Shown piece after piece: positions 1-64,000 of a DNA stretch of 64,000 nt (its first letter is position 1; every line of letters begins with the position of its first letter). The stretch is from Cokeromyces recurvatus (taxonomy: Eukaryota; Mucoromycota; Mucoromycetes; Mucorales; Mucoraceae). The stretch lies in the NCBI RefSeq assembly GCF_025118155.1, contig NW_026251420.1, forward strand, positions 1 to 64,000, given 5' to 3'. The position numbers and the translations under genes were made by a program. The notes beneath the pieces were generated by a model. That model saw nothing but the letters and a program-made list of their open reading frames with translations. It was not told the DNA's origin and did not search any database.

Positions 1-812
1 CAACAACTTGAGCCGTATCCTCGTTTCGGATTTTTATTTATTTGACTCCTCGACTGGTAAAATTCGTGATCGTCTTGACCGTGAAGCTCGGTATCCCATA
101 CTTTTGCATAAATTCCAGGTTGCCCTTGCTAATCATCAAGTTGCCTTTGCGCCCAATTTCAGTCGATATTTTCTCTTTGAACAACCACTATCCAACATTG
201 AGTTGATCGATCTCACTCCGATTTTATCCCCTCTCTATTCAAGCCTCGAAGATATGTTTGACTCTCCTAAACAACTTGCTAAGCATTTGCGGCGGTCAAT
301 ATTTCCTCAAAAATCGTCTATCATCCTGTCCACTCCTCGATGGCGCATTTTTTGGTCTGTATTACTCCCTCCATCTAGTTACACGGTTTGGTTTCGAGCA
401 ATTCATCGTAAACTTCCCACCAAAAAGTTACTACACTTCCTTCTTCTTAATCTACATGACAGTTCTCGTTGTATCCATTGTTTGACTCAAGAACACTTTT
501 TGGTCCTATGCCCTAAAAAACAGGATATTTGGGTCAATACGCTTAATTTCTTTTCCCCCAATAACTCGTTCCCACCTCAACAAATAATCAACACTATTCT
601 CCAACTTCATTGTCCTCTCTGGTTAACAAGGTCGCCTACTGCGCCTTCTATTTCGTTTTTTTTGCAGTGTGGGTAGTATTCTATTTGGTATCTGGAAAGC
701 CCACTGGCAGACTATTTTTGATGAAACTCCTTTTGTCAGTTCTGTCATTGTCAAGTCTTGTAAGACGCTCATTTGGCAGCCCCACCATCAAAATACGTAA
801 AAATTGTAGATC
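1..812 (+). pseudogene. LINE (non-LTR retrotransposon) ORF2 C-terminal fragment
   Basis: An open frame from 8 to 676 runs in from the left edge. It ends like a non-LTR retrotransposon ORF2: a zf-RVT-type segment with FRAIHRKLPTKKLLH followed by a C-x2-C-x4-H-x4-C zinc-binding cluster (RCIHCLTQEHFLVLCP). After the stop at 674-676 the similarity continues in a neighbouring frame (FGIWKAHWQTIFDETPF, from about 670), so there is at least one frameshift and the copy is dead. The reverse transcriptase and endonuclease domains would lie left of the window. The family assignment rests on the zinc cluster and the overall C-terminal pattern. Confidence 0.75.
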
Positions 813-979
813 CTTATTCCAATTAGTGGCCATGAATTTCCACAAGACCAACAACAGCATCCAAATAAAAAAACAAAAAAAAACAAAAAAGACAAGCCCC
901 ATTTATAATTTTCACTTCTTGTTAAAGCACGTCCCACAGGGACCTTAAATAAAAATTTGAAAGTCAATTGACTTTCCCT

Positions 980-1005
<26 letters not shown>
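813..1005 (+). mobile_element. LINE 3' UTR and poly(A) end
   Basis: This follows the ORF2 fragment. It contains two A-rich stretches and ends in a run of about 26 A at 980-1005, as expected for a target-primed retrotransposon 3' end. A perfect 16-bp palindrome (AAAGTCAATTGACTTT, 960-975) sits just before the A run. No target-site duplication can be tested because the 5' end is outside the window. Confidence 0.5.
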
Positions 1006-1010
<5 letters not shown>

Positions 1011-1080
1011 CCTTTTTTTATTATCTTACTAATACTAATTATTGACATCTCAACTCATTAATTTACAAATTCATTCCAAC

Positions 1081-3435
1081 ATGTTCGTTCAATTAAACAA
1101 AGACCAAAGAGAATACAAATGCTCAACTTGCTCTCAAAGTGAGTTGGGATATAGGGTTGTCTACGGACATACAGCCCGTATACATCAAGAAATTGATGAA
1201 GGTCTTGCAGATGCAAATGCAATTGAACAAAGTAAATAAAAAATATGCATTTCAAATGTTACAATTAATAAATGCAATAATGCTAACTTTTTTTTTGTTA
1301 TCGTGCTAAAGATGTTTATGATGCAAACGATGATATTATTTTTGAAGATAACAATGCCATTGATGCTATTGAATTAGAGGACATGGATTATCTAGAAGGA
1401 GAAGAAGATGTAGATGAATGTATGTATTACCTTTTAAAAAATAATATTGCTATGATAATCTTTATATAAATTATTTATGCTAACTTTTTTATTTATTTCA
1501 TATATAGATGAAGCTAATGATAACTTTGCATCTAACGATACAAAGTTATTCAACATTAGTGAAAATGAAGCTTTACCTTACTTCATTATGATTTTCTTGA
1601 CATTCTTTCAAGCCAATAATTTAACCATTACAGCTACAGAAAGCTTGTTCAAGTTTATGAATGCTATACTTTTTCTACTTGGAATTAATTATGCATTCCC
1701 CTCTAAACTCCAAACAATTAAATCTAAAATTTCTGCTAATTATGCTAGCAAGGGTATTTTTTTTTTTTTTTTTTTTTTTTTACTAATACTAATTTCTCAT
1801 TATAATAGATATCAAAAAATATGTTGTTTGTGAGAAGTGCAATGCAATTTATTTCTACGAGGAAGTTATAGATAATTCGAATACAATCAAAAAATGCTGA
1901 AATAGAACACTTCCCTCGTATGCTAATGGAATGAGAGCACGATGCAATCATCTATTAGTAGTTAAAAATGCTAGCAACGATTCGGTCAAACCAATCAAAC
2001 GTTATGCTTACAACTCAGTAAAGGCAACTTTGATGAAGTTTTTCATGCGCCCTACTTTTGAGCAAAAAATTGAAGAATGGAGAAGTAAAACTGTAATGCC
2101 TGGAATAATGTTTGATATCTTCGATGGTCAGTTTTTTAAAGAATTCAAAAAGGATGATGAAGACGAACCATTTCTTCAAAAAGAAGGCTCATTAATGTTA
2201 AGCTTAAATGTTGATTGGTTTACTCCTACTCAAGGCATGAAATATCATGTAGGTGCCATATATTTGATCATTAATAACCTTCCTCGTAACGAGAGGTTTA
2301 AAAAACAAAACATGATACTTGTTGGCTTGATGCCTGGCCCTCGTGAAGCTGCTCTTTCAGAAATAAATAATTTTCTTCGACCTATGGTGAATGAGCTACT
2401 TGAACTATATGAAGGAGTATCTATACCTACATACATGGCTACTAATGGAAGAATGATTCGCTGTGCTTTGGCTTCGGTTAACTGTGATTTACCCGCAGTT
2501 AAAAAAGTATGTGGCTTTACAGCTATCAATTCCTTTGTTCCCTGTCACAAATGTGTAGACATGTTTCGGGCCCGTACAGATAATCCAGTCCAAAGGTGTT
2601 TTTCTAATGTTGGTTGTTCTTCTTGGCGTCTTCGAGACAGACATAGCAACTATGAACAGGCACTTTTGTGGAAAAATGCCAGTACAAAATTAGAACGACG
2701 AAATATTGAACAAAAATATGGAGTCAGATGGAGTGAATTACATAGATTGCACTACTTTGATATTATACATTGTAACATTATAGATGGTTTACATAATCTT
2801 TATCTTGGTACTGCTAAGAGAATGATTCAGCATTGGATTAAACCAAAAAGCAATGGACAGCATAATATCAGACCTTTTTTAACTAGCAATGATCTTGCTG
2901 AAATGGCTGAAGAAGCTAAAAATATAATTGTGCCTCCAAGATTTACACCATTAAGCTCAAAAATTTCAGCAAACTTTTCGGATATGAAAGGTGACGAATT
3001 TCGATCTTGGATTCTGGTATATTCACCTATTTTATTAAAAGGAAGATTAACTGGTGAACATATGATCAATTGGATGCGATTTGTCGATGCAAATCGTATT
3101 CTTGCCTCTCCTTCTATCACTTCTTATGAGATCAACCAAGCCCATAACCTTCTAGTTGAGTTTGTTAGAACAAATGTTGTGCTTTATGGTGAAGATTTTA
3201 TCACACCAAATATGCATTTTCATTTACATATTCATCAAACTATTGAAGACTTTGGGCCTTTATATTCTACTTGGCTATATAGTTTCGAACGAACTAATGG
3301 TGATATCAAGGCAATTGATATTAACTATAAAGAAGGTTTAGAGTTCACGTATATGGAAAAATACATCCAACAAGTACATATGCAGGATTATATCAACATT
3401 TTACCTAGTGTAATTTCTTCTAATCCTGTTATGGT
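1081..3435 (+). pseudogene. Tnp2-type (CACTA/Plavaka-like) transposase gene, broken
   Basis: Several exons can be followed: a start at 1081 with an N-terminal C-x2-C zinc finger (YKCSTCSQ, H..RIH), a donor near 1232, an acidic exon from about 1312, an exon from 1508, and a long exon from about 1811. The long exon has the Tnp2 core: LNVDWFTPTQG with a candidate catalytic Asp, GAIYLIINNLPR, LVGLMPGPREA, NCDLPAVKKVCGF with a second Asp, CHKC, and a C-terminal WLYSFERTNGD. An in-frame TGA at 1898-1900 interrupts the second zinc motif (CEKC ... KKC). At 3436 the coding sequence runs into a dispersed repeat, so the C-terminus is lost. This is a DDE/RNase H-fold transposase of a CACTA-superfamily element. 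Assignment to the fungal Plavaka branch is inference. Confidence 0.75.
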
Positions 3436-3613
3436 TGTTATGATTATAGTCGTCTTTACAACTAAGTTAATAGAAATAAACCATCATTTATTACATAATA
3501 AAGAGGTTATTCAAATAAAACTAGTGTATTGTACTTCACAGCATTATATATACATTCTATATTCAGTTTTAATAACCGGTCATTGTTAGAATATTCAAGC
3601 ATTTAAAAATAAT
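3436..3613. repeat. Dispersed repeat, copy 1
   Basis: About 178 bp here match 55862-56037 in the same orientation at roughly 93 percent by eye, for example the shared blocks GTCGTCTTTACAACTAAG and AGTGTATTGTACTTCAC. This copy starts inside the Tnp2 transposase reading frame and runs to within a few bases of the Tc1 element. Its open frame (the last 50 or so residues of the transposase ORF) is probably not protein. It may be the end of a non-autonomous transposon. Confidence 0.8.
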
Positions 3614-3619
3614 TATATA

Positions 3620-3711
3620 CACCTTTTCCGGAAATTATTCGTACACTTTAAAAATAAAAATTCGTGCACTAGAAAAATAAAAAATCAAGCAGTAAAAAAA
3701 TAAAATTTCAA
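3620..3711. repeat. Left terminal inverted repeat of the Tc1/mariner element
   Basis: These 92 bp are an exact reverse complement of 5554-5645. The match ends at base 93 (T against G). Confidence 0.95.
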
Positions 3712-4165
3712 TCACAGACAAAATAAAATATTGTACACTTAAAAATAAAAATTAACACATTAGACTAATTAATATTTCGTGCACTTTGAATTTTTTGTTA
3801 TGAGCTCACTTATAATGTCATGTTTCTTGATTAAACATGTGGATCATAAATTTATTTAAGAAATTCTATCTATAATCTCCTGAATCTCTCTTGATCCGCT
3901 CCATCTAATAACATTAAAATTACTAACACTTCATTGTCAACAACATACCTTATTTGGTCGTAACTAACACTTTTCTGATTCATATCTTATCCTCATACCT
4001 CTTTAACAATTCTTATAAATACCCCCATCATTTTAAATTCATAAATAAAAATAATTGACTTTAGAACTATTGTTCGGTCTCGTTAACGTTTTTTTTTGTC
4101 TTTTTGTTATAATATTTTTTATTTGTTATTTTCAAAGAAATATCACATTTTTATTTTGAATTAAA

Positions 4166-5488
4166 ATGGATCAATTTATACATGAAGATGGAAAAGGCAA
4201 ATCATTCAACGAAGAAGGGGATGAAGTTGAAGTACTTCAGATGGAGGTCGACGATCCTGATTATCCTATTGCAGATATTACAAGTTATGGGGAATATTTA
4301 GATTTAAAGCCTCCCAAAAAACCTCATAAGGCTAACAAAGTTGTATCCAAAGAGAAAAAACGGGTAGTAAATGAAGAGTCTCAAAACAACAAGAAAACGT
4401 ATCGAAACTATAGAAAGGAAGAAATGGACTATTTCTTCTTCCTTGTAGGTGAGAAGGGTATGTCCGTTCGTGGGGCAGCTAAACAAATAGGTGTTCCTGC
4501 TAGTACAGCTACTTCATGATACAAAAAAAGTCTTGAGGATCCAGACGAACTTGTCAACAAAGGAAAACCCGGAAGCGGAAGGCCTGTGGGAAGACCTCCT
4601 ATCTTGAACGATGCCCATCGCGAGTACCTTATCAATTCGGTTGATGAGGATGATTCAGGCATGACCTTGGATCAAATGAGGGATAGATTAACCAGGAACT
4701 TTGAAGGACTTGAGATAAAAAAATCTGCCTTCTATACTTTTGTAAAGGAAAAATGCAGAATAAGCTGTAAGAAATCTTATTTTTATCCTGAAGATAGAAA
4801 CAGCCCTGAAAAGATTGAGGAGAGATACAAGTGGGTTAAAAACCTGTTGGGTAATACTGATATTGATTATCAATTCAACTGTATTTTTATTGACGAAGCA
4901 GGATTTCATATCAATATGAAACGCTTTTTTTCTTGGTCTCGTGTCGGTAATCGCGCTATTGTTAAGACACCAAAAACCAAGGCTAAAATGACAACTATTT
5001 TGGGCGCTATTTCACCTTATGGAGTTATAAACGTAAAGGTTAGAACACCAAAAGTAACAGCATCCAAGAAAAGAAAGCTTGGAAAGGAGAAAGAAGAAAG
5101 AAACAGTTCAATTGGCACAGTTATAGGCCATTGCTTCAATTTCATCGCCGATACTATTGATATCTTGGATCAGTACGAGGAATTTAAAGGGAATTATCTT
5201 GTTATGGATAATGTCCCAATCCACAAGCACCAGGATATAAAGAGCTATATCGAAAGTCGCGGTTACTTTTGTTTGTATCTGCCCCCATACTCTCCTGAAC
5301 TGAACCCAATTGAACAGTTTTGGTCCGTCTGTAAAAGCAAACTGAAGAGAGAGCCACTCTTAGAAAGCGAAACCCTTACCAGTCGCATAAGGGATGCATG
5401 CAATAGCGTACTTTTAAGTGATTTGAGAGGGTTCTGCAGATATTCGATCCGGAAGTTTGATGATTGCTTGGAACGTAAACCACTTTAA
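4166..5488 (+). pseudogene. Tc1/mariner DD34E transposase with a single in-frame TGA
   Basis: One frame of 441 codons, start to stop, is interrupted only at 4517-4519 by TGA, at a place where Trp would fit the HTH (TATS-stop-YKKS). N-terminal to the stop is a helix-turn-helix (GMSVRGAAKQIGVPASTA). After it come an AT-hook-like GRPVGRPP and the catalytic core: FIDEAGFH (first D, about residue 243), VMDNVPIHK (second D), and PPYSPELNPIEQFW with the third residue E. Exactly 34 residues separate the second D and the E, so it is DD34E. A downstream Met at 4586 could start a 300-residue protein that lacks the DNA-binding domain. Without the TGA the protein would look intact, so the mutation is probably young. 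Confidence 0.9.
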
Positions 5489-5553
5489 AAACTTGATACA
5501 TTTTGTACATTTGATACAATGAAAAAATGCACCAATAAAAAAAAACATAATGC

Positions 5554-5645
5554 TTGAAATTTTATTTTTTTACTGCTTGATTTTTTATTTTTCTAGTGCA
5601 CGAATTTTTATTTTTAAAGTGTACGAATAATTTCCGGAAAAGGTG
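5554..5645. repeat. Right terminal inverted repeat of the Tc1/mariner element
   Basis: This is the exact inverted partner of 3620-3711 and is followed by the TA duplication at 5646-5647. Confidence 0.95.
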
Positions 5646-5834
5646 TAATTTTATCTTCTTATTACTCATCATCCTTATTCACAAAATATATAAATACTCT
5701 TACATTATTAACACTTACTTGGTAATTTATAACACATAACAATACTTGTATTGAGCTTAATTCTTAATAAAAACTTATTGACAAGCCTCAACGTACTTCT
5801 TCTGTCTATCTTATTTGTTATTTCTTTTATTTGT

Positions 5835-6680
5835 TATTTTAACTATTTAAACTTACCTAAACCACAACACTCTGCTGATGACTTAGAGGCGAGATATGAG
5901 TGGTTTATGAAATGGAAAGACTCTGATATAGACTTTACAAAAAATAAACTGTATCTTTATTAACGAAGCTGTATTTCATATAAATTTAAGAAATAATTGG
6001 GCTAGAACTGATACTAGAATACCTGCCATAGTGAAGACAACTAAAACAAAGATCCCAATTCATACTATCATTCGAGCTATACAAGCATCTAGCTTCATTC
6101 ATGTAACGATAAAGAAACCACCACCACCAAAAAAAAAATCAAAGTAACAAGGCATCTACAAGCAAGAAAAGAAAAGTAACAAAGGGCAAAAAACATACTA
6201 TTGATACATTTATTTTAGAACCAGCTACAGAGTATGTTGATAATATTAATGAGAGCAGTGCGCAATATAGTTCAGAAATGATATCAAAAGAGTACGACAA
6301 CTGTGCACTTTATCAAATTCATGAATGTTCTGCTTGATATCTTGGAATCTTAATGAAGATCTAAAAGGGAGTTATTTGATGATAGACAACTGCACTATAC
6401 ATAAATCAAAACTGATAATGAGGAAAATCGAAAGTCGTAGCTATAAGCTGATGTAGCCGCCTGTATATTCGCCTGAATTAAACCCAATTGAGCAGTTTTG
6501 GGGCAATCTTAAAAGGAAAATTGAAACGTCACAAATTGTTGACTAAAGAAAAAATTGTCTGATAGAATTGCTGAGGCATGTAATGTCATACCTGCTGAAA
6601 GTCTATACAACTTTGCCAGTCATTCTAAACGACAAATCATTCGACGTTATAATAAAACTCCATTCTATTCGCTTTGAAGG
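5835..6680 (+). pseudogene. Fossil Tc1/mariner transposase
   Basis: Pieces in shifting frames align in order with the intact neighbour at 4586-5488: LEARYEWFMKWKDSDID (about 5881-5931), CIFINEAVFHIN (about 5948), IVKTTKTKIPIHTII, LMIDNCTIHKS (about 6380) and PPVYSPELNPIEQFWGN (about 6457). The first catalytic Asp is Asn (INEA instead of IDEA), and several stops and frameshifts are present. It is a related but clearly diverged family, and much older than the adjacent element. No inverted repeats were recognised around it. Confidence 0.85.
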
Positions 6681-7291
6681 CAAAAAAAAAAAAAAAAAAA
6701 AAAATACATAACTTTAAGTCAATTTGATTCAACTTATTGTGCTATTTCTCTTATTTTAAAAGAACAAAATTTCTGGACATAGAGGAACAATCATTTTTGG
6801 CCTAGTGCCATTAATTTTTTTTTCTCTTGGAAAGTGACATTTATTTTTTGATTATGAACATTCAATTTTCTCAAAATGACAAAATTTACCATTCTCATTG
6901 TATTTTGAATTTTTTAATTTCTTGATAATGTATGTACTTTCATTAAACTAATTGTTTATAATCTTCATCAGAATTTTTTTAAATTTGCATTTCTTTATAC
7001 CAGAAGAAAGCAAAATTGTATTTTATTCAAAGCAAAAACAAAAAAAAAATAAGTTAACAACCAGATGCATAATTGAAATAAAATAAAATAAATGCTAGCC
7101 CAATTATCACACAAAGGCAAACACTGTTTATAATTTTTGTATATTAGAAGGAAAAATCTAGTAATTTACTCTGTCTCATTTAGTGAAATTATGTGAGTCG
7201 CAAGGCAGAAACTGAGCTTTGTAAAGAATAAAAAAAAAAAAAGAAAAATTTCTCTTCATATTTTTTTTTTTTTTTGTGCTTGTTTAGAACT
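6681..7291. other. Intergenic, AT-rich
   Basis: This stretch opens with an A run of about 25 at the end of the mariner fossil and otherwise shows only short homopolymers and stops in all frames. No gene or RNA was recognised. The last 100 bases are presumably the promoter and 5' UTR of the BRCT gene. Confidence 0.5.
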
Positions 7292-9178
7292 ATGCTTAAT
7301 CCAGATATTAACATTCACAAGAAGAAATCAGGAATAGTACAGCTTGTTACTGATAAGAAAAAAAAACAATTATTTGAAAATATTGTTTATCTTATTGATG
7401 ATGCCTTACCTGTTGCCCAACAACAAGAGGTAATTAAAAAGAAGAAGAAAAAAGAAAGAAAAAAAAAAAAGTAATTATATTAAAAGATTTCTGTAGTTAA
7501 AAAACATGTTAAATAGTAATGGAGGCACATTAGGGAATTTGGAGAATAACATTCCTAATTTATACATCTCAATGAATAACTGTTCTTTACAACAGATAAA
7601 AACTGTTTCTGTAAGGGGAATAAAAAATAAGTTTGTCATGTGTTAATGAATTAATTATGTAGCCATTTTGGGTTAAAAATGCTATAATCAGGGGAATTGT
7701 TCAAAAGTAAGCTAATTCGTTAAATGGATTAGTTTTTGTATTGATATTATTAACATCATTTCGATTTTAGGAAGCATGATAGGAAAAAACAATTTTTATC
7801 CGGGGAAATAATTTTGTTATCAGATGTAAGTGTGTAAAATAGCTAAAAAAAAAAAGAATTGCATGACATATTTATTATTTACAGCTACCGGAAAGTAGAA
7901 AAAGAACTATCTTCAAAGAAATAAATCGTTATGGAGGTGAATATAGTAATGAAATAACAAAAAACATTACATGCCTGGTATGCACTTCTGCTAGTGGTGT
8001 AAGTTATGAATACAACAAAATCTATTTCTACGATTTATCATCTTATGTAATTAGGAAACTTACAATGAATGTATAAAAAGAAATATCCCAGTTGTTCTTC
8101 CACAATGGCTAGATGATTGTTTTCGATTTCAACAAAAGTTCGACTATAAACCTTATCGCCTTCCATCACCTTATGTTTATTACTTTCAAAATCCACGTCC
8201 TGCACGTCTATTTTCCTATCCAACAGATACTAATTCTTTAAATTCTATTCTCCCTCAAGGAATAGATGACAGAGAACCCATATTTAAGAACCATTTCATT
8301 TACTTTGGACAAGATGTAATGGCAGATCAACGTAAATTGTATATGATGCCTATTATAACAAGTTATATTGAACGTTTAGGTGGCCGTGTCATGAATGATT
8401 ATAATTCTGATTTGACTACCATTGTTATATTAAAATATCGTTCATCTGAAGAATACATACAAGCAGCTAAAGATGGTAAATGCATTGCAAGTTTTTGGTG
8501 GATATCAAATACACTTGCAAGAGGCTATCTATGTTCTCCTCTTTCTGTCTTGTTGGATTATCCTATACCCAAGATAGGTATCCCTGGTATGATAGATTGT
8601 GTACGTTCTCATGATCAAAATGAAAGACAAAAAAAAAAAAAAAAAGTACTTATATGACGTGTCAAATGTAGGTTATTGCGATTACAGGATATAAAGGTGC
8701 TCAGAGGACATTCCTCAATGCACTAGTAATTGCTTCTGGAGCAAAACTTTCTACGTCTCTATGTAATGGTACAACGCATTTAATATGTGCAAGGTATTCA
8801 TTATTATTGATTATTAAAGATGACTACTTTTTTTACTTATTAAAAAAAAAAAGTCATTGTGCTAGTAAATATGCAGATTTGAATAAATTTCCAGCAATCA
8901 TTTTGGTTAACCATATTTGGCTAGAAGAATGTTATACAAATTGGAAAAAAATCGACTATAAAAGTGATCGACGATATAGTTATATTCCTCAAAATAACAA
9001 ATCATTAGACCATTTAGTAGCCAGGACTTGTTTAATGCCACACATATTGAAACAACGAGAACGTGAAGTGTTAAATGGTGAGCCAAAAATAACCTATCAA
9101 GAATTTAAAAAGAAAACAGGAAAGACGGCTTTAAGACTTGCAAAAAAATTTAATAATTTTAATACATATAAAGCATAA
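7292..9178 (+). CDS. Multi-BRCT domain protein (Rtt107/Brc1-like)
   Basis: Five exons join in frame (7292-7429, 7885-7998, 8055-8600, 8672-8793, 8866-9178) to give 410 residues. Three BRCT modules can be read. Module 1 is about residues 15-105 (LFENIVYLIDDALPV through VVLPQWLDDCF). Module 2 is about 150-235 (FIYFGQDV, ERLGGRV, IASFWWISNTL). Module 3 is about 268-345 (ITGYKGAQR, ASGAKLS, THLICA, ILVNHIWLEECY). The hydrophobic-Trp helix of each module is conserved. BRCT tandems bind phosphopeptides in DNA damage signalling. The order resembles the N-terminal half of yeast Rtt107 and S. pombe Brc1, but that identity is inference. The first intron is long (455 nt) for this region, and the last acceptor could instead be 8853. 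The gene converges on PRP39, 122 bp apart. Confidence 0.8.
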
Positions 9179-9300
9179 AAAAGATGAATAATTCAATGTG
9201 TATACATAGTTTATTGTATATTTATTTTATTTTATTTTATTTTATTTATTTTTTTTTTTAAACATACAAATATACATTGATATATATGTATATGCTTAAT

Positions 9301-11390
9301 CTAAACTTGCCAAGGTTGCTGTGCATAATAATCAGTAGAAGGTTGAGAATAAGTTCCATATTGCTGCTGTACAGGTACATCAAAACGAGGTTGTTTTGCG
9401 TAACTGTAAGTATTACCATCATCTTGTGCAGATCGTTTTAATGAGGGCGCTACTGTGGTTGCTGTGGGTGTTGCATTAGCACCGCTAGTAGACGTAAAGT
9501 TTGTAGAGATCAATAAAGGAATTCTGTTGAATTGAGTAACAGAATGACTACGTTCCAATAGATATTGTCTATATTGTGTATCAATTATCGCCTGAAATTC
9601 TTTTTGCAAAGTTTCACGTGCTTTTTCAAATACATTCAGGATACGTTTATCCGAATTTTCGTCTAGAAAATAATGTGTGAGTGCCAATAAAAAGACATCA
9701 ATTTAATTTAGAATTTACCAAAGAAACTAAGCTCAAAGTTAATATAATTCATCCAAAAATATTTGTTTTGAGAGTACATCTTGGCTGAGGATGAATAAAT
9801 TTCTCTTGCTTTATCAGCTTGATTATTCTAGTAATAATAATAATAATAAAAGTCAATAATTAAAACTAGAAATAGATAATATGGATATTTACTTGTTGTA
9901 AATATTTAGCATATTGAACTGTAAAGAAAGCTTTGGAAGCTTCGTTCAATTGTTCAGAATGAATATATGTATGAATGATACTTTCAAACGCGGAGGGATT
10001 TTGTCTACGTTCAAAATGAACATAGTTTAAAATTGTTTCAACATGTGTAGGCACTATATGAATTTGAATTAGTTTTAGTATAGTATAGCTGATTTAGATT
10101 TATAAATACTTTACTAGATTCTAAAACACCATTGAATACCTTTCTAGCTTCTTCAATACGTCCCTCTTCTTCTAGAATTAAAGCAAGAGAAATCTTAACT
10201 GTACAACAAGTGCGTGGTAAGAATATATATGAAGCCCTTTCGTAAGCATGTTTAGCCTGTTCTAGTAAATCATTTTTTGTTAACCATTGTCCATATCTTA
10301 ACCAAAATTCCTCATATTGTGCCTATAAAGAAAAGAAATCAGTCTATGAATCTATCATTCGGAAATATAATAATTACGCATGGGACAAGACATCTTTCAT
10401 AAAGTGCGCAAATACGAGTTTTATCTTGTTGAGATTCCTCAAAATCAAGATATTTACTCCAGTTTTGAAGCTGAGGTCGATCCAAAGGTTTAACATGGAA
10501 ATAAGATCTTTTAATTTCTGCTTCATAAACCCAACGTTTATTTGTACCATCTTGTGTGGATTTATAAACTGTAGCTGTTTGATTATCGAACTTTTCCTTT
10601 AAGGCTATCTGAACTTCAGAAGGGTCAGTTATATTCTTTTCCTCTTTAATTTCTTTTGTGAACTGTTCTAATTGTTCTGGTTTGAGCGCTTCAGAGGGAT
10701 TCATGTTAGCACGAATGTTTCTCCATTTTTCATAATAACGTGCATATTGATGCATAGGAATCAAAACAATTCGATTTAGTAATTCTAAAACACGTTTAGG
10801 GTTTGCAAGTCGTGTCTCAGCAAATTCAAGATATTTGTCCCAAAAAGAATGTGCGAGAAAATCAAGACCAATACAATTTGCTGCTCGTTCAAATAAACTA
10901 ATGCAATTATATTAGTATGAAAATAGACATGTAAATATTTATATATATATGTATTAATAAAAAACCTTTCCATGTCTTCATTAGAAGTAGAACGAGAAAG
11001 CTTAAAATCAATGTATTGATTCCAAAGATCAATAGAATTTTGAATGGCTACTACACCTCTTTCAAAAATCTAGAATAATAAATGATGATTTAATAATTTC
11101 TTTTCTTTTTTTTTTAATCAATTTATTTTACTTACTTTTTCAGCACTTTCATCACCTCGAATGGTTAATTCCCAATCAGCATATTTTTTCCAATAACCAA
11201 AACATAAAGGAAACTTGGCTAAAAAGCTGTCATAAACGTTTTCTAAACGAGTGATATTTTCAGGAGGTGATGTTTTAGTAAGGCCACCATCCATTGTTTC
11301 TGTAAATCTAATAAGTTGTTCCCAAGAATTAAAGTCATCAGGCGTATCATGAACTACTTGCCAAAGTCTATCCCATTCGGCTATTTCCAT
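9301..11390 (-). CDS. PRP39: Pre-mRNA processing factor 39 (U1 snRNP, HAT repeats)
   Basis: Seven exons join in frame (11390-11136, 11069-10966, 10897-10378, 10322-10115, 10053-9893, 9827-9719, 9662-9301) to encode 572 residues. The protein is built of half-a-TPR (HAT) helices: EWDRLWQVVHDTPDDFNSW, FPLCFGYWKKYADWE, SIDLWNQYIDFKLS, HSFWDKYLEFAE, LQNWSKYLDFEE, EEFWLRYGQWL and KYFWMNYINFEL. This array and the start MEIAEWDRLW fit PRP39/PRPF39, a scaffold of the U1 snRNP in 5' splice-site recognition. The C-terminus is Gln/Tyr-rich and low complexity. The apparent start near 9687 seen in an open frame is intronic, because the exon really begins at 9662 (FF/DENSDKR). Confidence 0.88.
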
Positions 11391-12682
11391 CTTGTCTATT
11401 TTTTTTTTTAATGTTATGTTCCTTTGTATAAAGACAAATTGAAAATAAAAAGACTCTTCGTTCTAAAGACAACAACGCATTCAAAAAAAGTCACAAAAAT
11501 AAATAGAACTTTTAGTTGCTTTGATTGGCCTTCCAGCCCGTTTTTATTTTTATTTTTATAATTTTTTTTTAAGCTTTAAAATTGACATAGTTTTTAGAAA
11601 TTTAATTTGTGTCTAACGAATTGTTAAGGATAGAAAGGAAAAGTTGTTAATTAATTAGATAATAATTCATTCTTTACAGTAGATTACACTTTAATGAATG
11701 ATGTCTAATTCTAAAATTTTTGAAAAAGCTTGTATATGTATATCGATGAATACCGCTTGTATATGTATGTCGATGAATACCGCTTGTATATTGTTTTAAT
11801 AAAAAGAAAGAAATGATGCTATAACTAAATAAATAAATATATAAAATAAGCTATTACTAACAATAGGTATAATTATATTCCTATTTTTGTAGATATTCAA
11901 CTTGTGCTTAAGGAAAGAACAATTTACACTTGTTCTTCTTAGGTTGATCTTATTGGGTATTATTATGAATACGTATATGTCTTGATATATCCATTCAGAT
12001 CTATGTACTTGAAAAAAAGAATATAACTTTCCATGAAAACTACCAAGATAACTGTGCAAGTGAGTGTATTCAACTATATCATTTTTTTTTTCAGCATCTT
12101 TTAACTAACTTGGATAAAAATAAGTTATTGTATTAGATGTAAGCTTTGATTTGTAATTACATAAACATACCTTCACTAATGATGATGTATATAATAATAG
12201 ACATCAATACATAAAAAGAGACAGTTAGAAGTCTATCTTTGAATAGTAAACACATAGTTTATCATTTCCATTTTTATTTTGATAATTCTGCAATAGATTA
12301 TATAAAGGGCGATACTGTTCACTTTCTAATATTTTTAATACTTATAACTAGGCTTGCCTTATTGATTTAAACTATTTCGTTGTATAGCTAAATACATGTC
12401 TTAATAAAAGATAAGAAAATGTACAGAAAATGATTATCATATGAGTGTCCAAATCTGATTTTATTCACTGTAGGCACATGTGCATTATAATTTTGTTGCA
12501 CAATTGATATATAAATGAATAAATTTATTAGTATATTAAATCACATCAACTTATATTTTATAATAAAACTTTTCTCACTCTCTCACTCTCTTTCTTTTTT
12601 CCTTTCTTTTTCTTTTTCCTTTTCCTTTTTTTTTTTTTTTTTTTTTTTTCTTTTCTTTAAAAAAAAGTTTCTTATATCTATT
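11391..12682. other. Divergent intergenic region, PRP39 / lipase
   Basis: AT-rich, no gene recognised. It contains a short tandem array (see 11728-11795) and, just before the lipase start, a pyrimidine tract (CT-rich then T-rich, about 12570-12660) typical of promoters in this window. Confidence 0.5.
11728..11795. repeat. 27-bp tandem repeat, about 2.5 copies
   Basis: The unit GCTTGTATATGTATRTCGAT plus GAATACC recurs at 11728, 11755 and partly at 11782, nearly identical. Confidence 0.8.
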
Positions 12683-12842
12683 ATGACTACAGATGATATA
12701 AAGTCTATTACTGAATGGATTACAACAAAAGATGGTACTGCTATTTTTACAAGAACTTGGAAACCACCTTCATCAACACCTACCATTGCTAATCTAGTGT
12801 AAATTAGTTGAACAGATTCTATTCATGATCATTAAACTAATT

Positions 12843-12887
<45 letters not shown>

Positions 12888-13930
12888 CAAGACTTATTCA
12901 TGGTTTTGGTGAACATATTGGAAGATATGATAGATTATTATCTAATTTCGCCAGACAAGGTATTGAATCTTATGGTTATGACCAACGTGGTTGGGGTGAA
13001 ACTGGTAAAAAATCAACACAATATGGTAATAATCAGGGGTAAAGTAAATGTAGATGTGTATGTGTATGTAAATGTATTCATATTATTCTACAGATATAAT
13101 ACTGCTCTTAGGGATATTGATGATGCTATTCTAAAAATTAAACAACAAAATAGACTCATACCTATTTTTCTTATGGGGCATAGTATGGTAAATTCATATA
13201 GTACAATAAGATACGAGTTAGTTCGCATAGACTAATATATAATTTCAGGGAGGCGGCCTTATTCTTAATTATCTCGCTAAAAGTGATATATATGAAGGCG
13301 TAAGCTTTTTATCTGGTGCTATTGCTTCCTCTCCTCTTATCACATTATCTATGCCAATTTCATCTGTAAAATATTATACGCTTCGTACATTATCAAATAT
13401 AGTACCAAGTGTAACAATTAGAGCTGGTGTTGATCCTGCTGGTATTTCACATGATAAAGAAGAAGTTGAAAAATACAAGAAGGATCCATTAGTACATGAT
13501 TATGCAACCTTAGCCACCTGTAAGCTTATCTGAACACATATACATATACATATGCATGCATGCATGCATGATTTAATATTTATTATTATTATTTACTTTT
13601 AGTAAGAAGCTTTATTGATGCAGGCCAGAATATGATTGATAAGCCCTTAGCTAACTTAATTAAGATACCTATTTTATATTCCCATGCTGATACTGATCCT
13701 ATTAATGCCTTCAATGGTACTTCTGAAGCCTATAAATTGACTCTTAGTCAAGATAAAGAATTAAAGAATTGGGCGGGATTATACCATGAATGTAAAGTAT
13801 TTAAATGAATTATTATTTTAAACCATTCAAACTCAGATTATTATCATTTATAGTACATAATGAAATTATGCCACAAAGACAACAAATCACTGAATATTAT
13901 ATTAATTGGATGAAGAAGCATTTACTTTAA
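12683..13930 (+). CDS. Monoacylglycerol lipase (alpha/beta hydrolase, Yju3/MGLL type)
   Basis: Six exons join in frame (12683-12798, 12892-13038, 13094-13187, 13249-13519, 13603-13791, 13854-13930) to give 297 residues, close to yeast Yju3. The order is VLIHGFGEH (oxyanion-side HG motif), SYGYDQRGWGETG, nucleophile elbow GHSMGG (Ser about residue 116), the catalytic Asp in HADTDPIN and the catalytic His in LHNEIMP. The family hydrolyses monoacylglycerol to glycerol and fatty acid at lipid droplets and membranes. The first intron contains a run of 37 T. The stop lies 2 bp from the stop of the convergent SNX4 gene. A general esterase role cannot be excluded. Confidence 0.9.
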
Positions 13931-13932
13931 TA

Positions 13933-16025
13933 TCAGCTTTTGATATCATCCATCTTTTTTAATAAAGACATTAATTTTTCCCAAATTGTAATTCCCTTTT
14001 CTTTGAAATTAATAACGCTAATTTTCTATTATACAATAACAATTATTACCTTTTCATAGAACTTAATATGACAATCTGCATAAGCTAATAATCCACGTTT
14101 CAATTCTAACATCTTTGTTTCCTCAACTATTTTAATTTCTTCAAGAATTTGTTCAGAAAATGCGTTTAAATCGTCATTTGTTTTCGATACATCTTGTCGT
14201 AACTTGATAAACGTTTAAAAAAAAAAAAAAAAAAAAAAAAAGAATGAATCATTTAGCTGCTGCCTGCTAGTAAAAAAGGAAAAAAAAAAGATTTACCTCA
14301 TTAATACGTCTTTCTAACTTGTTTAATTTATTTCGTTTTGCTATATTTGCACCTTCTCTTATTTCATCAAATTTATCAGTAATATATTCAGTTATATTTA
14401 AACCTCTTTCATTATATTTTCGTTCTGGATATTGTATTCTATCTCTTAAACAAAGTGTTTGTTGCAAATGAACTGATAGACCTTCAAAGTCTATTTGTTT
14501 CTGATCTCTTTCTTTTAATATAACCTATTTTATTATATTTTTACTCTTTGAGTCAATTGATTAGTACTATAGGGTTTTTTTTTATAAATATGAATTACTT
14601 TAGCTGAATGACAATACAATATTAATCCATGAATTTCATTCAAAAATTGTATTTCTTCTATATTTGTCATTTCTTTCATTACACTCGAATATGCTTTGGT
14701 GGTTTCTGCAAATTGATATAATAAACTAGTAGCATCAGTTTCCAATTTAGATAAGCCTTCAACACTGTTAGCAAATTGGGAATAATCCTTTTGTAAATCT
14801 AGAAATAAAATAGAATAAAATTAGGATAAAATCTATTTTAATAACAAAATAGATTCTACATGTACCTTTTTGTCGTTTATTGATTCTCATATAAAGTCTT
14901 TCAATAATGATTAAATTCTCTTCAAACCTGTCTATATGTTCCTTTATATCCTGAAACCTTTCATCTGGTTTTCTTATTTTTGTGAATGCATTCAAAAGTG
15001 TTTCACTAATAGATTCAAAGAGTAAAGATGACTGGGATATATTCGATGCATGTTCTTGATTATAACCTTCCTTTTTTTTTACAGAAAAAAAAAGTGAATA
15101 AAGTTTCTTACATAAAATACATGTCTATTTACAAAATCAGTCAATGACAAAAATAGACGAAAGCAGGGTGACATTTGTAATATAGGATGCCTTGATACTC
15201 TATCCAAAAACCATTGCAAACTATGTATATTGTGAGAAATAAAGATATACAAGTAGACTACATATGGATCTTACCTTAATAATCTCTTTTGTATAAACTC
15301 AACACTAAATCTATCTCCTTTTATGTATTCTAAATATAATAATAGCCTTAACATTTGTTTATTTTCTTAACCCCATTTCATACCTAATCTATGTCTTTCT
15401 GGTAAAGGAGGAATAATACATGCTGGATACTCTCGTACTAGTGATGCATGTAACCAAACAAAATCTTGATATCTTCTTCTTACTGGGCTTATTGATCTAA
15501 GACTTTCATGTTGTGTCTAATAACAGAAAAAAAAAAAGTGGCATATATTCATACATATCCATTTTATCCATCTTTCTATACACACACACGCACACATATT
15601 TATATTTGTAATTTACATCGGTTGTTATTAGATAGGATATGTAGCTATTTTGTAAAGCATCTTGTTTCCTCACAGGGTCACTGATAGTAATAGTTATAGG
15701 TATCGGCTCTATATCTAGTCTTTTTTTGGATATTTCCATTGAGGAAGATGATAATGGCTTTATTTGTTCTACAGTAGTGTTTACAATAAATGGTGTTTGT
15801 CCATTCTTTGTTAAAGAAAGATCATCAATATCTTTTACAAAAGTTGAACAATATTCTTCCTAACCAAAAAAAAAAAAAAAAAGGAGCAGTTTACTATTTG
15901 TATGTATATAAAAGAAAACATGAACTAACTTCAGAATCATTAAGATAAGCAGAAAGTGGATCATTAGGTTCAGTACAAGTGTCTGTACTTTTATGAATGT
16001 CCCAATCTATGAATTCTTCGTTCAT
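13933..16025 (-). CDS. SNX4: Sorting nexin, SNX4/Atg24-like (PX-BAR)
   Basis: Start MNEEFIDWDIHKS at 16025, stop TGA at 13933-13935, at least nine exons. The N-terminus is acidic and unstructured. The PX domain is read across exons as ITISDPVRKQDA, RRYQDFVWLHASLVREYP, IIPPLPERHRL, DRFSVEFIQKRL and LQWFLDRVSRHPIL. A long helical region follows that fits a BAR dimer (ERFQDIKEHIDRFEENLIII, LYQFAETTKAYSSV, KLNKLERRINE). The last exon, GITIWEKLMSLLKK, matches the Snx4 tail and is reached by splicing 14023-13972 or close to it. Snx4 binds PI3P on endosomes and sorts cargo for recycling and autophagy. The IRDP/ISDP start and overall order favour Snx4 over other sorting nexins. Confidence 0.82.
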
Positions 16026-16248
16026 TTGAATACAAAGTTTACTTTTAGAAAAACAAAAAAAACCCTCACAATTTTACAAGTGCATACGAAATCATAGCTT
16101 GATTATAAATGAACCAATCATATTGAAGAATTTTCTTCTGCTAAACTCGATTACATTAAAAAAAAAATAATTTTGCTTTGCTCCTTTATTTCTTTTTTTT
16201 TTTTTTTCTTTTTTTTTCTTTTCTCTATTATTACACACATATTATAAT

Positions 16249-17219
16249 ATGGCTACAAAAGGAGCATATAGAAGATTAACAAAAGAATATTTAGCTATCC
16301 AAAAAAAGTAAATGCGCAAACTTCAATCTTTAAAATGATTTCTTATCTTTTTTTTTTTTTCTTCTTCTTTTTTTCTTTAAGCCCGCCTCCTTTTATAACA
16401 GCAAAACCATTAGAAAGTAATATTTTAGACTGGTAAAGTAATGGTTATTTAAAATAGATGTAATTATTAATATAGAAATAGGTATTATGTTATTCAAGGC
16501 CCACCTGATACACCTTATGAAGGTGGTGAATATTATGGTCGAATTACTTTTCCAGCTGAATATCCTTTTAAGCCACCTTCTATTCGAATGACAACACCAT
16601 CAGGTCGATTTCAGCCAGATACTCGTCTTTGTTTAAGTATGAGTGACTTTCATCCAAGTACATGGAATCCAAGTTGGTCGATTGCGACCATTTTAAATGG
16701 TTTATTAAGTTTTATGGTACTAAACAATAATAATAATAATAATAAAAATCAACCGTTTTGGAACAACTATTCACACACCTTTGTAGGTCAGTGATGAGGC
16801 TACTACAGGCAGTATAAAGACAGGTGTTCATGAAAAGAAAATATTCGCAGCGAGATCTCATCTATGGAATATTCGAAATCCAAAATTTAGAGGTAAAACT
16901 GAAATCAAAGAATTCATACATGCATATATATATATAAATGTACTCATAAATCTGTGTCTGTATAGAGGTTTTCCCTGAATTATGTACAGTAAAGCTTAAT
17001 GAACTTTCATCCATTGTAGATTATAACAATATAACAAAAAGGACTGCAAAAGAAAAGAGTAGTAGTGATAATACGGTTCAAAATAATTCAGTTGTGCAAC
17101 AGGAAAATACAATTACAAATACTGTTAGTCGAGGCAGACGTTGGATATTTTTACTTGTAGTCTTTGTTTATTTGATTCTTTCGAAATTAATTGCTCGTTC
17201 AAGTCCTTCTTCTACTTAA
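16249..17219 (+). CDS. UBC6: ER-anchored ubiquitin-conjugating enzyme E2 (Ubc6/UBE2J2)
   Basis: Five exons join in frame (16249-16307, 16382-16432, 16482-16716, 16787-16892, 16966-17219), 234 residues. The UBC core has [33 protein letters not shown], and the active-site Cys in [19 protein letters not shown], with no HPN box of canonical E2s, as in the Ubc6 class. The Ser-rich linker leads to a C-terminal hydrophobic segment ([18 protein letters not shown]) that would be the tail anchor in the ER membrane. The role in ER-associated degradation follows from the family. It is divergent from SNX4 with 223 bp between start codons. Confidence 0.93.
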
Positions 17220-17377
17220 CTAAATAAATTCTGCTATTATTACTTGTTTTTTTTTCATTTATATACTATCAGCTTATACTCTTTATTTATCATATAATGT
17301 TATCAAAAAAAAAAAAAAATCAAATTAAATTTTCCCTTACATGCATGACTCTCCAATTATGCTTATATTTCTATAAA

Positions 17378-17417
<40 letters not shown>

Positions 17418-17568
17418 GTATAGCTTTTAATCTTGTTCTTAGCATCATGAACAAATATGTTTCATTTTAAATCTGAATGTAAAAGATTCTAACTCCAAAG
17501 AGTAGATCAATGAATCTATATTTAATATAACATGTTTATTTTAATTATACAAATGGACAATAATAATG

Positions 17569-18538
17569 TTATTGAAAAATCCAATCTTTGATATTAGCCA
17601 AATCTTGATTCTCAACTGAACATGATTCAAAATCGATTCTATTATCAACATGATTTAGTTTAAAATCCTCACCCTCATAACCTAAAAACTCCTCTTGTTC
17701 ATCATCCTCTTCTTGCTGTTCAACTCGTGCAGTACGCGTATTACGTAAACGATTACTATATCATTATTATTATTATTATTATTATTGTTGTTGTTGTTGT
17801 TGTGTTTTTTTTTTCTTCATTTACTAATGTATATTAACTTACATTTCAAGTTCAAGCAACGTCTTGATCTTTTCAATAGGTAAGGCAGTAATCATATCTG
17901 ACTTGTTGCAAGCGATCAAGATAGGTATTCGCTGCTTTTGTACTATAGGCTTTGCTAATATGTCATATAAATATTCTGCCACAGGCCTGATCTGTCGACT
18001 GATAGAGGTACTATCAATGACAAAAATAATTGATCTTGTTACAGGTAAGAAATCAGTATATCGGTAACGAACACGTTCGTGTCCAGGTATATCAATAAGT
18101 TCAAATGTCTAAATTTATGAGCGATTTGTCTTTTCTTTTTCTTTTGCTTTTTTTTTTTTTTTTTATATGTGAAATGGGATTATTTACCTTTTTGTTAACA
18201 GTAATTTGACCTTCATTTTCTTTTATAGAAGACACAGTAGGATGTTTCTTTCCACTTTTTAACTATCAGAATAAATGATAAATAACGGCAAGTTCATCAC
18301 TTTTTTTTTTTTTTTTTGTTTGTTGTTGCTTACCCAAATGTACATTGCTGTCTTGCCTGCATTACTTGTACCTAATAATAAAATGGTATTTTTGGTTTGC
18401 TTTTTGGTATAAAGCAAAATCCCAATAACTTTACTTTGTGAGTTTAGCTCTTTTTAATATGTATTCAACTATTTTACCCGTTGTAATAAGAAGAATGGAG
18501 GTAGTGATGATGGCCTTTATTAATAATGAATCGTCCAT
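17569..18538 (-). CDS. SRPRB: Signal recognition particle receptor subunit beta
   Basis: Five exons join in frame (18538-18478, 18428-18334, 18262-18188, 18108-17843, 17755-17569), 227 residues. An N-terminal membrane anchor (IKAIITTSILLITT then VIGILLY) is followed by a small GTPase fold: P-loop LLGTSNAGKTAM, a switch region with HPTVSSI, G3 IDIPGHERVR in place of DTAG, and G4 ACNKSDM. The C-terminus has a strongly acidic insert (EQQEEDDEQEE). The anchor plus Arf-like GTPase is diagnostic of SRbeta (yeast Srp102), which holds SRalpha on the ER. The start was chosen because exon 1 supplies the anchor and splices in phase. Confidence 0.92.
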
Positions 18539-19325
18539 TTAATATGTATGAAAGAAAAGGAAAAAAAAAAAAGTAAAAATCAAATTTACTCCAACGCGGC
18601 AATTTAAAATTATCGGGCACAAAATATCGAATAAAATGGAAAATTTCCTTCAGGATGAAGGGTAACAAATATTATAAAAGAAAAGGATATCAATGATACC
18701 ATCAGTAAAAAGGGGGAGGAGAGCCTATTGTAGAATCCTCATTTGAGGTGTGATAGGATACATGAGGAAAGAGAATAAGGATAGAAGCATAAATTTATGT
18801 GTGAATAGTGCATTGAAAAGGAAAGGCAAATAAGCTTTCATCATTTTAGGACGATCTATATAGAAATTGGTTATAAATACAGCTATTATAACATCTTGTT
18901 CTTCTAATTCAAAATGGTTCAATTAAAAGTTAGTTAACTATGACAGAAAACAAAACTAAAAAACAAAGAGAAAAAAAAAAGAAGTTTATATTGGCTATTA
19001 TGGTAACGACTTCATTATTATGCTCTTTGAAGGCAATCACATTTTAGCTTCCACTGCAAAATATACTTAGAATGCACTAGCTAGAAATAAGTGAGCCAAA
19101 AAGTGTATCTTACACCATCACAAATACATGGCAGTTTATATAAATTGATATACAACATTCTATTTATGTTTAACTTTTATTTCACTTTAGTTCAAGAGAT
19201 CTAAATGCAAAAAGGATTCATAGTCTTAGCTTTAAAGCATCAGCTATTTTTATTAAAGCTGTCAAAAAGGTTAGCGTGATAAAAAAAAAAAAGGACATCT
19301 ATTTTATTAAATGGATGTATATGTA
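18539..19325. other. Intergenic region upstream of SRPRB and 3' of the phosphatase
   Basis: The minus strand has two short open frames (18725-18922 and 18474-18668), but neither connects to a recognisable domain. The real SRPRB start lies at 18538. Nothing else was recognised. Confidence 0.45.
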
Positions 19326-22300
19326 TTAGTGTATAGTGAGTTTAATAATAACTGAATTAACATCCCAATCATTTAGCTCCAATAAATCAAAAGCTTCATT
19401 AAGTGTACATCTTTCATAATCTGCAATATATCTTGCCTTTCTATCCTTAACAAATCGATCTAAATGCTCTCGCCATTCTTCTTCAATGTTAGTCATTAGC
19501 TTGTCTCGTAACTTTTGATCTGTTATTTTTGTTTTGATACTAAACCCTGCAGATATGGGTCGGTGATCTGAACAACGAGCTTCATGACGTCGATAATACA
19601 AATTAGTAATATTCTGTCCTTTAAACAGGACGCGATCACACCAAGCAGGTACACGTTTTTTCTCTGATCGGTCATAAAAATCTGTACCTGGATCGTATTT
19701 GTAGGTTGGGTCAAAATGAATAGGCGCCTCTTGAAATGTTAAAAGTTTAAAGAGTGGATTAGTGTGCTTTTGCCTCAAAAGCTGATCTTCTTTTTGAAGC
19801 TCCTCCCATGCAGCTAATTTGTCAGTATTTGTGAGAATCTTGAGGACATCATTACGAGACATCTTGATACGATAGTTAAGATCGCCACTTAAAAAACAAA
19901 ATTCATGATCCAAAATCATACTACCATCACCACCGTGTGTAAAGACATCTGCATAGTCATGACGAGGAAAACTGGCACTGTGAAGAATACCTTCTGCATC
20001 TGCATTTCGTTGCTGCACATGAGATTGGCCAGCTGCTAAATGACAGTTGACAAAGCAAAGGGACGAGTGATCATATACAAATCGAATGGCAATGCCGCCT
20101 TTGTTACCATGAATACTCTTGTTCATCACCTTTAACCCAGTTTTAACCGATGTTGAATCAATGTTAAAGACACGATCTAAATCTGTCGTACGAATAAAGA
20201 TGCAACTAAAGAGGCCAACAAGTTGATCTGTTTTGATAACTGTATATGTATGTGTTCCGTAATTGCTTGCAATCACTTCGATCAAATAATCATGCCATAA
20301 TTTATATCGATGTGTCAAAACATCTTCTGATTCGTTAGGGTCTACTTTCTTTTTAAAAAACAAGGACCCTACGAGGAAAAAAAAAAAGATATAATTAGAT
20401 AACAAAAAAAAAAAAATAGGAAAATATAAGATATAAATTACTTACGAGCAGTTTGTTTTTTCGATTCCAAATCAACAATTTCTTGAATACCGACTACAAT
20501 TATATCTGGATCTTCCATTGTCCCAAGCCACTCACGTACTACTTTTTTATCCTCTTCACATATCTTTTCGGGTTTATTTGCATCTATATTCCATGAACAA
20601 ATCATAACTCGTGCTTCATCATATGTACAATACTCTTTTGACCGTTTTTGCAAATGATCATCTATATATAGCCAATATTGAACGATTGTTAATTTATTTT
20701 ATTTTTTTTGAACAGAAATACACACACACACACGCATGCATGCATATATATACATATATGTATGTATCTTCAATTACCTTTCCAATATTCTGTTAATAAA
20801 CCATCCCAAACACCTACAAATCCATTTGAATCATTACTAACAACCTGTAATCGACTTCCAATTTCATCTAATAATAAACTTGTTTCATCTACAACTAATT
20901 GTGTTACAGCACCTGTATGGGCCTTCCACATTTTGAGAACTGTCCAATTTTCAGGTCTCGTATCATAAACATAAATCATACCGGTATTATAGCCTGCCCA
21001 AACATGATATTCACCTACGGATACCATTGAACAGATACCATACATGGAAACTGTGATAACCTGTATACGCTCAAGGGTCTTTGAATCCCAAATACTGACT
21101 TTTCCATCATCATGTGCAGCAAATACACGATATGGATGATAAGGAATTGTGATTAATTTTTTAATATTACCCAAGTCATTTGGAATTCGAACGGACATCT
21201 CTGCTGCAGTTGTAGTATGAACACACATCTTTCGACCTGCAGACATCCAAAGTTGGGATCCATAGATAACAGCAGTAACCGCTCGCTCAGTTACATGATA
21301 ACGACGAGGCATACTGAATAGAGGATTCTGATTACTTGTATATTCTGCTCTACTGACGTCCCATATACATAAGAGGCCACTTTGATCAATGGTCCAAATT
21401 TCTGTATTACTGTATCGTAAAATGAATGTAATAGGTGCCCCATGAATGTCGTGACGTTTACTAAGCACTCGATGGGTTCTATTATGAACTTCAACAATAC
21501 ATAGCACCGAATCATGTCTTGCCACCCAAAGATAACGGCCTTCGTCTAATGGTGATCGTGTAGGTGCCACTGCAACAGCACGAATTTTATCATTGTATTC
21601 ATTATTGGGCGAGTTTGTGCCGTTAGTAGATCCATCTGTTGAGAAGGTGACAGTGGTCAGGACTTCCCCTGAAAAGATATCCCAAGTACGAAGAATATTA
21701 GATCCCGTAATAATGATATTTCGACATGTAGCAAGTGCAGGAATTGAGCCTTTATGGCCAGTTGAAAAGGGTCTATCAAAGAGAATTAAAGGTGCATTAC
21801 GAGTTGCTTGTGAAAAGTCTGGGTAAGTGGTGGGGGTTATCAAGAGTTCACTACGAGACATGGCTCGTTTATTGGTAGAGATAGAACTAGCTCTTTTGAT
21901 AGTTGTAAGATGCTGATCCTCATCTTCTTCACTAAGAGCATGAGGCTCAGCATGGATATGAGTAGATAATGGACCTTTCAAATGAGTTACTGCTGCTGAG
22001 ATAGTATGAGCACGAGCCAGAGAAAACTGTGAGGGTCTAGGTGGTAGCTGAGGCATCACTATGTTGGCTGTAGGCCTTGGAGGTAAAATTGGAGGAGAGA
22101 CAACAGCGGCTTCAACAGAGACCTTGGCAGAACCTATGGGTATATCAACGACAGGAGAAGGTGGTTGAGGAGGTTGGACAATAGGTGCGGCAACTGAAGG
22201 CATTGCTGTTGTGGCACGAGCTACACTATGATATTTTTTACTAGGAGGTGGAGGTGGAGGAGGCTTCTTGTGTGATTTATAGTTCGTCGGCTTATGTTGA

Positions 22301-22937
22301 ATTCCTGGAGCACCAATATAAGATGGTAATTCAAATTTTGTATATTGTAACTGAGCTTTTTGGACTTGTTCAATCAAATGATTATCACCTTCGTTGTCAA
22401 CTGTTGGTATATAAGCTTCATCACTCTCTTCACTTTCATACACATCAATATCACTATCTTCATCGCATGATTTCATAATAGAAGTGTCTGTAAAGGAATC
22501 ATCATTTGTAGTAGTAGTAGTTGTTGTTGTTGGTGGTGGTGGTGGTGGCGGTGGTTTTCGTAATTCAGCTATTTTTGTTGTAGCTGGATTATCATTTTGT
22601 TGCTGCACAATATCATTACCAAGCGCTGTTACACTGTCAATTTGTTGTTTTTCGAACTGGTATGCCAACTGCGAAACACGTTTTGGCTCTTCTAAAATAA
22701 AATATTTATTAAAAAAGTTGACCCTTTTTTTTTTGTTTGTTATTGCTGATTACCTTCTATAAATACTTTATTCAAGGATATATAGGATGGTTTAGGTGGA
22801 ATAGGAGGAGGTATTGAATTGTCTGTTAGTCGAGGAGGAGATGATTGTTGTGATTGAGCCTGCTCAACCGACTTTTCTTGCTGCTCCCATTTGCTCTTTA
22901 ATTCTTGAAATGAGTGTTGTTCATCTTGATCGGCCAT
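19326..22937 (-). CDS. WD40-like propeller / inositol polyphosphate 5-phosphatase
   Basis: Four exons join in frame (22937-22754, 22691-20778, 20661-20446, 20368-19326), 1118 residues. A proline-rich N-terminus (PPPIPPKP, poly-Pro then poly-Thr from the same microsatellite, KKPPPPPPPSKK, PPILPPRPT, LPPRPS) suggests SH3 binding. A beta-propeller follows at about residues 340-660 (ITGSNILRTWDIFSG, AAHDDGKVSIWDSKT, YNTGMIYVYDTRP, NDSNGFVGVWDG). The IPPc catalytic domain runs from about 710 to 1030: ICSWNIDANKP, IVVGIQEIV, HGNKGGIAIRF, NCHLAAGQ, FLSGDLNYRI, VPAWCDRVLFKG and CSDHRPISAGF. All catalytic residues seem present. It removes the 5-phosphate from phosphoinositides or soluble inositol phosphates. 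The C-terminal helices (EAFDLLELNDWDVNSVIIKL) look UBA-like, which is a weak call. Confidence 0.93.
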
Positions 22938-23396
22938 TACTATAAATGTGTTGTAGTATGTCTATAAAATATGGCAGTAGGTAAAAAAGAAATGGATAAA
23001 AGTTATTTTATTTTATTTAGTTTATTTTATTGAAGACAATTTTATAAAATTGAAACTCAAACTTATTCAATAGTTTTTTATCAGCACCCAGATGATGAAG
23101 GAATAATTCTCCTACAATTAATTTTTTTTTAAACCTGAATCTGGAACAAGTCTTAATCATAACGCTTGTATTAATCATAATTTAGAATTACGTTATAAAG
23201 TAAATTATGCCCTAAAAAAAAAAGAAAAAAAATCGATATATGTTTCTAATGAATGAATAAAAAAGTTTTAAATACTTTGCATTATTATTTATCAAGTTGT
23301 CGTCTTAAAAGTGTATATTTCTTACGTAATTCATTAAATATTATTAATACAGTGAATAAGGATCAAAGTTCATTAAGTTATTTTTATTTTTATTTT

Positions 23397-23453
<57 letters not shown>

Positions 23454-23687
23454 GTTTGTTAGATAATTTTTTTCGAACTTGCTTCATCTAAATTTTATAA
23501 TTCGTTTTCGATTTTCACTGTTGAGAAAAGCTTTCTAATGTTCTTGAGTCTTATGGATTTTCTTTTTTTTTTTTATCAAGCGAACAAAGACAAAAAAAAA
23601 TACACATATAAGCATATTTATATAGCATGTTGTCTTTTTAACCTTGCATCTTGTAAAAAAATATAAAAAGCGAATTATAATATTTAG
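22938..23687. other. Intergenic region with a 54-nt poly-T
   Basis: This region upstream of the phosphatase holds short ORFs only. A T run of about 54 lies at 23399-23452. No gene was recognised. Confidence 0.45.
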
Positions 23688-23769
23688 TTGAACCGAACAA
23701 AAAAATACACTGAACGAACAGACTTAACGAACTTGGATTCTTACTACATTCGTTGTCGTTTCTTTTTTA

Positions 23770-23802
23770 CAGTTTTTACACTTTGGATTCAGATGACGTT
23801 AG
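23770..23802. repeat. Left TIR of the Fanzor element
   Basis: It matches the inverted 27005-27037 at 29 of 33 bases; mismatches are at TIR positions 6, 17, 22 and 25. It is preceded by TTA. Confidence 0.85.
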
Positions 23803-24011
23803 GCGAATTAAAATTACCTTTTTCGGATGAAATAAAAAAGGAAATTCAGATAAAAAAAGTTAGTTTTAGACGAGTTCCAACAAGAAATCATTCATACCTT
23901 TAAAAATGTAAAGACTGTTGAAAATAATAATAATAATAATAATTAACAAATTTATATTTTTTTTTAAAAAAATATAGAACTTACGCTGTACGGACGTATG
24001 AGAGAGTCGTA
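23770..24011 (-). ncRNA. Candidate fRNA (omega-RNA-like) region downstream of Fanzor
   Basis: In characterised Fanzor and TnpB systems the guide RNA scaffold is encoded at the 3' side of the nuclease gene and ends at the element boundary, with the guide drawn from flanking DNA. Here 242 nt lie between the Fanzor stop (24012-24014) and the element end at 23770, in the expected orientation. Structure was not computed. The call rests on position alone. Confidence 0.35.
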
Positions 24012-26165
24012 TCAGTCACACGGGGATGGTTCATCGATGGTTGCGTCTTTACGCTTGAATTGGCTCGGACGCTGATTATTGTTTTTCGAAGCAAATAAAA
24101 ACATGTCCAAGATGTTGTGAGCTGCCATAATGTCGCAATTCGATACAATATTACAAATATTTTGTTGACACTGTAATATTGTGTGTACTCTTCGCTTTGA
24201 TTTTTTGGTCACCACATTCTCGACTTTTCTGATCTTGTACTTGTTGCAGATTTAGCTGGTGAGTTATTCATCAACCACTACTACTTCTAACTGCTGTCTG
24301 CAATACCTCTTCAGCGCTTTTGTAATAGTTCTGACTGGCGACGACCTGTTGCCTCGTGAACTAGTATTAAACACACCATCGCCCAAAGCAATGATCGTTT
24401 TTATTGGCCTTTCTTTATGATCGGTCGGGGTAGGTGGATAGAATTTGCTTACATTATCAATAGCTGACTTTACACCAGTAGATGACTTCTGATGATATTT
24501 GCTGCTGTTATAGACGAACCTCTCGCAAATCTCATGCACACCTTTTTGTTTCTTCATGTAATATTGGAATTTCAGTTTGGACTTCCTATAAAGTTTCTCT
24601 TTTGTAAGTGAACAAGTAAACACTTACCAATTATTCTCGTTATAATACTTTTTAATATCGTCATATAAGGCAAGTCTTTCTTTGCATGCTTTAATAAAAT
24701 CCTTGATAATCGATGTCTTCAATGAGCTCAGGTTTGATATTTTCGAGTATTCAGCCATGTGTTGCTTCTGATGCTGATTTTGTATAAACGTTGCATCATT
24801 ATAACCACATAAATGATAATATTCGTCTAAGCTGGTTGTCCTTTGCCTCCCAGGTGTATCTACGGCGGTGAAGATTGTATTGACACCAGGGTCTACTCTC
24901 CAGACAATACAGCCGTTTTCAATATCTTCAAGAAAGTCGGCTGGCTGTTTTTCTATGGAAACTTCTTTTTTTTTTCTTTACCGCTTGAGAAAAAAGAAAA
25001 GAAATAGAATACTCATCAGTAAGCACGACTTTTCTATATATTAATTAATTAATTAATCAAATTAAACCAAACCGATACTTTTATATTTCAATACAACTGA
25101 AGAATTGACTTGCTTGAACTGCTTTTTTCCTTGTGAAAGATTCTTTTCGAGAGCGAAATCCCAGTTTGGAAAAGTCAAAAAGCTTATAGTAGAAACCTAA
25201 TAGATCCGGTTCTATTTTAGTACTTTTTGGGTAATTTTCAATATTAGATTCTTTCACTAGTCGCCAAAAAGCTGTGGCATCTATTTGGACTAACTTTGTT
25301 TTAAATGAATAGATCGGTAATAGAGTGAAAACCCGATAGCCACGTTTATTTGTAAATTTTTCACACGTGAATGTTTCATCAGCAATTCTTGACTTGACAC
25401 TTGTGACAAGCGTTTCCAGAGCAGGTAAATGAAGCTTGGCTTTGGATAATTTCCGCCCAAGGATGAGTGGAACATTTGAATTAATGCTTTGGAGAACTTG
25501 TTCCTGCAAAGATTTGAAGCTTCGTCTATTGAGTATTGAAGTAAACGTTAGTTCTTTTAACCTCCTATTAATGTATAACTTGGAGGCAACGGTGACTAAT
25601 TTTTCTTCCATAATGTACATCTTTTTCACTTATTTTTTGCTGAAGGTAAAAAAAAGTCATTTAAAGAATTGATGTGGTTGAGAGTACAGATCTTTCGAGT
25701 TACAGCTTAATGCTTGATAGCTAGATCATAATGACTCCATCTTTTGTACAATCTCTTTAAAATGTTGATTTTTTTTTCGACAGATGACGGCCACACGTAT
25801 TCCTGCTTCAGCTTTAGCGAATAGATATAGTTAGCTAGAGATTTTCTTTCGCTAACAGATAAGCCCTTACAAAAGAAAATGTAGAGCCTTTATCGGACAA
25901 AGATTCCATAAAGAAGCGAATTGTTCTCCTTTCGTGGTTCTCACATACGTGGTTGCGTATGAGCACATTGTATTGTTTACATACAATGGGTAAAAGAGAA
26001 GAACATCCAACACTCTTGAGGGATTGTAGCATTGTGTCATTAATTTCACATTCATTGCATAATATAACTGGGAGGCTATTTGCCCTTACCAGTGACGACG
26101 GTAAAGATGGAGTAGATATCATTCTGACTCATAATCGGAACTTCTTCACCCTTCGTTAAGAGCTT

Positions 26166-26205
<40 letters not shown>

Positions 26206-26516
26206 TAGTTGATAAACAACGATTCTACCCACATCACTTTTGTTGTGTGTGCCGTGATGAGAGATATTTGATCAATAAGCTTAGCGTTTCTACAGATATT
26301 TTTCAAGAAGCATTTGATCACGAAGATCTCTTTTTCCTCATCTGGACCGTGCGTTGGTTCTTTTTGCTTTTTTAGGGGGTATTCATTGCTGTTTACTCTT
26401 ATATGGGTGGCTGAGCCGCATTTACACTGTTTTACTTTATGTTTTACTGTATCCGTTTCTTCCACTGTATTGCTTGCTGTTTCCATTCTAAAGTTGATCA
26501 AGGCACTCTTTTTTTC

Positions 26517-26587
<71 letters not shown>

Positions 26588-26850
26588 TATCATCTTTGAA
26601 ATATGAGATAAATCACTATAAGAAGAATTTGTAGAAGCAAGTGGCGTAAAAGCAAGTGAATTTGAAGCATGTGAAGTTGCAACAAATGCCGTCAAAGTAG
26701 GTGTATCATAATCCACATCTTAAAAAAAAAAGTAAGGCACATACTCTCTCGCTATGTATGTTTTTGATACTTACTCGTTAAAGTCTTTTTTCCTTTTGAT
26801 ATCGTTAGATCGTCAATTGGATTATTTTCACGCTTTCGCTTTATTATATA
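24012..26850 (-). pseudogene. Fanzor (eukaryotic TnpB-like RuvC nuclease), decayed
   Basis: Exon pieces run along the minus strand. The N-terminal exon has basic KRKRENNPIDD (about 26830) and splices at 26774/26719 to YDTPTLTAFVATSH. Next come a zinc-knuckle-like CKCGSATH, a helical region (CKQYNVLIRNHVCENHERR), a strand block (VFTLLPIYSFKTKLVQID) and VVLTDEYSISFLF. RuvC-I follows at VWRVDPGVNTIFTAV (Asp codon 24891-24893) with TSLDEYYHLCGYN, then a clean 42-nt intron (24627-24586). Further on are IALGDGVF and the RuvC-II/zinc junction VVVVDE. RuvC-III is CDIMAAHNI (Asp codon 24132-24134). Damage: TAA at 24264-24266 and 24252-24254 within the DE-x-x-TS segment, Cys to Tyr in the CxxC, NCD instead of NRD, a frameshift in the A run near 24970, another near 25835, and long homopolymers at 26167-26203 and 26519-26586. 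It is Fanzor1-like by architecture. The exact start is unresolved. Confidence 0.85.
26519..26586. repeat. 68-nt poly-T run inside the Fanzor gene
   Basis: This is the longest homopolymer in the window. Read on the minus strand it is A68 within the N-terminal coding part and breaks the frame unless it lies in an intron. Confidence 0.9.
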
Positions 26851-26959
26851 CTATAGAATCTTGAAGAAAAAAGAAATGTTGTTAAAGTGTTTGAAGAAGT
26901 TTTTTTATTTTATCCGAAAAAAGGTAAGCAAATCATCTGAAAAGTAATTATAATTCGTT

Positions 26960-27004
<45 letters not shown>

Positions 27005-27006
<2 letters not shown>

Positions 27007-27037
27007 AACGTCGTCAGAATTCAAAGTGTAAGAACTG
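27005..27037. repeat. Right TIR of the Fanzor element
   Basis: This is the inverted partner of 23770-23802. A 44-nt A run at 26961-27004 separates this outer part from the inner part of the repeat. Confidence 0.85.
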
Positions 27038-27083
27038 TTAAAGAATTGCGCCCCTGCTCGACTACTGAATATCCTGAAAAATC

Positions 27084-27760
27084 ATGACTCTTCGTGTTAT
27101 TAATCGGTTACACCATAGAGATCCGCCCCCTGCACCCACTTATACATCAGTAACGAAGCGAGACATCCCGCTATCCAGGCGACCTATTACTCGCACGTCC
27201 CTCATGAATCCTTCAGCCAAAGTAATTGTAAATGACGACGTTAAAGTTATTTCGACTCAACTATGGAGACATACACTCGCACCAAGCGCTTACTTCTTTG
27301 ATACCTCTGAAGTTCCTGACCTGACAGATGTCCAACATTTTGCAACGATTTTTAAATCGTATCCACCTTCTCAATTTTTTCGGTATCAAAGCCTTTGTCA
27401 GTAAAACAACGGGCCGATATATTGAAGTTAATCCCAGACCTAAAATTATGGACCATTTTGCTTGCTTCCCAAGGTGTATTCTACGAAACTAATAAAATTC
27501 GTCTTCTACCTTGCAAAGCAGTTGAGGGCAAGGGGGAAGTCATCCAATTGAATTTCTCTGATATTCCGTTCCTTCTTGAAAGTGAAATTCTAGAAGGACT
27601 CACATATGCCGTATCTAAATTTGGTACAATTTTCGATGTGGGAGTTAAAAAAAAGACTCTACCTGGAATGTGTTCATGGGTGCAGGATACGCTGTTATCC
27701 AACAAAACCCTGAGGAAAACTACCCTCCTTTGTCCCACACTGTGATATTTCTTTTAAAAT
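27084..27760 (+). pseudogene. LINE ORF1 (gag-like) relic
   Basis: Starting at ATG 27084, three frames must be joined to keep similarity to the gag-like ORF1 of Mucoromycota LINEs: MTLRVINRLHHRD to YPPSQFF, then GIKAFVSKTTGRYIEVNPRP, then SQGVFYETNKIRLLPCK with SDIPFLLESEILEGLTYAV and FGTIFDVGV, then GAGYAVIQQNPEENYPPLSH. The shifts fall near T and A runs (about 27377, 27440 and 27648). The C-terminal CCHC knuckles expected after this part are missing, because sequence similar to a mariner 5' region begins at about 27766. Recognition comes from pattern memory of such proteins. Confidence 0.65.
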
Positions 27761-27765
27761 ATCAA

Positions 27766-28098
27766 ATAAAAAAAAATATATATTATAATAAAAAGACAAA
27801 AAAACGTCAACAAGACTGAACAATAGCTCTAAAGTTAATCACTTTATTTATGAATTTAAATTGATGAGGTATTTATAAGAATTGTTAAAGAGGTCTGATA
27901 TAAGATGCGATTCAGAAAAGTGCTAGTTATGACTTAATAAGATATGTTAAAGATAATGAAGTGTTAGAGGTTTTAATATTATTTGATAAAGTGGATCAAG
28001 AGAGTTTCAAGAGAATATAGATAGAGTTCCTTGAATAAATTTATGGTCTGCTTATTTAATCAAGAAACATGACGTTATAAATCAGCTCATGATATTGT
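27766..28098 (-). mobile_element. 5' fragment of a Tc1/mariner element
   Basis: Reverse-complemented, this stretch matches the untranslated leader of the Tc1 element at about 3801-4130 with roughly 80 percent identity. Shared blocks include GTCATGTTTCTTGATTAAA, CTCTCTTGATCC, CTAACACTTCATT and CCTCTTTAACAATTCTTAT. No TIR and no transposase accompany it, so it is a truncated relic of a sister copy. Confidence 0.8.
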
Positions 28099-28110
28099 AC
28101 CCTTCCTGGT

Positions 28111-28778
28111 TGGAACTACGCTTTTCTAAAGGGTCATTAAACTTATGTTGAAGTGAACAATGTATTTCATGTTGAAATTTGAAATTATATTTGTGAATAA
28201 ATATATGCTAGGATAGGGTAAAGTGATATTTGTGATTCACGCTATAGCATTATGGTTTGGTAAGATGAAATGTGAAGAAGAATGAAACAAGTGGTATAGG
28301 CAAAAAATAAATCGTGCTGTATAGTTGCTATAATGTAACTTATTTTTGACGCGACTGCGTTTACCAAAAATGAAGTTGTAAAGTTATTTGGGTAAAAACT
28401 ATAATAATTCGGTCTGGTTATAATTTGAAGAATTGTATGGTCCCTTAAGAGTATATTGATAAGCTTAACTGTATAAGGACTATAAAAGAATAGTCAAGTA
28501 CCAATTCTATAGAATTTTGAGAACTATAGATAAATTATTTTTTCTTAATGGTATTCCTTTTTTTTTAGTAACAATATTAATCACTAAATCCATCTATTAT
28601 ATAATATGTTTGTTTATATATTTATAACTTTATTAATAGGAAAAATAATACACTAAAATACCTTTATAAGGAAACTTAATCTTTTTAAGAGCCTTATAGA
28701 AATTAGGCAATCGTTCAAAGCAGAAGTATTTTACCAAGAGACTGCTTATATATAATAACAAAAGTCACATTCATTTTG

Positions 28779-28825
<47 letters not shown>

Positions 28826-28890
28826 TTATTATTATTATTATTAGAGAAAAAGGTTTTGATCCTGTAAAATCGATCAACCTTTTCAACATT
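28111..28890. other. Intergenic region upstream of REX1
   Basis: No gene was recognised. A run of about 45 T (28780-28824) precedes the REX1 start. Confidence 0.45.
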
Positions 28891-31031
28891 ATGAAATTTA
28901 CACCTAACATTGATAAATTTGCCGTTCTTCATGATGCATCCAAAAAGATACATGTTACTTTTGAAGATGATCCTGTAACTGACAATTCATCTAAAAAGCG
29001 ATCTCATTCCGATAATGACAAAGATAGCAAAAAGAAGGTAAAAAAATCAATAGACAAAAAGGAAGAAAAGAAAAAGAAAGTAGAAAAAAAAGATGCAGTT
29101 CCCATTACAGCACCAACCACACAAGAACAAAGACAACAACACAAGTCAGCAGTTCCCATTTCGGTGCCCTCTACTCATAATACGACATCCTCTAAAAAAA
29201 AAAAATTTAAAGTAAATAAAAAACCACTTACTCAAGAAGAGATTCTCGCTAAAGTTGCAGCTATTCGTAAAAAGAAACAACTCAAACGTCAAGCGAAGGT
29301 GAAGATCAATGGTGAACTCGTTGCAAAACCCACTTTCCGTATTTTACCTGAAGGCTTGAAAACGATGATCTCTACAAAGCAACTTGGTGAATTTATTTTA
29401 TATGCACTTTCAGAGACAACACCTTTAACATGGTGCAGTATTATTCATAAGGCTAAAGTCAATCATGTCGTCATGGTCTATGCTCAAGGCCTTAATTGTA
29501 CTGATTTTGGTGTCTCTGAAGAGACCTCCACTGGCTATGTTGATTTAAATAGTCTCAAGTCTGAAGAATGGATTGGTAAGGCTGCCATGCCCTTCTTGAC
29601 AAGTCGAAGTCAGTATATGATTCTGAATCAAATCTCAGGTCATAACGGTCGTTTTAATTCTCCAGTTGCCGATATCTTACAATGTAATATGTCCTATTCT
29701 AAACGTGAACGTCTGGCAGCTGAAAAATCGGAAAAGATACGTCGCTTTCACAACAATATGAGAGAGTTTTATGTATTGACATTGGAGGAAATGAAGAGAG
29801 CTGATTATCCAATCCCACCATTTTTAGATGCTAACGTGACCTTACCAGAAGGTTGGAAGGAGACTCACCCAGCTATCGATACCACCGCACCCGCTAAACA
29901 AAAACGTCTTGTAGCAGTCGATTGTGAAATGGTTTTAACTGAAATGGGGAGCACATTAGCACGTATTACTTTGATTGATGAGGATGGCTCGGTTTTATTG
30001 GATGAGTTGGTCAAACCAGATGCCCCTGTTATCGATTACTTGACTCAGTATTCAGGTATTACACCAGCTGCTATGTCTGAAGCTACCTGTTCTTTGCGTC
30101 GAGCTCAAAAGCATGTTCGTAAAATTGTCAACCATGATACCATTCTAGTTGGACACGGTCTAGAAAACGATTTAAAGGCAATGAAATTAGCCCATCCTTA
30201 TTGTGTCGATACCTCTCTTCTTTATGACCATCATCGTGGCCCTCCCTATAAACCTTCTCTCAAGTTCTTGACTCGCACCTACCTTAAACGAACGATTCAA
30301 CATGGTGGTAAAGGTCACGATTCAGCAGAAGATGCTCGTGCGACTATGGACTTATTTAAACTTAAATTGGCCAATAAACCTAGTTTTGGGAAATTCAAAA
30401 AGACAGAACTCATCTTTGATCGATTGCAAGCCTTCAGACCCCCTAGAACGTCAGCTATTTTGGAAAGTAGTACGAGTGAACATCGATCCTTTGGATCGAC
30501 CGAGGCAGGTGAATATTATCGCGTAGATACAGATGAGGAATTGGTCGACTTGACTTTATCCAAGTTACCCACCACTCACTTTTTATTTACACGATGGCAG
30601 GCAGCCGATACCGTTCAATGTGAAAAGGAGGAAGGTCCTGATGTTGTTGTACCTAGTGCGGCTACTGCTGTCTCAAAGGACCGTGCAGTTCAATTACAAA
30701 CGTTGGATGATTATTTACGTCGTCTTTATGAAGGACTTCCTGAGAATTCCTTTCTAGTCGTTTCAGGTGGTGTTCGTGATGTTCCCGAATATAAAAAGTA
30801 AAGACCATAGGATAGGCAAAAAAAAAAAAAAAAAAAAAAAATAGTATTTACTAACACTTTGTATATAGATTATATGAAAGATATAGACAGTATCAAGAAA
30901 AATATGGAAATAAAAAACATGATTCAATACCTGTAGAAGAACAATGGATAAAAGAAGATTATACATTATTATGTAAATATGCCTCTAAAGCAAGAATGAG
31001 TACATCCTTTGTTATATTTAAATCCATTAGT
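28891..31031 (+). CDS. REX1: RNA exonuclease, REX1/Rnh70-like (DEDDh)
   Basis: Two exons (28891-30797, 30869-31031), 689 residues. The N-terminus is Lys-rich with a likely nuclear signal (KKRSHSDND, KKVKKSIDKKEEKKKK). The exonuclease domain at about residues 335-505 has Exo I VAVDCEMVLTE, Exo II VGHGLENDLKAMKL and Exo III GHDSAEDARATMDL, the DEDDh set. Motifs upstream (LGEFILYALSETTPLTWCSI) match the REX1/REXO5 group, which trims 3' ends of 5S rRNA, tRNAs and other stable RNAs. The second exon adds LYERYRQYQEKYG. Context gives nothing further; it is convergent with the kinase gene, 214 bp apart. Confidence 0.9.
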
Positions 31032-31245
31032 TAAAATATATATGTGTATATGTATAAAAATATAATCTATACAACGTAAATAATAATAATAATAATAAAA
31101 AAAAAAGTAGAGGGAGGAGGGAATATGAAATAATAATTGAGTTTTTTTTTTTTTTTTTTTTTTTTTTCTTTGCTATCTAATATGTATATGTATGTATGTA
31201 TGTATATATGTATGTATGTATATTTGTATGCGTATGTAATAAACT

Positions 31246-32019
31246 TTATTCTTCTTCTTCTTCTTCTTCTTCTTCAATAATTGTCTTTGTTGGTTGTGAA
31301 TAAATACTTAGTCTTGATCTTGGTATAAAATCAAAACGTGAGGATCGATGTCGACCGTGATGAAATGAAGGAGAAGTGGGCGTAGATGGAAGCTCCTGTT
31401 TTAAAAAAAAAAATAGATAGATAGATATATTTATGAATTAGTAGCTTTAAAAATAAAAATAAAAATAAAACTTACAGTGACTGTAGTAGCCTCCTCTATT
31501 GGCTCAGTTAAAGGTATCACCTCTGGTTGAGCAATAGGCTCTTGTAACTGCTCATTTACTAATAATAATGCAGGCGGTGAAGGCGGAGGTGTTAGTTGTT
31601 GTTGCTGTTGTCGTTGTTGTTGTTGTTGTTGTTGATAATAAATCGAATACCGCTTTGAACATATATCTACTTCCTCTATAGGCTGTGACTTTGAGTTGGT
31701 TAAGATGGATAGCGTATCTGCTGTAGTTGAAAAACTTGTCAGCGCAGCTGTGGGTGGTATTGGTATAACGCTAGGAAATGAAGGTGGTGGTAATATTGTA
31801 ACTGGGTTTCTTTCTATTGTTGGTGTATGCTCTGCTGTTGTGCCGTTATAGGTGAGTTGATCAAGCTCATTTATAGGTGGTTTACTTAATTGCATCGCAC
31901 GTCGTCTATGTTTTTGATGGGTTGAGCCTGTACGATATATAGGGGGTGACATAACATCTATAGATGGAGAAGAATGAAGGGGACTTTGAGAGGTGTGGTT
32001 TGTTGTATTACTACTACTA

Positions 32020-32060
<41 letters not shown>

Positions 32061-33716
32061 AAACCAGGATTTGACAGATGTGAACCATCCTGACTGCTTT
32101 TCTGCTGGTGGCGTAGTAGAACCAAATCCAACAGTTTGAATAGGTCGATTGATAGGGGTCGGTTTAGGATAGGGTTTAATTTCTTCATCGCCAGTCTGAA
32201 CTCCTTGATCAACACCTTCTTTATGATGGGTTTCGATAGCAGATGCAAAGACATCAGAGACAGTGCCAACGTCCGAGAAATGGGATATGTTTTCTAAAAG
32301 GAGATGCCACAATGTACTTGAAGTATCGCATTGCCCGGTTTGCATTTTGATAAGTGCATCTCGATCAAATCCAGCTGCCGTCAAAGCAGCAAACAAACGT
32401 TGTTCTGTTTCTGACATTGTATTACTATATGCTCGACCCAATGAGGTTGGTAACGAAGATCTAAAGGAAGTAGGAGTGATAGCAGGGCGTTGACGTGGTG
32501 TTGGAGCGGAAAAACGAGATGATTTTTTTTGGATACCTAAGCTAGATCTTACTTGAGGTGAAAACAATTTGAAATCAGGTGATAACTGTTGAGAAAAATA
32601 ATCAACATCAACATCATCATCATTATATTCCATATGCTGACTAAATATATCATGACCCGTTGTAGATGGTGTTAAACAAGATTCTTCTTCATCACTACTA
32701 TCATGATTCGTTGTTGTCCAGGGATGTTCGATAATTGCGTCTATTGACAGTCGATCTACAGGATTAAAAATTAATATATGCTGAATTAAATCACGTAAAT
32801 CTGCAGGAAAATAAAATGGTATTTCGTAATCCACTTGAACAATCTTCCTCTGTGTCATCACTTCAGAATTATCGTCAAAAGGATATTCACCTGCGATAAG
32901 GGTATAAAGAATGACACCAAGAGACCAGATATCGGTTTCTAGATAAAATAGATATTTATAAGATTTATTATTTATATTATGAGTATACCATGCTTTTACC
33001 TGGACCCGTATATTTATTACGTAAGATAATCTCTATACAAGATTTTTCAATATGAATCTATAAATGTATCTATAATATATATGAATATATATATATATAT
33101 ACCTGGTGCAGAATAACTAAGGCTACCACAAAATGTTTCTAAATATTGATTTTTTTGTGCAAAACGAGCGAATCCAAAATCACAAATCTTAATATTATCA
33201 TCAGCATCTAATAATATATTTTCCAATTTTAAATCTCTAATAATGTCGAATATATAAATATATACATATATATACTATGTTAGTCAGGTATAAGTAACAA
33301 CTTTATAGCTTACCTATGAACAATGCCATGTTGATGACAATATTTAATAGCACCTGTCAATTGACGAAACCAACGATTAACTCTAATTTCAGAGCATCGA
33401 CCCGATTCTGTCAATGCATCCAACAGATCACCATTAGGACAATATTCTGATATAATATGAATACTTGTTTCGGTCGTAATCATTTCGTAAAGCATAACAA
33501 TATTAGGATGTTTAAGTTGTCGATGATGATGTATTTCTCGAGCCATCATAGGTGCATGCTCTTTACTGATCTTTTTTATAGCTACATGCTTTCCTGTTAA
33601 CTTGTGTGTACCCTTTTTCACTTTACCAAATGTGCCCTAATATATAAATGTAAAAAAGAAACAGCCGATTTTTATTAGTACTAATTTTTTTTGGGGGGAG
33701 AGAGAGAGGTGAGAGG

Positions 33717-33763
<47 letters not shown>

Positions 33764-33984
33764 AGAAACCTACTTGTCCAATTGTTTTTCCAATTGTGTA
33801 GCAACCAACTGAGGTCATTTCGTGAGAGGTTAGCTCCTTCACTAACTCATTATAATCCGAAGCTAACTTTCTCAAAAAAAAAAATTAAATTATAATATTT
33901 TGCATGCAGAAATGCTTATTTTACCTTAGCTTGCAAATTATGTGTTACCGAATTTCTTGATGAGTTTATATTACTGCTTAACAT
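31246..33984 (-). CDS. Ser/Thr protein kinase, CAMKL family, KIN4-like
   Basis: Start [15 protein letters not shown] at 33984; at least seven exons. Kinase motifs in order: [18 protein letters not shown] (G-loop), HVAIKKISK (Lys), [32 protein letters not shown] (catalytic loop), [10 protein letters not shown] (DFG), [33 protein letters not shown] and HPWTT. After the kinase comes a long Ser/Thr-rich tail with an 18-Ser run, a Gln tract and a terminal nine-Glu run reached through an intron (acceptor about 31397). The HHH-containing helix C and KYTGP loop suggest the Kin4/Ppk-type branch that monitors cell-cycle exit in yeasts, which is inference. A 44-nt A run (33718-33761) lies in an intron. 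Confidence 0.85.
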
Positions 33985-34323
33985 GATAAGAAAAGGAATG
34001 GGATAATAGTAATAATAATAAAAAAACTAGGTTTTTATTATGATAATTAGAATGTATAATAGGGCGATTTTTTTTCTAATAAAAAGAAAGAAAAAAAAAG
34101 AGAGAAAAGAGGAAGAATTAAAGGTTAATGTTATAACATGAAAGGAGAGTGATGGAGTTTAATTCAACCTTAATTGTTAAAAGAAATGTAAAAAGAAATA
34201 AAAAAATAAAAAATAAAAAAAGTAAAAAGCAAAAAGAAATAAGAAAGGAGAAAGGAGAAAGAAAGAGGAGCTTATAGTAAGCTTTTTATATATAGGAGAA
34301 ATCCATTATTAGTAGTAGCAGAA

Positions 34324-34368
<45 letters not shown>

Positions 34369-34698
34369 GGACAAAAAAATTATGTGTTACTGTTATCTAA
34401 TTAGGGAAAAAACTCACATTTCATAGAAATGACTCCTATTATTTATAATCTTATGGTATATAAGCAATGTTTTGTTATTTACTATAATGCCGTATTTGGC
34501 GTAATAAACGATCACAATGAACCCACATAATACGAAGTCAGAATAATAATAACAATAACAATAGAAGTAGACTGCTTTTTTTTTTATTTTTATTTTTATT
34601 ATTATATGTATACATATTTTTATTATTTGGTATATTCATATTCATATTCATACTTATTTTTATTTTATTTTTATTTTTTTTTTAAGCTTAATTTATAA
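33985..34698. other. Divergent promoter region, kinase / SFT2
   Basis: Purine-rich on the plus strand (34070-34290) with a 42-nt A run near 34325-34366. No gene recognised. Confidence 0.4.
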
Positions 34699-35230
34699 AT
34701 GAAATTTGGGTTCTTTTCTTCTGATTTTAGTGATCAAGGAACTGTAGATGATGGTATGAATGTATTATAAAAATCAAATTATATACTCATTAGGTTTTAT
34801 ATTGTATATATATATATATATAAGGTTCTTGGAAGTTTTGTGGTTTAGATAGATCGCAACGCATGTTTGCATTTGGATTATGGTAACAACAACAAAGTAA
34901 AAGTGTTAATGTCATGCTTAAATTTTATATTAGTTTTGTAGCAGGAGCTCTTTTATCTATTTTGGTAATATAATAGACATGAATAGACAATCCTGTTATT
35001 AAATTCCTTTTAAATAGTCTACACTTATTTTATTAGTGGGTAATGTGGTAGCTTTTGCAGTCATTTATAGTTGTGGTAATATTATTTCTTTATTCAGGTA
35101 ATTTATAAATGTAGAATATATTATGTAATATTAATATTTAAATCATAGTTTAACATTTATTGTTGGTATTCCTAAACAAATCAAGACCATGTTTGCACCA
35201 GGTAAGAAATAGCATAGATAGTACGCGCAC

Positions 35231-35261
<31 letters not shown>

Positions 35262-35562
35262 TACGCATACACATACGCATATACGCCTTTTCTTTTTTAA
35301 CACGGAATAATAAATATAATAAAAGTTCGTTTCTGGGCAACTGTGATTTATATTGTTTTACTTGCCTTGACACTTGCACTTTCTATCTGGGTAAAATCAA
35401 TGTTATCATATAACACAACCCTTTTTTTTAACTTTTTTTTTTTTTCTAGTTGAAAAACTTTGCTTTATCAATTGTTTTGGTTATTATTCAATTTGCTGCA
35501 CTTGTTTGGTATTCGTAAGTTATCATTCATCTTGTATGAGTCCTGCTGTTTATAATTATTGT

Positions 35563-35606
<44 letters not shown>

Positions 35607-35675
35607 GCAAGCTATATTCCTTATGGTAGAGAAATCATTCGTCGCTTCTTTGGAAGTTGCGTGACATCTATTTAA
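34699..35675 (+). CDS. SFT2: SFT2-family vesicle transport membrane protein
   Basis: Eight short exons can be spliced from ATG 34699 to TAA 35673-35675. The protein has four hydrophobic segments: RMFAFGLCFVAGALLSILST, LVGNVVAFAVIYSCGNII, WATVIYIVLLALTLALSIW and FALSIVLVIIQFAALVWYSAS. It ends YIPYGREIIRRFFG. The topology and the tail fit Sft2/SFT2D proteins, which work in retrograde transport to the Golgi. The acceptor of exon 4 must be at 35017 (LILLVGN) to keep frame, not the AG at 35036. The last intron holds a T run of about 40. Only 149 bp separate it from the next gene. Confidence 0.82.
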
Positions 35676-35824
35676 TACTTTCAAATATGTGTGTACAGAT
35701 GTCGTTCTTTCAAAAATAAAAACAAGACAGAGAATTACTATTACATAATTTGAAATAAATTAATGCATTTTATCTAGGTTTTTTTTTTTTTTGTTTTTTT
35801 TTTCTTATTATATTTTAGATAAAT

Positions 35825-36265
35825 ATGAAATTTTCCATCTTAATTATATATATTCTATTCATATCATGTTTGAATGCAGTTGAACAAAAAGTAGTTTCAT
35901 CTCTATTGAATGTCAAATCCATGATAGAACAGCATAATAAGACCAATGTTATAGAGGCTCATGTAAAAAAATTTGAAGGAGAAACGCTTGCTTATGTAAC
36001 GCCTTGGAATAATAGGGGTATGTAATAAGTCGTATTGTGATGATATAAATTAAAATGACCGGTAATAGGTTATGATATTGTAAAGGAATTTAAAGGAAAA
36101 TTTGACTAGTAAATCGATATTTATATATACACATACATATACACTTTTTTTATTTTATTTTATTTTACTTTGTTCATTCGTTAATCAAATTATGAATAGT
36201 GTCTCACCTGTATGGTATTATATTCAAAGAAGGTGATTATAAAATTAGATTTCATGAATAACTAA

Positions 36266-36317
<52 letters not shown>

Positions 36318-37552
36318 AATAACTAACCTTGTAATTAGATCTACTATGAAATATGATATAGATGGAGAACATGATGTAGATCAAAGTGTAAATGATCCCT
36401 TTTTCTTTCAAGAATAAAAAATAAAATAACGATTTATAATAGTGGATGAAAGAAGTGAAATCAGAAAGCAAAGGAAAGATTTTACCTCGATTTCAGTTAA
36501 GAAATTGGTCTGGAGACGATTTAAGGGCCTTTATATCTAATGAACAAGAAGCAGAAGAATTAGCTTTACAAATCAATAAACAAGTCGAGTAAGTGTAGAA
36601 GAAGAAGAAGAAGAAGAATACAAAAAGAAGAACGTGTGATTGACCCTTTTCTTTTTGTTGGTAGAAAATATGCATTTGATGGTGTTGTTATGGAATGTGG
36701 ATTCCCTACATTCTTTCAAGCCTTTTTAATCAAATTATCTCAGCTTTTACATCAACAAAACCGTCAATTGATTGTTGTTTTACCAGCTATTCTAATAGAA
36801 GAACATAAAAGACTTATAAATGATAAATTATTTGATATGATGCTAAATTACGTAGATCGATTTAGTTTAATGACTTATGATTATTCAAGCCATATCCCGT
36901 ATGTAGTAATCATTTATATATTGTATCATATCGTATCTCATATCTATATTCACTTTTTTACACATCTAGAAATGGTGGCCCTGCTGCACCTATTGAATGG
37001 ATCATGGATAATATTGAATATTTAACTAATTCAGAAAATAGACATAAATTATTAATTGGTTTAAACATGTATGCCATGTCTTATTCACCTACAAGATCAC
37101 CGGAACCTTTAGTCATGAAGACTATAATTGAAAAACTAAGTAATGACAATCGAGCCTATGAAGAATTTAATTGGGATAAAGAAAGTCAAGAAGCATGGTT
37201 TATTGACATTGATAAAGAAAATGGTGATAGACTAGGTACTATTTGGTTACCAACATTAAGGGTAAAGTATATTTGTTTGGGAGAGAGAATAAAAAAAAAT
37301 GGCGTGATTATCATCAAGTATAGGTTAATAATAAAAATAATTAGTCAATTAGAAATCGTCTTCGTTTAGCAAAAGATTATGGAGGTAAAAAAATAAAATA
37401 AAGTACTCACAAATGATGATATTTAAAAAAAAAAAAATAGTTGGTGTAGCGCTTTGGGAAGTAGGTCAAGGTTTAGATTATTTCGTAAGTTATCTATTAT
37501 GGGCATTTGTCTTGATGGCTAATCATTTGTTTATTAGTTTGATCTTTTTTGA
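35825..37552 (+). CDS. Chitinase-like GH18 protein (CHID1-like), secreted
   Basis: Start MKFSILIIYILFISCLNAV gives a clear signal peptide. Exons then read YVTPWNNRG/YDIVKEF, LPRFQLRNWSGDD, EKYAFDGVVMECGFP (the GH18 beta-4 strand, where a canonical DGxDxDxE is replaced, as in CHID1), RQLIVVLPA, DRFSLMTYDYSS, LIGLNMYAMSY, AWFIDID and VGVALWEVGQGLDYF/FDLF with TGA at 37550-37552. These match the stabilin-1-interacting chitinase-like group, which binds saccharides and has lost or altered chitinase residues. About ten short exons are present. One or two small exons around 36110-36240 are not certain. Confidence 0.82.
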
Positions 37553-39567
37553 TCTTTTTCTTCTTCTTCGGGAATTAAATGCATGTAGTTGTACAAAAAT
37601 AAAAACCAATATCATTATACTTCTGTTGCATAGCAATCAGATCATCTATTATTGCTATAAAAGGATATTTTTTTTAATAATAATTAAAAATAAATTGTTT
37701 TCAAAAGTGTTATCTATAATTAATTGCATATAAATTAAATACCGTAGTGTGGGAGAATAATTATTGGGTTTAATCAAAGGAGGTGTGTGTGTGTCATAGT
37801 AACTAATACGATTAAACAGTTTTTATTTTTATTATTTTTATAAATTAAAATTTATAAAGCGACCTATGAGCACATACTATGTTTGTTATATTGGATTGCC
37901 CAGGTCAGTTCAAATTATGCGAAAAACAAAAAGGTATCTAAAAACCCTCTTACGGGGACAAGAGGTAAAAAGGTAAAGAAGAGAAGATGAGAAAGAAAGG
38001 GTGGAATATTGCTAACAAGTTTCAAGGGACAACCAGTTGAGTCATACTCTTGCCTGGATCAAGAAGTGGAGGGGGGATAGTTTGTCGTGCATTAAGTAAT
38101 CCATTTCCTGTAGAATGGTACACATCACTGGCCAGCGATAGAACCAGGCAGAAACATCCTGAGAATTTCGATGCTTATGCGATTAAGATCATTACAGGTA
38201 AAAAAGTTTAAACATAAATCTCAATTCGTTTAAAAAACTAATTCCTTTTTGTCTCAATTTCATTTCTTATTCTTCTGAACATTAATTTTGATTTTTCCAA
38301 AAAAAACACTAACATTTTCTGAATTTGAAGTAGAAATACTATAGACAACAGCAGTAACAAAAGGCTTTATTGTTTTACTTTTTTTTTTTTTTTTTTTTCC
38401 TCAGAAGATTTTTTTTCCTGCATCATTACGATAATTCATATTGTATTCGTTCATGCATCCATTTTAAAAAACCGAAGTCTTATATAAATGCATAAAATAA
38501 AAATGATGTTTTAGGTAGTAATAATAAGAGACAGTAAAAAGGAGAAAAATAAAAAAAAAGGTTTGTTATAAGTTTTCTTTTTTTTTAAAACAAAAAAGAA
38601 AAAAAAAACTATTTGGTAACAAGAGATCTACAAAGAAGATAAATCGTTAGCTAAGAATTACATCCATATTTTGAGAAGATCAAACGGAGTTTAATTTAAT
38701 AATGGAGCGGACCCTATAAGAGCTTTTAAAATAAGTGAATGTTGATTTATTATTCTTTATAAATAAAAGGATATACATAAACAATACATCGTTCTATTTA
38801 TTATTGTTTTATTTTTCTTTTTCTTTTTATTTTATTTTATCTTATTATATTTTATATAATATAATACTAAATAAAATAGAATGTGGACTTATAAAAGAAC
38901 GACAAAACAAAACAGAGTTATATTTTATGATGATACTAATTAGCATCATCTAATAAAAGTCATTTTAGCAGTTTCAAACTAATATATGCTGAGTGGAAAT
39001 TGAATAACTTTAAAGAAAGGAAAAAGAATTGTTGATAGCCTTTAAGGTACCAGACATGCCACGTGGAAAGTTAGCATAAAGAGTAGTTCTATTCTTATTA
39101 TGCAACTCTTATTTAAAACCAAGAAGACAATAAAATGAGGGGTAAGAAAAGAAAAAAGAAAAAGAAAAGGGTTCATATGAATGCAAGTCATTACACTTAC
39201 TTGTAAAATAAAGTTGATTTCGTCACGTTATTGAGACGGGGAAAAAAAAAAAAAAAAAGGATGCTTCTAAAAGATAAAAACGGACTTTGTTTTTTCTTAT
39301 ATAAAAAAAGAAAAAGAAGCCCATTAAAAAAAATGTATAATTTGTTCTTTCAATAAAATAAATAAATAAAATAAACAAAATAAAAAATAAAAAAAAAATA
39401 ATCTCTCTGTTTTAAGTAAAATATTAAATTAAGTGCGATGTAGGAGAAGAAAGGGAGACTTTTATTATTTTAAATGTCTTATTTGAAACTAATCTCTTCA
39501 TTAAAAAAAATATATAAATGTATATAAATATTTATTTTAAATTACAGATTATTTTAAATACTTGAAG

Positions 39568-39607
<40 letters not shown>

Positions 39608-39659
39608 GGATTTTTTTTTCTTTGTTTGTTTGTTCTTCTTTATCTCTTTTCGTTAGATT
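37553..39659. other. 2.1-kb gene-poor stretch
   Basis: Mostly AT-rich with short A and T runs. A less AT-rich island at 37900-38200 contains an unassigned open stretch (see 38076-38205). A 35-nt A run lies at about 39571-39605, before the next gene. No RNA gene was recognised. Confidence 0.4.
38076..38205 (+). other. Unassigned coding-like island
   Basis: An ATG-less open frame reads GGGIVCRALSNPFPVEWYTS then ASDRTRQKHPENFDAYAIKI and runs into a splice-donor-like ACAGGTAAAA at about 38198. The composition is closer to exons than to the surrounding DNA. It could be an exon, a gene remnant or chance. No family was recognised. Confidence 0.25.
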
Positions 39660-41519
39660 ATGACTTCTCCAGATATTGTTTATGCTATTCATGATTTTGA
39701 AGCTACAAATGACGATGAAGTAAATTTACAATATGGTGAACCTATTGTTATTTTGGAAAAAGATGACAAATATCTTGATGGCTGGTGGCACGTGAGTACA
39801 GAATGCATATATCATGTCTATCTGTCTATTCATTCATTCATTCATTCATTCATTCATTTATGATAGGGTCGTAATATGCAAGGAGAAACTGGACTTTTCC
39901 CAATGAATTATACTTCATCTGAAAAACCTATACCCAATCATCGTTTATCGTCTTATGGAGATGAATCTTTTCAACATCGTATGTCTTCTGGAACAAGTAG
40001 CGCCAGTAGTTCTTCTGATAACTTTTGTGTCAATACACAACAAGAGATACCTACAGATACCAACAATGAAGTCTTTGGTGTGAGTAATCCAGATCCCTTT
40101 TATTGGAATGTAGAAGATGTTGTGACTTGGTTAGAATCTGTAGGCCTAGAAGTCGTTGTAGACAATTTTATAGGTAAATTATAAATATAGTAACTTGGAT
40201 ACTTAAAACATTTAATAATTTCTTTTTTCTTTTTTGTTTCTAGACCAGGAAATTACAGGAGATGTATTATTAGATCTTGATCATGAAGCATTAAAAGAAT
40301 TAGGTATTACAGCCTACGGTAGACGTTATAAAGTGATAAATGCTATCAATAATTTAAAATCTTCCATGTCTCAGCAAACAATACTAAACAATAGACATTC
40401 AACAAATAGCTTTGTTCTCGGTCGATATGCATCATTGACTGATAATTATTTGAATAAAACCAATACTATCTCCTCTTTAAAAACAACGGTTTCATCTTCT
40501 GCAGCACCTAAATCAGGTAAATTATAAAAACTCCGCACAGTTGTTCTCTCATCCACTAAATAGAATCATCATTATAGTGCATCCTGCCAACTTGGGCCAT
40601 AAAGATTCATTTTATCGATCTTCATTATCACCTAGAGTGACGACAGGAAGCGATCACTTTGATGGCTTATTAAACAGTAAACGATCTACTATTGATGCCT
40701 CTTCTATGTCTCATTCGATCCTTTCTGATACAAGAACACCTTCTCGTCCTGCATCTACTATTATCTCTAATAACATTCTTCATCCACAACAACAACAACA
40801 AGATACCACCGCTCAACAGTCTTTCCCTGAATTTGAAGGTTGGCTCTATAAACAAAGTGATCGTTATAAAACTTGGAATAAACGTTGGTTTGTCCTTTAT
40901 GGTAACAACTTGTTTTATTTCAAAAACCCAAGGGTAAGGAAAGCTTTATTTAATTGAAAAAAAAAAAAAGCATACAGACATGTTAACCCTTTTTTTTAAA
41001 AAAATTTCTTTAGGATTCTAAAATGAAAGGCATTATTCATTTACATGGTTATCGTGTTATATTAGAAGTTTCTAGTAGCAGTAATAGTAGTAGTAGTAGT
41101 ATTAATATAAATAATAATAATATGAACAAGAAATGTTATTTCAAATTACATCATGATTTTGAAAGAACATTTTTCTTTTATACAACACCTTCAGAAATAA
41201 AGCAATGGATACAAGTATTAATGAAGGCTACTATTAAACGTGATTTATGTGGTAAGCAGTTAGATCCAATCATCTAAAATTGTATACTTAATCTTTATAT
41301 ATCCCTATTTTAGTTCCTGTTGTATCTTCAAGTACAGTGAATACAGTGTCTTTGGAGGTAGCTCAGAAGATGAAACCAAGACCTCCTTCTGCTTTAATGT
41401 ATAACTCTGTAAATAAAGCAAAGGAAGCAAACAAACTATATCGTGAAACTATCAAGAACGATGTAGTGAATAATACCTTGGAAGAAGAAGAATTAATATT
41501 AGAAGAATGTTTATTGTAA
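39660..41519 (+). CDS. SH3-SAM-PH scaffold protein, Boi1/Pob1-like
   Basis: Six exons join in frame (39660-39791, 39867-40173, 40244-40516, 40578-40933, 41014-41251, 41314-41519), 503 residues. The SH3 domain is at about residues 6-62 (YAIHDFEATNDDEVNLQYGE, DGWWH/GRN, GLFPMNY). The SAM domain is at about 125-195 (WNVEDVVTWLESVGLE, ALKELGITAYGRRYKVI). A PH domain spans about 305-425 (FEGWLYKQSDRYKTWNKRWF, IKQWIQVLMKAT). This exact order is that of yeast Boi1/2 and S. pombe Pob1, which link Cdc42, formins and the exocyst in polarised growth. A Ser/Asn-rich insert sits inside the PH domain. Confidence 0.92.
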
Positions 41520-41730
41520 ACAGAAATATGCTTATATATATTAATATTATATTTTTTCTTTTTTTTTCTTTTCTTTTCTTTTTTGTAAATAGTTTAAATT
41601 ATTATTATATAAAGTATAAAGCTTGGTCTTTTCTTAAAAAAATAAATAAATAAATAAATAAAATAAAAGACGTTTATATAGATTACAGAGAGTATAAATA
41701 ATGTTTATATAAACACATCTTTTATTATTA

Positions 41731-43569
41731 TTATGAAAATAGTCTATCATTAAGAAAGAAGGAATGGTTCAAGTCAAGACTTATATACCGTTTTCCAGCT
41801 GGACGTTGCTTTACTCTTTCAAAGGGGGCACCTGGACAATCCTGTAACCACCATTGTGTCTCACCATGCAACTGGATACAAAAGTAAGTCTCATCATAGA
41901 AATTCATTTCTATTTCACGTATACGATGATTGGTTTTCAACTTAAAGTCAAGTACCATCTCTGTCTGCATCTGATCAAAGGGACCTCCGATTCGTCCCAC
42001 ATAGATATCCAGTTTTTCAAGTTTAGGACAAGCAGGTAAGATCCTCTCATTCCATGTCTTACTAAATAGTTCACCTTGTCCTTTAGTACGACAATAGACA
42101 TTACCAAAGCCTATCTCTTTCAGTTTGTACTCTCGTTGTCCCTCTGGAGAAGGATGATGATGATGATGATTGGGTATGACAACAGAGATCTTTTCGATAA
42201 ACATCCCCTCCAGTTGTGGCGCCCTTTCAAGTAACTCAGGGATCATGGCATGTTCGATTTGAAGACCACTGAAAGTAAATTCTTGTGTGACATCAAAGTA
42301 GGTCAGCTTGAGTAACCCCTCTGCAAGGGCATACATCGCTTTACCTTCCTCGGTATCGGGTTCGATATGACCTCTTGCCTTGATAAAGAGTTCTCGGATC
42401 GATTCACGCTGCCTTGAAGCCAGTAAAGACGCTGTCTGTGATTGTGCCGTTTGTTTTCTAAAATAGACAGTGACGGTACGCAAATGAATTTGAGCAGCAT
42501 CCATGGCCGTCAGGACTTCCTTTGTGAGATCACAGATGGCGAGATCCAAGGCGGTCAAGGCTTGCCATGGGAAAGGAGGGGATATGAGAGGTCCCTGAAA
42601 GATGTTTTGTTGAATGAGCCCCTCATCAATAGCTGCTACACCAAATGCAATCGATTGAGCATACGTGTATTTTTTAGCCACATAATCTAACCATAATAAG
42701 GGCTTATCATCCCCTTTAGAGACATCGTACCGATCAATATTATGACTAAAGTCAATATAAAGATTCTTTATCTTCCTTGCAGGTTCCTTGACTACGATCG
42801 GTTGTCCGCTATGTTCTAACTTGAACGTTTGCCGCATTAACTCGATTAATGTCATATCCGTGAATAAATACAGCATGTTTTTCAATACAAGTTCTTCAAG
42901 ACGAGGTGCATAACAGTTATGCAAATCCTCCATATCATGCAATGTTAAATACAGTTTGCTTAATTCAAGGTATTTAAGTCGTGGTGCAAACCTCAAGAGC
43001 GGTAGTATTCGCTTCACCTTTTCCTTATATGTCAGCGCATAGACCATCTGTGTCTGTTGGCTTGTGGGACTATCATTAAAGAAATGGAATGTGATCGATG
43101 TCAGATTATTGGCTGTGCGAGGACACTTCAATAAGGGGACCACAATCGGATAGAACTCTCCATTTTGTTCAACAACAGCTTCAAGCTGCTTAAACCCTTG
43201 AATCGCACGACAATAAGAAGGATCTTGATCAGGTGCATCATCAGGATCTGCATAACCTGTGGCCATGTCATTCTCAATACCCCATCGAAGACGTTTAATA
43301 TTAGGAAATGTTTGTGCAACCTTGGCAGCATCGTAATTGAAGGAAAGATCGAGATCAAGAACTCGATCACGCCATTGCGGATGCTTTTTAAAGAATTTAA
43401 TGGCACCTTTGAGGGATTCGGCATCAAAAAAGCAAAGTGCTTCGTAGAGCTTACCACTGCCGGCAATAGCTTGATACCATCTATGGCATGTTAACGATGC
43501 TTCAAGTTTATTGTAAAAGGTGAGGTAAGTACTGATCTCACCAAGGATCTCATTAGGCACATAAGCCAT
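41731..43569 (-). CDS. F-box / leucine-rich-repeat-like protein
   Basis: Single exon, 612 residues, start MAYVPNEILGEISTYLTFYN. The first 45 residues fit an F-box (LPxEIL-type start, LTCHRWYQAIAG), which would bind Skp1 in an SCF ubiquitin ligase. The rest has scattered leucine-rich strands (LKYLELSKLYL, LEELVLKNMLYL) without regular repeats, plus a His run. Such single-exon F-box proteins are numerous in Mucoromycota and their substrates are unknown. The start lies next to a (TAA)n microsatellite and a 32-nt A run. Confidence 0.8.
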   Translation of the reverse strand: MAYVPNEILGEISTYLTFYNKLEASLTCHRWYQAIAGSGKLYEALCFFDAESLKGAIKFFKKHPQWRDRVLDLDLSFNYDAAKVAQTFPNIKRLRWGIENDMATGYADPDDAPDQDPSYCRAIQGFKQLEAVVEQNGEFYPIVVPLLKCPRTANNLTSITFHFFNDSPTSQQTQMVYALTYKEKVKRILPLLRFAPRLKYLELSKLYLTLHDMEDLHNCYAPRLEELVLKNMLYLFTDMTLIELMRQTFKLEHSGQPIVVKEPARKIKNLYIDFSHNIDRYDVSKGDDKPLLWLDYVAKKYTYAQSIAFGVAAIDEGLIQQNIFQGPLISPPFPWQALTALDLAICDLTKEVLTAMDAAQIHLRTVTVYFRKQTAQSQTASLLASRQRESIRELFIKARGHIEPDTEEGKAMYALAEGLLKLTYFDVTQEFTFSGLQIEHAMIPELLERAPQLEGMFIEKISVVIPNHHHHHPSPEGQREYKLKEIGFGNVYCRTKGQGELFSKTWNERILPACPKLEKLDIYVGRIGGPFDQMQTEMVLDFKLKTNHRIREIEMNFYDETYFCIQLHGETQWWLQDCPGAPFERVKQRPAGKRYISLDLNHSFFLNDRLFS

Positions 43570-43571
43570 TT

Positions 43572-43645
<74 letters not shown>

Positions 43646-43783
43646 GAAATAAAATAAAATAAAAAAAAAAAAATAATTATAATAAAAAAAAACCGTTTTA
43701 AAATACTTTTATGTATCTACACACATTCTAAAATAGTATTACATGTTAAAGATATTATACAAGATATATAAATATATAAAAAA

Positions 43784-45645
43784 CTAAACAGTTTCAGCAT
43801 TTTCTTTTGAACGTAAAATATTCTTTCTTAATAGAGATTTGATACCATCCCAACCACGTAAAATTTGATATAAAATAATAGCAGAGTAAGTTGGAAGACC
43901 AATACCATCTAATTGGAAATTACCCCATTTCAAAGTAGTTTGCATGGCAGCACCTATAATGACAGGAATACCAGCTACCAACATATTTCTTGAATCCTTA
44001 AAGTCAACTTCATTCTCAACCCAGATTCTTGCACCAGAAACAGTAATTAAACCGAATAAAATGATAGATAAGCCACCAAAGACACCATCAGGGATTGTAT
44101 GAATGGCTGCACCAAACTTTTGAATGAAACCCAAGAAAATAGCAATGACTGCTGCAATTAAAAAAATCAAAGTAGAGAAAATTTGTGTAACAGCCTATAA
44201 CAACAACAACTTAATTATTCTACACAAATACATCTTTTTTTTTTGCTTTTGCTTTTGCTTTTGCTTTTTTTTTTTACCATAACGCCAATATTTTCTGAAT
44301 AAGTAGTTGTACCAGGTCCACCACCAGAAGAAGATACAATAGTTGCAATAGCATCCCCTAAAACAGCACGAGCCAAATACTTATCAAGAGGCTTTCCAGC
44401 CATGGCACCTACAGCTTTAATATGACCTAAATTCTCCGCTAATAAGACAACACAAACAGGTACGATGATACTGATCGCTTGTCCCTCAAAACGTGGTTTA
44501 ACAAACTTGGGAGCAGCAAACCAAGAAGCATCGTAGACCCCTGTGTAATCAATAGAGGGACCATGACCTGAATAGCCCACACCAAAATAAATAAGATAAC
44601 CAATCACCATACCAATCAAAATTGGAATACGTTTCAACATGCCTGGTGCATAAATGCTTACTAATGAAATTAACATGACTGTCGTAAAAGCCATCCAACC
44701 GTCAAATGAAGTTTGTGTTGCATTTTGAAAAGCTGAAGTAGATAAATGGATACCAATTGTCATTACAACTGTGCCAGTAACAACTATAGAATTTATACAT
44801 GATGAATAATAACATTCAAGAATTTTTTTATATTTATATTATTATTATTACCTGGAGGCATCACATGTTCAATCCAGCCATAGCCAGCAACATAAATAAT
44901 AAGTCCAATGCAACCATAAACGAGACCACAAATAAGGATACCACCTGCAGCTATATCAACGTGTGCATTTTCAGATGCACCTGGTGTATATTTATAACCC
45001 GTAGCTGATACAACAACACCAATAAAACCAAAAGAGGATCCAACATAAGAAGGAACTAAAATGAAAAATTGAAGATGTCAATCATTTCAACTTCATAAAC
45101 TACATTGTGACTGTTTACCTCTTCCACCCGTCATAATGTAGAAAATAATAGTTCCAATACCAGAAAAGAATAAAGCAGCTATTTAAAAATATTAATAAAT
45201 GTGTGTGTGTGTGTGTATGAGTGTAAATGGAAAATAGTTACTATTTGTATCAAAACCCATCATGAGAGGAGCTATAAAGATAGTCAAGTTAGAAATAGTC
45301 CTATATATTTTATTTTCTATTAAAATCATACCGAGAACAGTTGAACCAAACATGGCTAAAACATGCTGAACACCCATTAAAAGACACTGAAATACAGGCG
45401 GTCGTTCATCAATATAAATAACACCTAATTACTCATTCAAAAAAATAAGTCTCTTTTTGTTTGGAGTGGTAGTAGTACTAAAATCATTTATTACCTGATC
45501 TTTTTAATTTATATCTAGGAAAATAATGGAGAAATGTCTCTTTAGAAAAGAACTTGTGACCTGTAGCTAAACTTGTTGAACATGGGCGACTATAGCTTTC
45601 TGCTAAAGTAGGATCAATTGAATTATCGCTATATTTTTCTTCCAT
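43784..45645 (-). CDS. Nucleobase permease, NCS2 family (UraA/uracil-type)
   Basis: Start MEEKYSDNSIDPTLAESYS at 45645, stop TAG at 43784-43786, about seven exons. Motifs follow the NCS2 fold: GVQHVLAMFGSTVL (TM1), a TM3 region with YVGSSFGFIGVV, VVTGTVVMTIGI, VVLLAENLGHIKAVGAM with the TM8 Glu, and GTTTYSENIGVM with the TM10 Glu, then IPDGVFGGLSIILFGLI. The two Glu residues and the ENLGHIKAV segment fit pyrimidine (uracil) permeases better than purine UapA types. It would be a proton-coupled plasma-membrane importer. Exon borders in the N-terminal third are approximate. Confidence 0.85.
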
Positions 45646-46403
45646 TTTTTTTTCTGCTTTTTGCTTTTTTGCTTTTTGTTTTGTTTTGTTGGTTTTTTTT
45701 GGTTTTTTTTTTTTTTTTACTAAGGAAAAAAAAAAAAAAAAAAAACGCTCTACCCAAAAAGTAACTTTTTTTGGGAGAAGAAAAAAAAAAGAAAAAAGAA
45801 GAGTAATATTACTGTCTTTCTTGTTTTTTTATAATTAATCGTCGGGAACCAATAATAATAACAATAATAATAGAGAAAAAAAAATTTTTTTTTTCAATTT
45901 AAAGTAGATCCGGAGTTTGTAAATAAGCAGATATTTTTCCTTTTTTGGTTTAATTATCTTCAGATGAATGCTGGATTATGATTAGTTTCTACCATGAAGC
46001 AATGCAGCCATTGAATTACGATAATAAAAGCATAAGCCATCATTTCAAGTCTCCATTTTTTTTTATTTTTACTTGGAGTTGAAATCTACGTCAATATTAG
46101 AGATGACGCTTCATAGATAACTGCCAGTTTTATCTTTTTTGATAAAGACAAGTTGGGTAGTAGCGTCATGTTATGTTAGGAAAAGATATATTGGTTTAGA
46201 CTAGAATTTAATTGCATAACATATCAATAATAGTGTAGAAAGAAAGAAGAAGTTGCATTTTATTTCATTTTATTTTATTTTGTGAATAGATGTTATATGA
46301 TGTGCTTTTTTTTTTTTTTTTTTTTTTGTTTAGTTTAGTTTAGTTTTACATGTCAAAAGGAGAAAGAATTACTGTGTAAGAGATAAATAATAAAAATGAT
46401 ATT
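45646..46403. other. Intergenic region between permease and LSM14 genes
   Basis: Starts with T-rich promoter-like sequence (45650-45720), then AT-rich DNA without a recognised gene. A run of about 26 T lies near 46302-46327. Confidence 0.4.
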
Positions 46404-47965
46404 CTATTTATCTTGTTGCTGTTGAGGCTAAAGAATAAGAAACACGTAAGTTACTTCTTTATTACTTGTATACATCTTCTTCATTTTTTACCTTAGTTTG
46501 TTGTCTATTATAATTATTACGATTATTATTATTATTACGGTAATAACCATTATTACGATTTCCACGATAGTTTCCACCACGTCCTCTATAATTGCGGTAT
46601 CTTGTTTGATCAACAGAAGCTTGTCCAAATGTTTCCAAATTTAATTTACGTTCTTCTTGGAAGCGATTACGACGTGTTTCACTGTATAATATTAATTAGT
46701 TTATCCTTGTTTTAAGTCTGTTATCATAACTTACTTTGGATTCTGTTGCTGCTCACTACGTTCCTTTGACTCGCAAGAGATGTTATCAAAGAAGCTTGAG
46801 CTCTACATATTCATTATTAATCATATTATATATAGAATACATACACATGTTTTATCATGATTATTTACCTTGTCATAAAATTCATCAGATGGAGGAATTT
46901 CAATTTCGGCTTCTTCATCATCTTCATTATCCTTTTTAACAATTTCATTCTTATCAAACTTTGCATTACTTGCTTCAAAATCAAACTCTGAGTTAGGAAT
47001 AGTGAAATCATTTCTATTTTTATTATTATTGTACGTTCCATTATATCGGCCATAATTGCGGTTATTATTACGATAATTTTCATAACGTCGACGATTTTGT
47101 TGTTGTGGCTGTTCTTGTTGTTTTTGTTGAGGTTGCTCATCCAATGTCTTGACTACTTTATCCTCACTAGGATTTAATTCGCTTACTTTCTTTGCTAATT
47201 GTTCAATAGCAGCTTCATTGATGGTAGGTTGTAAGGCATCTGTTTCTTCAAGTTCTGCCTTGAGTTCATCTAAAGGATCCTTTTCAACTTGTTGTGTTTG
47301 CTTAAGGACAGCATTAGGCTCAGTAGGGAAAGTAGGCTGCCAGTAATTTGGCGTTTGATTCGTGTTATTTAAAGGAGCTGGTTGCATTCGAGGCGGCTGT
47401 TGAGGAGGTTGCATGTATAAGTTATTATTCATATAAGGATTTACAGGGGGATAATTACTCATACTCTATATGTATATAAACTATTAAACCCTTCTTATTA
47501 TAATTCATATTCATTTAAATTTACCATAATAGCTGGGTCTTGGGGCATAACAGGTTGAGGAGGGGTAGGTTTAGGAGGGGCTTCAAAGACTTGAAGATCC
47601 TTAATGTCTGATCCACGAAAAACAACATAGTCAAATACATTATCCGAGGGCAAAATCTCTTCCTCGGGTCTCTCACGACGTCCCTCAGTACCATAAGAAC
47701 GAACTAATATCAAAATAAGTTATGCTTTTATATATGTATATTATTATTTCAAATGGGTTTTACCTTGCTTTAATCCTACAGTAGAGTCATTAGCATTAAT
47801 GCTATGAAGAATACCAACATAACGAATGTCGCTCAAACTGATGAGCTATTACGTTTAAATAATTGAATTAGTTGTGGTTTTTTTTTTTTTTTTTGTAAAA
47901 AATAGTTGGTCATCATTTTGAATACTTACTGAAATCTTTGAACCAATATAATTTTCTCCTGCCAT
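46404..47965 (-). CDS. SCD6: LSM14/Scd6 mRNP protein (LSm, FDF, RGG)
   Basis: Start [12 protein letters not shown] at 47965. The LSm14 domain spans exons: [56 protein letters not shown] Pro/Gln/Asn-rich middle follows, then the FDF motif ([16 protein letters not shown]) and the FFD-type segment ([14 protein letters not shown]). The C-terminus is Arg/Gly/Asn-rich ([14 protein letters not shown]) and ends QQQQDK. This is the Scd6/RAP55 translational repressor and decapping activator of P bodies. Domain order is complete. The protein has about six exons. Confidence 0.92.
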
Positions 47966-48447
47966 TTAATCTATCTTTTTTTTTTTTTTTTGGTCAAAAG
48001 AAAAAAGTAATAATGGTAATAACAATAATAAGAGCGTAGAGCTAATTTTAAAGTAGGAAATAGAAGTTTTTTTTTTTTTTTTTCTGTAACATGTTCTTTG
48101 GAGCGAGTTGAACATTGTTCGAAAAAATTACGTGAGCAAAGAAATACGTTACGTCATCATAATAAACAATAGCGTCACTTTTTTTTTTTTTTAATTTGAT
48201 GCGTTTTTTTTTTTTTTTTTTTTTTTTTTTATTTGTTATATATGTTTTGAGACGTGAAAATAACAAGGCTGTGGATCGAAAACAATCTACACAACAGGTT
48301 AAATATTATTATAACACTCTAACCAGATGTATGTTTATTTGCTAATGTTTTAAACTCTTAAATTTCTATTATTAATTAATTTAGGTGTCCATTATACGAG
48401 TAATTGTGCCTTTGGTTGAGGATTCTATAAACATTCGTTGAGAATAT

Positions 48448-48499
<52 letters not shown>

Positions 48500-48950
48500 A
48501 AGATGTCATAGGTCTCTTTCCTTTCCTTCTTTCCTTCTTTTTTTCATCCCTTACATGGTGGTAAAATATCTATACATTTTATTTTATTTTTTACCAACAT
48601 GAGTTTGAAGCAACCATGACTATATGAAAAAACCTCTAATAAGCGTTGATAACTATTCTCATGAAATAATGGGAGGATTAATTGAAAAAAAAAAAGAAAA
48701 CCTTTGGCGGCAATAAAATTCTATTTACAAGATAATAATAGAGTGTTTATGCAGAAGGATGGAGGAAAAATAGCAAAAAAAAAAAATGCAAGATATCAAT
48801 GGTAGAGCATTTGAAGTCGATACATCTCATCATTGTAAGGAGAAGCTTATCCTAAAATTTATATATTCCTAGTTTTAATAACCCAATCTATTATTTGTAG
48901 AGGCCAATGTCTTTTTTTGGTTTTATCACACTGATATAATTCCAGAGAAG
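47966..48950. other. Intergenic, homopolymer-rich
   Basis: Several long runs are present (about 30 T at 48204-48231, 43 A near 48454-48496). No gene was recognised before the transposase fossil at about 48955. Confidence 0.4.
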
Positions 48951-48954
48951 AGAA

Positions 48955-49090
48955 AGCTTTGATTTCTGGTCGGCACAAAGTCCTGATTTAAATCCTATAG
49001 AATATTATCTGGGTCCCATCTTGGAAAACAACTAATTTAAAGAAGAATGGAAACCAAAAAGGAGAAGATGCACTATTGTTGAGTAGACAT
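48955..49090 (+). pseudogene. Tc1/mariner transposase C-terminal fossil
   Basis: One frame reads FDFWSAQSPDLNPIEYYLGP followed by ILENN and a stop. SPDLNPIE carries the third catalytic residue of Tc1/mariner transposases. The sequence differs from the SPELNPIEQFW family at 3.6-6.7 kb, so this is another lineage. Nothing of the N-terminal part could be read upstream. Confidence 0.65.
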
Positions 49091-49417
49091 TATTTATCTA
49101 TTTTCAACAAAGTGTCTGATATTTGTGTATTTAGTTAATGTAAAGACCAAAGATTAAGCATAAATAAAATCCTTCAAATTGTAACATTGTTTCATATGCT
49201 GTCTTAGCTGATAATATTCCTTTTTGTATATTTGTCATACTTTTAATAAATATGTGTGTGTGTGATAAGAGCTAATACATTACCAATGATTTTGAGAAGC
49301 AAGTTGTATTATGTGGGCCGTAAAGAGATCTACTGGGTTATTATGGATAGTATCAACATAAAAGTGAGATACTTGTTTGTTTGTTTAGTTCCTTTTATTG
49401 AAGCATAAAATCAACAA

Positions 49418-50338
49418 ATGATGTTGAAATTTTCAGCAGCTTTATTGTTCTTCACCATTATTGTCATGGCTGAGAATTATTTCTACGGTCTTAATTATGG
49501 TATCAATCAAAATAACTGCCCTACATTTGAAATGATCAAATCTGATTTTACAAAGATACACAAATCGAGTCCGTACTTACTCTTTATCTGTTTGCAATGA
49601 AGGGCCTACTCGCACTTCAAGCTGCAAATGAATTAGGTATGTATACTTATTTGAGTATGTGGATTGATAGTCCAGATACGTTTAATCAAGAGATGAATGC
49701 TCTAAAGAATATCCTTGACAATAGTGATTATCAGCCATTGACAAACGTAGATGCTCTCATTGTTGGTTCTGAGGTACTTTATCGTAATGATACTGATCCT
49801 GACACTTTAGCCAACTATATTCACACTGTACGTGATTTAGTTCATTCAAAAGGGGATTCAAGTAACAACTGCAGATGTATACTATACATTTCCTCCAGTC
49901 ATTATTGCAAGTAGAGAAAGACAGTGTATTTATATATTTTATTTTTTTTACATGTCATTTTTTTTTTTAGAAATGGATTCTCTTATTGGGAAGGGTGTTA
50001 GTGCTGAACAAAGTATTTCTACTTTATTATCTCAATATCAGTCTGTAGTAGCCACCAAAGCAAATGGAAAACCTGTTCGAATTTCTGAAACAGGTTGGCC
50101 TACTGCAAGTGGTCATTTTGGCAACTCTGTTGCTTCCCCTGCTAATCAAAAACTTTATCTATCTAACGTTGTATGTCAAACTCGTAAAAAAAAATAATAT
50201 TGATATAATTTGGTTTTCTGCCTTTGATCAACCTTATAGAGAAAGCGATCAAGCTAATTGGGGCATTATGTACGCTAATCATGCCTTAAAAGGCAACTTA
50301 TCTCCCTCTTTATTTGCAAATCCAACTTGCCAGGTTAA
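49418..50338 (+). pseudogene. GH17 beta-1,3-glucanase, frameshifted
   Basis: A signal peptide (MMLKFSAALLFFTIIVMA) leads into FYGLNYGINQNNCP. The GH17 pattern then continues in shifted frames: VRTYSLSVCNEG (shift near 49570), YTYLSMWIDSPDTF, VGSEVLYRND with the acid/base Glu, IQVTTADVYYTFPPV (shift in the G run near 49853), NGFSYWEG (shift near 50000), RISETGWPTASG with the nucleophile Glu, and IIWFSAFDQPYRE (shift in the A run near 50190). An intron about 49910-49970 is likely. Catalytic residues survive, but at least four shifts break the frame. Either the gene is dead or the assembly has indel errors in homopolymers. It resembles the Bgl2/Scw cell-wall glucan-modifying family. Confidence 0.8.
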
Positions 50339-50443
50339 ACACATATATTTGTATATGTTATATATTTAGTAAATAAAATAAAATAAAATAAAAATACTCT
50401 ATTATAAAACATGTATTATAATATACACAATTGTTTATAAACA

Positions 50444-51367
50444 TTATTGAACTGTTTTTTCATCAATGATTACATTATGTTTTGTACTAGCAGTTTCAGC
50501 AATTTCTTCAAATACTTGAGCTGTCTTTTCTGTAGAAATGACAGGAGACTCTTCAGAAGCAGTAACAGGTGATCGTATCCATTCCTTAGGAAACTCTAAT
50601 CTTTGCTTTGGTTTTGGTAAATTAAGAGGAATATCGGCAAAAGTATCTTTGGTATCCTATTATATTATAAATATGTGTATATATTTTAAAGATTTATTAT
50701 AATTAATAACCTATCTTTTTTTTTTTTTTGTTACCTTTGCCTCCTTGATCAACTTTTGTAATGTGTCCATTATAAATTTTTTATTTTGCTTACGACGAGG
50801 AAATCGTTCACAAGAAATGATCAATTCTTCAGTATTGACATTATACCTTGGTCCACTCAATAATAAAAACTTGTGTTTTTCCGTCTCGTTCAATCCTAAA
50901 TCGTCTACTTTGACACTCAATACAACTTTACGCTCTACAGGATGTCCTTCACCGAGATAAGTATGTGTTTTAAATTTTAATATCTCGTTTTCTTTAGGTG
51001 GTTCAAAAGGTTTGGCAAATGCTAAAAAGCCAGGGGGTGGAGGAGGAAGTTGGATTAGTTTACTAATTTTCAATTCAATTGATCATAAATAATAATAATA
51101 ATATTTTTTACCACTCAATTTAGGTAATTCATATTCTGTCTTTCTCAAATATTGACGTACATGTCTAATATTTTCAAATAAATTATGACCAATGGTTGTC
51201 TGGTCATCAAAATCAAAGGTTGGCATAAAGTCAACGTCGTATTTCTTTTCCGCTTTTCTACGAGAACCTGTTTGGCGACCTGCAAGTATAATAGAGCTTG
51301 TTGAAAATTGTCTTATAGCAACATGGCCGATCTTGGTATTGTTACATTGAACTATTTGTTTTAACAT
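50444..51367 (-). CDS. MRPS35: Mitochondrial small ribosomal subunit protein mS35
   Basis: Start MLKQIVQCNNTKIGHVAIRQ at 51367 with a basic presequence containing RQFSTSS, typical of mitochondrial import. After an intron come PPPPPGFLAFAKPFEPP, VVLSVKVDDLGLNETEKHKF, LLSGPRYNVNTEELIIS and RFPRRKQNKKFIMDTL, the mS35 (Rsm24-type) core. The last exon holds the C-terminal tail (IPLNLPKPKQRLEFPKEW). The first junction (about 51113 to 51067) does not fit in phase with the visible GT and AG, so that splice is unresolved or there is a small indel. Confidence 0.8.
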
Positions 51368-51709
51368 TGCTGAGACAATTTTGATAAAATGAAAGAGTTA
51401 CGATTTTTTTTTTTTTTTTTTTTTTTACGGGGACTTTTGAATCATTCCCACTTTAAAATGTTGAAGGGGTGGGGTTGAGCTATGAGGGGGAAAGTGGACT
51501 TTTAAAAAAAAAAAAATAAAAAAAAATAAATAAATAAATAAATAATAAAGCAGATCAAATTTCACGATTGCTATTGTATGCACTCGTTAATGAAAATATG
51601 ATAAAAAAAAATACCCCTCCCCTTCACCACCACCTCCTTTTATTCCTCCATTTCTTTTTCTTTTTTTTTTTTTTGTCCTTTTCCTTTTCCTTTTTGTTAA
51701 AATTTAATC

Positions 51710-53794
51710 ATGCAATCTCATAGTCTTCCAACAGAAATACTTGCACCAATATTTAAACTACTTCATAAGTCTTCCTTATATCCTTGTTTATCTGTATGTA
51801 AACAATGGCATAGAATTGCAGCACATCTCTATTTTGGGAAGCTACAATTGACAGGAGAAAATATTAAAAGGCTACACTTAATATTATCCAATACACAAGG
51901 AAATCAACTCTTTAGTTGGGGTCCTCTTGTTAATGAGCTCAAAATTAGTTATGATGAAAAGGAAACTCCAGGAATAAACTTAAAAGTTTGGCACAGTGAA
52001 GATGAAGAAAACGACTATAGACTATCTAAAGATGAATTTATTACATTAGTGTCTAATTTTACTAATGTCAAGAAAATTGATTTATCTGAAAGTAAACACT
52101 TTCGACATTATATAAACCTTTTACGTGAAGTCCATAATCTCCATCAGTTGGCAGAGATCCCTAAAGGCGGTAACGGCATGAATCATCTAGAGTACTATTT
52201 AACGTGTCATCATTTTCGCAACACGCTTACCCATCTGTTCTTTTATTATTATAAATCAAACTGTGTCATCAATAATAATATCAGTTGTATTAGTCTTTTA
52301 CCTGAATTTAAGCATTTAACACATCTGAGTTTTCAAAATAATTACGATACGAGACTGACTCTATTTGATATATTGACCATCTGTCCCAATTTAATAACTC
52401 TTGCCTACATAAGTAACTTTGATGTATCTGATAACTATATGAATCAATCAATGAACAAGCTTATCAACCCTTATAACAAAATAGAAAATAAGAACTTGCG
52501 AAAACTGGATCTTGCTGCTCCATCCATCATTACTTCTTATATTAATTATATCACAAAGTACAGTCCAGCAGGTTTAGAGACCATAAATATTCGTCTGATG
52601 GAAGATGATTTATTTGACTGGTTTGAAGAAGAAGGGATAGAGCCTATCATTAAGCTAGGTCAAAGAATGAGTCTTGTTAAGAATTTATCTATCTATGCTA
52701 ATCCTGAATATGCTAAAGAAATAAATGAGGAAATAGAAGAAGATGCAGATACAAAAATAACCCAGTTTTACAGATTCATAGATGCCTTAAAGGGGGATAG
52801 ACAACTACTCTATTGCTCTTGTACTTATTCAGAATATAAAAATGGTCAAAATTTAATTTCTATTGTGGATGACAAGTATCTGCGATTTCATTATGGTATG
52901 AGCTATGCCGATTTCCCTTTGGACATGGACAGAAATAATGAAGAATGGAGAGCTGATCCCTTTCGTCCTTTATTTCTGCCTGACACACTAGTATCAAGAA
53001 CTGGATTAGAAATGATGGATGATTTCACGTTTTATATACTTGAAAAGGAATTATATCAAATTCCTATAGCTTTATTACAATATGTTTTCAATAACTGTCC
53101 ATACCTCTCGTTTATGGAAATACGTTGTATGAATGCTGATCTGGAGTTCGTTGCTGGTATTAAACAAACCCCTCCTCCTCATCATCATCATCATAACAAC
53201 GCGTTTAGTAGAAAGAAAACGACACAAGAAAACATAACGCGTATTAAATTAACAGGATGTGTGGGACTCTCAAGTGAACTCGCATATACGTTATCTACTT
53301 GCTTACCTAATATTGAACAGATCATGCTTAATAAAGGATACATCAACAAAAATCATCATAGTTATCGGATCACTAAGCGCTACACTGTGAATTTAAACTA
53401 TTTCACATGTTTGCATACTCTATACTATGAACTTAACGATGAAGTAGAATTTAAAAATGATCAAGTATTTATAGAATTCTTATACGATGATGAGGATGAA
53501 AGCAGAAATAGCTGTTTCGAACTCATTAAAACAGAGAAAATGACATATAAAGTTGAAGAATGTACGATTGCTAGCAGAAATGAAAGGGATCCTGAAAAGA
53601 CATGTGTAGTTACTATTAAATGCAAAAGAGCTCTAGACAAAGTCATTATCTATAGCGATTGCTTTTTTATATTTCAATTATATTCTGGTAAATTGGGATT
53701 TGTAAAGCAAGGTTCCGTAAACCATTTTGGTTTTATAAGAGGTAGAGAACCAGTTGAAAAAATATTTACTGATAAAAGTGATAGTGACGATTAA
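51710..53794 (+). CDS. F-box / leucine-rich-repeat-like protein
   Basis: Single exon, 694 residues. The start MQSHSLPTEILAPIFKLLHK with LSVCKQWHRIAAHLYF is a clear F-box for Skp1 binding. The body has LRR-like strands (FKHLTHLSFQNN, NLRKLDLAAP, VKNLSIYANPEY) and an acidic stretch, plus a His run. It is divergent from mS35 with 342 bp between starts and is preceded by CT-rich, T-rich promoter sequence. It has the same general layout as the F-box gene at 41731-43569, but the two are not obviously recent duplicates. Confidence 0.82.
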   Translation: MQSHSLPTEILAPIFKLLHKSSLYPCLSVCKQWHRIAAHLYFGKLQLTGENIKRLHLILSNTQGNQLFSWGPLVNELKISYDEKETPGINLKVWHSEDEENDYRLSKDEFITLVSNFTNVKKIDLSESKHFRHYINLLREVHNLHQLAEIPKGGNGMNHLEYYLTCHHFRNTLTHLFFYYYKSNCVINNNISCISLLPEFKHLTHLSFQNNYDTRLTLFDILTICPNLITLAYISNFDVSDNYMNQSMNKLINPYNKIENKNLRKLDLAAPSIITSYINYITKYSPAGLETINIRLMEDDLFDWFEEEGIEPIIKLGQRMSLVKNLSIYANPEYAKEINEEIEEDADTKITQFYRFIDALKGDRQLLYCSCTYSEYKNGQNLISIVDDKYLRFHYGMSYADFPLDMDRNNEEWRADPFRPLFLPDTLVSRTGLEMMDDFTFYILEKELYQIPIALLQYVFNNCPYLSFMEIRCMNADLEFVAGIKQTPPPHHHHHNNAFSRKKTTQENITRIKLTGCVGLSSELAYTLSTCLPNIEQIMLNKGYINKNHHSYRITKRYTVNLNYFTCLHTLYYELNDEVEFKNDQVFIEFLYDDEDESRNSCFELIKTEKMTYKVEECTIASRNERDPEKTCVVTIKCKRALDKVIIYSDCFFIFQLYSGKLGFVKQGSVNHFGFIRGREPVEKIFTDKSDSDD

Positions 53795-54290
53795 GGAGAA
53801 TATAGTATGCTTAAATATAAATATATACAAATATATACAAATATACATACACTCTTTTATACGTAAACAGCAATTTTACACGTTGATATCAATTGAACTT
53901 AAATAAACACATATTACTTTATTCAATACATACAAACTAACCTAATGTAAATAAATACAATTTAACTATAAACCCTTTTAATGACTAAAGAAGAGAAACA
54001 AAAAAAAAAGGATTCATAAACGATATACGGATGATCAACTTTATCGCCATGTTCTTCCACATAAGACAGACATATACTATTGAGCTTCTTGCTTTGAACT
54101 ATGGGTAAATAATTCATTCAAGAACGGCGCAGAAATGGGTTGCTGCATAAGAGACAGATACAAAGAAAGAAAAGAAAAATTACATTTCACTAGTGGAAAT
54201 AAAAGAAAGATGGAAGAAATTCCAAATTAATCGAATAGCCGGATGAGCTTTTTTTTTTTTTTATCAAAAACGATCGTTTCATATGTTGAA
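53795..54290. other. Intergenic 3' region of the F-box gene
   Basis: AT-rich, no gene recognised. Confidence 0.4.
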
Positions 54291-54296
54291 TGTTTT

Positions 54297-54332
<36 letters not shown>

Positions 54333-54334
<2 letters not shown>

Positions 54335-54518
54335 ATATTTGTGGATGAAGCTGGATTCAATGTGTACATGGTTTGAAAAAATGGAAAAAGATGTGTCTAT
54401 ATTTTTAACTGTTTCACAAGCCTATTTTTATCCATGGCATTATAAACATTTCCAAGAGAAACTTAAGAGCTTTGTAGAACAAAGCTTTTCTAGGAACCTC
54501 AAAGCTTCTTTTCAATAA
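54333..54518 (+). pseudogene. DDE (Tc1/mariner-like) transposase fossil
   Basis: Directly after a 35-nt A run the frame RIFVDEAGFNVYM appears (about 54333-54371), the first-Asp motif of Tc1/mariner transposases, then a stop. The longer overlapping open frame (54243-54518) is in a different register and reads through the A run as poly-Lys, so it is not a gene. Confidence 0.5.
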
Positions 54519-55093
54519 TGAGTGGAAGGGGATGGGTTAAAGTAGAATACTTTTTTTTTATAAAAAAAAAAATTATTATATTCGTTTTAGATACACTCGA
54601 TGCATACAATATAAAAGGCTATTATATTATTAATAGTCTGTTACAATCATATACTTTGAAGAAAATGAAAGGATTCAAGATTGGATAGCTGACTTGCATA
54701 AATTTGAAATGATACACATATATCAATTATGAATATTATTTTACTGATAAATATACACATACATATTTGTAATGTTCCTAATTGTCACATTTTTTTTTTC
54801 TTAAACATATAAATTAACTTTTACAAACTGGAATAATCTAATAATAAACGAATTGTAACAAGCTTAGTTTCCTTTTCTTTGTATAATATAATCAACAACA
54901 TTGATAACAAAAAACATCACTACTACTATGCCAATTAAGATAACTCGAAAGAAGATTAGAAAGGTAAATACACTATTGTGATAAACTCTTATACTCACAA
55001 TGAGACAGCACAAGTACGTGTGACCAGTCATACAGTAACTATTACTACGAGAATACTACATGCACCACATTTTCGTTAAAAAGGAAAAAGAAG
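54519..55093. other. Intergenic
   Basis: AT-rich. Nothing recognised before the tRNA gene. Confidence 0.4.
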
Positions 55094-55165
55094 AGAGAAA
55101 TCCGTGGATTGAACACGGGACCTAAAGATTTGCAATCTTCCGCTCTACCGCTGAGCTAATTCCTC
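55094..55165 (-). tRNA. tRNA-Cys (GCA)
   Basis: A complete 72-nt cloverleaf reads on the minus strand: acceptor GAGGAAT with ATTTCTC (one G-T pair), D arm GCTC-AGCGGTA-GAGC, anticodon arm GAAGA-TTGCAAA-TCTTT with anticodon GCA, variable AGGTC, and T arm CCGTG-TTCAATC-CACGG. The discriminator base is T, the usual Cys identity base. No intron is present. A and B boxes are in place, so it should be transcribed by RNA polymerase III. A T4 run follows at the 3' side a short way downstream. Confidence 0.96.
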
Positions 55166-55861
55166 TTTTCTTGTTTGACACGGTGTGTGATAATTGTCAA
55201 ATTACACTTCTAAAATCTAGCAGTCACGTGACTTGTGACTACTACTTCTTTGGGGTGCTTTTAATAATTATTATAAATATTTTATTTTTCTTAAATCTTT
55301 AATAAAGAGAGCTTTTCTTTTGATAATAAATTAATTGTGTACATTGAGTACTACGATTGCAGCTGAAGCAATTGAAAAGGATTATTAATAAATATTGTCA
55401 AGAGAAGAACTCGGAAAAAGAGAATATTGTCAAGATTGTGATTTGGTTTATTGAGTCTTATTTGGATATTATATTTTGTTTTAGTTTATCAGCTTATATT
55501 TAACAATTTCACACTTAAGCACCGCAGACGTATCATGTTTATGGATCATTGAATTATTATATATACATTATTTTTATAATTTAAACTCAGACAGCCAATA
55601 ATACTGCTTATATTGTATGACTCATCTTGCTCGCCGCTATTATTGAAATTATTATTAAATTTTATTTATATTTATTGGAAGGAACTGTTATAGAACAAGC
55701 CCTGGATATAAGCATAAGTAATATTATAAAAGAAATCATATCTTACGGTATATAATATCTTATAGATAATATGAAACTTATTGACATTCAATCATTTAAA
55801 TGTGTCAACTATAAGACATCGTATCATTTCTAAATATTTATTTTCATAACCTTGACAAAGG
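55166..55861. other. Gene-poor AT-rich region
   Basis: No open frame with recognisable similarity. It borders the second copy of the dispersed repeat. Confidence 0.4.
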
Positions 55862-56037
55862 TGTTATGATTGTAGTCGTCTTTACAACTAAGTTAATAGA
55901 AATAAACCATCATTTATTACATAATAAAGAGGTTATTCAAATAAGACTAGTGTATTGTACTTCACGGCATTATATACGTTCTACCTACATTCAGTTTTAA
56001 TAACAGTCATTGTTAGAGTATTTGAGCATTTAAAAAT
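55862..56037. repeat. Dispersed repeat, copy 2
   Basis: It matches 3436-3613 in the same orientation with about a dozen differences, including small indels (for example ATTCTATATTCAG against GTTCTACCTACATTCAG). After this, sequence continues TATATACATCATAG, where copy 1 is interrupted by the Tc1 element at TATATA/CACC. Confidence 0.8.
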
Positions 56038-57402
56038 AGGTATATACATCATAGTATGTAATTATAAGAATTCAATAGGATTATGAACTGTTATATTCAA
56101 TTACATAATTATTCATAGAGGTCATACATATTATATATACATCTATAATATTAAATATTGTTATTTAATATCATCTTAGAGGATGATGATAATAATAGTA
56201 GCACATAAATAATTGGTATTGTTATAGCTGGAATATTCACTGTGAATTAATATTAACGTGTTGCTTACCCCAGAAATAATAATTGGGTATATTTTTATTA
56301 ACAGTGACAGCTTAGGGAGAAAAATGAATACTGCATGCAGAATTATTTGAAAACAATATTCGTACATAAAGGCTTTATCATGCTAGTATTCACTTATCTA
56401 AATCATACTGCTATTAATATCACTTACCTTGCAAAAACATATAAATATCCCTTATTATTTTTCTATATTTTTTTTTCTTGGTACAGATTTGTCTTTTCTG
56501 TTTTCTATTTCCTTATCTTTTACATTTAAAACATATACAAGTATCTATTTATTTAGTCATAATTATATCAAATACACTAGTTGTAGGGAGTGCCTGAATT
56601 TTTCATAAATAAATTTTGAGATTAAGTTTTACTTTTGTAGGTACTATGAGGATTAAAACTCTCGATAGTGACTAATTATGATTACGAAAATGGATACTAT
56701 TCAATGTTCTACCTCTACATAGTGCATCTTGTTTAGACAAAATAAATATTGAATCTCCCCCTCCCTTTTTTTTTTTTTTTTTAAAAAAAAGACATATACT
56801 CTAAGAGTATGCTTATAATAAATCAAAGTAAATTTAATTTAGCGGTGTGTATTCAGAAGCCATAAACCTTTTAAAAAACGCCTTAATTAGTGAATAGATT
56901 TAACAATTCACTGCTAAGTTTGATTCCAGTTACTGACAGCCTGTTTATCCTAACCATAATTAGACGGATATACTCTATCATTACAGTAATATCACAAATA
57001 TCAGCAAATCCGCTCCACCAGTTCTTGTTTGAAAACTTTATAATAAAAATATCAATGCTTTCTTCAAATTCGACTTCACTGATCAAATATGAAGATAGTG
57101 TTTCTCACTTCTATTACTAAAGTAATTAAATAATTTTTTGAATACAAAGAAAAAAAAAACGATAGTGTTATGGATATCTTAATCAAAATTGTCAGACTTC
57201 AAGCAATCCTTTATATTTTGAGAGATTAAAAGCATATGCAAAAATGAAAATGACAATAGATGAATAAAATGATCAAGTACGAAATATATACATATATATA
57301 TTTATATATATGATACGCAAAATAGTTGCAACGCATTATACGTAAAATCAAAATCAAAGAAGTGCAAAAAATTTAAAAGATACATAAAGGCAAACAGAAA
57401 GC

Positions 57403-57438
<36 letters not shown>

Positions 57439-58525
57439 GATATGTAATCGAATACAATAATTATATTTCTTCTACGTTGAATTGTATCACTATTGTATTC
57501 AATTACTTTGACAATGACTAGTATTAAAACTATGCACTGAAAAAATGTCATGTCGTAAAATTCAACAATACTAATAATTTTGTTCCAATCATCTTTTTTA
57601 TAATGTAATAAAAGATGGCTAATCTCTATTAATTTAGTTATAAAGATAATTGCATATTTGATTTTTAAAATAAAATTATTTTAATAAACATTTTTTTTTT
57701 ATAATATATGTGTATATACAAATATATAATTTGATATATGACTGTAGTGAATAGGACTTTGTTTTTGTAGAAATAATGGAATCAAAAATGATTGATGTTG
57801 ACAAAAATAAGCACTTGTTGCAATCAGCTTCTTCATTATGTTAAATATCACCTGTCAATTGCCTATTGTTCAGAAAAAGCTATTATTTATTTTAACATGA
57901 TAATGTAATATTAAAAATATATATTACAAATATTTGCAACTCAAAATCGCTTGTTAAATGCTCAACTAGTTACTATAGTAGTATATACATATTTTTTTTA
58001 TTGTACTAAATTAACTATTTCTACGTGAATACAAAAAACATAGTAATAAAATGGTTTACAAGATAAGATATAGTTTATTATCAATACTTAAAGGGGAAGA
58101 GCACGTGCGCAAACTCAGCTCCCTTATACGACCCTTTCATTGGAAGTAATTTTTTTTGTGAATTTGATATTAGCATCCCGACCTTTTTAAATTCTAAAAA
58201 AAAAAATGAGTTAGATGTGTTTAAACAGATCTGCTAAATAATAAAATTGAATAAATTCATATTAGAATGATTTATAAGCTTTTTTTTTCTTTTAAAAAAA
58301 ATATTGAGAACGATAATATAATATTCACGTCTTGTATAATAAATAATTTTTTTTCATACAATTTTAGAGTAAAGTAACAAGCACTATTATTACACAAATG
58401 ATATTAATACAAAAGTGTAAGCAGGGATTTGATATGAATGTAAAATATTCAAAATCGGGATATACGAGATTGGTTTTGATTTGATAATCGTAAAAAAAAA
58501 AAAAAAATATAAATAATTAGAAAAC

Positions 58526-58561
<36 letters not shown>

Positions 58562-58601
58562 TTTATATTTATTCTTTTTATCTTTTATACCATATAATAT
58601 A
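56038..58601. other. 2.5-kb gene-poor region upstream of the sugar transporter
   Basis: Only short frames occur, on both strands, and none looks like a known domain. It has a (TA)n microsatellite (57404-57435) and, just before the transporter start, two homopolymers (16 A near 58492, about 28 T near 58530-58556). Confidence 0.4.
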
Positions 58602-60153
58602 ATGTCTAGTAAACATATCAAAGATACAATTGATTTTGATAATGAGTCAATTACTACAAAAAAATCGATTCATAGAGGTAGTCGAAAGTCACTTTATATG
58701 GCTGGTGTTGTTGCTGCTACTGGTGGCTTCGTAACAGGTTTTGATACAGGTGCTATTTCGGGTATAATGGTACTCCAACCTTTTATCAATCGTTTCCTGA
58801 ATGTAGATAGCACTTATCGTAATGGTCTCTTAGTTGCTATGATGCTATTAACTGCTACAATTGGTGGTTTAGCCTCTGGCAATGTTTGTGGTAAAATTAA
58901 AAATATATATGTATGTATATATATATACAACATATTACTAACATCAATTATCCATTTTTTTTTCAGATTTTATGGGTCGTAAAAATGCAATTCTTCTTGG
59001 TACAGGTGCGTTCGCAATAGGGGCACTTTTTGAAACAATTGGATACAGCTTTGGGTTATTATTAGTCGGACGTCTGTTTGTTGGTCTTGGTGAAGGCTTC
59101 TTAACTAATGCAATTCCCTTGTATCATACGGAGATCGCACCACCCGATATTCGTGGCCGTCTTATTAGTTTGTTTAGTGCATGTTTATCTGTAGGCACTA
59201 TTGTTGGCTATTTTGTCAATTTTGGTACATCTTATATTACAACAGATTGGGCATGGCGCGCTCCTTTCCTTATGGAACTCGGTATCTGTATCTTATTAAG
59301 TGTCGTCTATTTCTTACCTCCTTCTCCACGTTGGTTAATTGATAAGGGCCGTCATGAGGAATCTCTTGAAGTGCTTGCTAAACTACACGGATCTACTATT
59401 GATGATCCTGAAGTCCGTAATGAATTTGAAAGTATTTGTGAAGAGATTGAAACTGAACATTCTTTTGGTAATCGTACGTACATTGAATGTTTCCGCGGAA
59501 CAAATCTGAAGCGTACCTTACTTGCTTTATTTACTGGTAATGGTGCAGCCTTTACGGGTACCTATTCTGTTACTTATTTTGCACCTCAAATCTTTATTCA
59601 AGCTGGTGTGGGATCTGCATCTATTTCATTGGCTACTACGGGTTCTAGTAATATTTTGGTCCTTATCATGAATCTCTTGACTGTCATGTTTGTAGACAAG
59701 TTGGGACGTCGTCTAATTTTTACTTCAGGCGCTTTCATTATGGGTGTCTCGATGTATGCTGTTGGTGCACTCTTTCAAGCTTATCATTACGTAGATGAAT
59801 TAGGTGAAGTCAGTATTTACAACAAACATGCCTGTGCTGCTGTCATTGCCTTTATCTTTATCTTCCAAGCTACTTATGCCTATAGCTGGGGTCCTGTAGC
59901 CTATATTTATCCTGCTGAAATTTCTAATATGCGTACACGTTCTAAAGTAATTGCATTAGCTTACGGTTTGAATTGGGCAATTGGTATCCTATTGACCTTT
60001 ATCATGCCTATCTTTATGGATAAAACCATCTATGGTGGTTATTACTTTTCCGGCGCTTGTTGTACAGTTCTTTTCTTAGGTAGCTTTATGTTAGTAGAAA
60101 CAAAGGGTAAAACGCTCGAAGAGATCGATCGTATGTTTAACCCTGTCAAATAA
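58602..60153 (+). CDS. MFS sugar transporter (sugar porter family)
   Basis: Two exons (58602-58890, 58967-60153), 491 residues. Twelve membrane segments are expected. Sugar-porter signatures are present: GFVTGFDTGAISGI in TM1, D-F-MGRKNAILLG after TM2, LFVGLGEGFLTNAIPLYHTE, PPSPRWLIDKGRHEESL, the mid-loop, VDKLGRRLIF, WGPVAYIYPAEISNMRTRSK in TM10, and VETKGKTLEEID at the end. It is closest in style to fungal hexose or inositol permeases; the substrate cannot be told. The short N-terminus carries no long regulatory extension. It is followed within 300 bp by the riboswitch-like element, but on the 3' side. Confidence 0.93.
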
Positions 60154-61082
60154 TAAGTTGAATAGAGGAATAACAACAACAACAACAACAACAAAAAGGA
60201 GTATATCCCCATTTTAGAACATCATTTTATTACTAACTTATTTATCGCATTTTAATAAATTCTTCAACCATATAGGGAAAAGCGCCTTTGCCTCAATCGC
60301 CTCTACTCATTCTCCTTTTTTTTTTTTTGGTAGGTTGCTGTCAAGCTTCTCTATAGAAAGAAGATGGTAGGATTATGCGCATTAGGTTTTGGCCTTTTCT
60401 TTATTTTTGGATACATTATTTTGTGTACTAAAAGGAACAACCGAGGGGTGCTAGACGTTATATAGTCGGCTGAGATTAGACCCTTATGAGCGGACCATGT
60501 TAATGCATGCGTCGCCACGAGTTACCTGAATGTACACTTTTTTTTTTTTATACCAACCAACCTTCCCCCCTCCTCTTTTATATATTCCTTTTCTCTATCG
60601 CACTTTCTTTTCTCTCTCCTTTCCCTTCTTTTTAATTATATAATGTATTTACCCTTTATATAGTATATCAGGTAAGAATAGGTAAGTTAAATATGGATGT
60701 ATATATTAGACATAATCATATACTTCCCCTCCCTTATTTGGTTGGTTGATTGTTTGGATTTGTTCTCTTACAAGGACTTTTTCCTTTTTTTTTTTCACAC
60801 ATTTGGGCTTTTTCTTTATAACTCGTAAACTCTCGGTGGGATTTCATTTAATTATTTATTTTTGTATGTGTGTGTTTTAATTATTGTAGTGTGCGTAAGG
60901 TTATGAAGGCAATAATAATAATAATAAAAACGATTTTGAATGTTAAATAAATAGACCCTTTTTTTTTAATAATTGTTGTCTTTATGCTGAGTTTTTAGTG
61001 AAATAAATGGTTAAAGATAATTTTGCCCCCGCATTTTATTATTTTTGTTTATTTTATTTTACTTTTGTATTTAAATATTCAT
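60154..61082. other. Intergenic region with TPP-like element and glycerol kinase leader
   Basis: Contains a (CAA)n tract (60172-60195), the riboswitch candidate (60440-60525), CT-rich promoter-like tracts (60560-60640, 60720-60800), two tandem GTAAG donors at 60672 and 60682, and a possible acceptor ending at 60998. An upstream ATG at 61007 opens a frame overlapping the kinase start. Confidence 0.5.
60440..60525 (+). promoter_or_regulatory. Candidate TPP riboswitch (thiM-box-like)
   Basis: The order of conserved blocks follows the TPP aptamer: GGGGTGC (60445-60451), GGCTGAGAT (60468-60476, the pyrimidine-sensing CUGAGA), ACCC (60480-60483), then a P5 hairpin CATG-TTAATG-CATG followed by CG (60496-60511), where the usual form is NNGG-AUAAUG-CCNN-CG. 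GGGT pairs with ACCC (P2), GAC with GTC (P3), and GCG (60490-60492) with CGC (60513-60515) as P4. P1 is weak (AAC with GTT), and the usual AGGGA before P1 is absent. It lies 558 bp upstream of the glycerol kinase start and 287 bp after the transporter stop. The gene it controls is unclear. Confidence 0.55.
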
Positions 61083-62246
61083 ATGACAGAAAAGCAATTT
61101 ATTGGAGCTATCGACCAAGGAACGACTTCTTCACGGTTTTTAATATTTGATGATGAGGGAAAATTGATTACTTTTCATCAAGTTGAACTAGCGCAATCAC
61201 AACCACATTCTGGGTAAATATCGTACATATCACACTATATATTCTTTCCTTCTTCTCCATTTGTTTATTCTTATATACATATATATATACATATATATAT
61301 ATCTAGTTGGTTGGAACATGATCCTTTACTTATTCTTGATACAGTTCTCGAATGTATCGAAAAGACAATTAAACGGTTCGAGCTTATGGGCCATCATGTC
61401 AAGGATATCAAAGCGATTGGTGTCACGAATCAACGTGAATCAGCTGTCGCATGGAACAAAAGAACAGGCGAACCTTTACGTAACACGATCGTCTGGAGTG
61501 ATGTACGAACCGATGACCTTGTTCACGACCTTAAAGAAAAGGAAAAGAAAGATGGCAATGATATTCAAATTCAAGATATTGCAGGCCTCAGTCTCTCGTC
61601 CTATTTTACAGCAGTCAAGTTTCGCTGGATGCTGGATCATGATGAAAAAGTGAAAGAGGCTGTGAAAGCAGGCGAGGCTTGTTTGGGTACCGTTGATAGT
61701 TGGCTAATTTACAAATTGACAAATCACTCATCATTTGTAACTGACGTAACAAATGCGAGTCGTACATTATTAATGAATCTCAAGACATTAAATTGGGATG
61801 ATGATCTATTGAGGTTTTTTGACATTGACAAGGAATTATTACCAACATTATGTTCATCATCAGAAATATATGGTAAATTAGAGATAGAAAATTGTGCACT
61901 CAAAGGTATACCTATTAGTGGCTGTTTAGGGGATCAACAAGCAGCCCTCTTAGGCCAAAAATGTTTTTCGAAAGGAGAGGCAAAATGTACTTTTGGTACT
62001 GGTGCATTCATGTTATTTAATACTGGGGAAGATATGGTAAAATCTAAACATGGTTTGATTATGACTATTGCGTTTAAACTGGGTAAAGAAGCAAAAGCAA
62101 CGTATGCTTTAGAGGGATCAGTAGCAGTAGCTGGTTCTTCATTGAGATGGTTAAGAGATAATCTAAGACTTATTAATTCCATGGAAGAAGTGAGTGAATT
62201 AGGTAAAAAAATGAAACAGTTTATTTTTATTTTATTTTTATTTTAA

Positions 62247-62284
<38 letters not shown>

Positions 62285-62834
62285 CATTTGGTTAGCTAAA
62301 CATGTCCCTGATACAGGAGGTGTCTATTTTGTCACAGCATTTTCAGGTTTATTTGCACCTTATTGGAGAGATGATGCAAGAGGAACAATGATAGGATTAA
62401 CGAGTTATACAAATAAATATCATCTAGCACGAGCCACATTAGAATCCATGTCATATCAATCAAAGGCTATTTTAGATGCCATGAATCAAGATGCAGGTGT
62501 TCCTCTAAAAGTACTTAAAGTAGATGGAGGTGTATCTAACTCAGATATTGCTATGCAAATACAAGCTGATATTTTGGGCATCCATGTTGAACGACCCTCA
62601 ATGAGAGAAACAACAGCATTGGGGACTGCTATTGCTGCTGGATTAGCAGTAGGTGTTTGGAAAGACATTGATGAACTGAAAGAAAAAATGACTAATGGCG
62701 ATGATGTGACAACTTTTATACCTAACACAACAACTAAAGAAAGGGAAGAAAAATATAAAATATGGAAAAAAGCGGTAGATACTTCACTTCATTGGACAAA
62801 TGATGTAGACAATTTAAGTGAAGATGATGAATAG
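61083..62834 (+). CDS. GUT1: Glycerol kinase
   Basis: Three exons join in frame (61083-61213, 61307-62202, 62296-62834), 521 residues. FGGY-kinase landmarks: IDQGTTSSRFLIFD (phosphate loop 1), WLEHDPLLI, IGVTNQRESAVAWNKRTGE, LGTVDSWLIYKLT, GCLGDQQAALLGQ, CTFGTGAFMLFNTG (adenosine side), ALEGSVAVAGSSLRWLRD, FSGLFAPYWRDDARG and VDGGVSNSDIAMQ. It phosphorylates glycerol to glycerol 3-phosphate in the cytosol. The start at 61083 (MTEKQFIGAIDQG) is preferred because upstream in-frame codons lack ATG. The second intron contains a T run of about 36. The C-terminus is acidic (SEDDE). Confidence 0.96.
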
Positions 62835-62886
62835 ATATATATATTTTTTTAAAAGAAAATAAAGTTTGTCTAAGAGGCAATGAAAT

Positions 62887-63281
62887 TAAATATTCAAGTA
62901 AGTAATTGTAAAATAATACGTACAAGTGTTTAGAATATTACTTCAGAGGCTTTTCATCCCAGTTAATAATCCCTTTAATGAGTTTTAATGCAGAGTAAAA
63001 AAAAAACATTTCACATAACTTTAAATTGACACATTTAGTAATTCTAAAATAGTTTCAAGATGAGAGATTATTCATTGAATCAAACTTTACATGGGGAATC
63101 CAACATTATAGATTTTTATGTGAACAAAGGAATGAGGTTCAATGATAAAGAGAAGACTACTGAAGCTATCTTTAAAAAGACAGTTGAATAAATTCTGAGC
63201 AAAGATAGTGAAGATACAGTAGTTTTGAAGGAGTCTTGTAATGAAATATGCACTGGTGAATATATGGTGTATGCAATATTA
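62887..63281. repeat. Left arm of a 395-bp perfect inverted repeat
   Basis: It starts TAAATATTCAAGTAAG and ends GTATGCAATATTA. The reverse complement matches 63312-63706 over the full 395 bp with no difference found by eye, including a 10-nt A run. Outside, weaker pairing continues between about 62853-62888 and 63747-63782 after a 42-bp insert in the right arm. Confidence 0.95.
63067..63280 (+). pseudogene. Coding-like remnant inside the inverted repeat
   Basis: Near 63060 a frame opens with ATG AGA GAT and reads MRDYSLNQTLHGESNIIDFY, then VNKGMRFNDKEKTTEAIFKK, one stop, then ILSKDSEDTVVLKESCNEIC and TGEYMVYAI up to the arm end. Seventy open codons with a protein-like composition in such AT-rich DNA suggest an old gene or transposon fragment. 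No family was recognised. Confidence 0.3.
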
Positions 63282-63311
63282 AAATCAATAATATTATTTC
63301 ATATAAATAAA

Positions 63312-63706
63312 TAATATTGCATACACCATATATTCACCAGTGCATATTTCATTACAAGACTCCTTCAAAACTACTGTATCTTCACTATCTTTGCTCAGAA
63401 TTTATTCAACTGTCTTTTTAAAGATAGCTTCAGTAGTCTTCTCTTTATCATTGAACCTCATTCCTTTGTTCACATAAAAATCTATAATGTTGGATTCCCC
63501 ATGTAAAGTTTGATTCAATGAATAATCTCTCATCTTGAAACTATTTTAGAATTACTAAATGTGTCAATTTAAAGTTATGTGAAATGTTTTTTTTTTACTC
63601 TGCATTAAAACTCATTAAAGGGATTATTAACTGGGATGAAAAGCCTCTGAAGTAATATTCTAAACACTTGTACGTATTATTTTACAATTACTTACTTGAA
63701 TATTTA
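63312..63706. repeat. Right arm of the 395-bp inverted repeat
   Basis: This is the exact inverted partner of 62887-63281, separated by a 30-nt AT-rich loop (63282-63311). Confidence 0.95.
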
Positions 63707-64000
63707 TATATCTGATAATACAGAATTATGTGCCGTGCCCAAAATAAGATTAATTTCATTGCTTCTTAGATAATCTTTATTTATTTATTTTTTTTGACAA
63801 AAATGGAACAATTGGCGCTTTTTAGAAGTCCCAAATCACACCATTAAAACAATACATAAACTCGTCAGGAACATGGTTGTTAGACACTTTGAAACTATCA
63901 AAGATGGAAATGCGCAAATAAAGGATTGATATAGGTAAAATTGACTAACTCTTATGTGCAAAGGCAAAAGAAACCATCATACGCAAATTTATTATTGTGA
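63707..64000. other. Window end, no gene recognised
   Basis: The first 42 bp are unique; then about 35 bp (TTAATTTCATTGCTTCTTAG and on) resume imperfect pairing with sequence just after the glycerol kinase stop. The rest shows no recognisable gene. Confidence 0.4.

Follow-up and report, generated by a model that had tools for sequence, protein, structure and literature searches.

A decayed Fanzor-only element, probably of Tc1/mariner type, among related Fanzor elements in Cokeromyces recurvatus

A gene resembling Fanzor lies between inverted ends at positions 23770–27037 of the window, the 64,000-nucleotide stretch of a Cokeromyces recurvatus contig (NW_026251420.1) analysed here. What kind of element is this, and how would it move? 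The original prediction saw a non-autonomous, possibly distinct family with a 3-bp TTA duplication. We consider it very probable that the locus is a decayed, non-autonomous Fanzor-only DNA transposon of Tc1/mariner type, with a TA target, a multi-exon Fanzor gene on the minus strand and no transposase, and that it is part of a larger group with related ends. The features of the locus are as follows.

23767–23769, no strand: left flank TTA, of which the family-wide part is TA
23770–23802, plus: left terminal inverted repeat with a CAGT end, adjoining the 3′ end of the gene and common to other copies
23878–23923, minus: faint likeness, below significance, to the 3′ half of the RNA-like motif found in other subfamilies (10.4 bits, E 3.1), at the expected place
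24012–24251, minus: C-terminal Fanzor piece with a degenerate zinc ribbon and RuvC-III (CDIMAAHNI; RDITAAHNI in the C7 copy)
24252–24266, minus: DE-x-x-TS stretch with two in-frame TAA stops (24264–24266 and 24252–24254); the C34, C7 and C29 copies read DEYLTSQ
24264–24623, minus: Fanzor piece running to VVVDE, which shares 102 of 115 residues with the C34 copy
24586–24627, minus: inferred GT-AG intron of 42 nt, read by eye, separating the RuvC-I piece from the one that follows
24624–24977, minus: Fanzor piece with RuvC-I (VDPGVNTIF)
25081–25629, minus: central Fanzor piece (MEEKL...)
25835–26128, minus: part of the N-terminal half, with a frame break when compared with the C34 copy
26076–26486, minus: N-terminal piece from METASN; an A run at 26167–26203 reads as poly-F
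27005–27037, minus: right terminal inverted repeat, lying 5′ of the Fanzor gene
27038–27040, no strand: right flank TTA, which as a TA target reads TT and is thus altered

The inverted ends are identical at 29 of 33 positions, the count originally given, and the likeness claimed further inward is borne out: when the outer 300 bp of both sides are aligned with gaps, 137 of 183 aligned positions agree. We searched the organism's own genome (28.05 Mb, 64 contigs) with the 33-base end pattern, allowing up to three mismatches. The pattern occurs at 17 places, versus none for its reverse, so the ends (CAGTWTTTMYRCTT in the group of the window element) are neither a chance occurrence nor unique; the reversed-pattern control rules out a chance inverted repeat. 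The genome-wide search proposed at the outset thus found the ends outside the window and not only here, and the element therefore stands.

The gene itself was identified through its relatives. The two window pieces have no Pfam TNB match and, taken alone, only sub-threshold Pfam matches. According to the available text of PMC3627910, Fanzor proteins carry a C-terminal motif D...[TS][TS]-x-x-C4 zinc finger-...RD, and the related C7 copy, which reads DEYLTSQICNKC...WNRDITAAHN, contains it; the C34 and C7 copies share VVMVDEYLTSQICNKCKIRNVE, and C7 continues ...TCNIVWNRDITAAHNILD. The C7 copy matches Pfam TNB at 38.6 bits (cut-off 26.3); a piece of the C34 copy matches it at 20.4 bits. When the whole genome was searched with TNB, five of the 12 copies described below (C7, C1, C29, C34 and C11) exceeded the cut-off, and the window copy was absent from the matches. 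A profile of five zinc-ribbon pieces, from the C7 copy and four related subfamilies (A3), matched 11 PDB sequences at E ≤0.01, by their labels all of TnpB, TranC, Cas12 or Fanzor1 type, with two labels vague: LaTranC (two), TnpB-like L79, an IS200/IS605 TnpB, one 'Transposase', Cas12g (two), one 'CRISPR-Cas' and three Fanzor1. The Fanzor1 structures, from Guillardia, Spizellomyces and Parasitella (PDB 8gkh, 9cer and 9cf0), match weakly (E 0.0007–0.0015), and the TnpB, TnpB-like and TranC entries have better E-values; the C34 piece alone had no relevant PDB match. The window element has terminal inverted repeats, unlike IS607. Because related copies combine the TNB match with the motif, we assign the window gene firmly to Fanzor, as originally claimed; the same copies settle the matter against another protein family.

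Within the window copy, VDPGVNTIF, DE-x-x-TS and CDIMAAHNI are all present on the minus strand in the predicted order. The earlier reading missed the two in-frame stops in the DE-x-x-TS stretch and two changes nearby. The protein reads VVVDE*LTS*ICNKYKIRKVE...ICNIVSNCDIMAAHNILD, with CNKY and NCD where the C7 copy has CNKC and NRD, so that one zinc-ligand cysteine and the RD arginine are changed; the RuvC-I aspartate and TS are retained. Given two in-frame stops and an altered zinc finger and RD, this copy is broken: by its sequence it is dead and would be unable to make a working nuclease. No transposase was seen inside the element, either in the reading frames inspected by eye or in five pieces scanned with Pfam, in agreement with the prediction.

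A DNA search of the same genome with the whole element recovered at least 12 Fanzor-bearing copies including that of the window (C28, C29, C11, C34, C1, C5 (two), C40, C7, C22 and C12 (two)). In an alignment of these 12, the other 11 are 85.5–92.5% identical to the window copy, most pairs have identities of 0.85–0.93 (lowest 0.77), and divergence from the column majority is 3.5–10.4% (window, 4.0%). G-to-A and C-to-T changes are in excess, at rates of 0.068 and 0.059 versus 0.0035–0.021 for other changes. To judge from these sequences, the family looks like an old burst followed by decay of the copies. A frame check over four blocks against C34, which scores zero by construction, turned up stops, gaps that shift the frame or absent blocks in all 11 others, some of the long indels probably being introns or variable-length T runs; the zinc-ribbon match of C34 carries a TGA. 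With such damage in C34 and the others alike, no copy among the 12 looked intact. Of the predicted family of many copies with CAGT ends, TTA or TWA duplications and some intact Fanzor genes, the many copies were found; the duplications were not, nor was an intact Fanzor among the 12.

The ends are not confined to this family. A widened pattern (35 bases including TA, up to three mismatches) occurs at 85 places, with none in the control, and TNB has 70 matches in the genome, 60 of them over the cut-off. Together with 100 listed of the 157 places of a second pattern (control 26), the 85 gave 120 distinct ends. For at least 21 of the 60 Fanzor hits, an end in the correct orientation follows downstream in the next 800 bp, at distances of 64–341 bp; one of the 60 has a wrongly oriented end in the same zone (120 ends listed). 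An upstream end lies within 4.5 kb of at least 10, and at least 26 have an end on one side or more; by these patterns, and among the ends listed, 34 are without an end of window type. We found 11 end pairs, seven of which were read whole, and all seven contain Fanzor exons. Between subfamilies the DNA is alike mainly in the outer ~110 bp (roughly 71–95% in pieces), with some short, weaker inner stretches. One pair of 3′ ends is alike up to ~230 bp, and two pairs, C8 with C9:296167 and C5 with C9:226475, are close relatives throughout. Zinc-ribbon identity is 23–35% between C7 and four other subfamilies and 36–43% between C18 and four others. Some elements, such as C9:296167, look less damaged.

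How would such elements move? TnpB-type nucleases cut the empty donor site, and repair restores the element. For the group studied here, a Tc1/mariner-type transposase made elsewhere would probably recognise the ends, excise the element and insert it at TA. By analogy with TnpB, the Fanzor of intact relatives, carrying an RNA transcribed from the element's 3′ end, would cleave the donor site left empty, and repair from a sister copy would then restore the element. The window copy could contribute at most its ends, still usable in trans. The CAGT ends and TA would fit movement of Tc1/mariner type. They are its sole basis, and because no cognate transposase was found we speak of a type and not of proven membership. 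Counting against this explanation, six of 17 ends lack a preceding TA, the right flank of the window element reads TT, and neither a carrier transposase nor an empty site was found.

Pfam DDE_3 (Tc1/mariner) has 184 matches in the genome, of which 150 are listed, and 150 of 403 first-look candidates were scored. Among the 150 matches listed, none comes as near as 3.5 kb to any of the 85 ends (chance expectation about three); when the 120 ends are used, a single match is found within 3 kb, where the end score is at shuffled level, a chance match. Five DDE_3 elements were read for their ends, including one at 3618–5647 of the window: four have other ends, near CAGTGCGTCC, CACTATTTCC, CACTATTTTC and ACACCTTTTCC, with TA beside or within them and approximate limits, and the fifth is unassigned. 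Against the Fanzor ends, the four fetched elements score at shuffled level. A transposase with window-type ends was thus not found in this partial search of the DDE_3 matches listed and of ends with few mismatches. DDE_1/pogo was rejected as the mobiliser, its single genome match (C15:48756) lying away from the listed ends.

It is possible, if somewhat doubtful, that the group descends from a Tc1/mariner element with both transposase and Fanzor, and that the transposase has since been lost from the genome, leaving the elements stranded; such a history is compatible with the explanation we prefer. Elements with both genes are described in the available text of PMC3627910 (PGv-1 and PUl-1), and the partial search yielded no carrier with window-type ends. 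Against it, the ends persist in many subfamilies, some elements, C9:296167 among them, are less damaged, and the carrier search covered 150 of the 184 DDE_3 matches and ends with few mismatches only.

The target site bears on the choice of transposon class. At the 17 places of the 33-base pattern, TA precedes 11 ends, the remaining six having AA, TT, CA (two) and TG (two). Eight elements have both ends placed, with these flanks:

C18:80839–85363, C9:296167–299579, C21:284248–285900 and C9:226475–228687: TA/TA, without a third matching base
C9:416707–419486 and C5:335926–338685: TA/TG
Window element: TA/TT
C8:9323–11765: TG/AA

TA thus stands on both sides in four of the eight, and a 3-bp flank match occurs in the window element only. 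Three pairs (C5:212480–215101, C11:272015–275146 and C9:271509–271699) were omitted, since damage to one end or both leaves a limit uncertain in each; at face value, no pair of the three shows TA at both flanks or a match over 3 bp. It is quite improbable that the element represents a distinct family duplicating TTA (or TWA), for instance one like PIF/Harbinger. The window copy does have TTA on both sides, and TTA precedes five of the 17 ends and ATA another five, but the base ahead of TA varies over the 11 TA ends (T five times, A five times, C once), and the four elements with TA on both sides have no third base in common. With a variable base before TA and a 3-bp match confined to the window, the target of the family is TA and not TTA, and the family flanks rule out a TTA or TWA duplication. 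The predicted 3-bp duplication therefore does not hold for the family; beside the window copy, TTA is most plausibly a TA target in which one base on the right side has been altered. With the joined window flanks as query, no empty insertion site was found in the organism's own genome.

Transposases leave inverted ends and a fixed TA target as their signature, and neither Fanzor nor TnpB is known to transpose. Movement driven by Fanzor alone, with no transposase involved, is barely credible. In its favour, the seven end pairs read whole contain Fanzor exons and no transposase recognised by eye, with no DDE_3 match listed within 3.5 kb; against it, a Fanzor1-only element is called non-autonomous in the available text of PMC10711439.

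We compared the element with known systems in the available sections of PMC3627910 (Mobile DNA 2013), PMC10432273 (Nature 2023), PMC10711439 (NAR 2023) and PMC11423790 (Cell 2024), to which the following statements are limited. The founding Fanzor element, SPu-1 of Spizellomyces punctatus (the SpuFz1 element), encodes Fanzor1 only and has 33-bp terminal inverted repeats, putative TA duplications and 17 full-length copies (PMC3627910); its inverted ends are given as 30 nt in PMC10432273. It resembles the window family in being Fanzor-only, in its ~33-bp repeats, in TA and in its multiple copies, which are ~92% identical to their consensus (window family, 89.6–96.5% to the column majority). Its RNA is encoded between the stop codon and the 3′ end, and it has Fanzor-less relatives with related ends (PMC10432273), both of which we count as likenesses to the window group. 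SPu-1 is, however, 2.1 kb long with one ORF and nine intact copies, whereas the window element has 3.3 kb, several exons and no intact copy among 12; CA precedes the 5′ end of SPu-1, and the ends of the window family follow no such rule. The likeness lies in architecture, target and copies. PUl-4, PGv-1 and PUl-1 (Fanzor1, Tc/mariner type) share the TA duplication, and PUl-4 encodes Fanzor1 only, as the window element does (PMC3627910); these three have ends common to confirmed mariner elements or a mariner-like transposase, whereas no such partner was found here. The fungal Fanzor1 elements ROr-4, PBl-3, MCi-4, MCi-2 and MCi-5, several of them without their own transposase like the window element (PMC3627910), have duplications of 9 bp (MuDr type), 11–12 bp or 6 bp, unlike the TA and CAGT ends here. 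To the solved Fanzor1 proteins of Spizellomyces, Guillardia and Parasitella, the likeness is a weak alignment of the region of TS, zinc ribbon and RD to the subfamily profile. In titles and abstract openings of openly licensed literature, we found no report on the element family of the window. Fanzor-only elements with TA duplications and 33-bp ends are, on these sources, already known, and the window family is a further case. The predicted non-autonomous family moved in trans accordingly survives as a Fanzor-only element with inverted ends, many copies and presumed movement in trans; with SPu-1 and PUl-4 already described, a family distinct in kind is not supported.

When 3′ ends were compared, several subfamilies proved to share a motif located at the Fanzor stop codon or beyond it: ATCGYYGTANYAAACACRGYT, a small stem and TTACAGGTAA, in that order. 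In an alignment of six sequences from four families with a hand-drawn structure (A5), pairing reaches 96.2% of cells and covariation scores 0.519 versus 0.291 in shuffles, with none of 500 shuffles reaching either the pairing or the covariation value; sliding the partners lowers pairing to 24–50%. Two further measures were unremarkable: the number of pairs changed on both sides was reached by 157 of 500 shuffles and that of further pair types by 279. Ten matches of the derived model (two weak), in an alignment fitted to that model, give 94.9% pairing and a covariation of 0.422 versus 0.231, with both-side changes reached by 15 of 500 shuffles and further pair types by 46. As the structure was drawn from the same sequences, pairing counts as support, not proof. 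Energy folding of three 3′ ends gave unremarkable stability (z −0.57, −0.96 and +0.42), so that it is conservation and paired changes that support reading the motif as RNA.

A 21-base motif pattern with up to two mismatches occurs at 69 places (control 20), 21 of them exact. Nineteen of the exact places lie 70–174 bp after a TNB hit and/or 109–211 bp before an end, as do nine of 17 with one mismatch and six of 31 with two. The motif follows within 400 bp of 25 of the 60 Fanzor hits, where 0.03 are expected; four of the 25 helped to define it. Without the six motif-defining exact places, 13 of 15 are well placed and 21 of 56 Fanzor hits have the motif. A model match on C13 (78 bits) was outside model building but is close to the C9:416707 sequence. 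This conserved, structured motif of the other subfamilies is perhaps an omega RNA candidate; in published Fanzor1 elements, as described in the available text of PMC10432273 and PMC10711439, the RNA extends across the 3′ repeat and on into flanking DNA. Between 20000 and 30000 of the window the model has seven matches at E ≤10, none significant; the highest-scoring one (12.8 bits, E 0.92) lies on the opposite strand. Six loci of window-family copies gave nothing at E 5; the RNA of the window family has either diverged or been lost. At Rfam gathering thresholds, a tRNA is the sole match in the window.

Alone, the window element is an ordinary dead Fanzor transposon, and the group matters more. 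One 28-Mb genome holds 60 zinc-ribbon hits over the cut-off, 85 related ends, less damaged-looking relatives and a guide RNA candidate obtained by comparison, a natural set for the co-evolution of Fanzor, guide RNA and transposon end and for the mobiliser of Fanzor-only elements. Very tentatively, and with the odds against it, the group could be a radiation of Fanzor-only elements that kept a module of ends and guide RNA (~110 bp of related ends and, next to the stop codon, a conserved core of structured RNA) while their zinc ribbons diverged to 23–43% and they had no transposase of their own; ends and RNA would then be the unit for a foreign transposase and the nuclease. At C34:1122244, a model match of 33.4 bits falls within an end that has no TNB hit, loosely resembling the S. 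punctatus 'ghost' elements in the available text of PMC10432273.

The window contains, besides the decayed Fanzor-only element, a Tc1/mariner-like element and one further Fanzor-type end:

3618–5647, Tc1/mariner-like element with inverted ends of 97 bp that are 99% alike
38309–38343, minus strand, additional Fanzor TIR-type end with two mismatches to the end pattern, preceded by TA

A 322-aa frame of the Tc1/mariner-like element contains a DDE_3 match (Pfam profile search), and its ends are unlike those of the Fanzor element.

Across the 12 Fanzor-bearing copies of the window family, C-to-T and G-to-A changes are in excess, at 8.6% in CpG and somewhat lower in other defined contexts (5.2–7.2%), an excess that perhaps reflects cytosine deamination of methylated repeats. 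Long pure A/T runs also occur in the window, some within the Fanzor element and some beyond it:

23400–23452 (start possibly earlier), A/T run
26167–26203, A/T run
26519–26586, A/T run
26961–27004, A/T run

One run sits in the Fanzor reading frame, and its length is not the same as in other copies.

The RNA-like motif, a candidate omega RNA, also occurs in the same genome at places that lack a Fanzor zinc-ribbon hit:

C34:1122244–1122322 (L055:4745–4823), RNA-like motif within an end of the Fanzor type that no zinc-ribbon hit accompanies

This motif-bearing end is somewhat like a Fanzor-less 'ghost' element; the strand of its motif is at odds with a simple layout. Two exact matches to the motif (C3:405728 and C23:313371) have neither a Fanzor hit nor a listed end in their neighbourhood. 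The motif loop TTACAGGTAAG, conserved in the 3′ ends of several subfamilies, resembles a 5′ splice site (CAG/GTAAG), and the similar AGGTAAGCAAATCATCTGAAAA recurs within the TIR.
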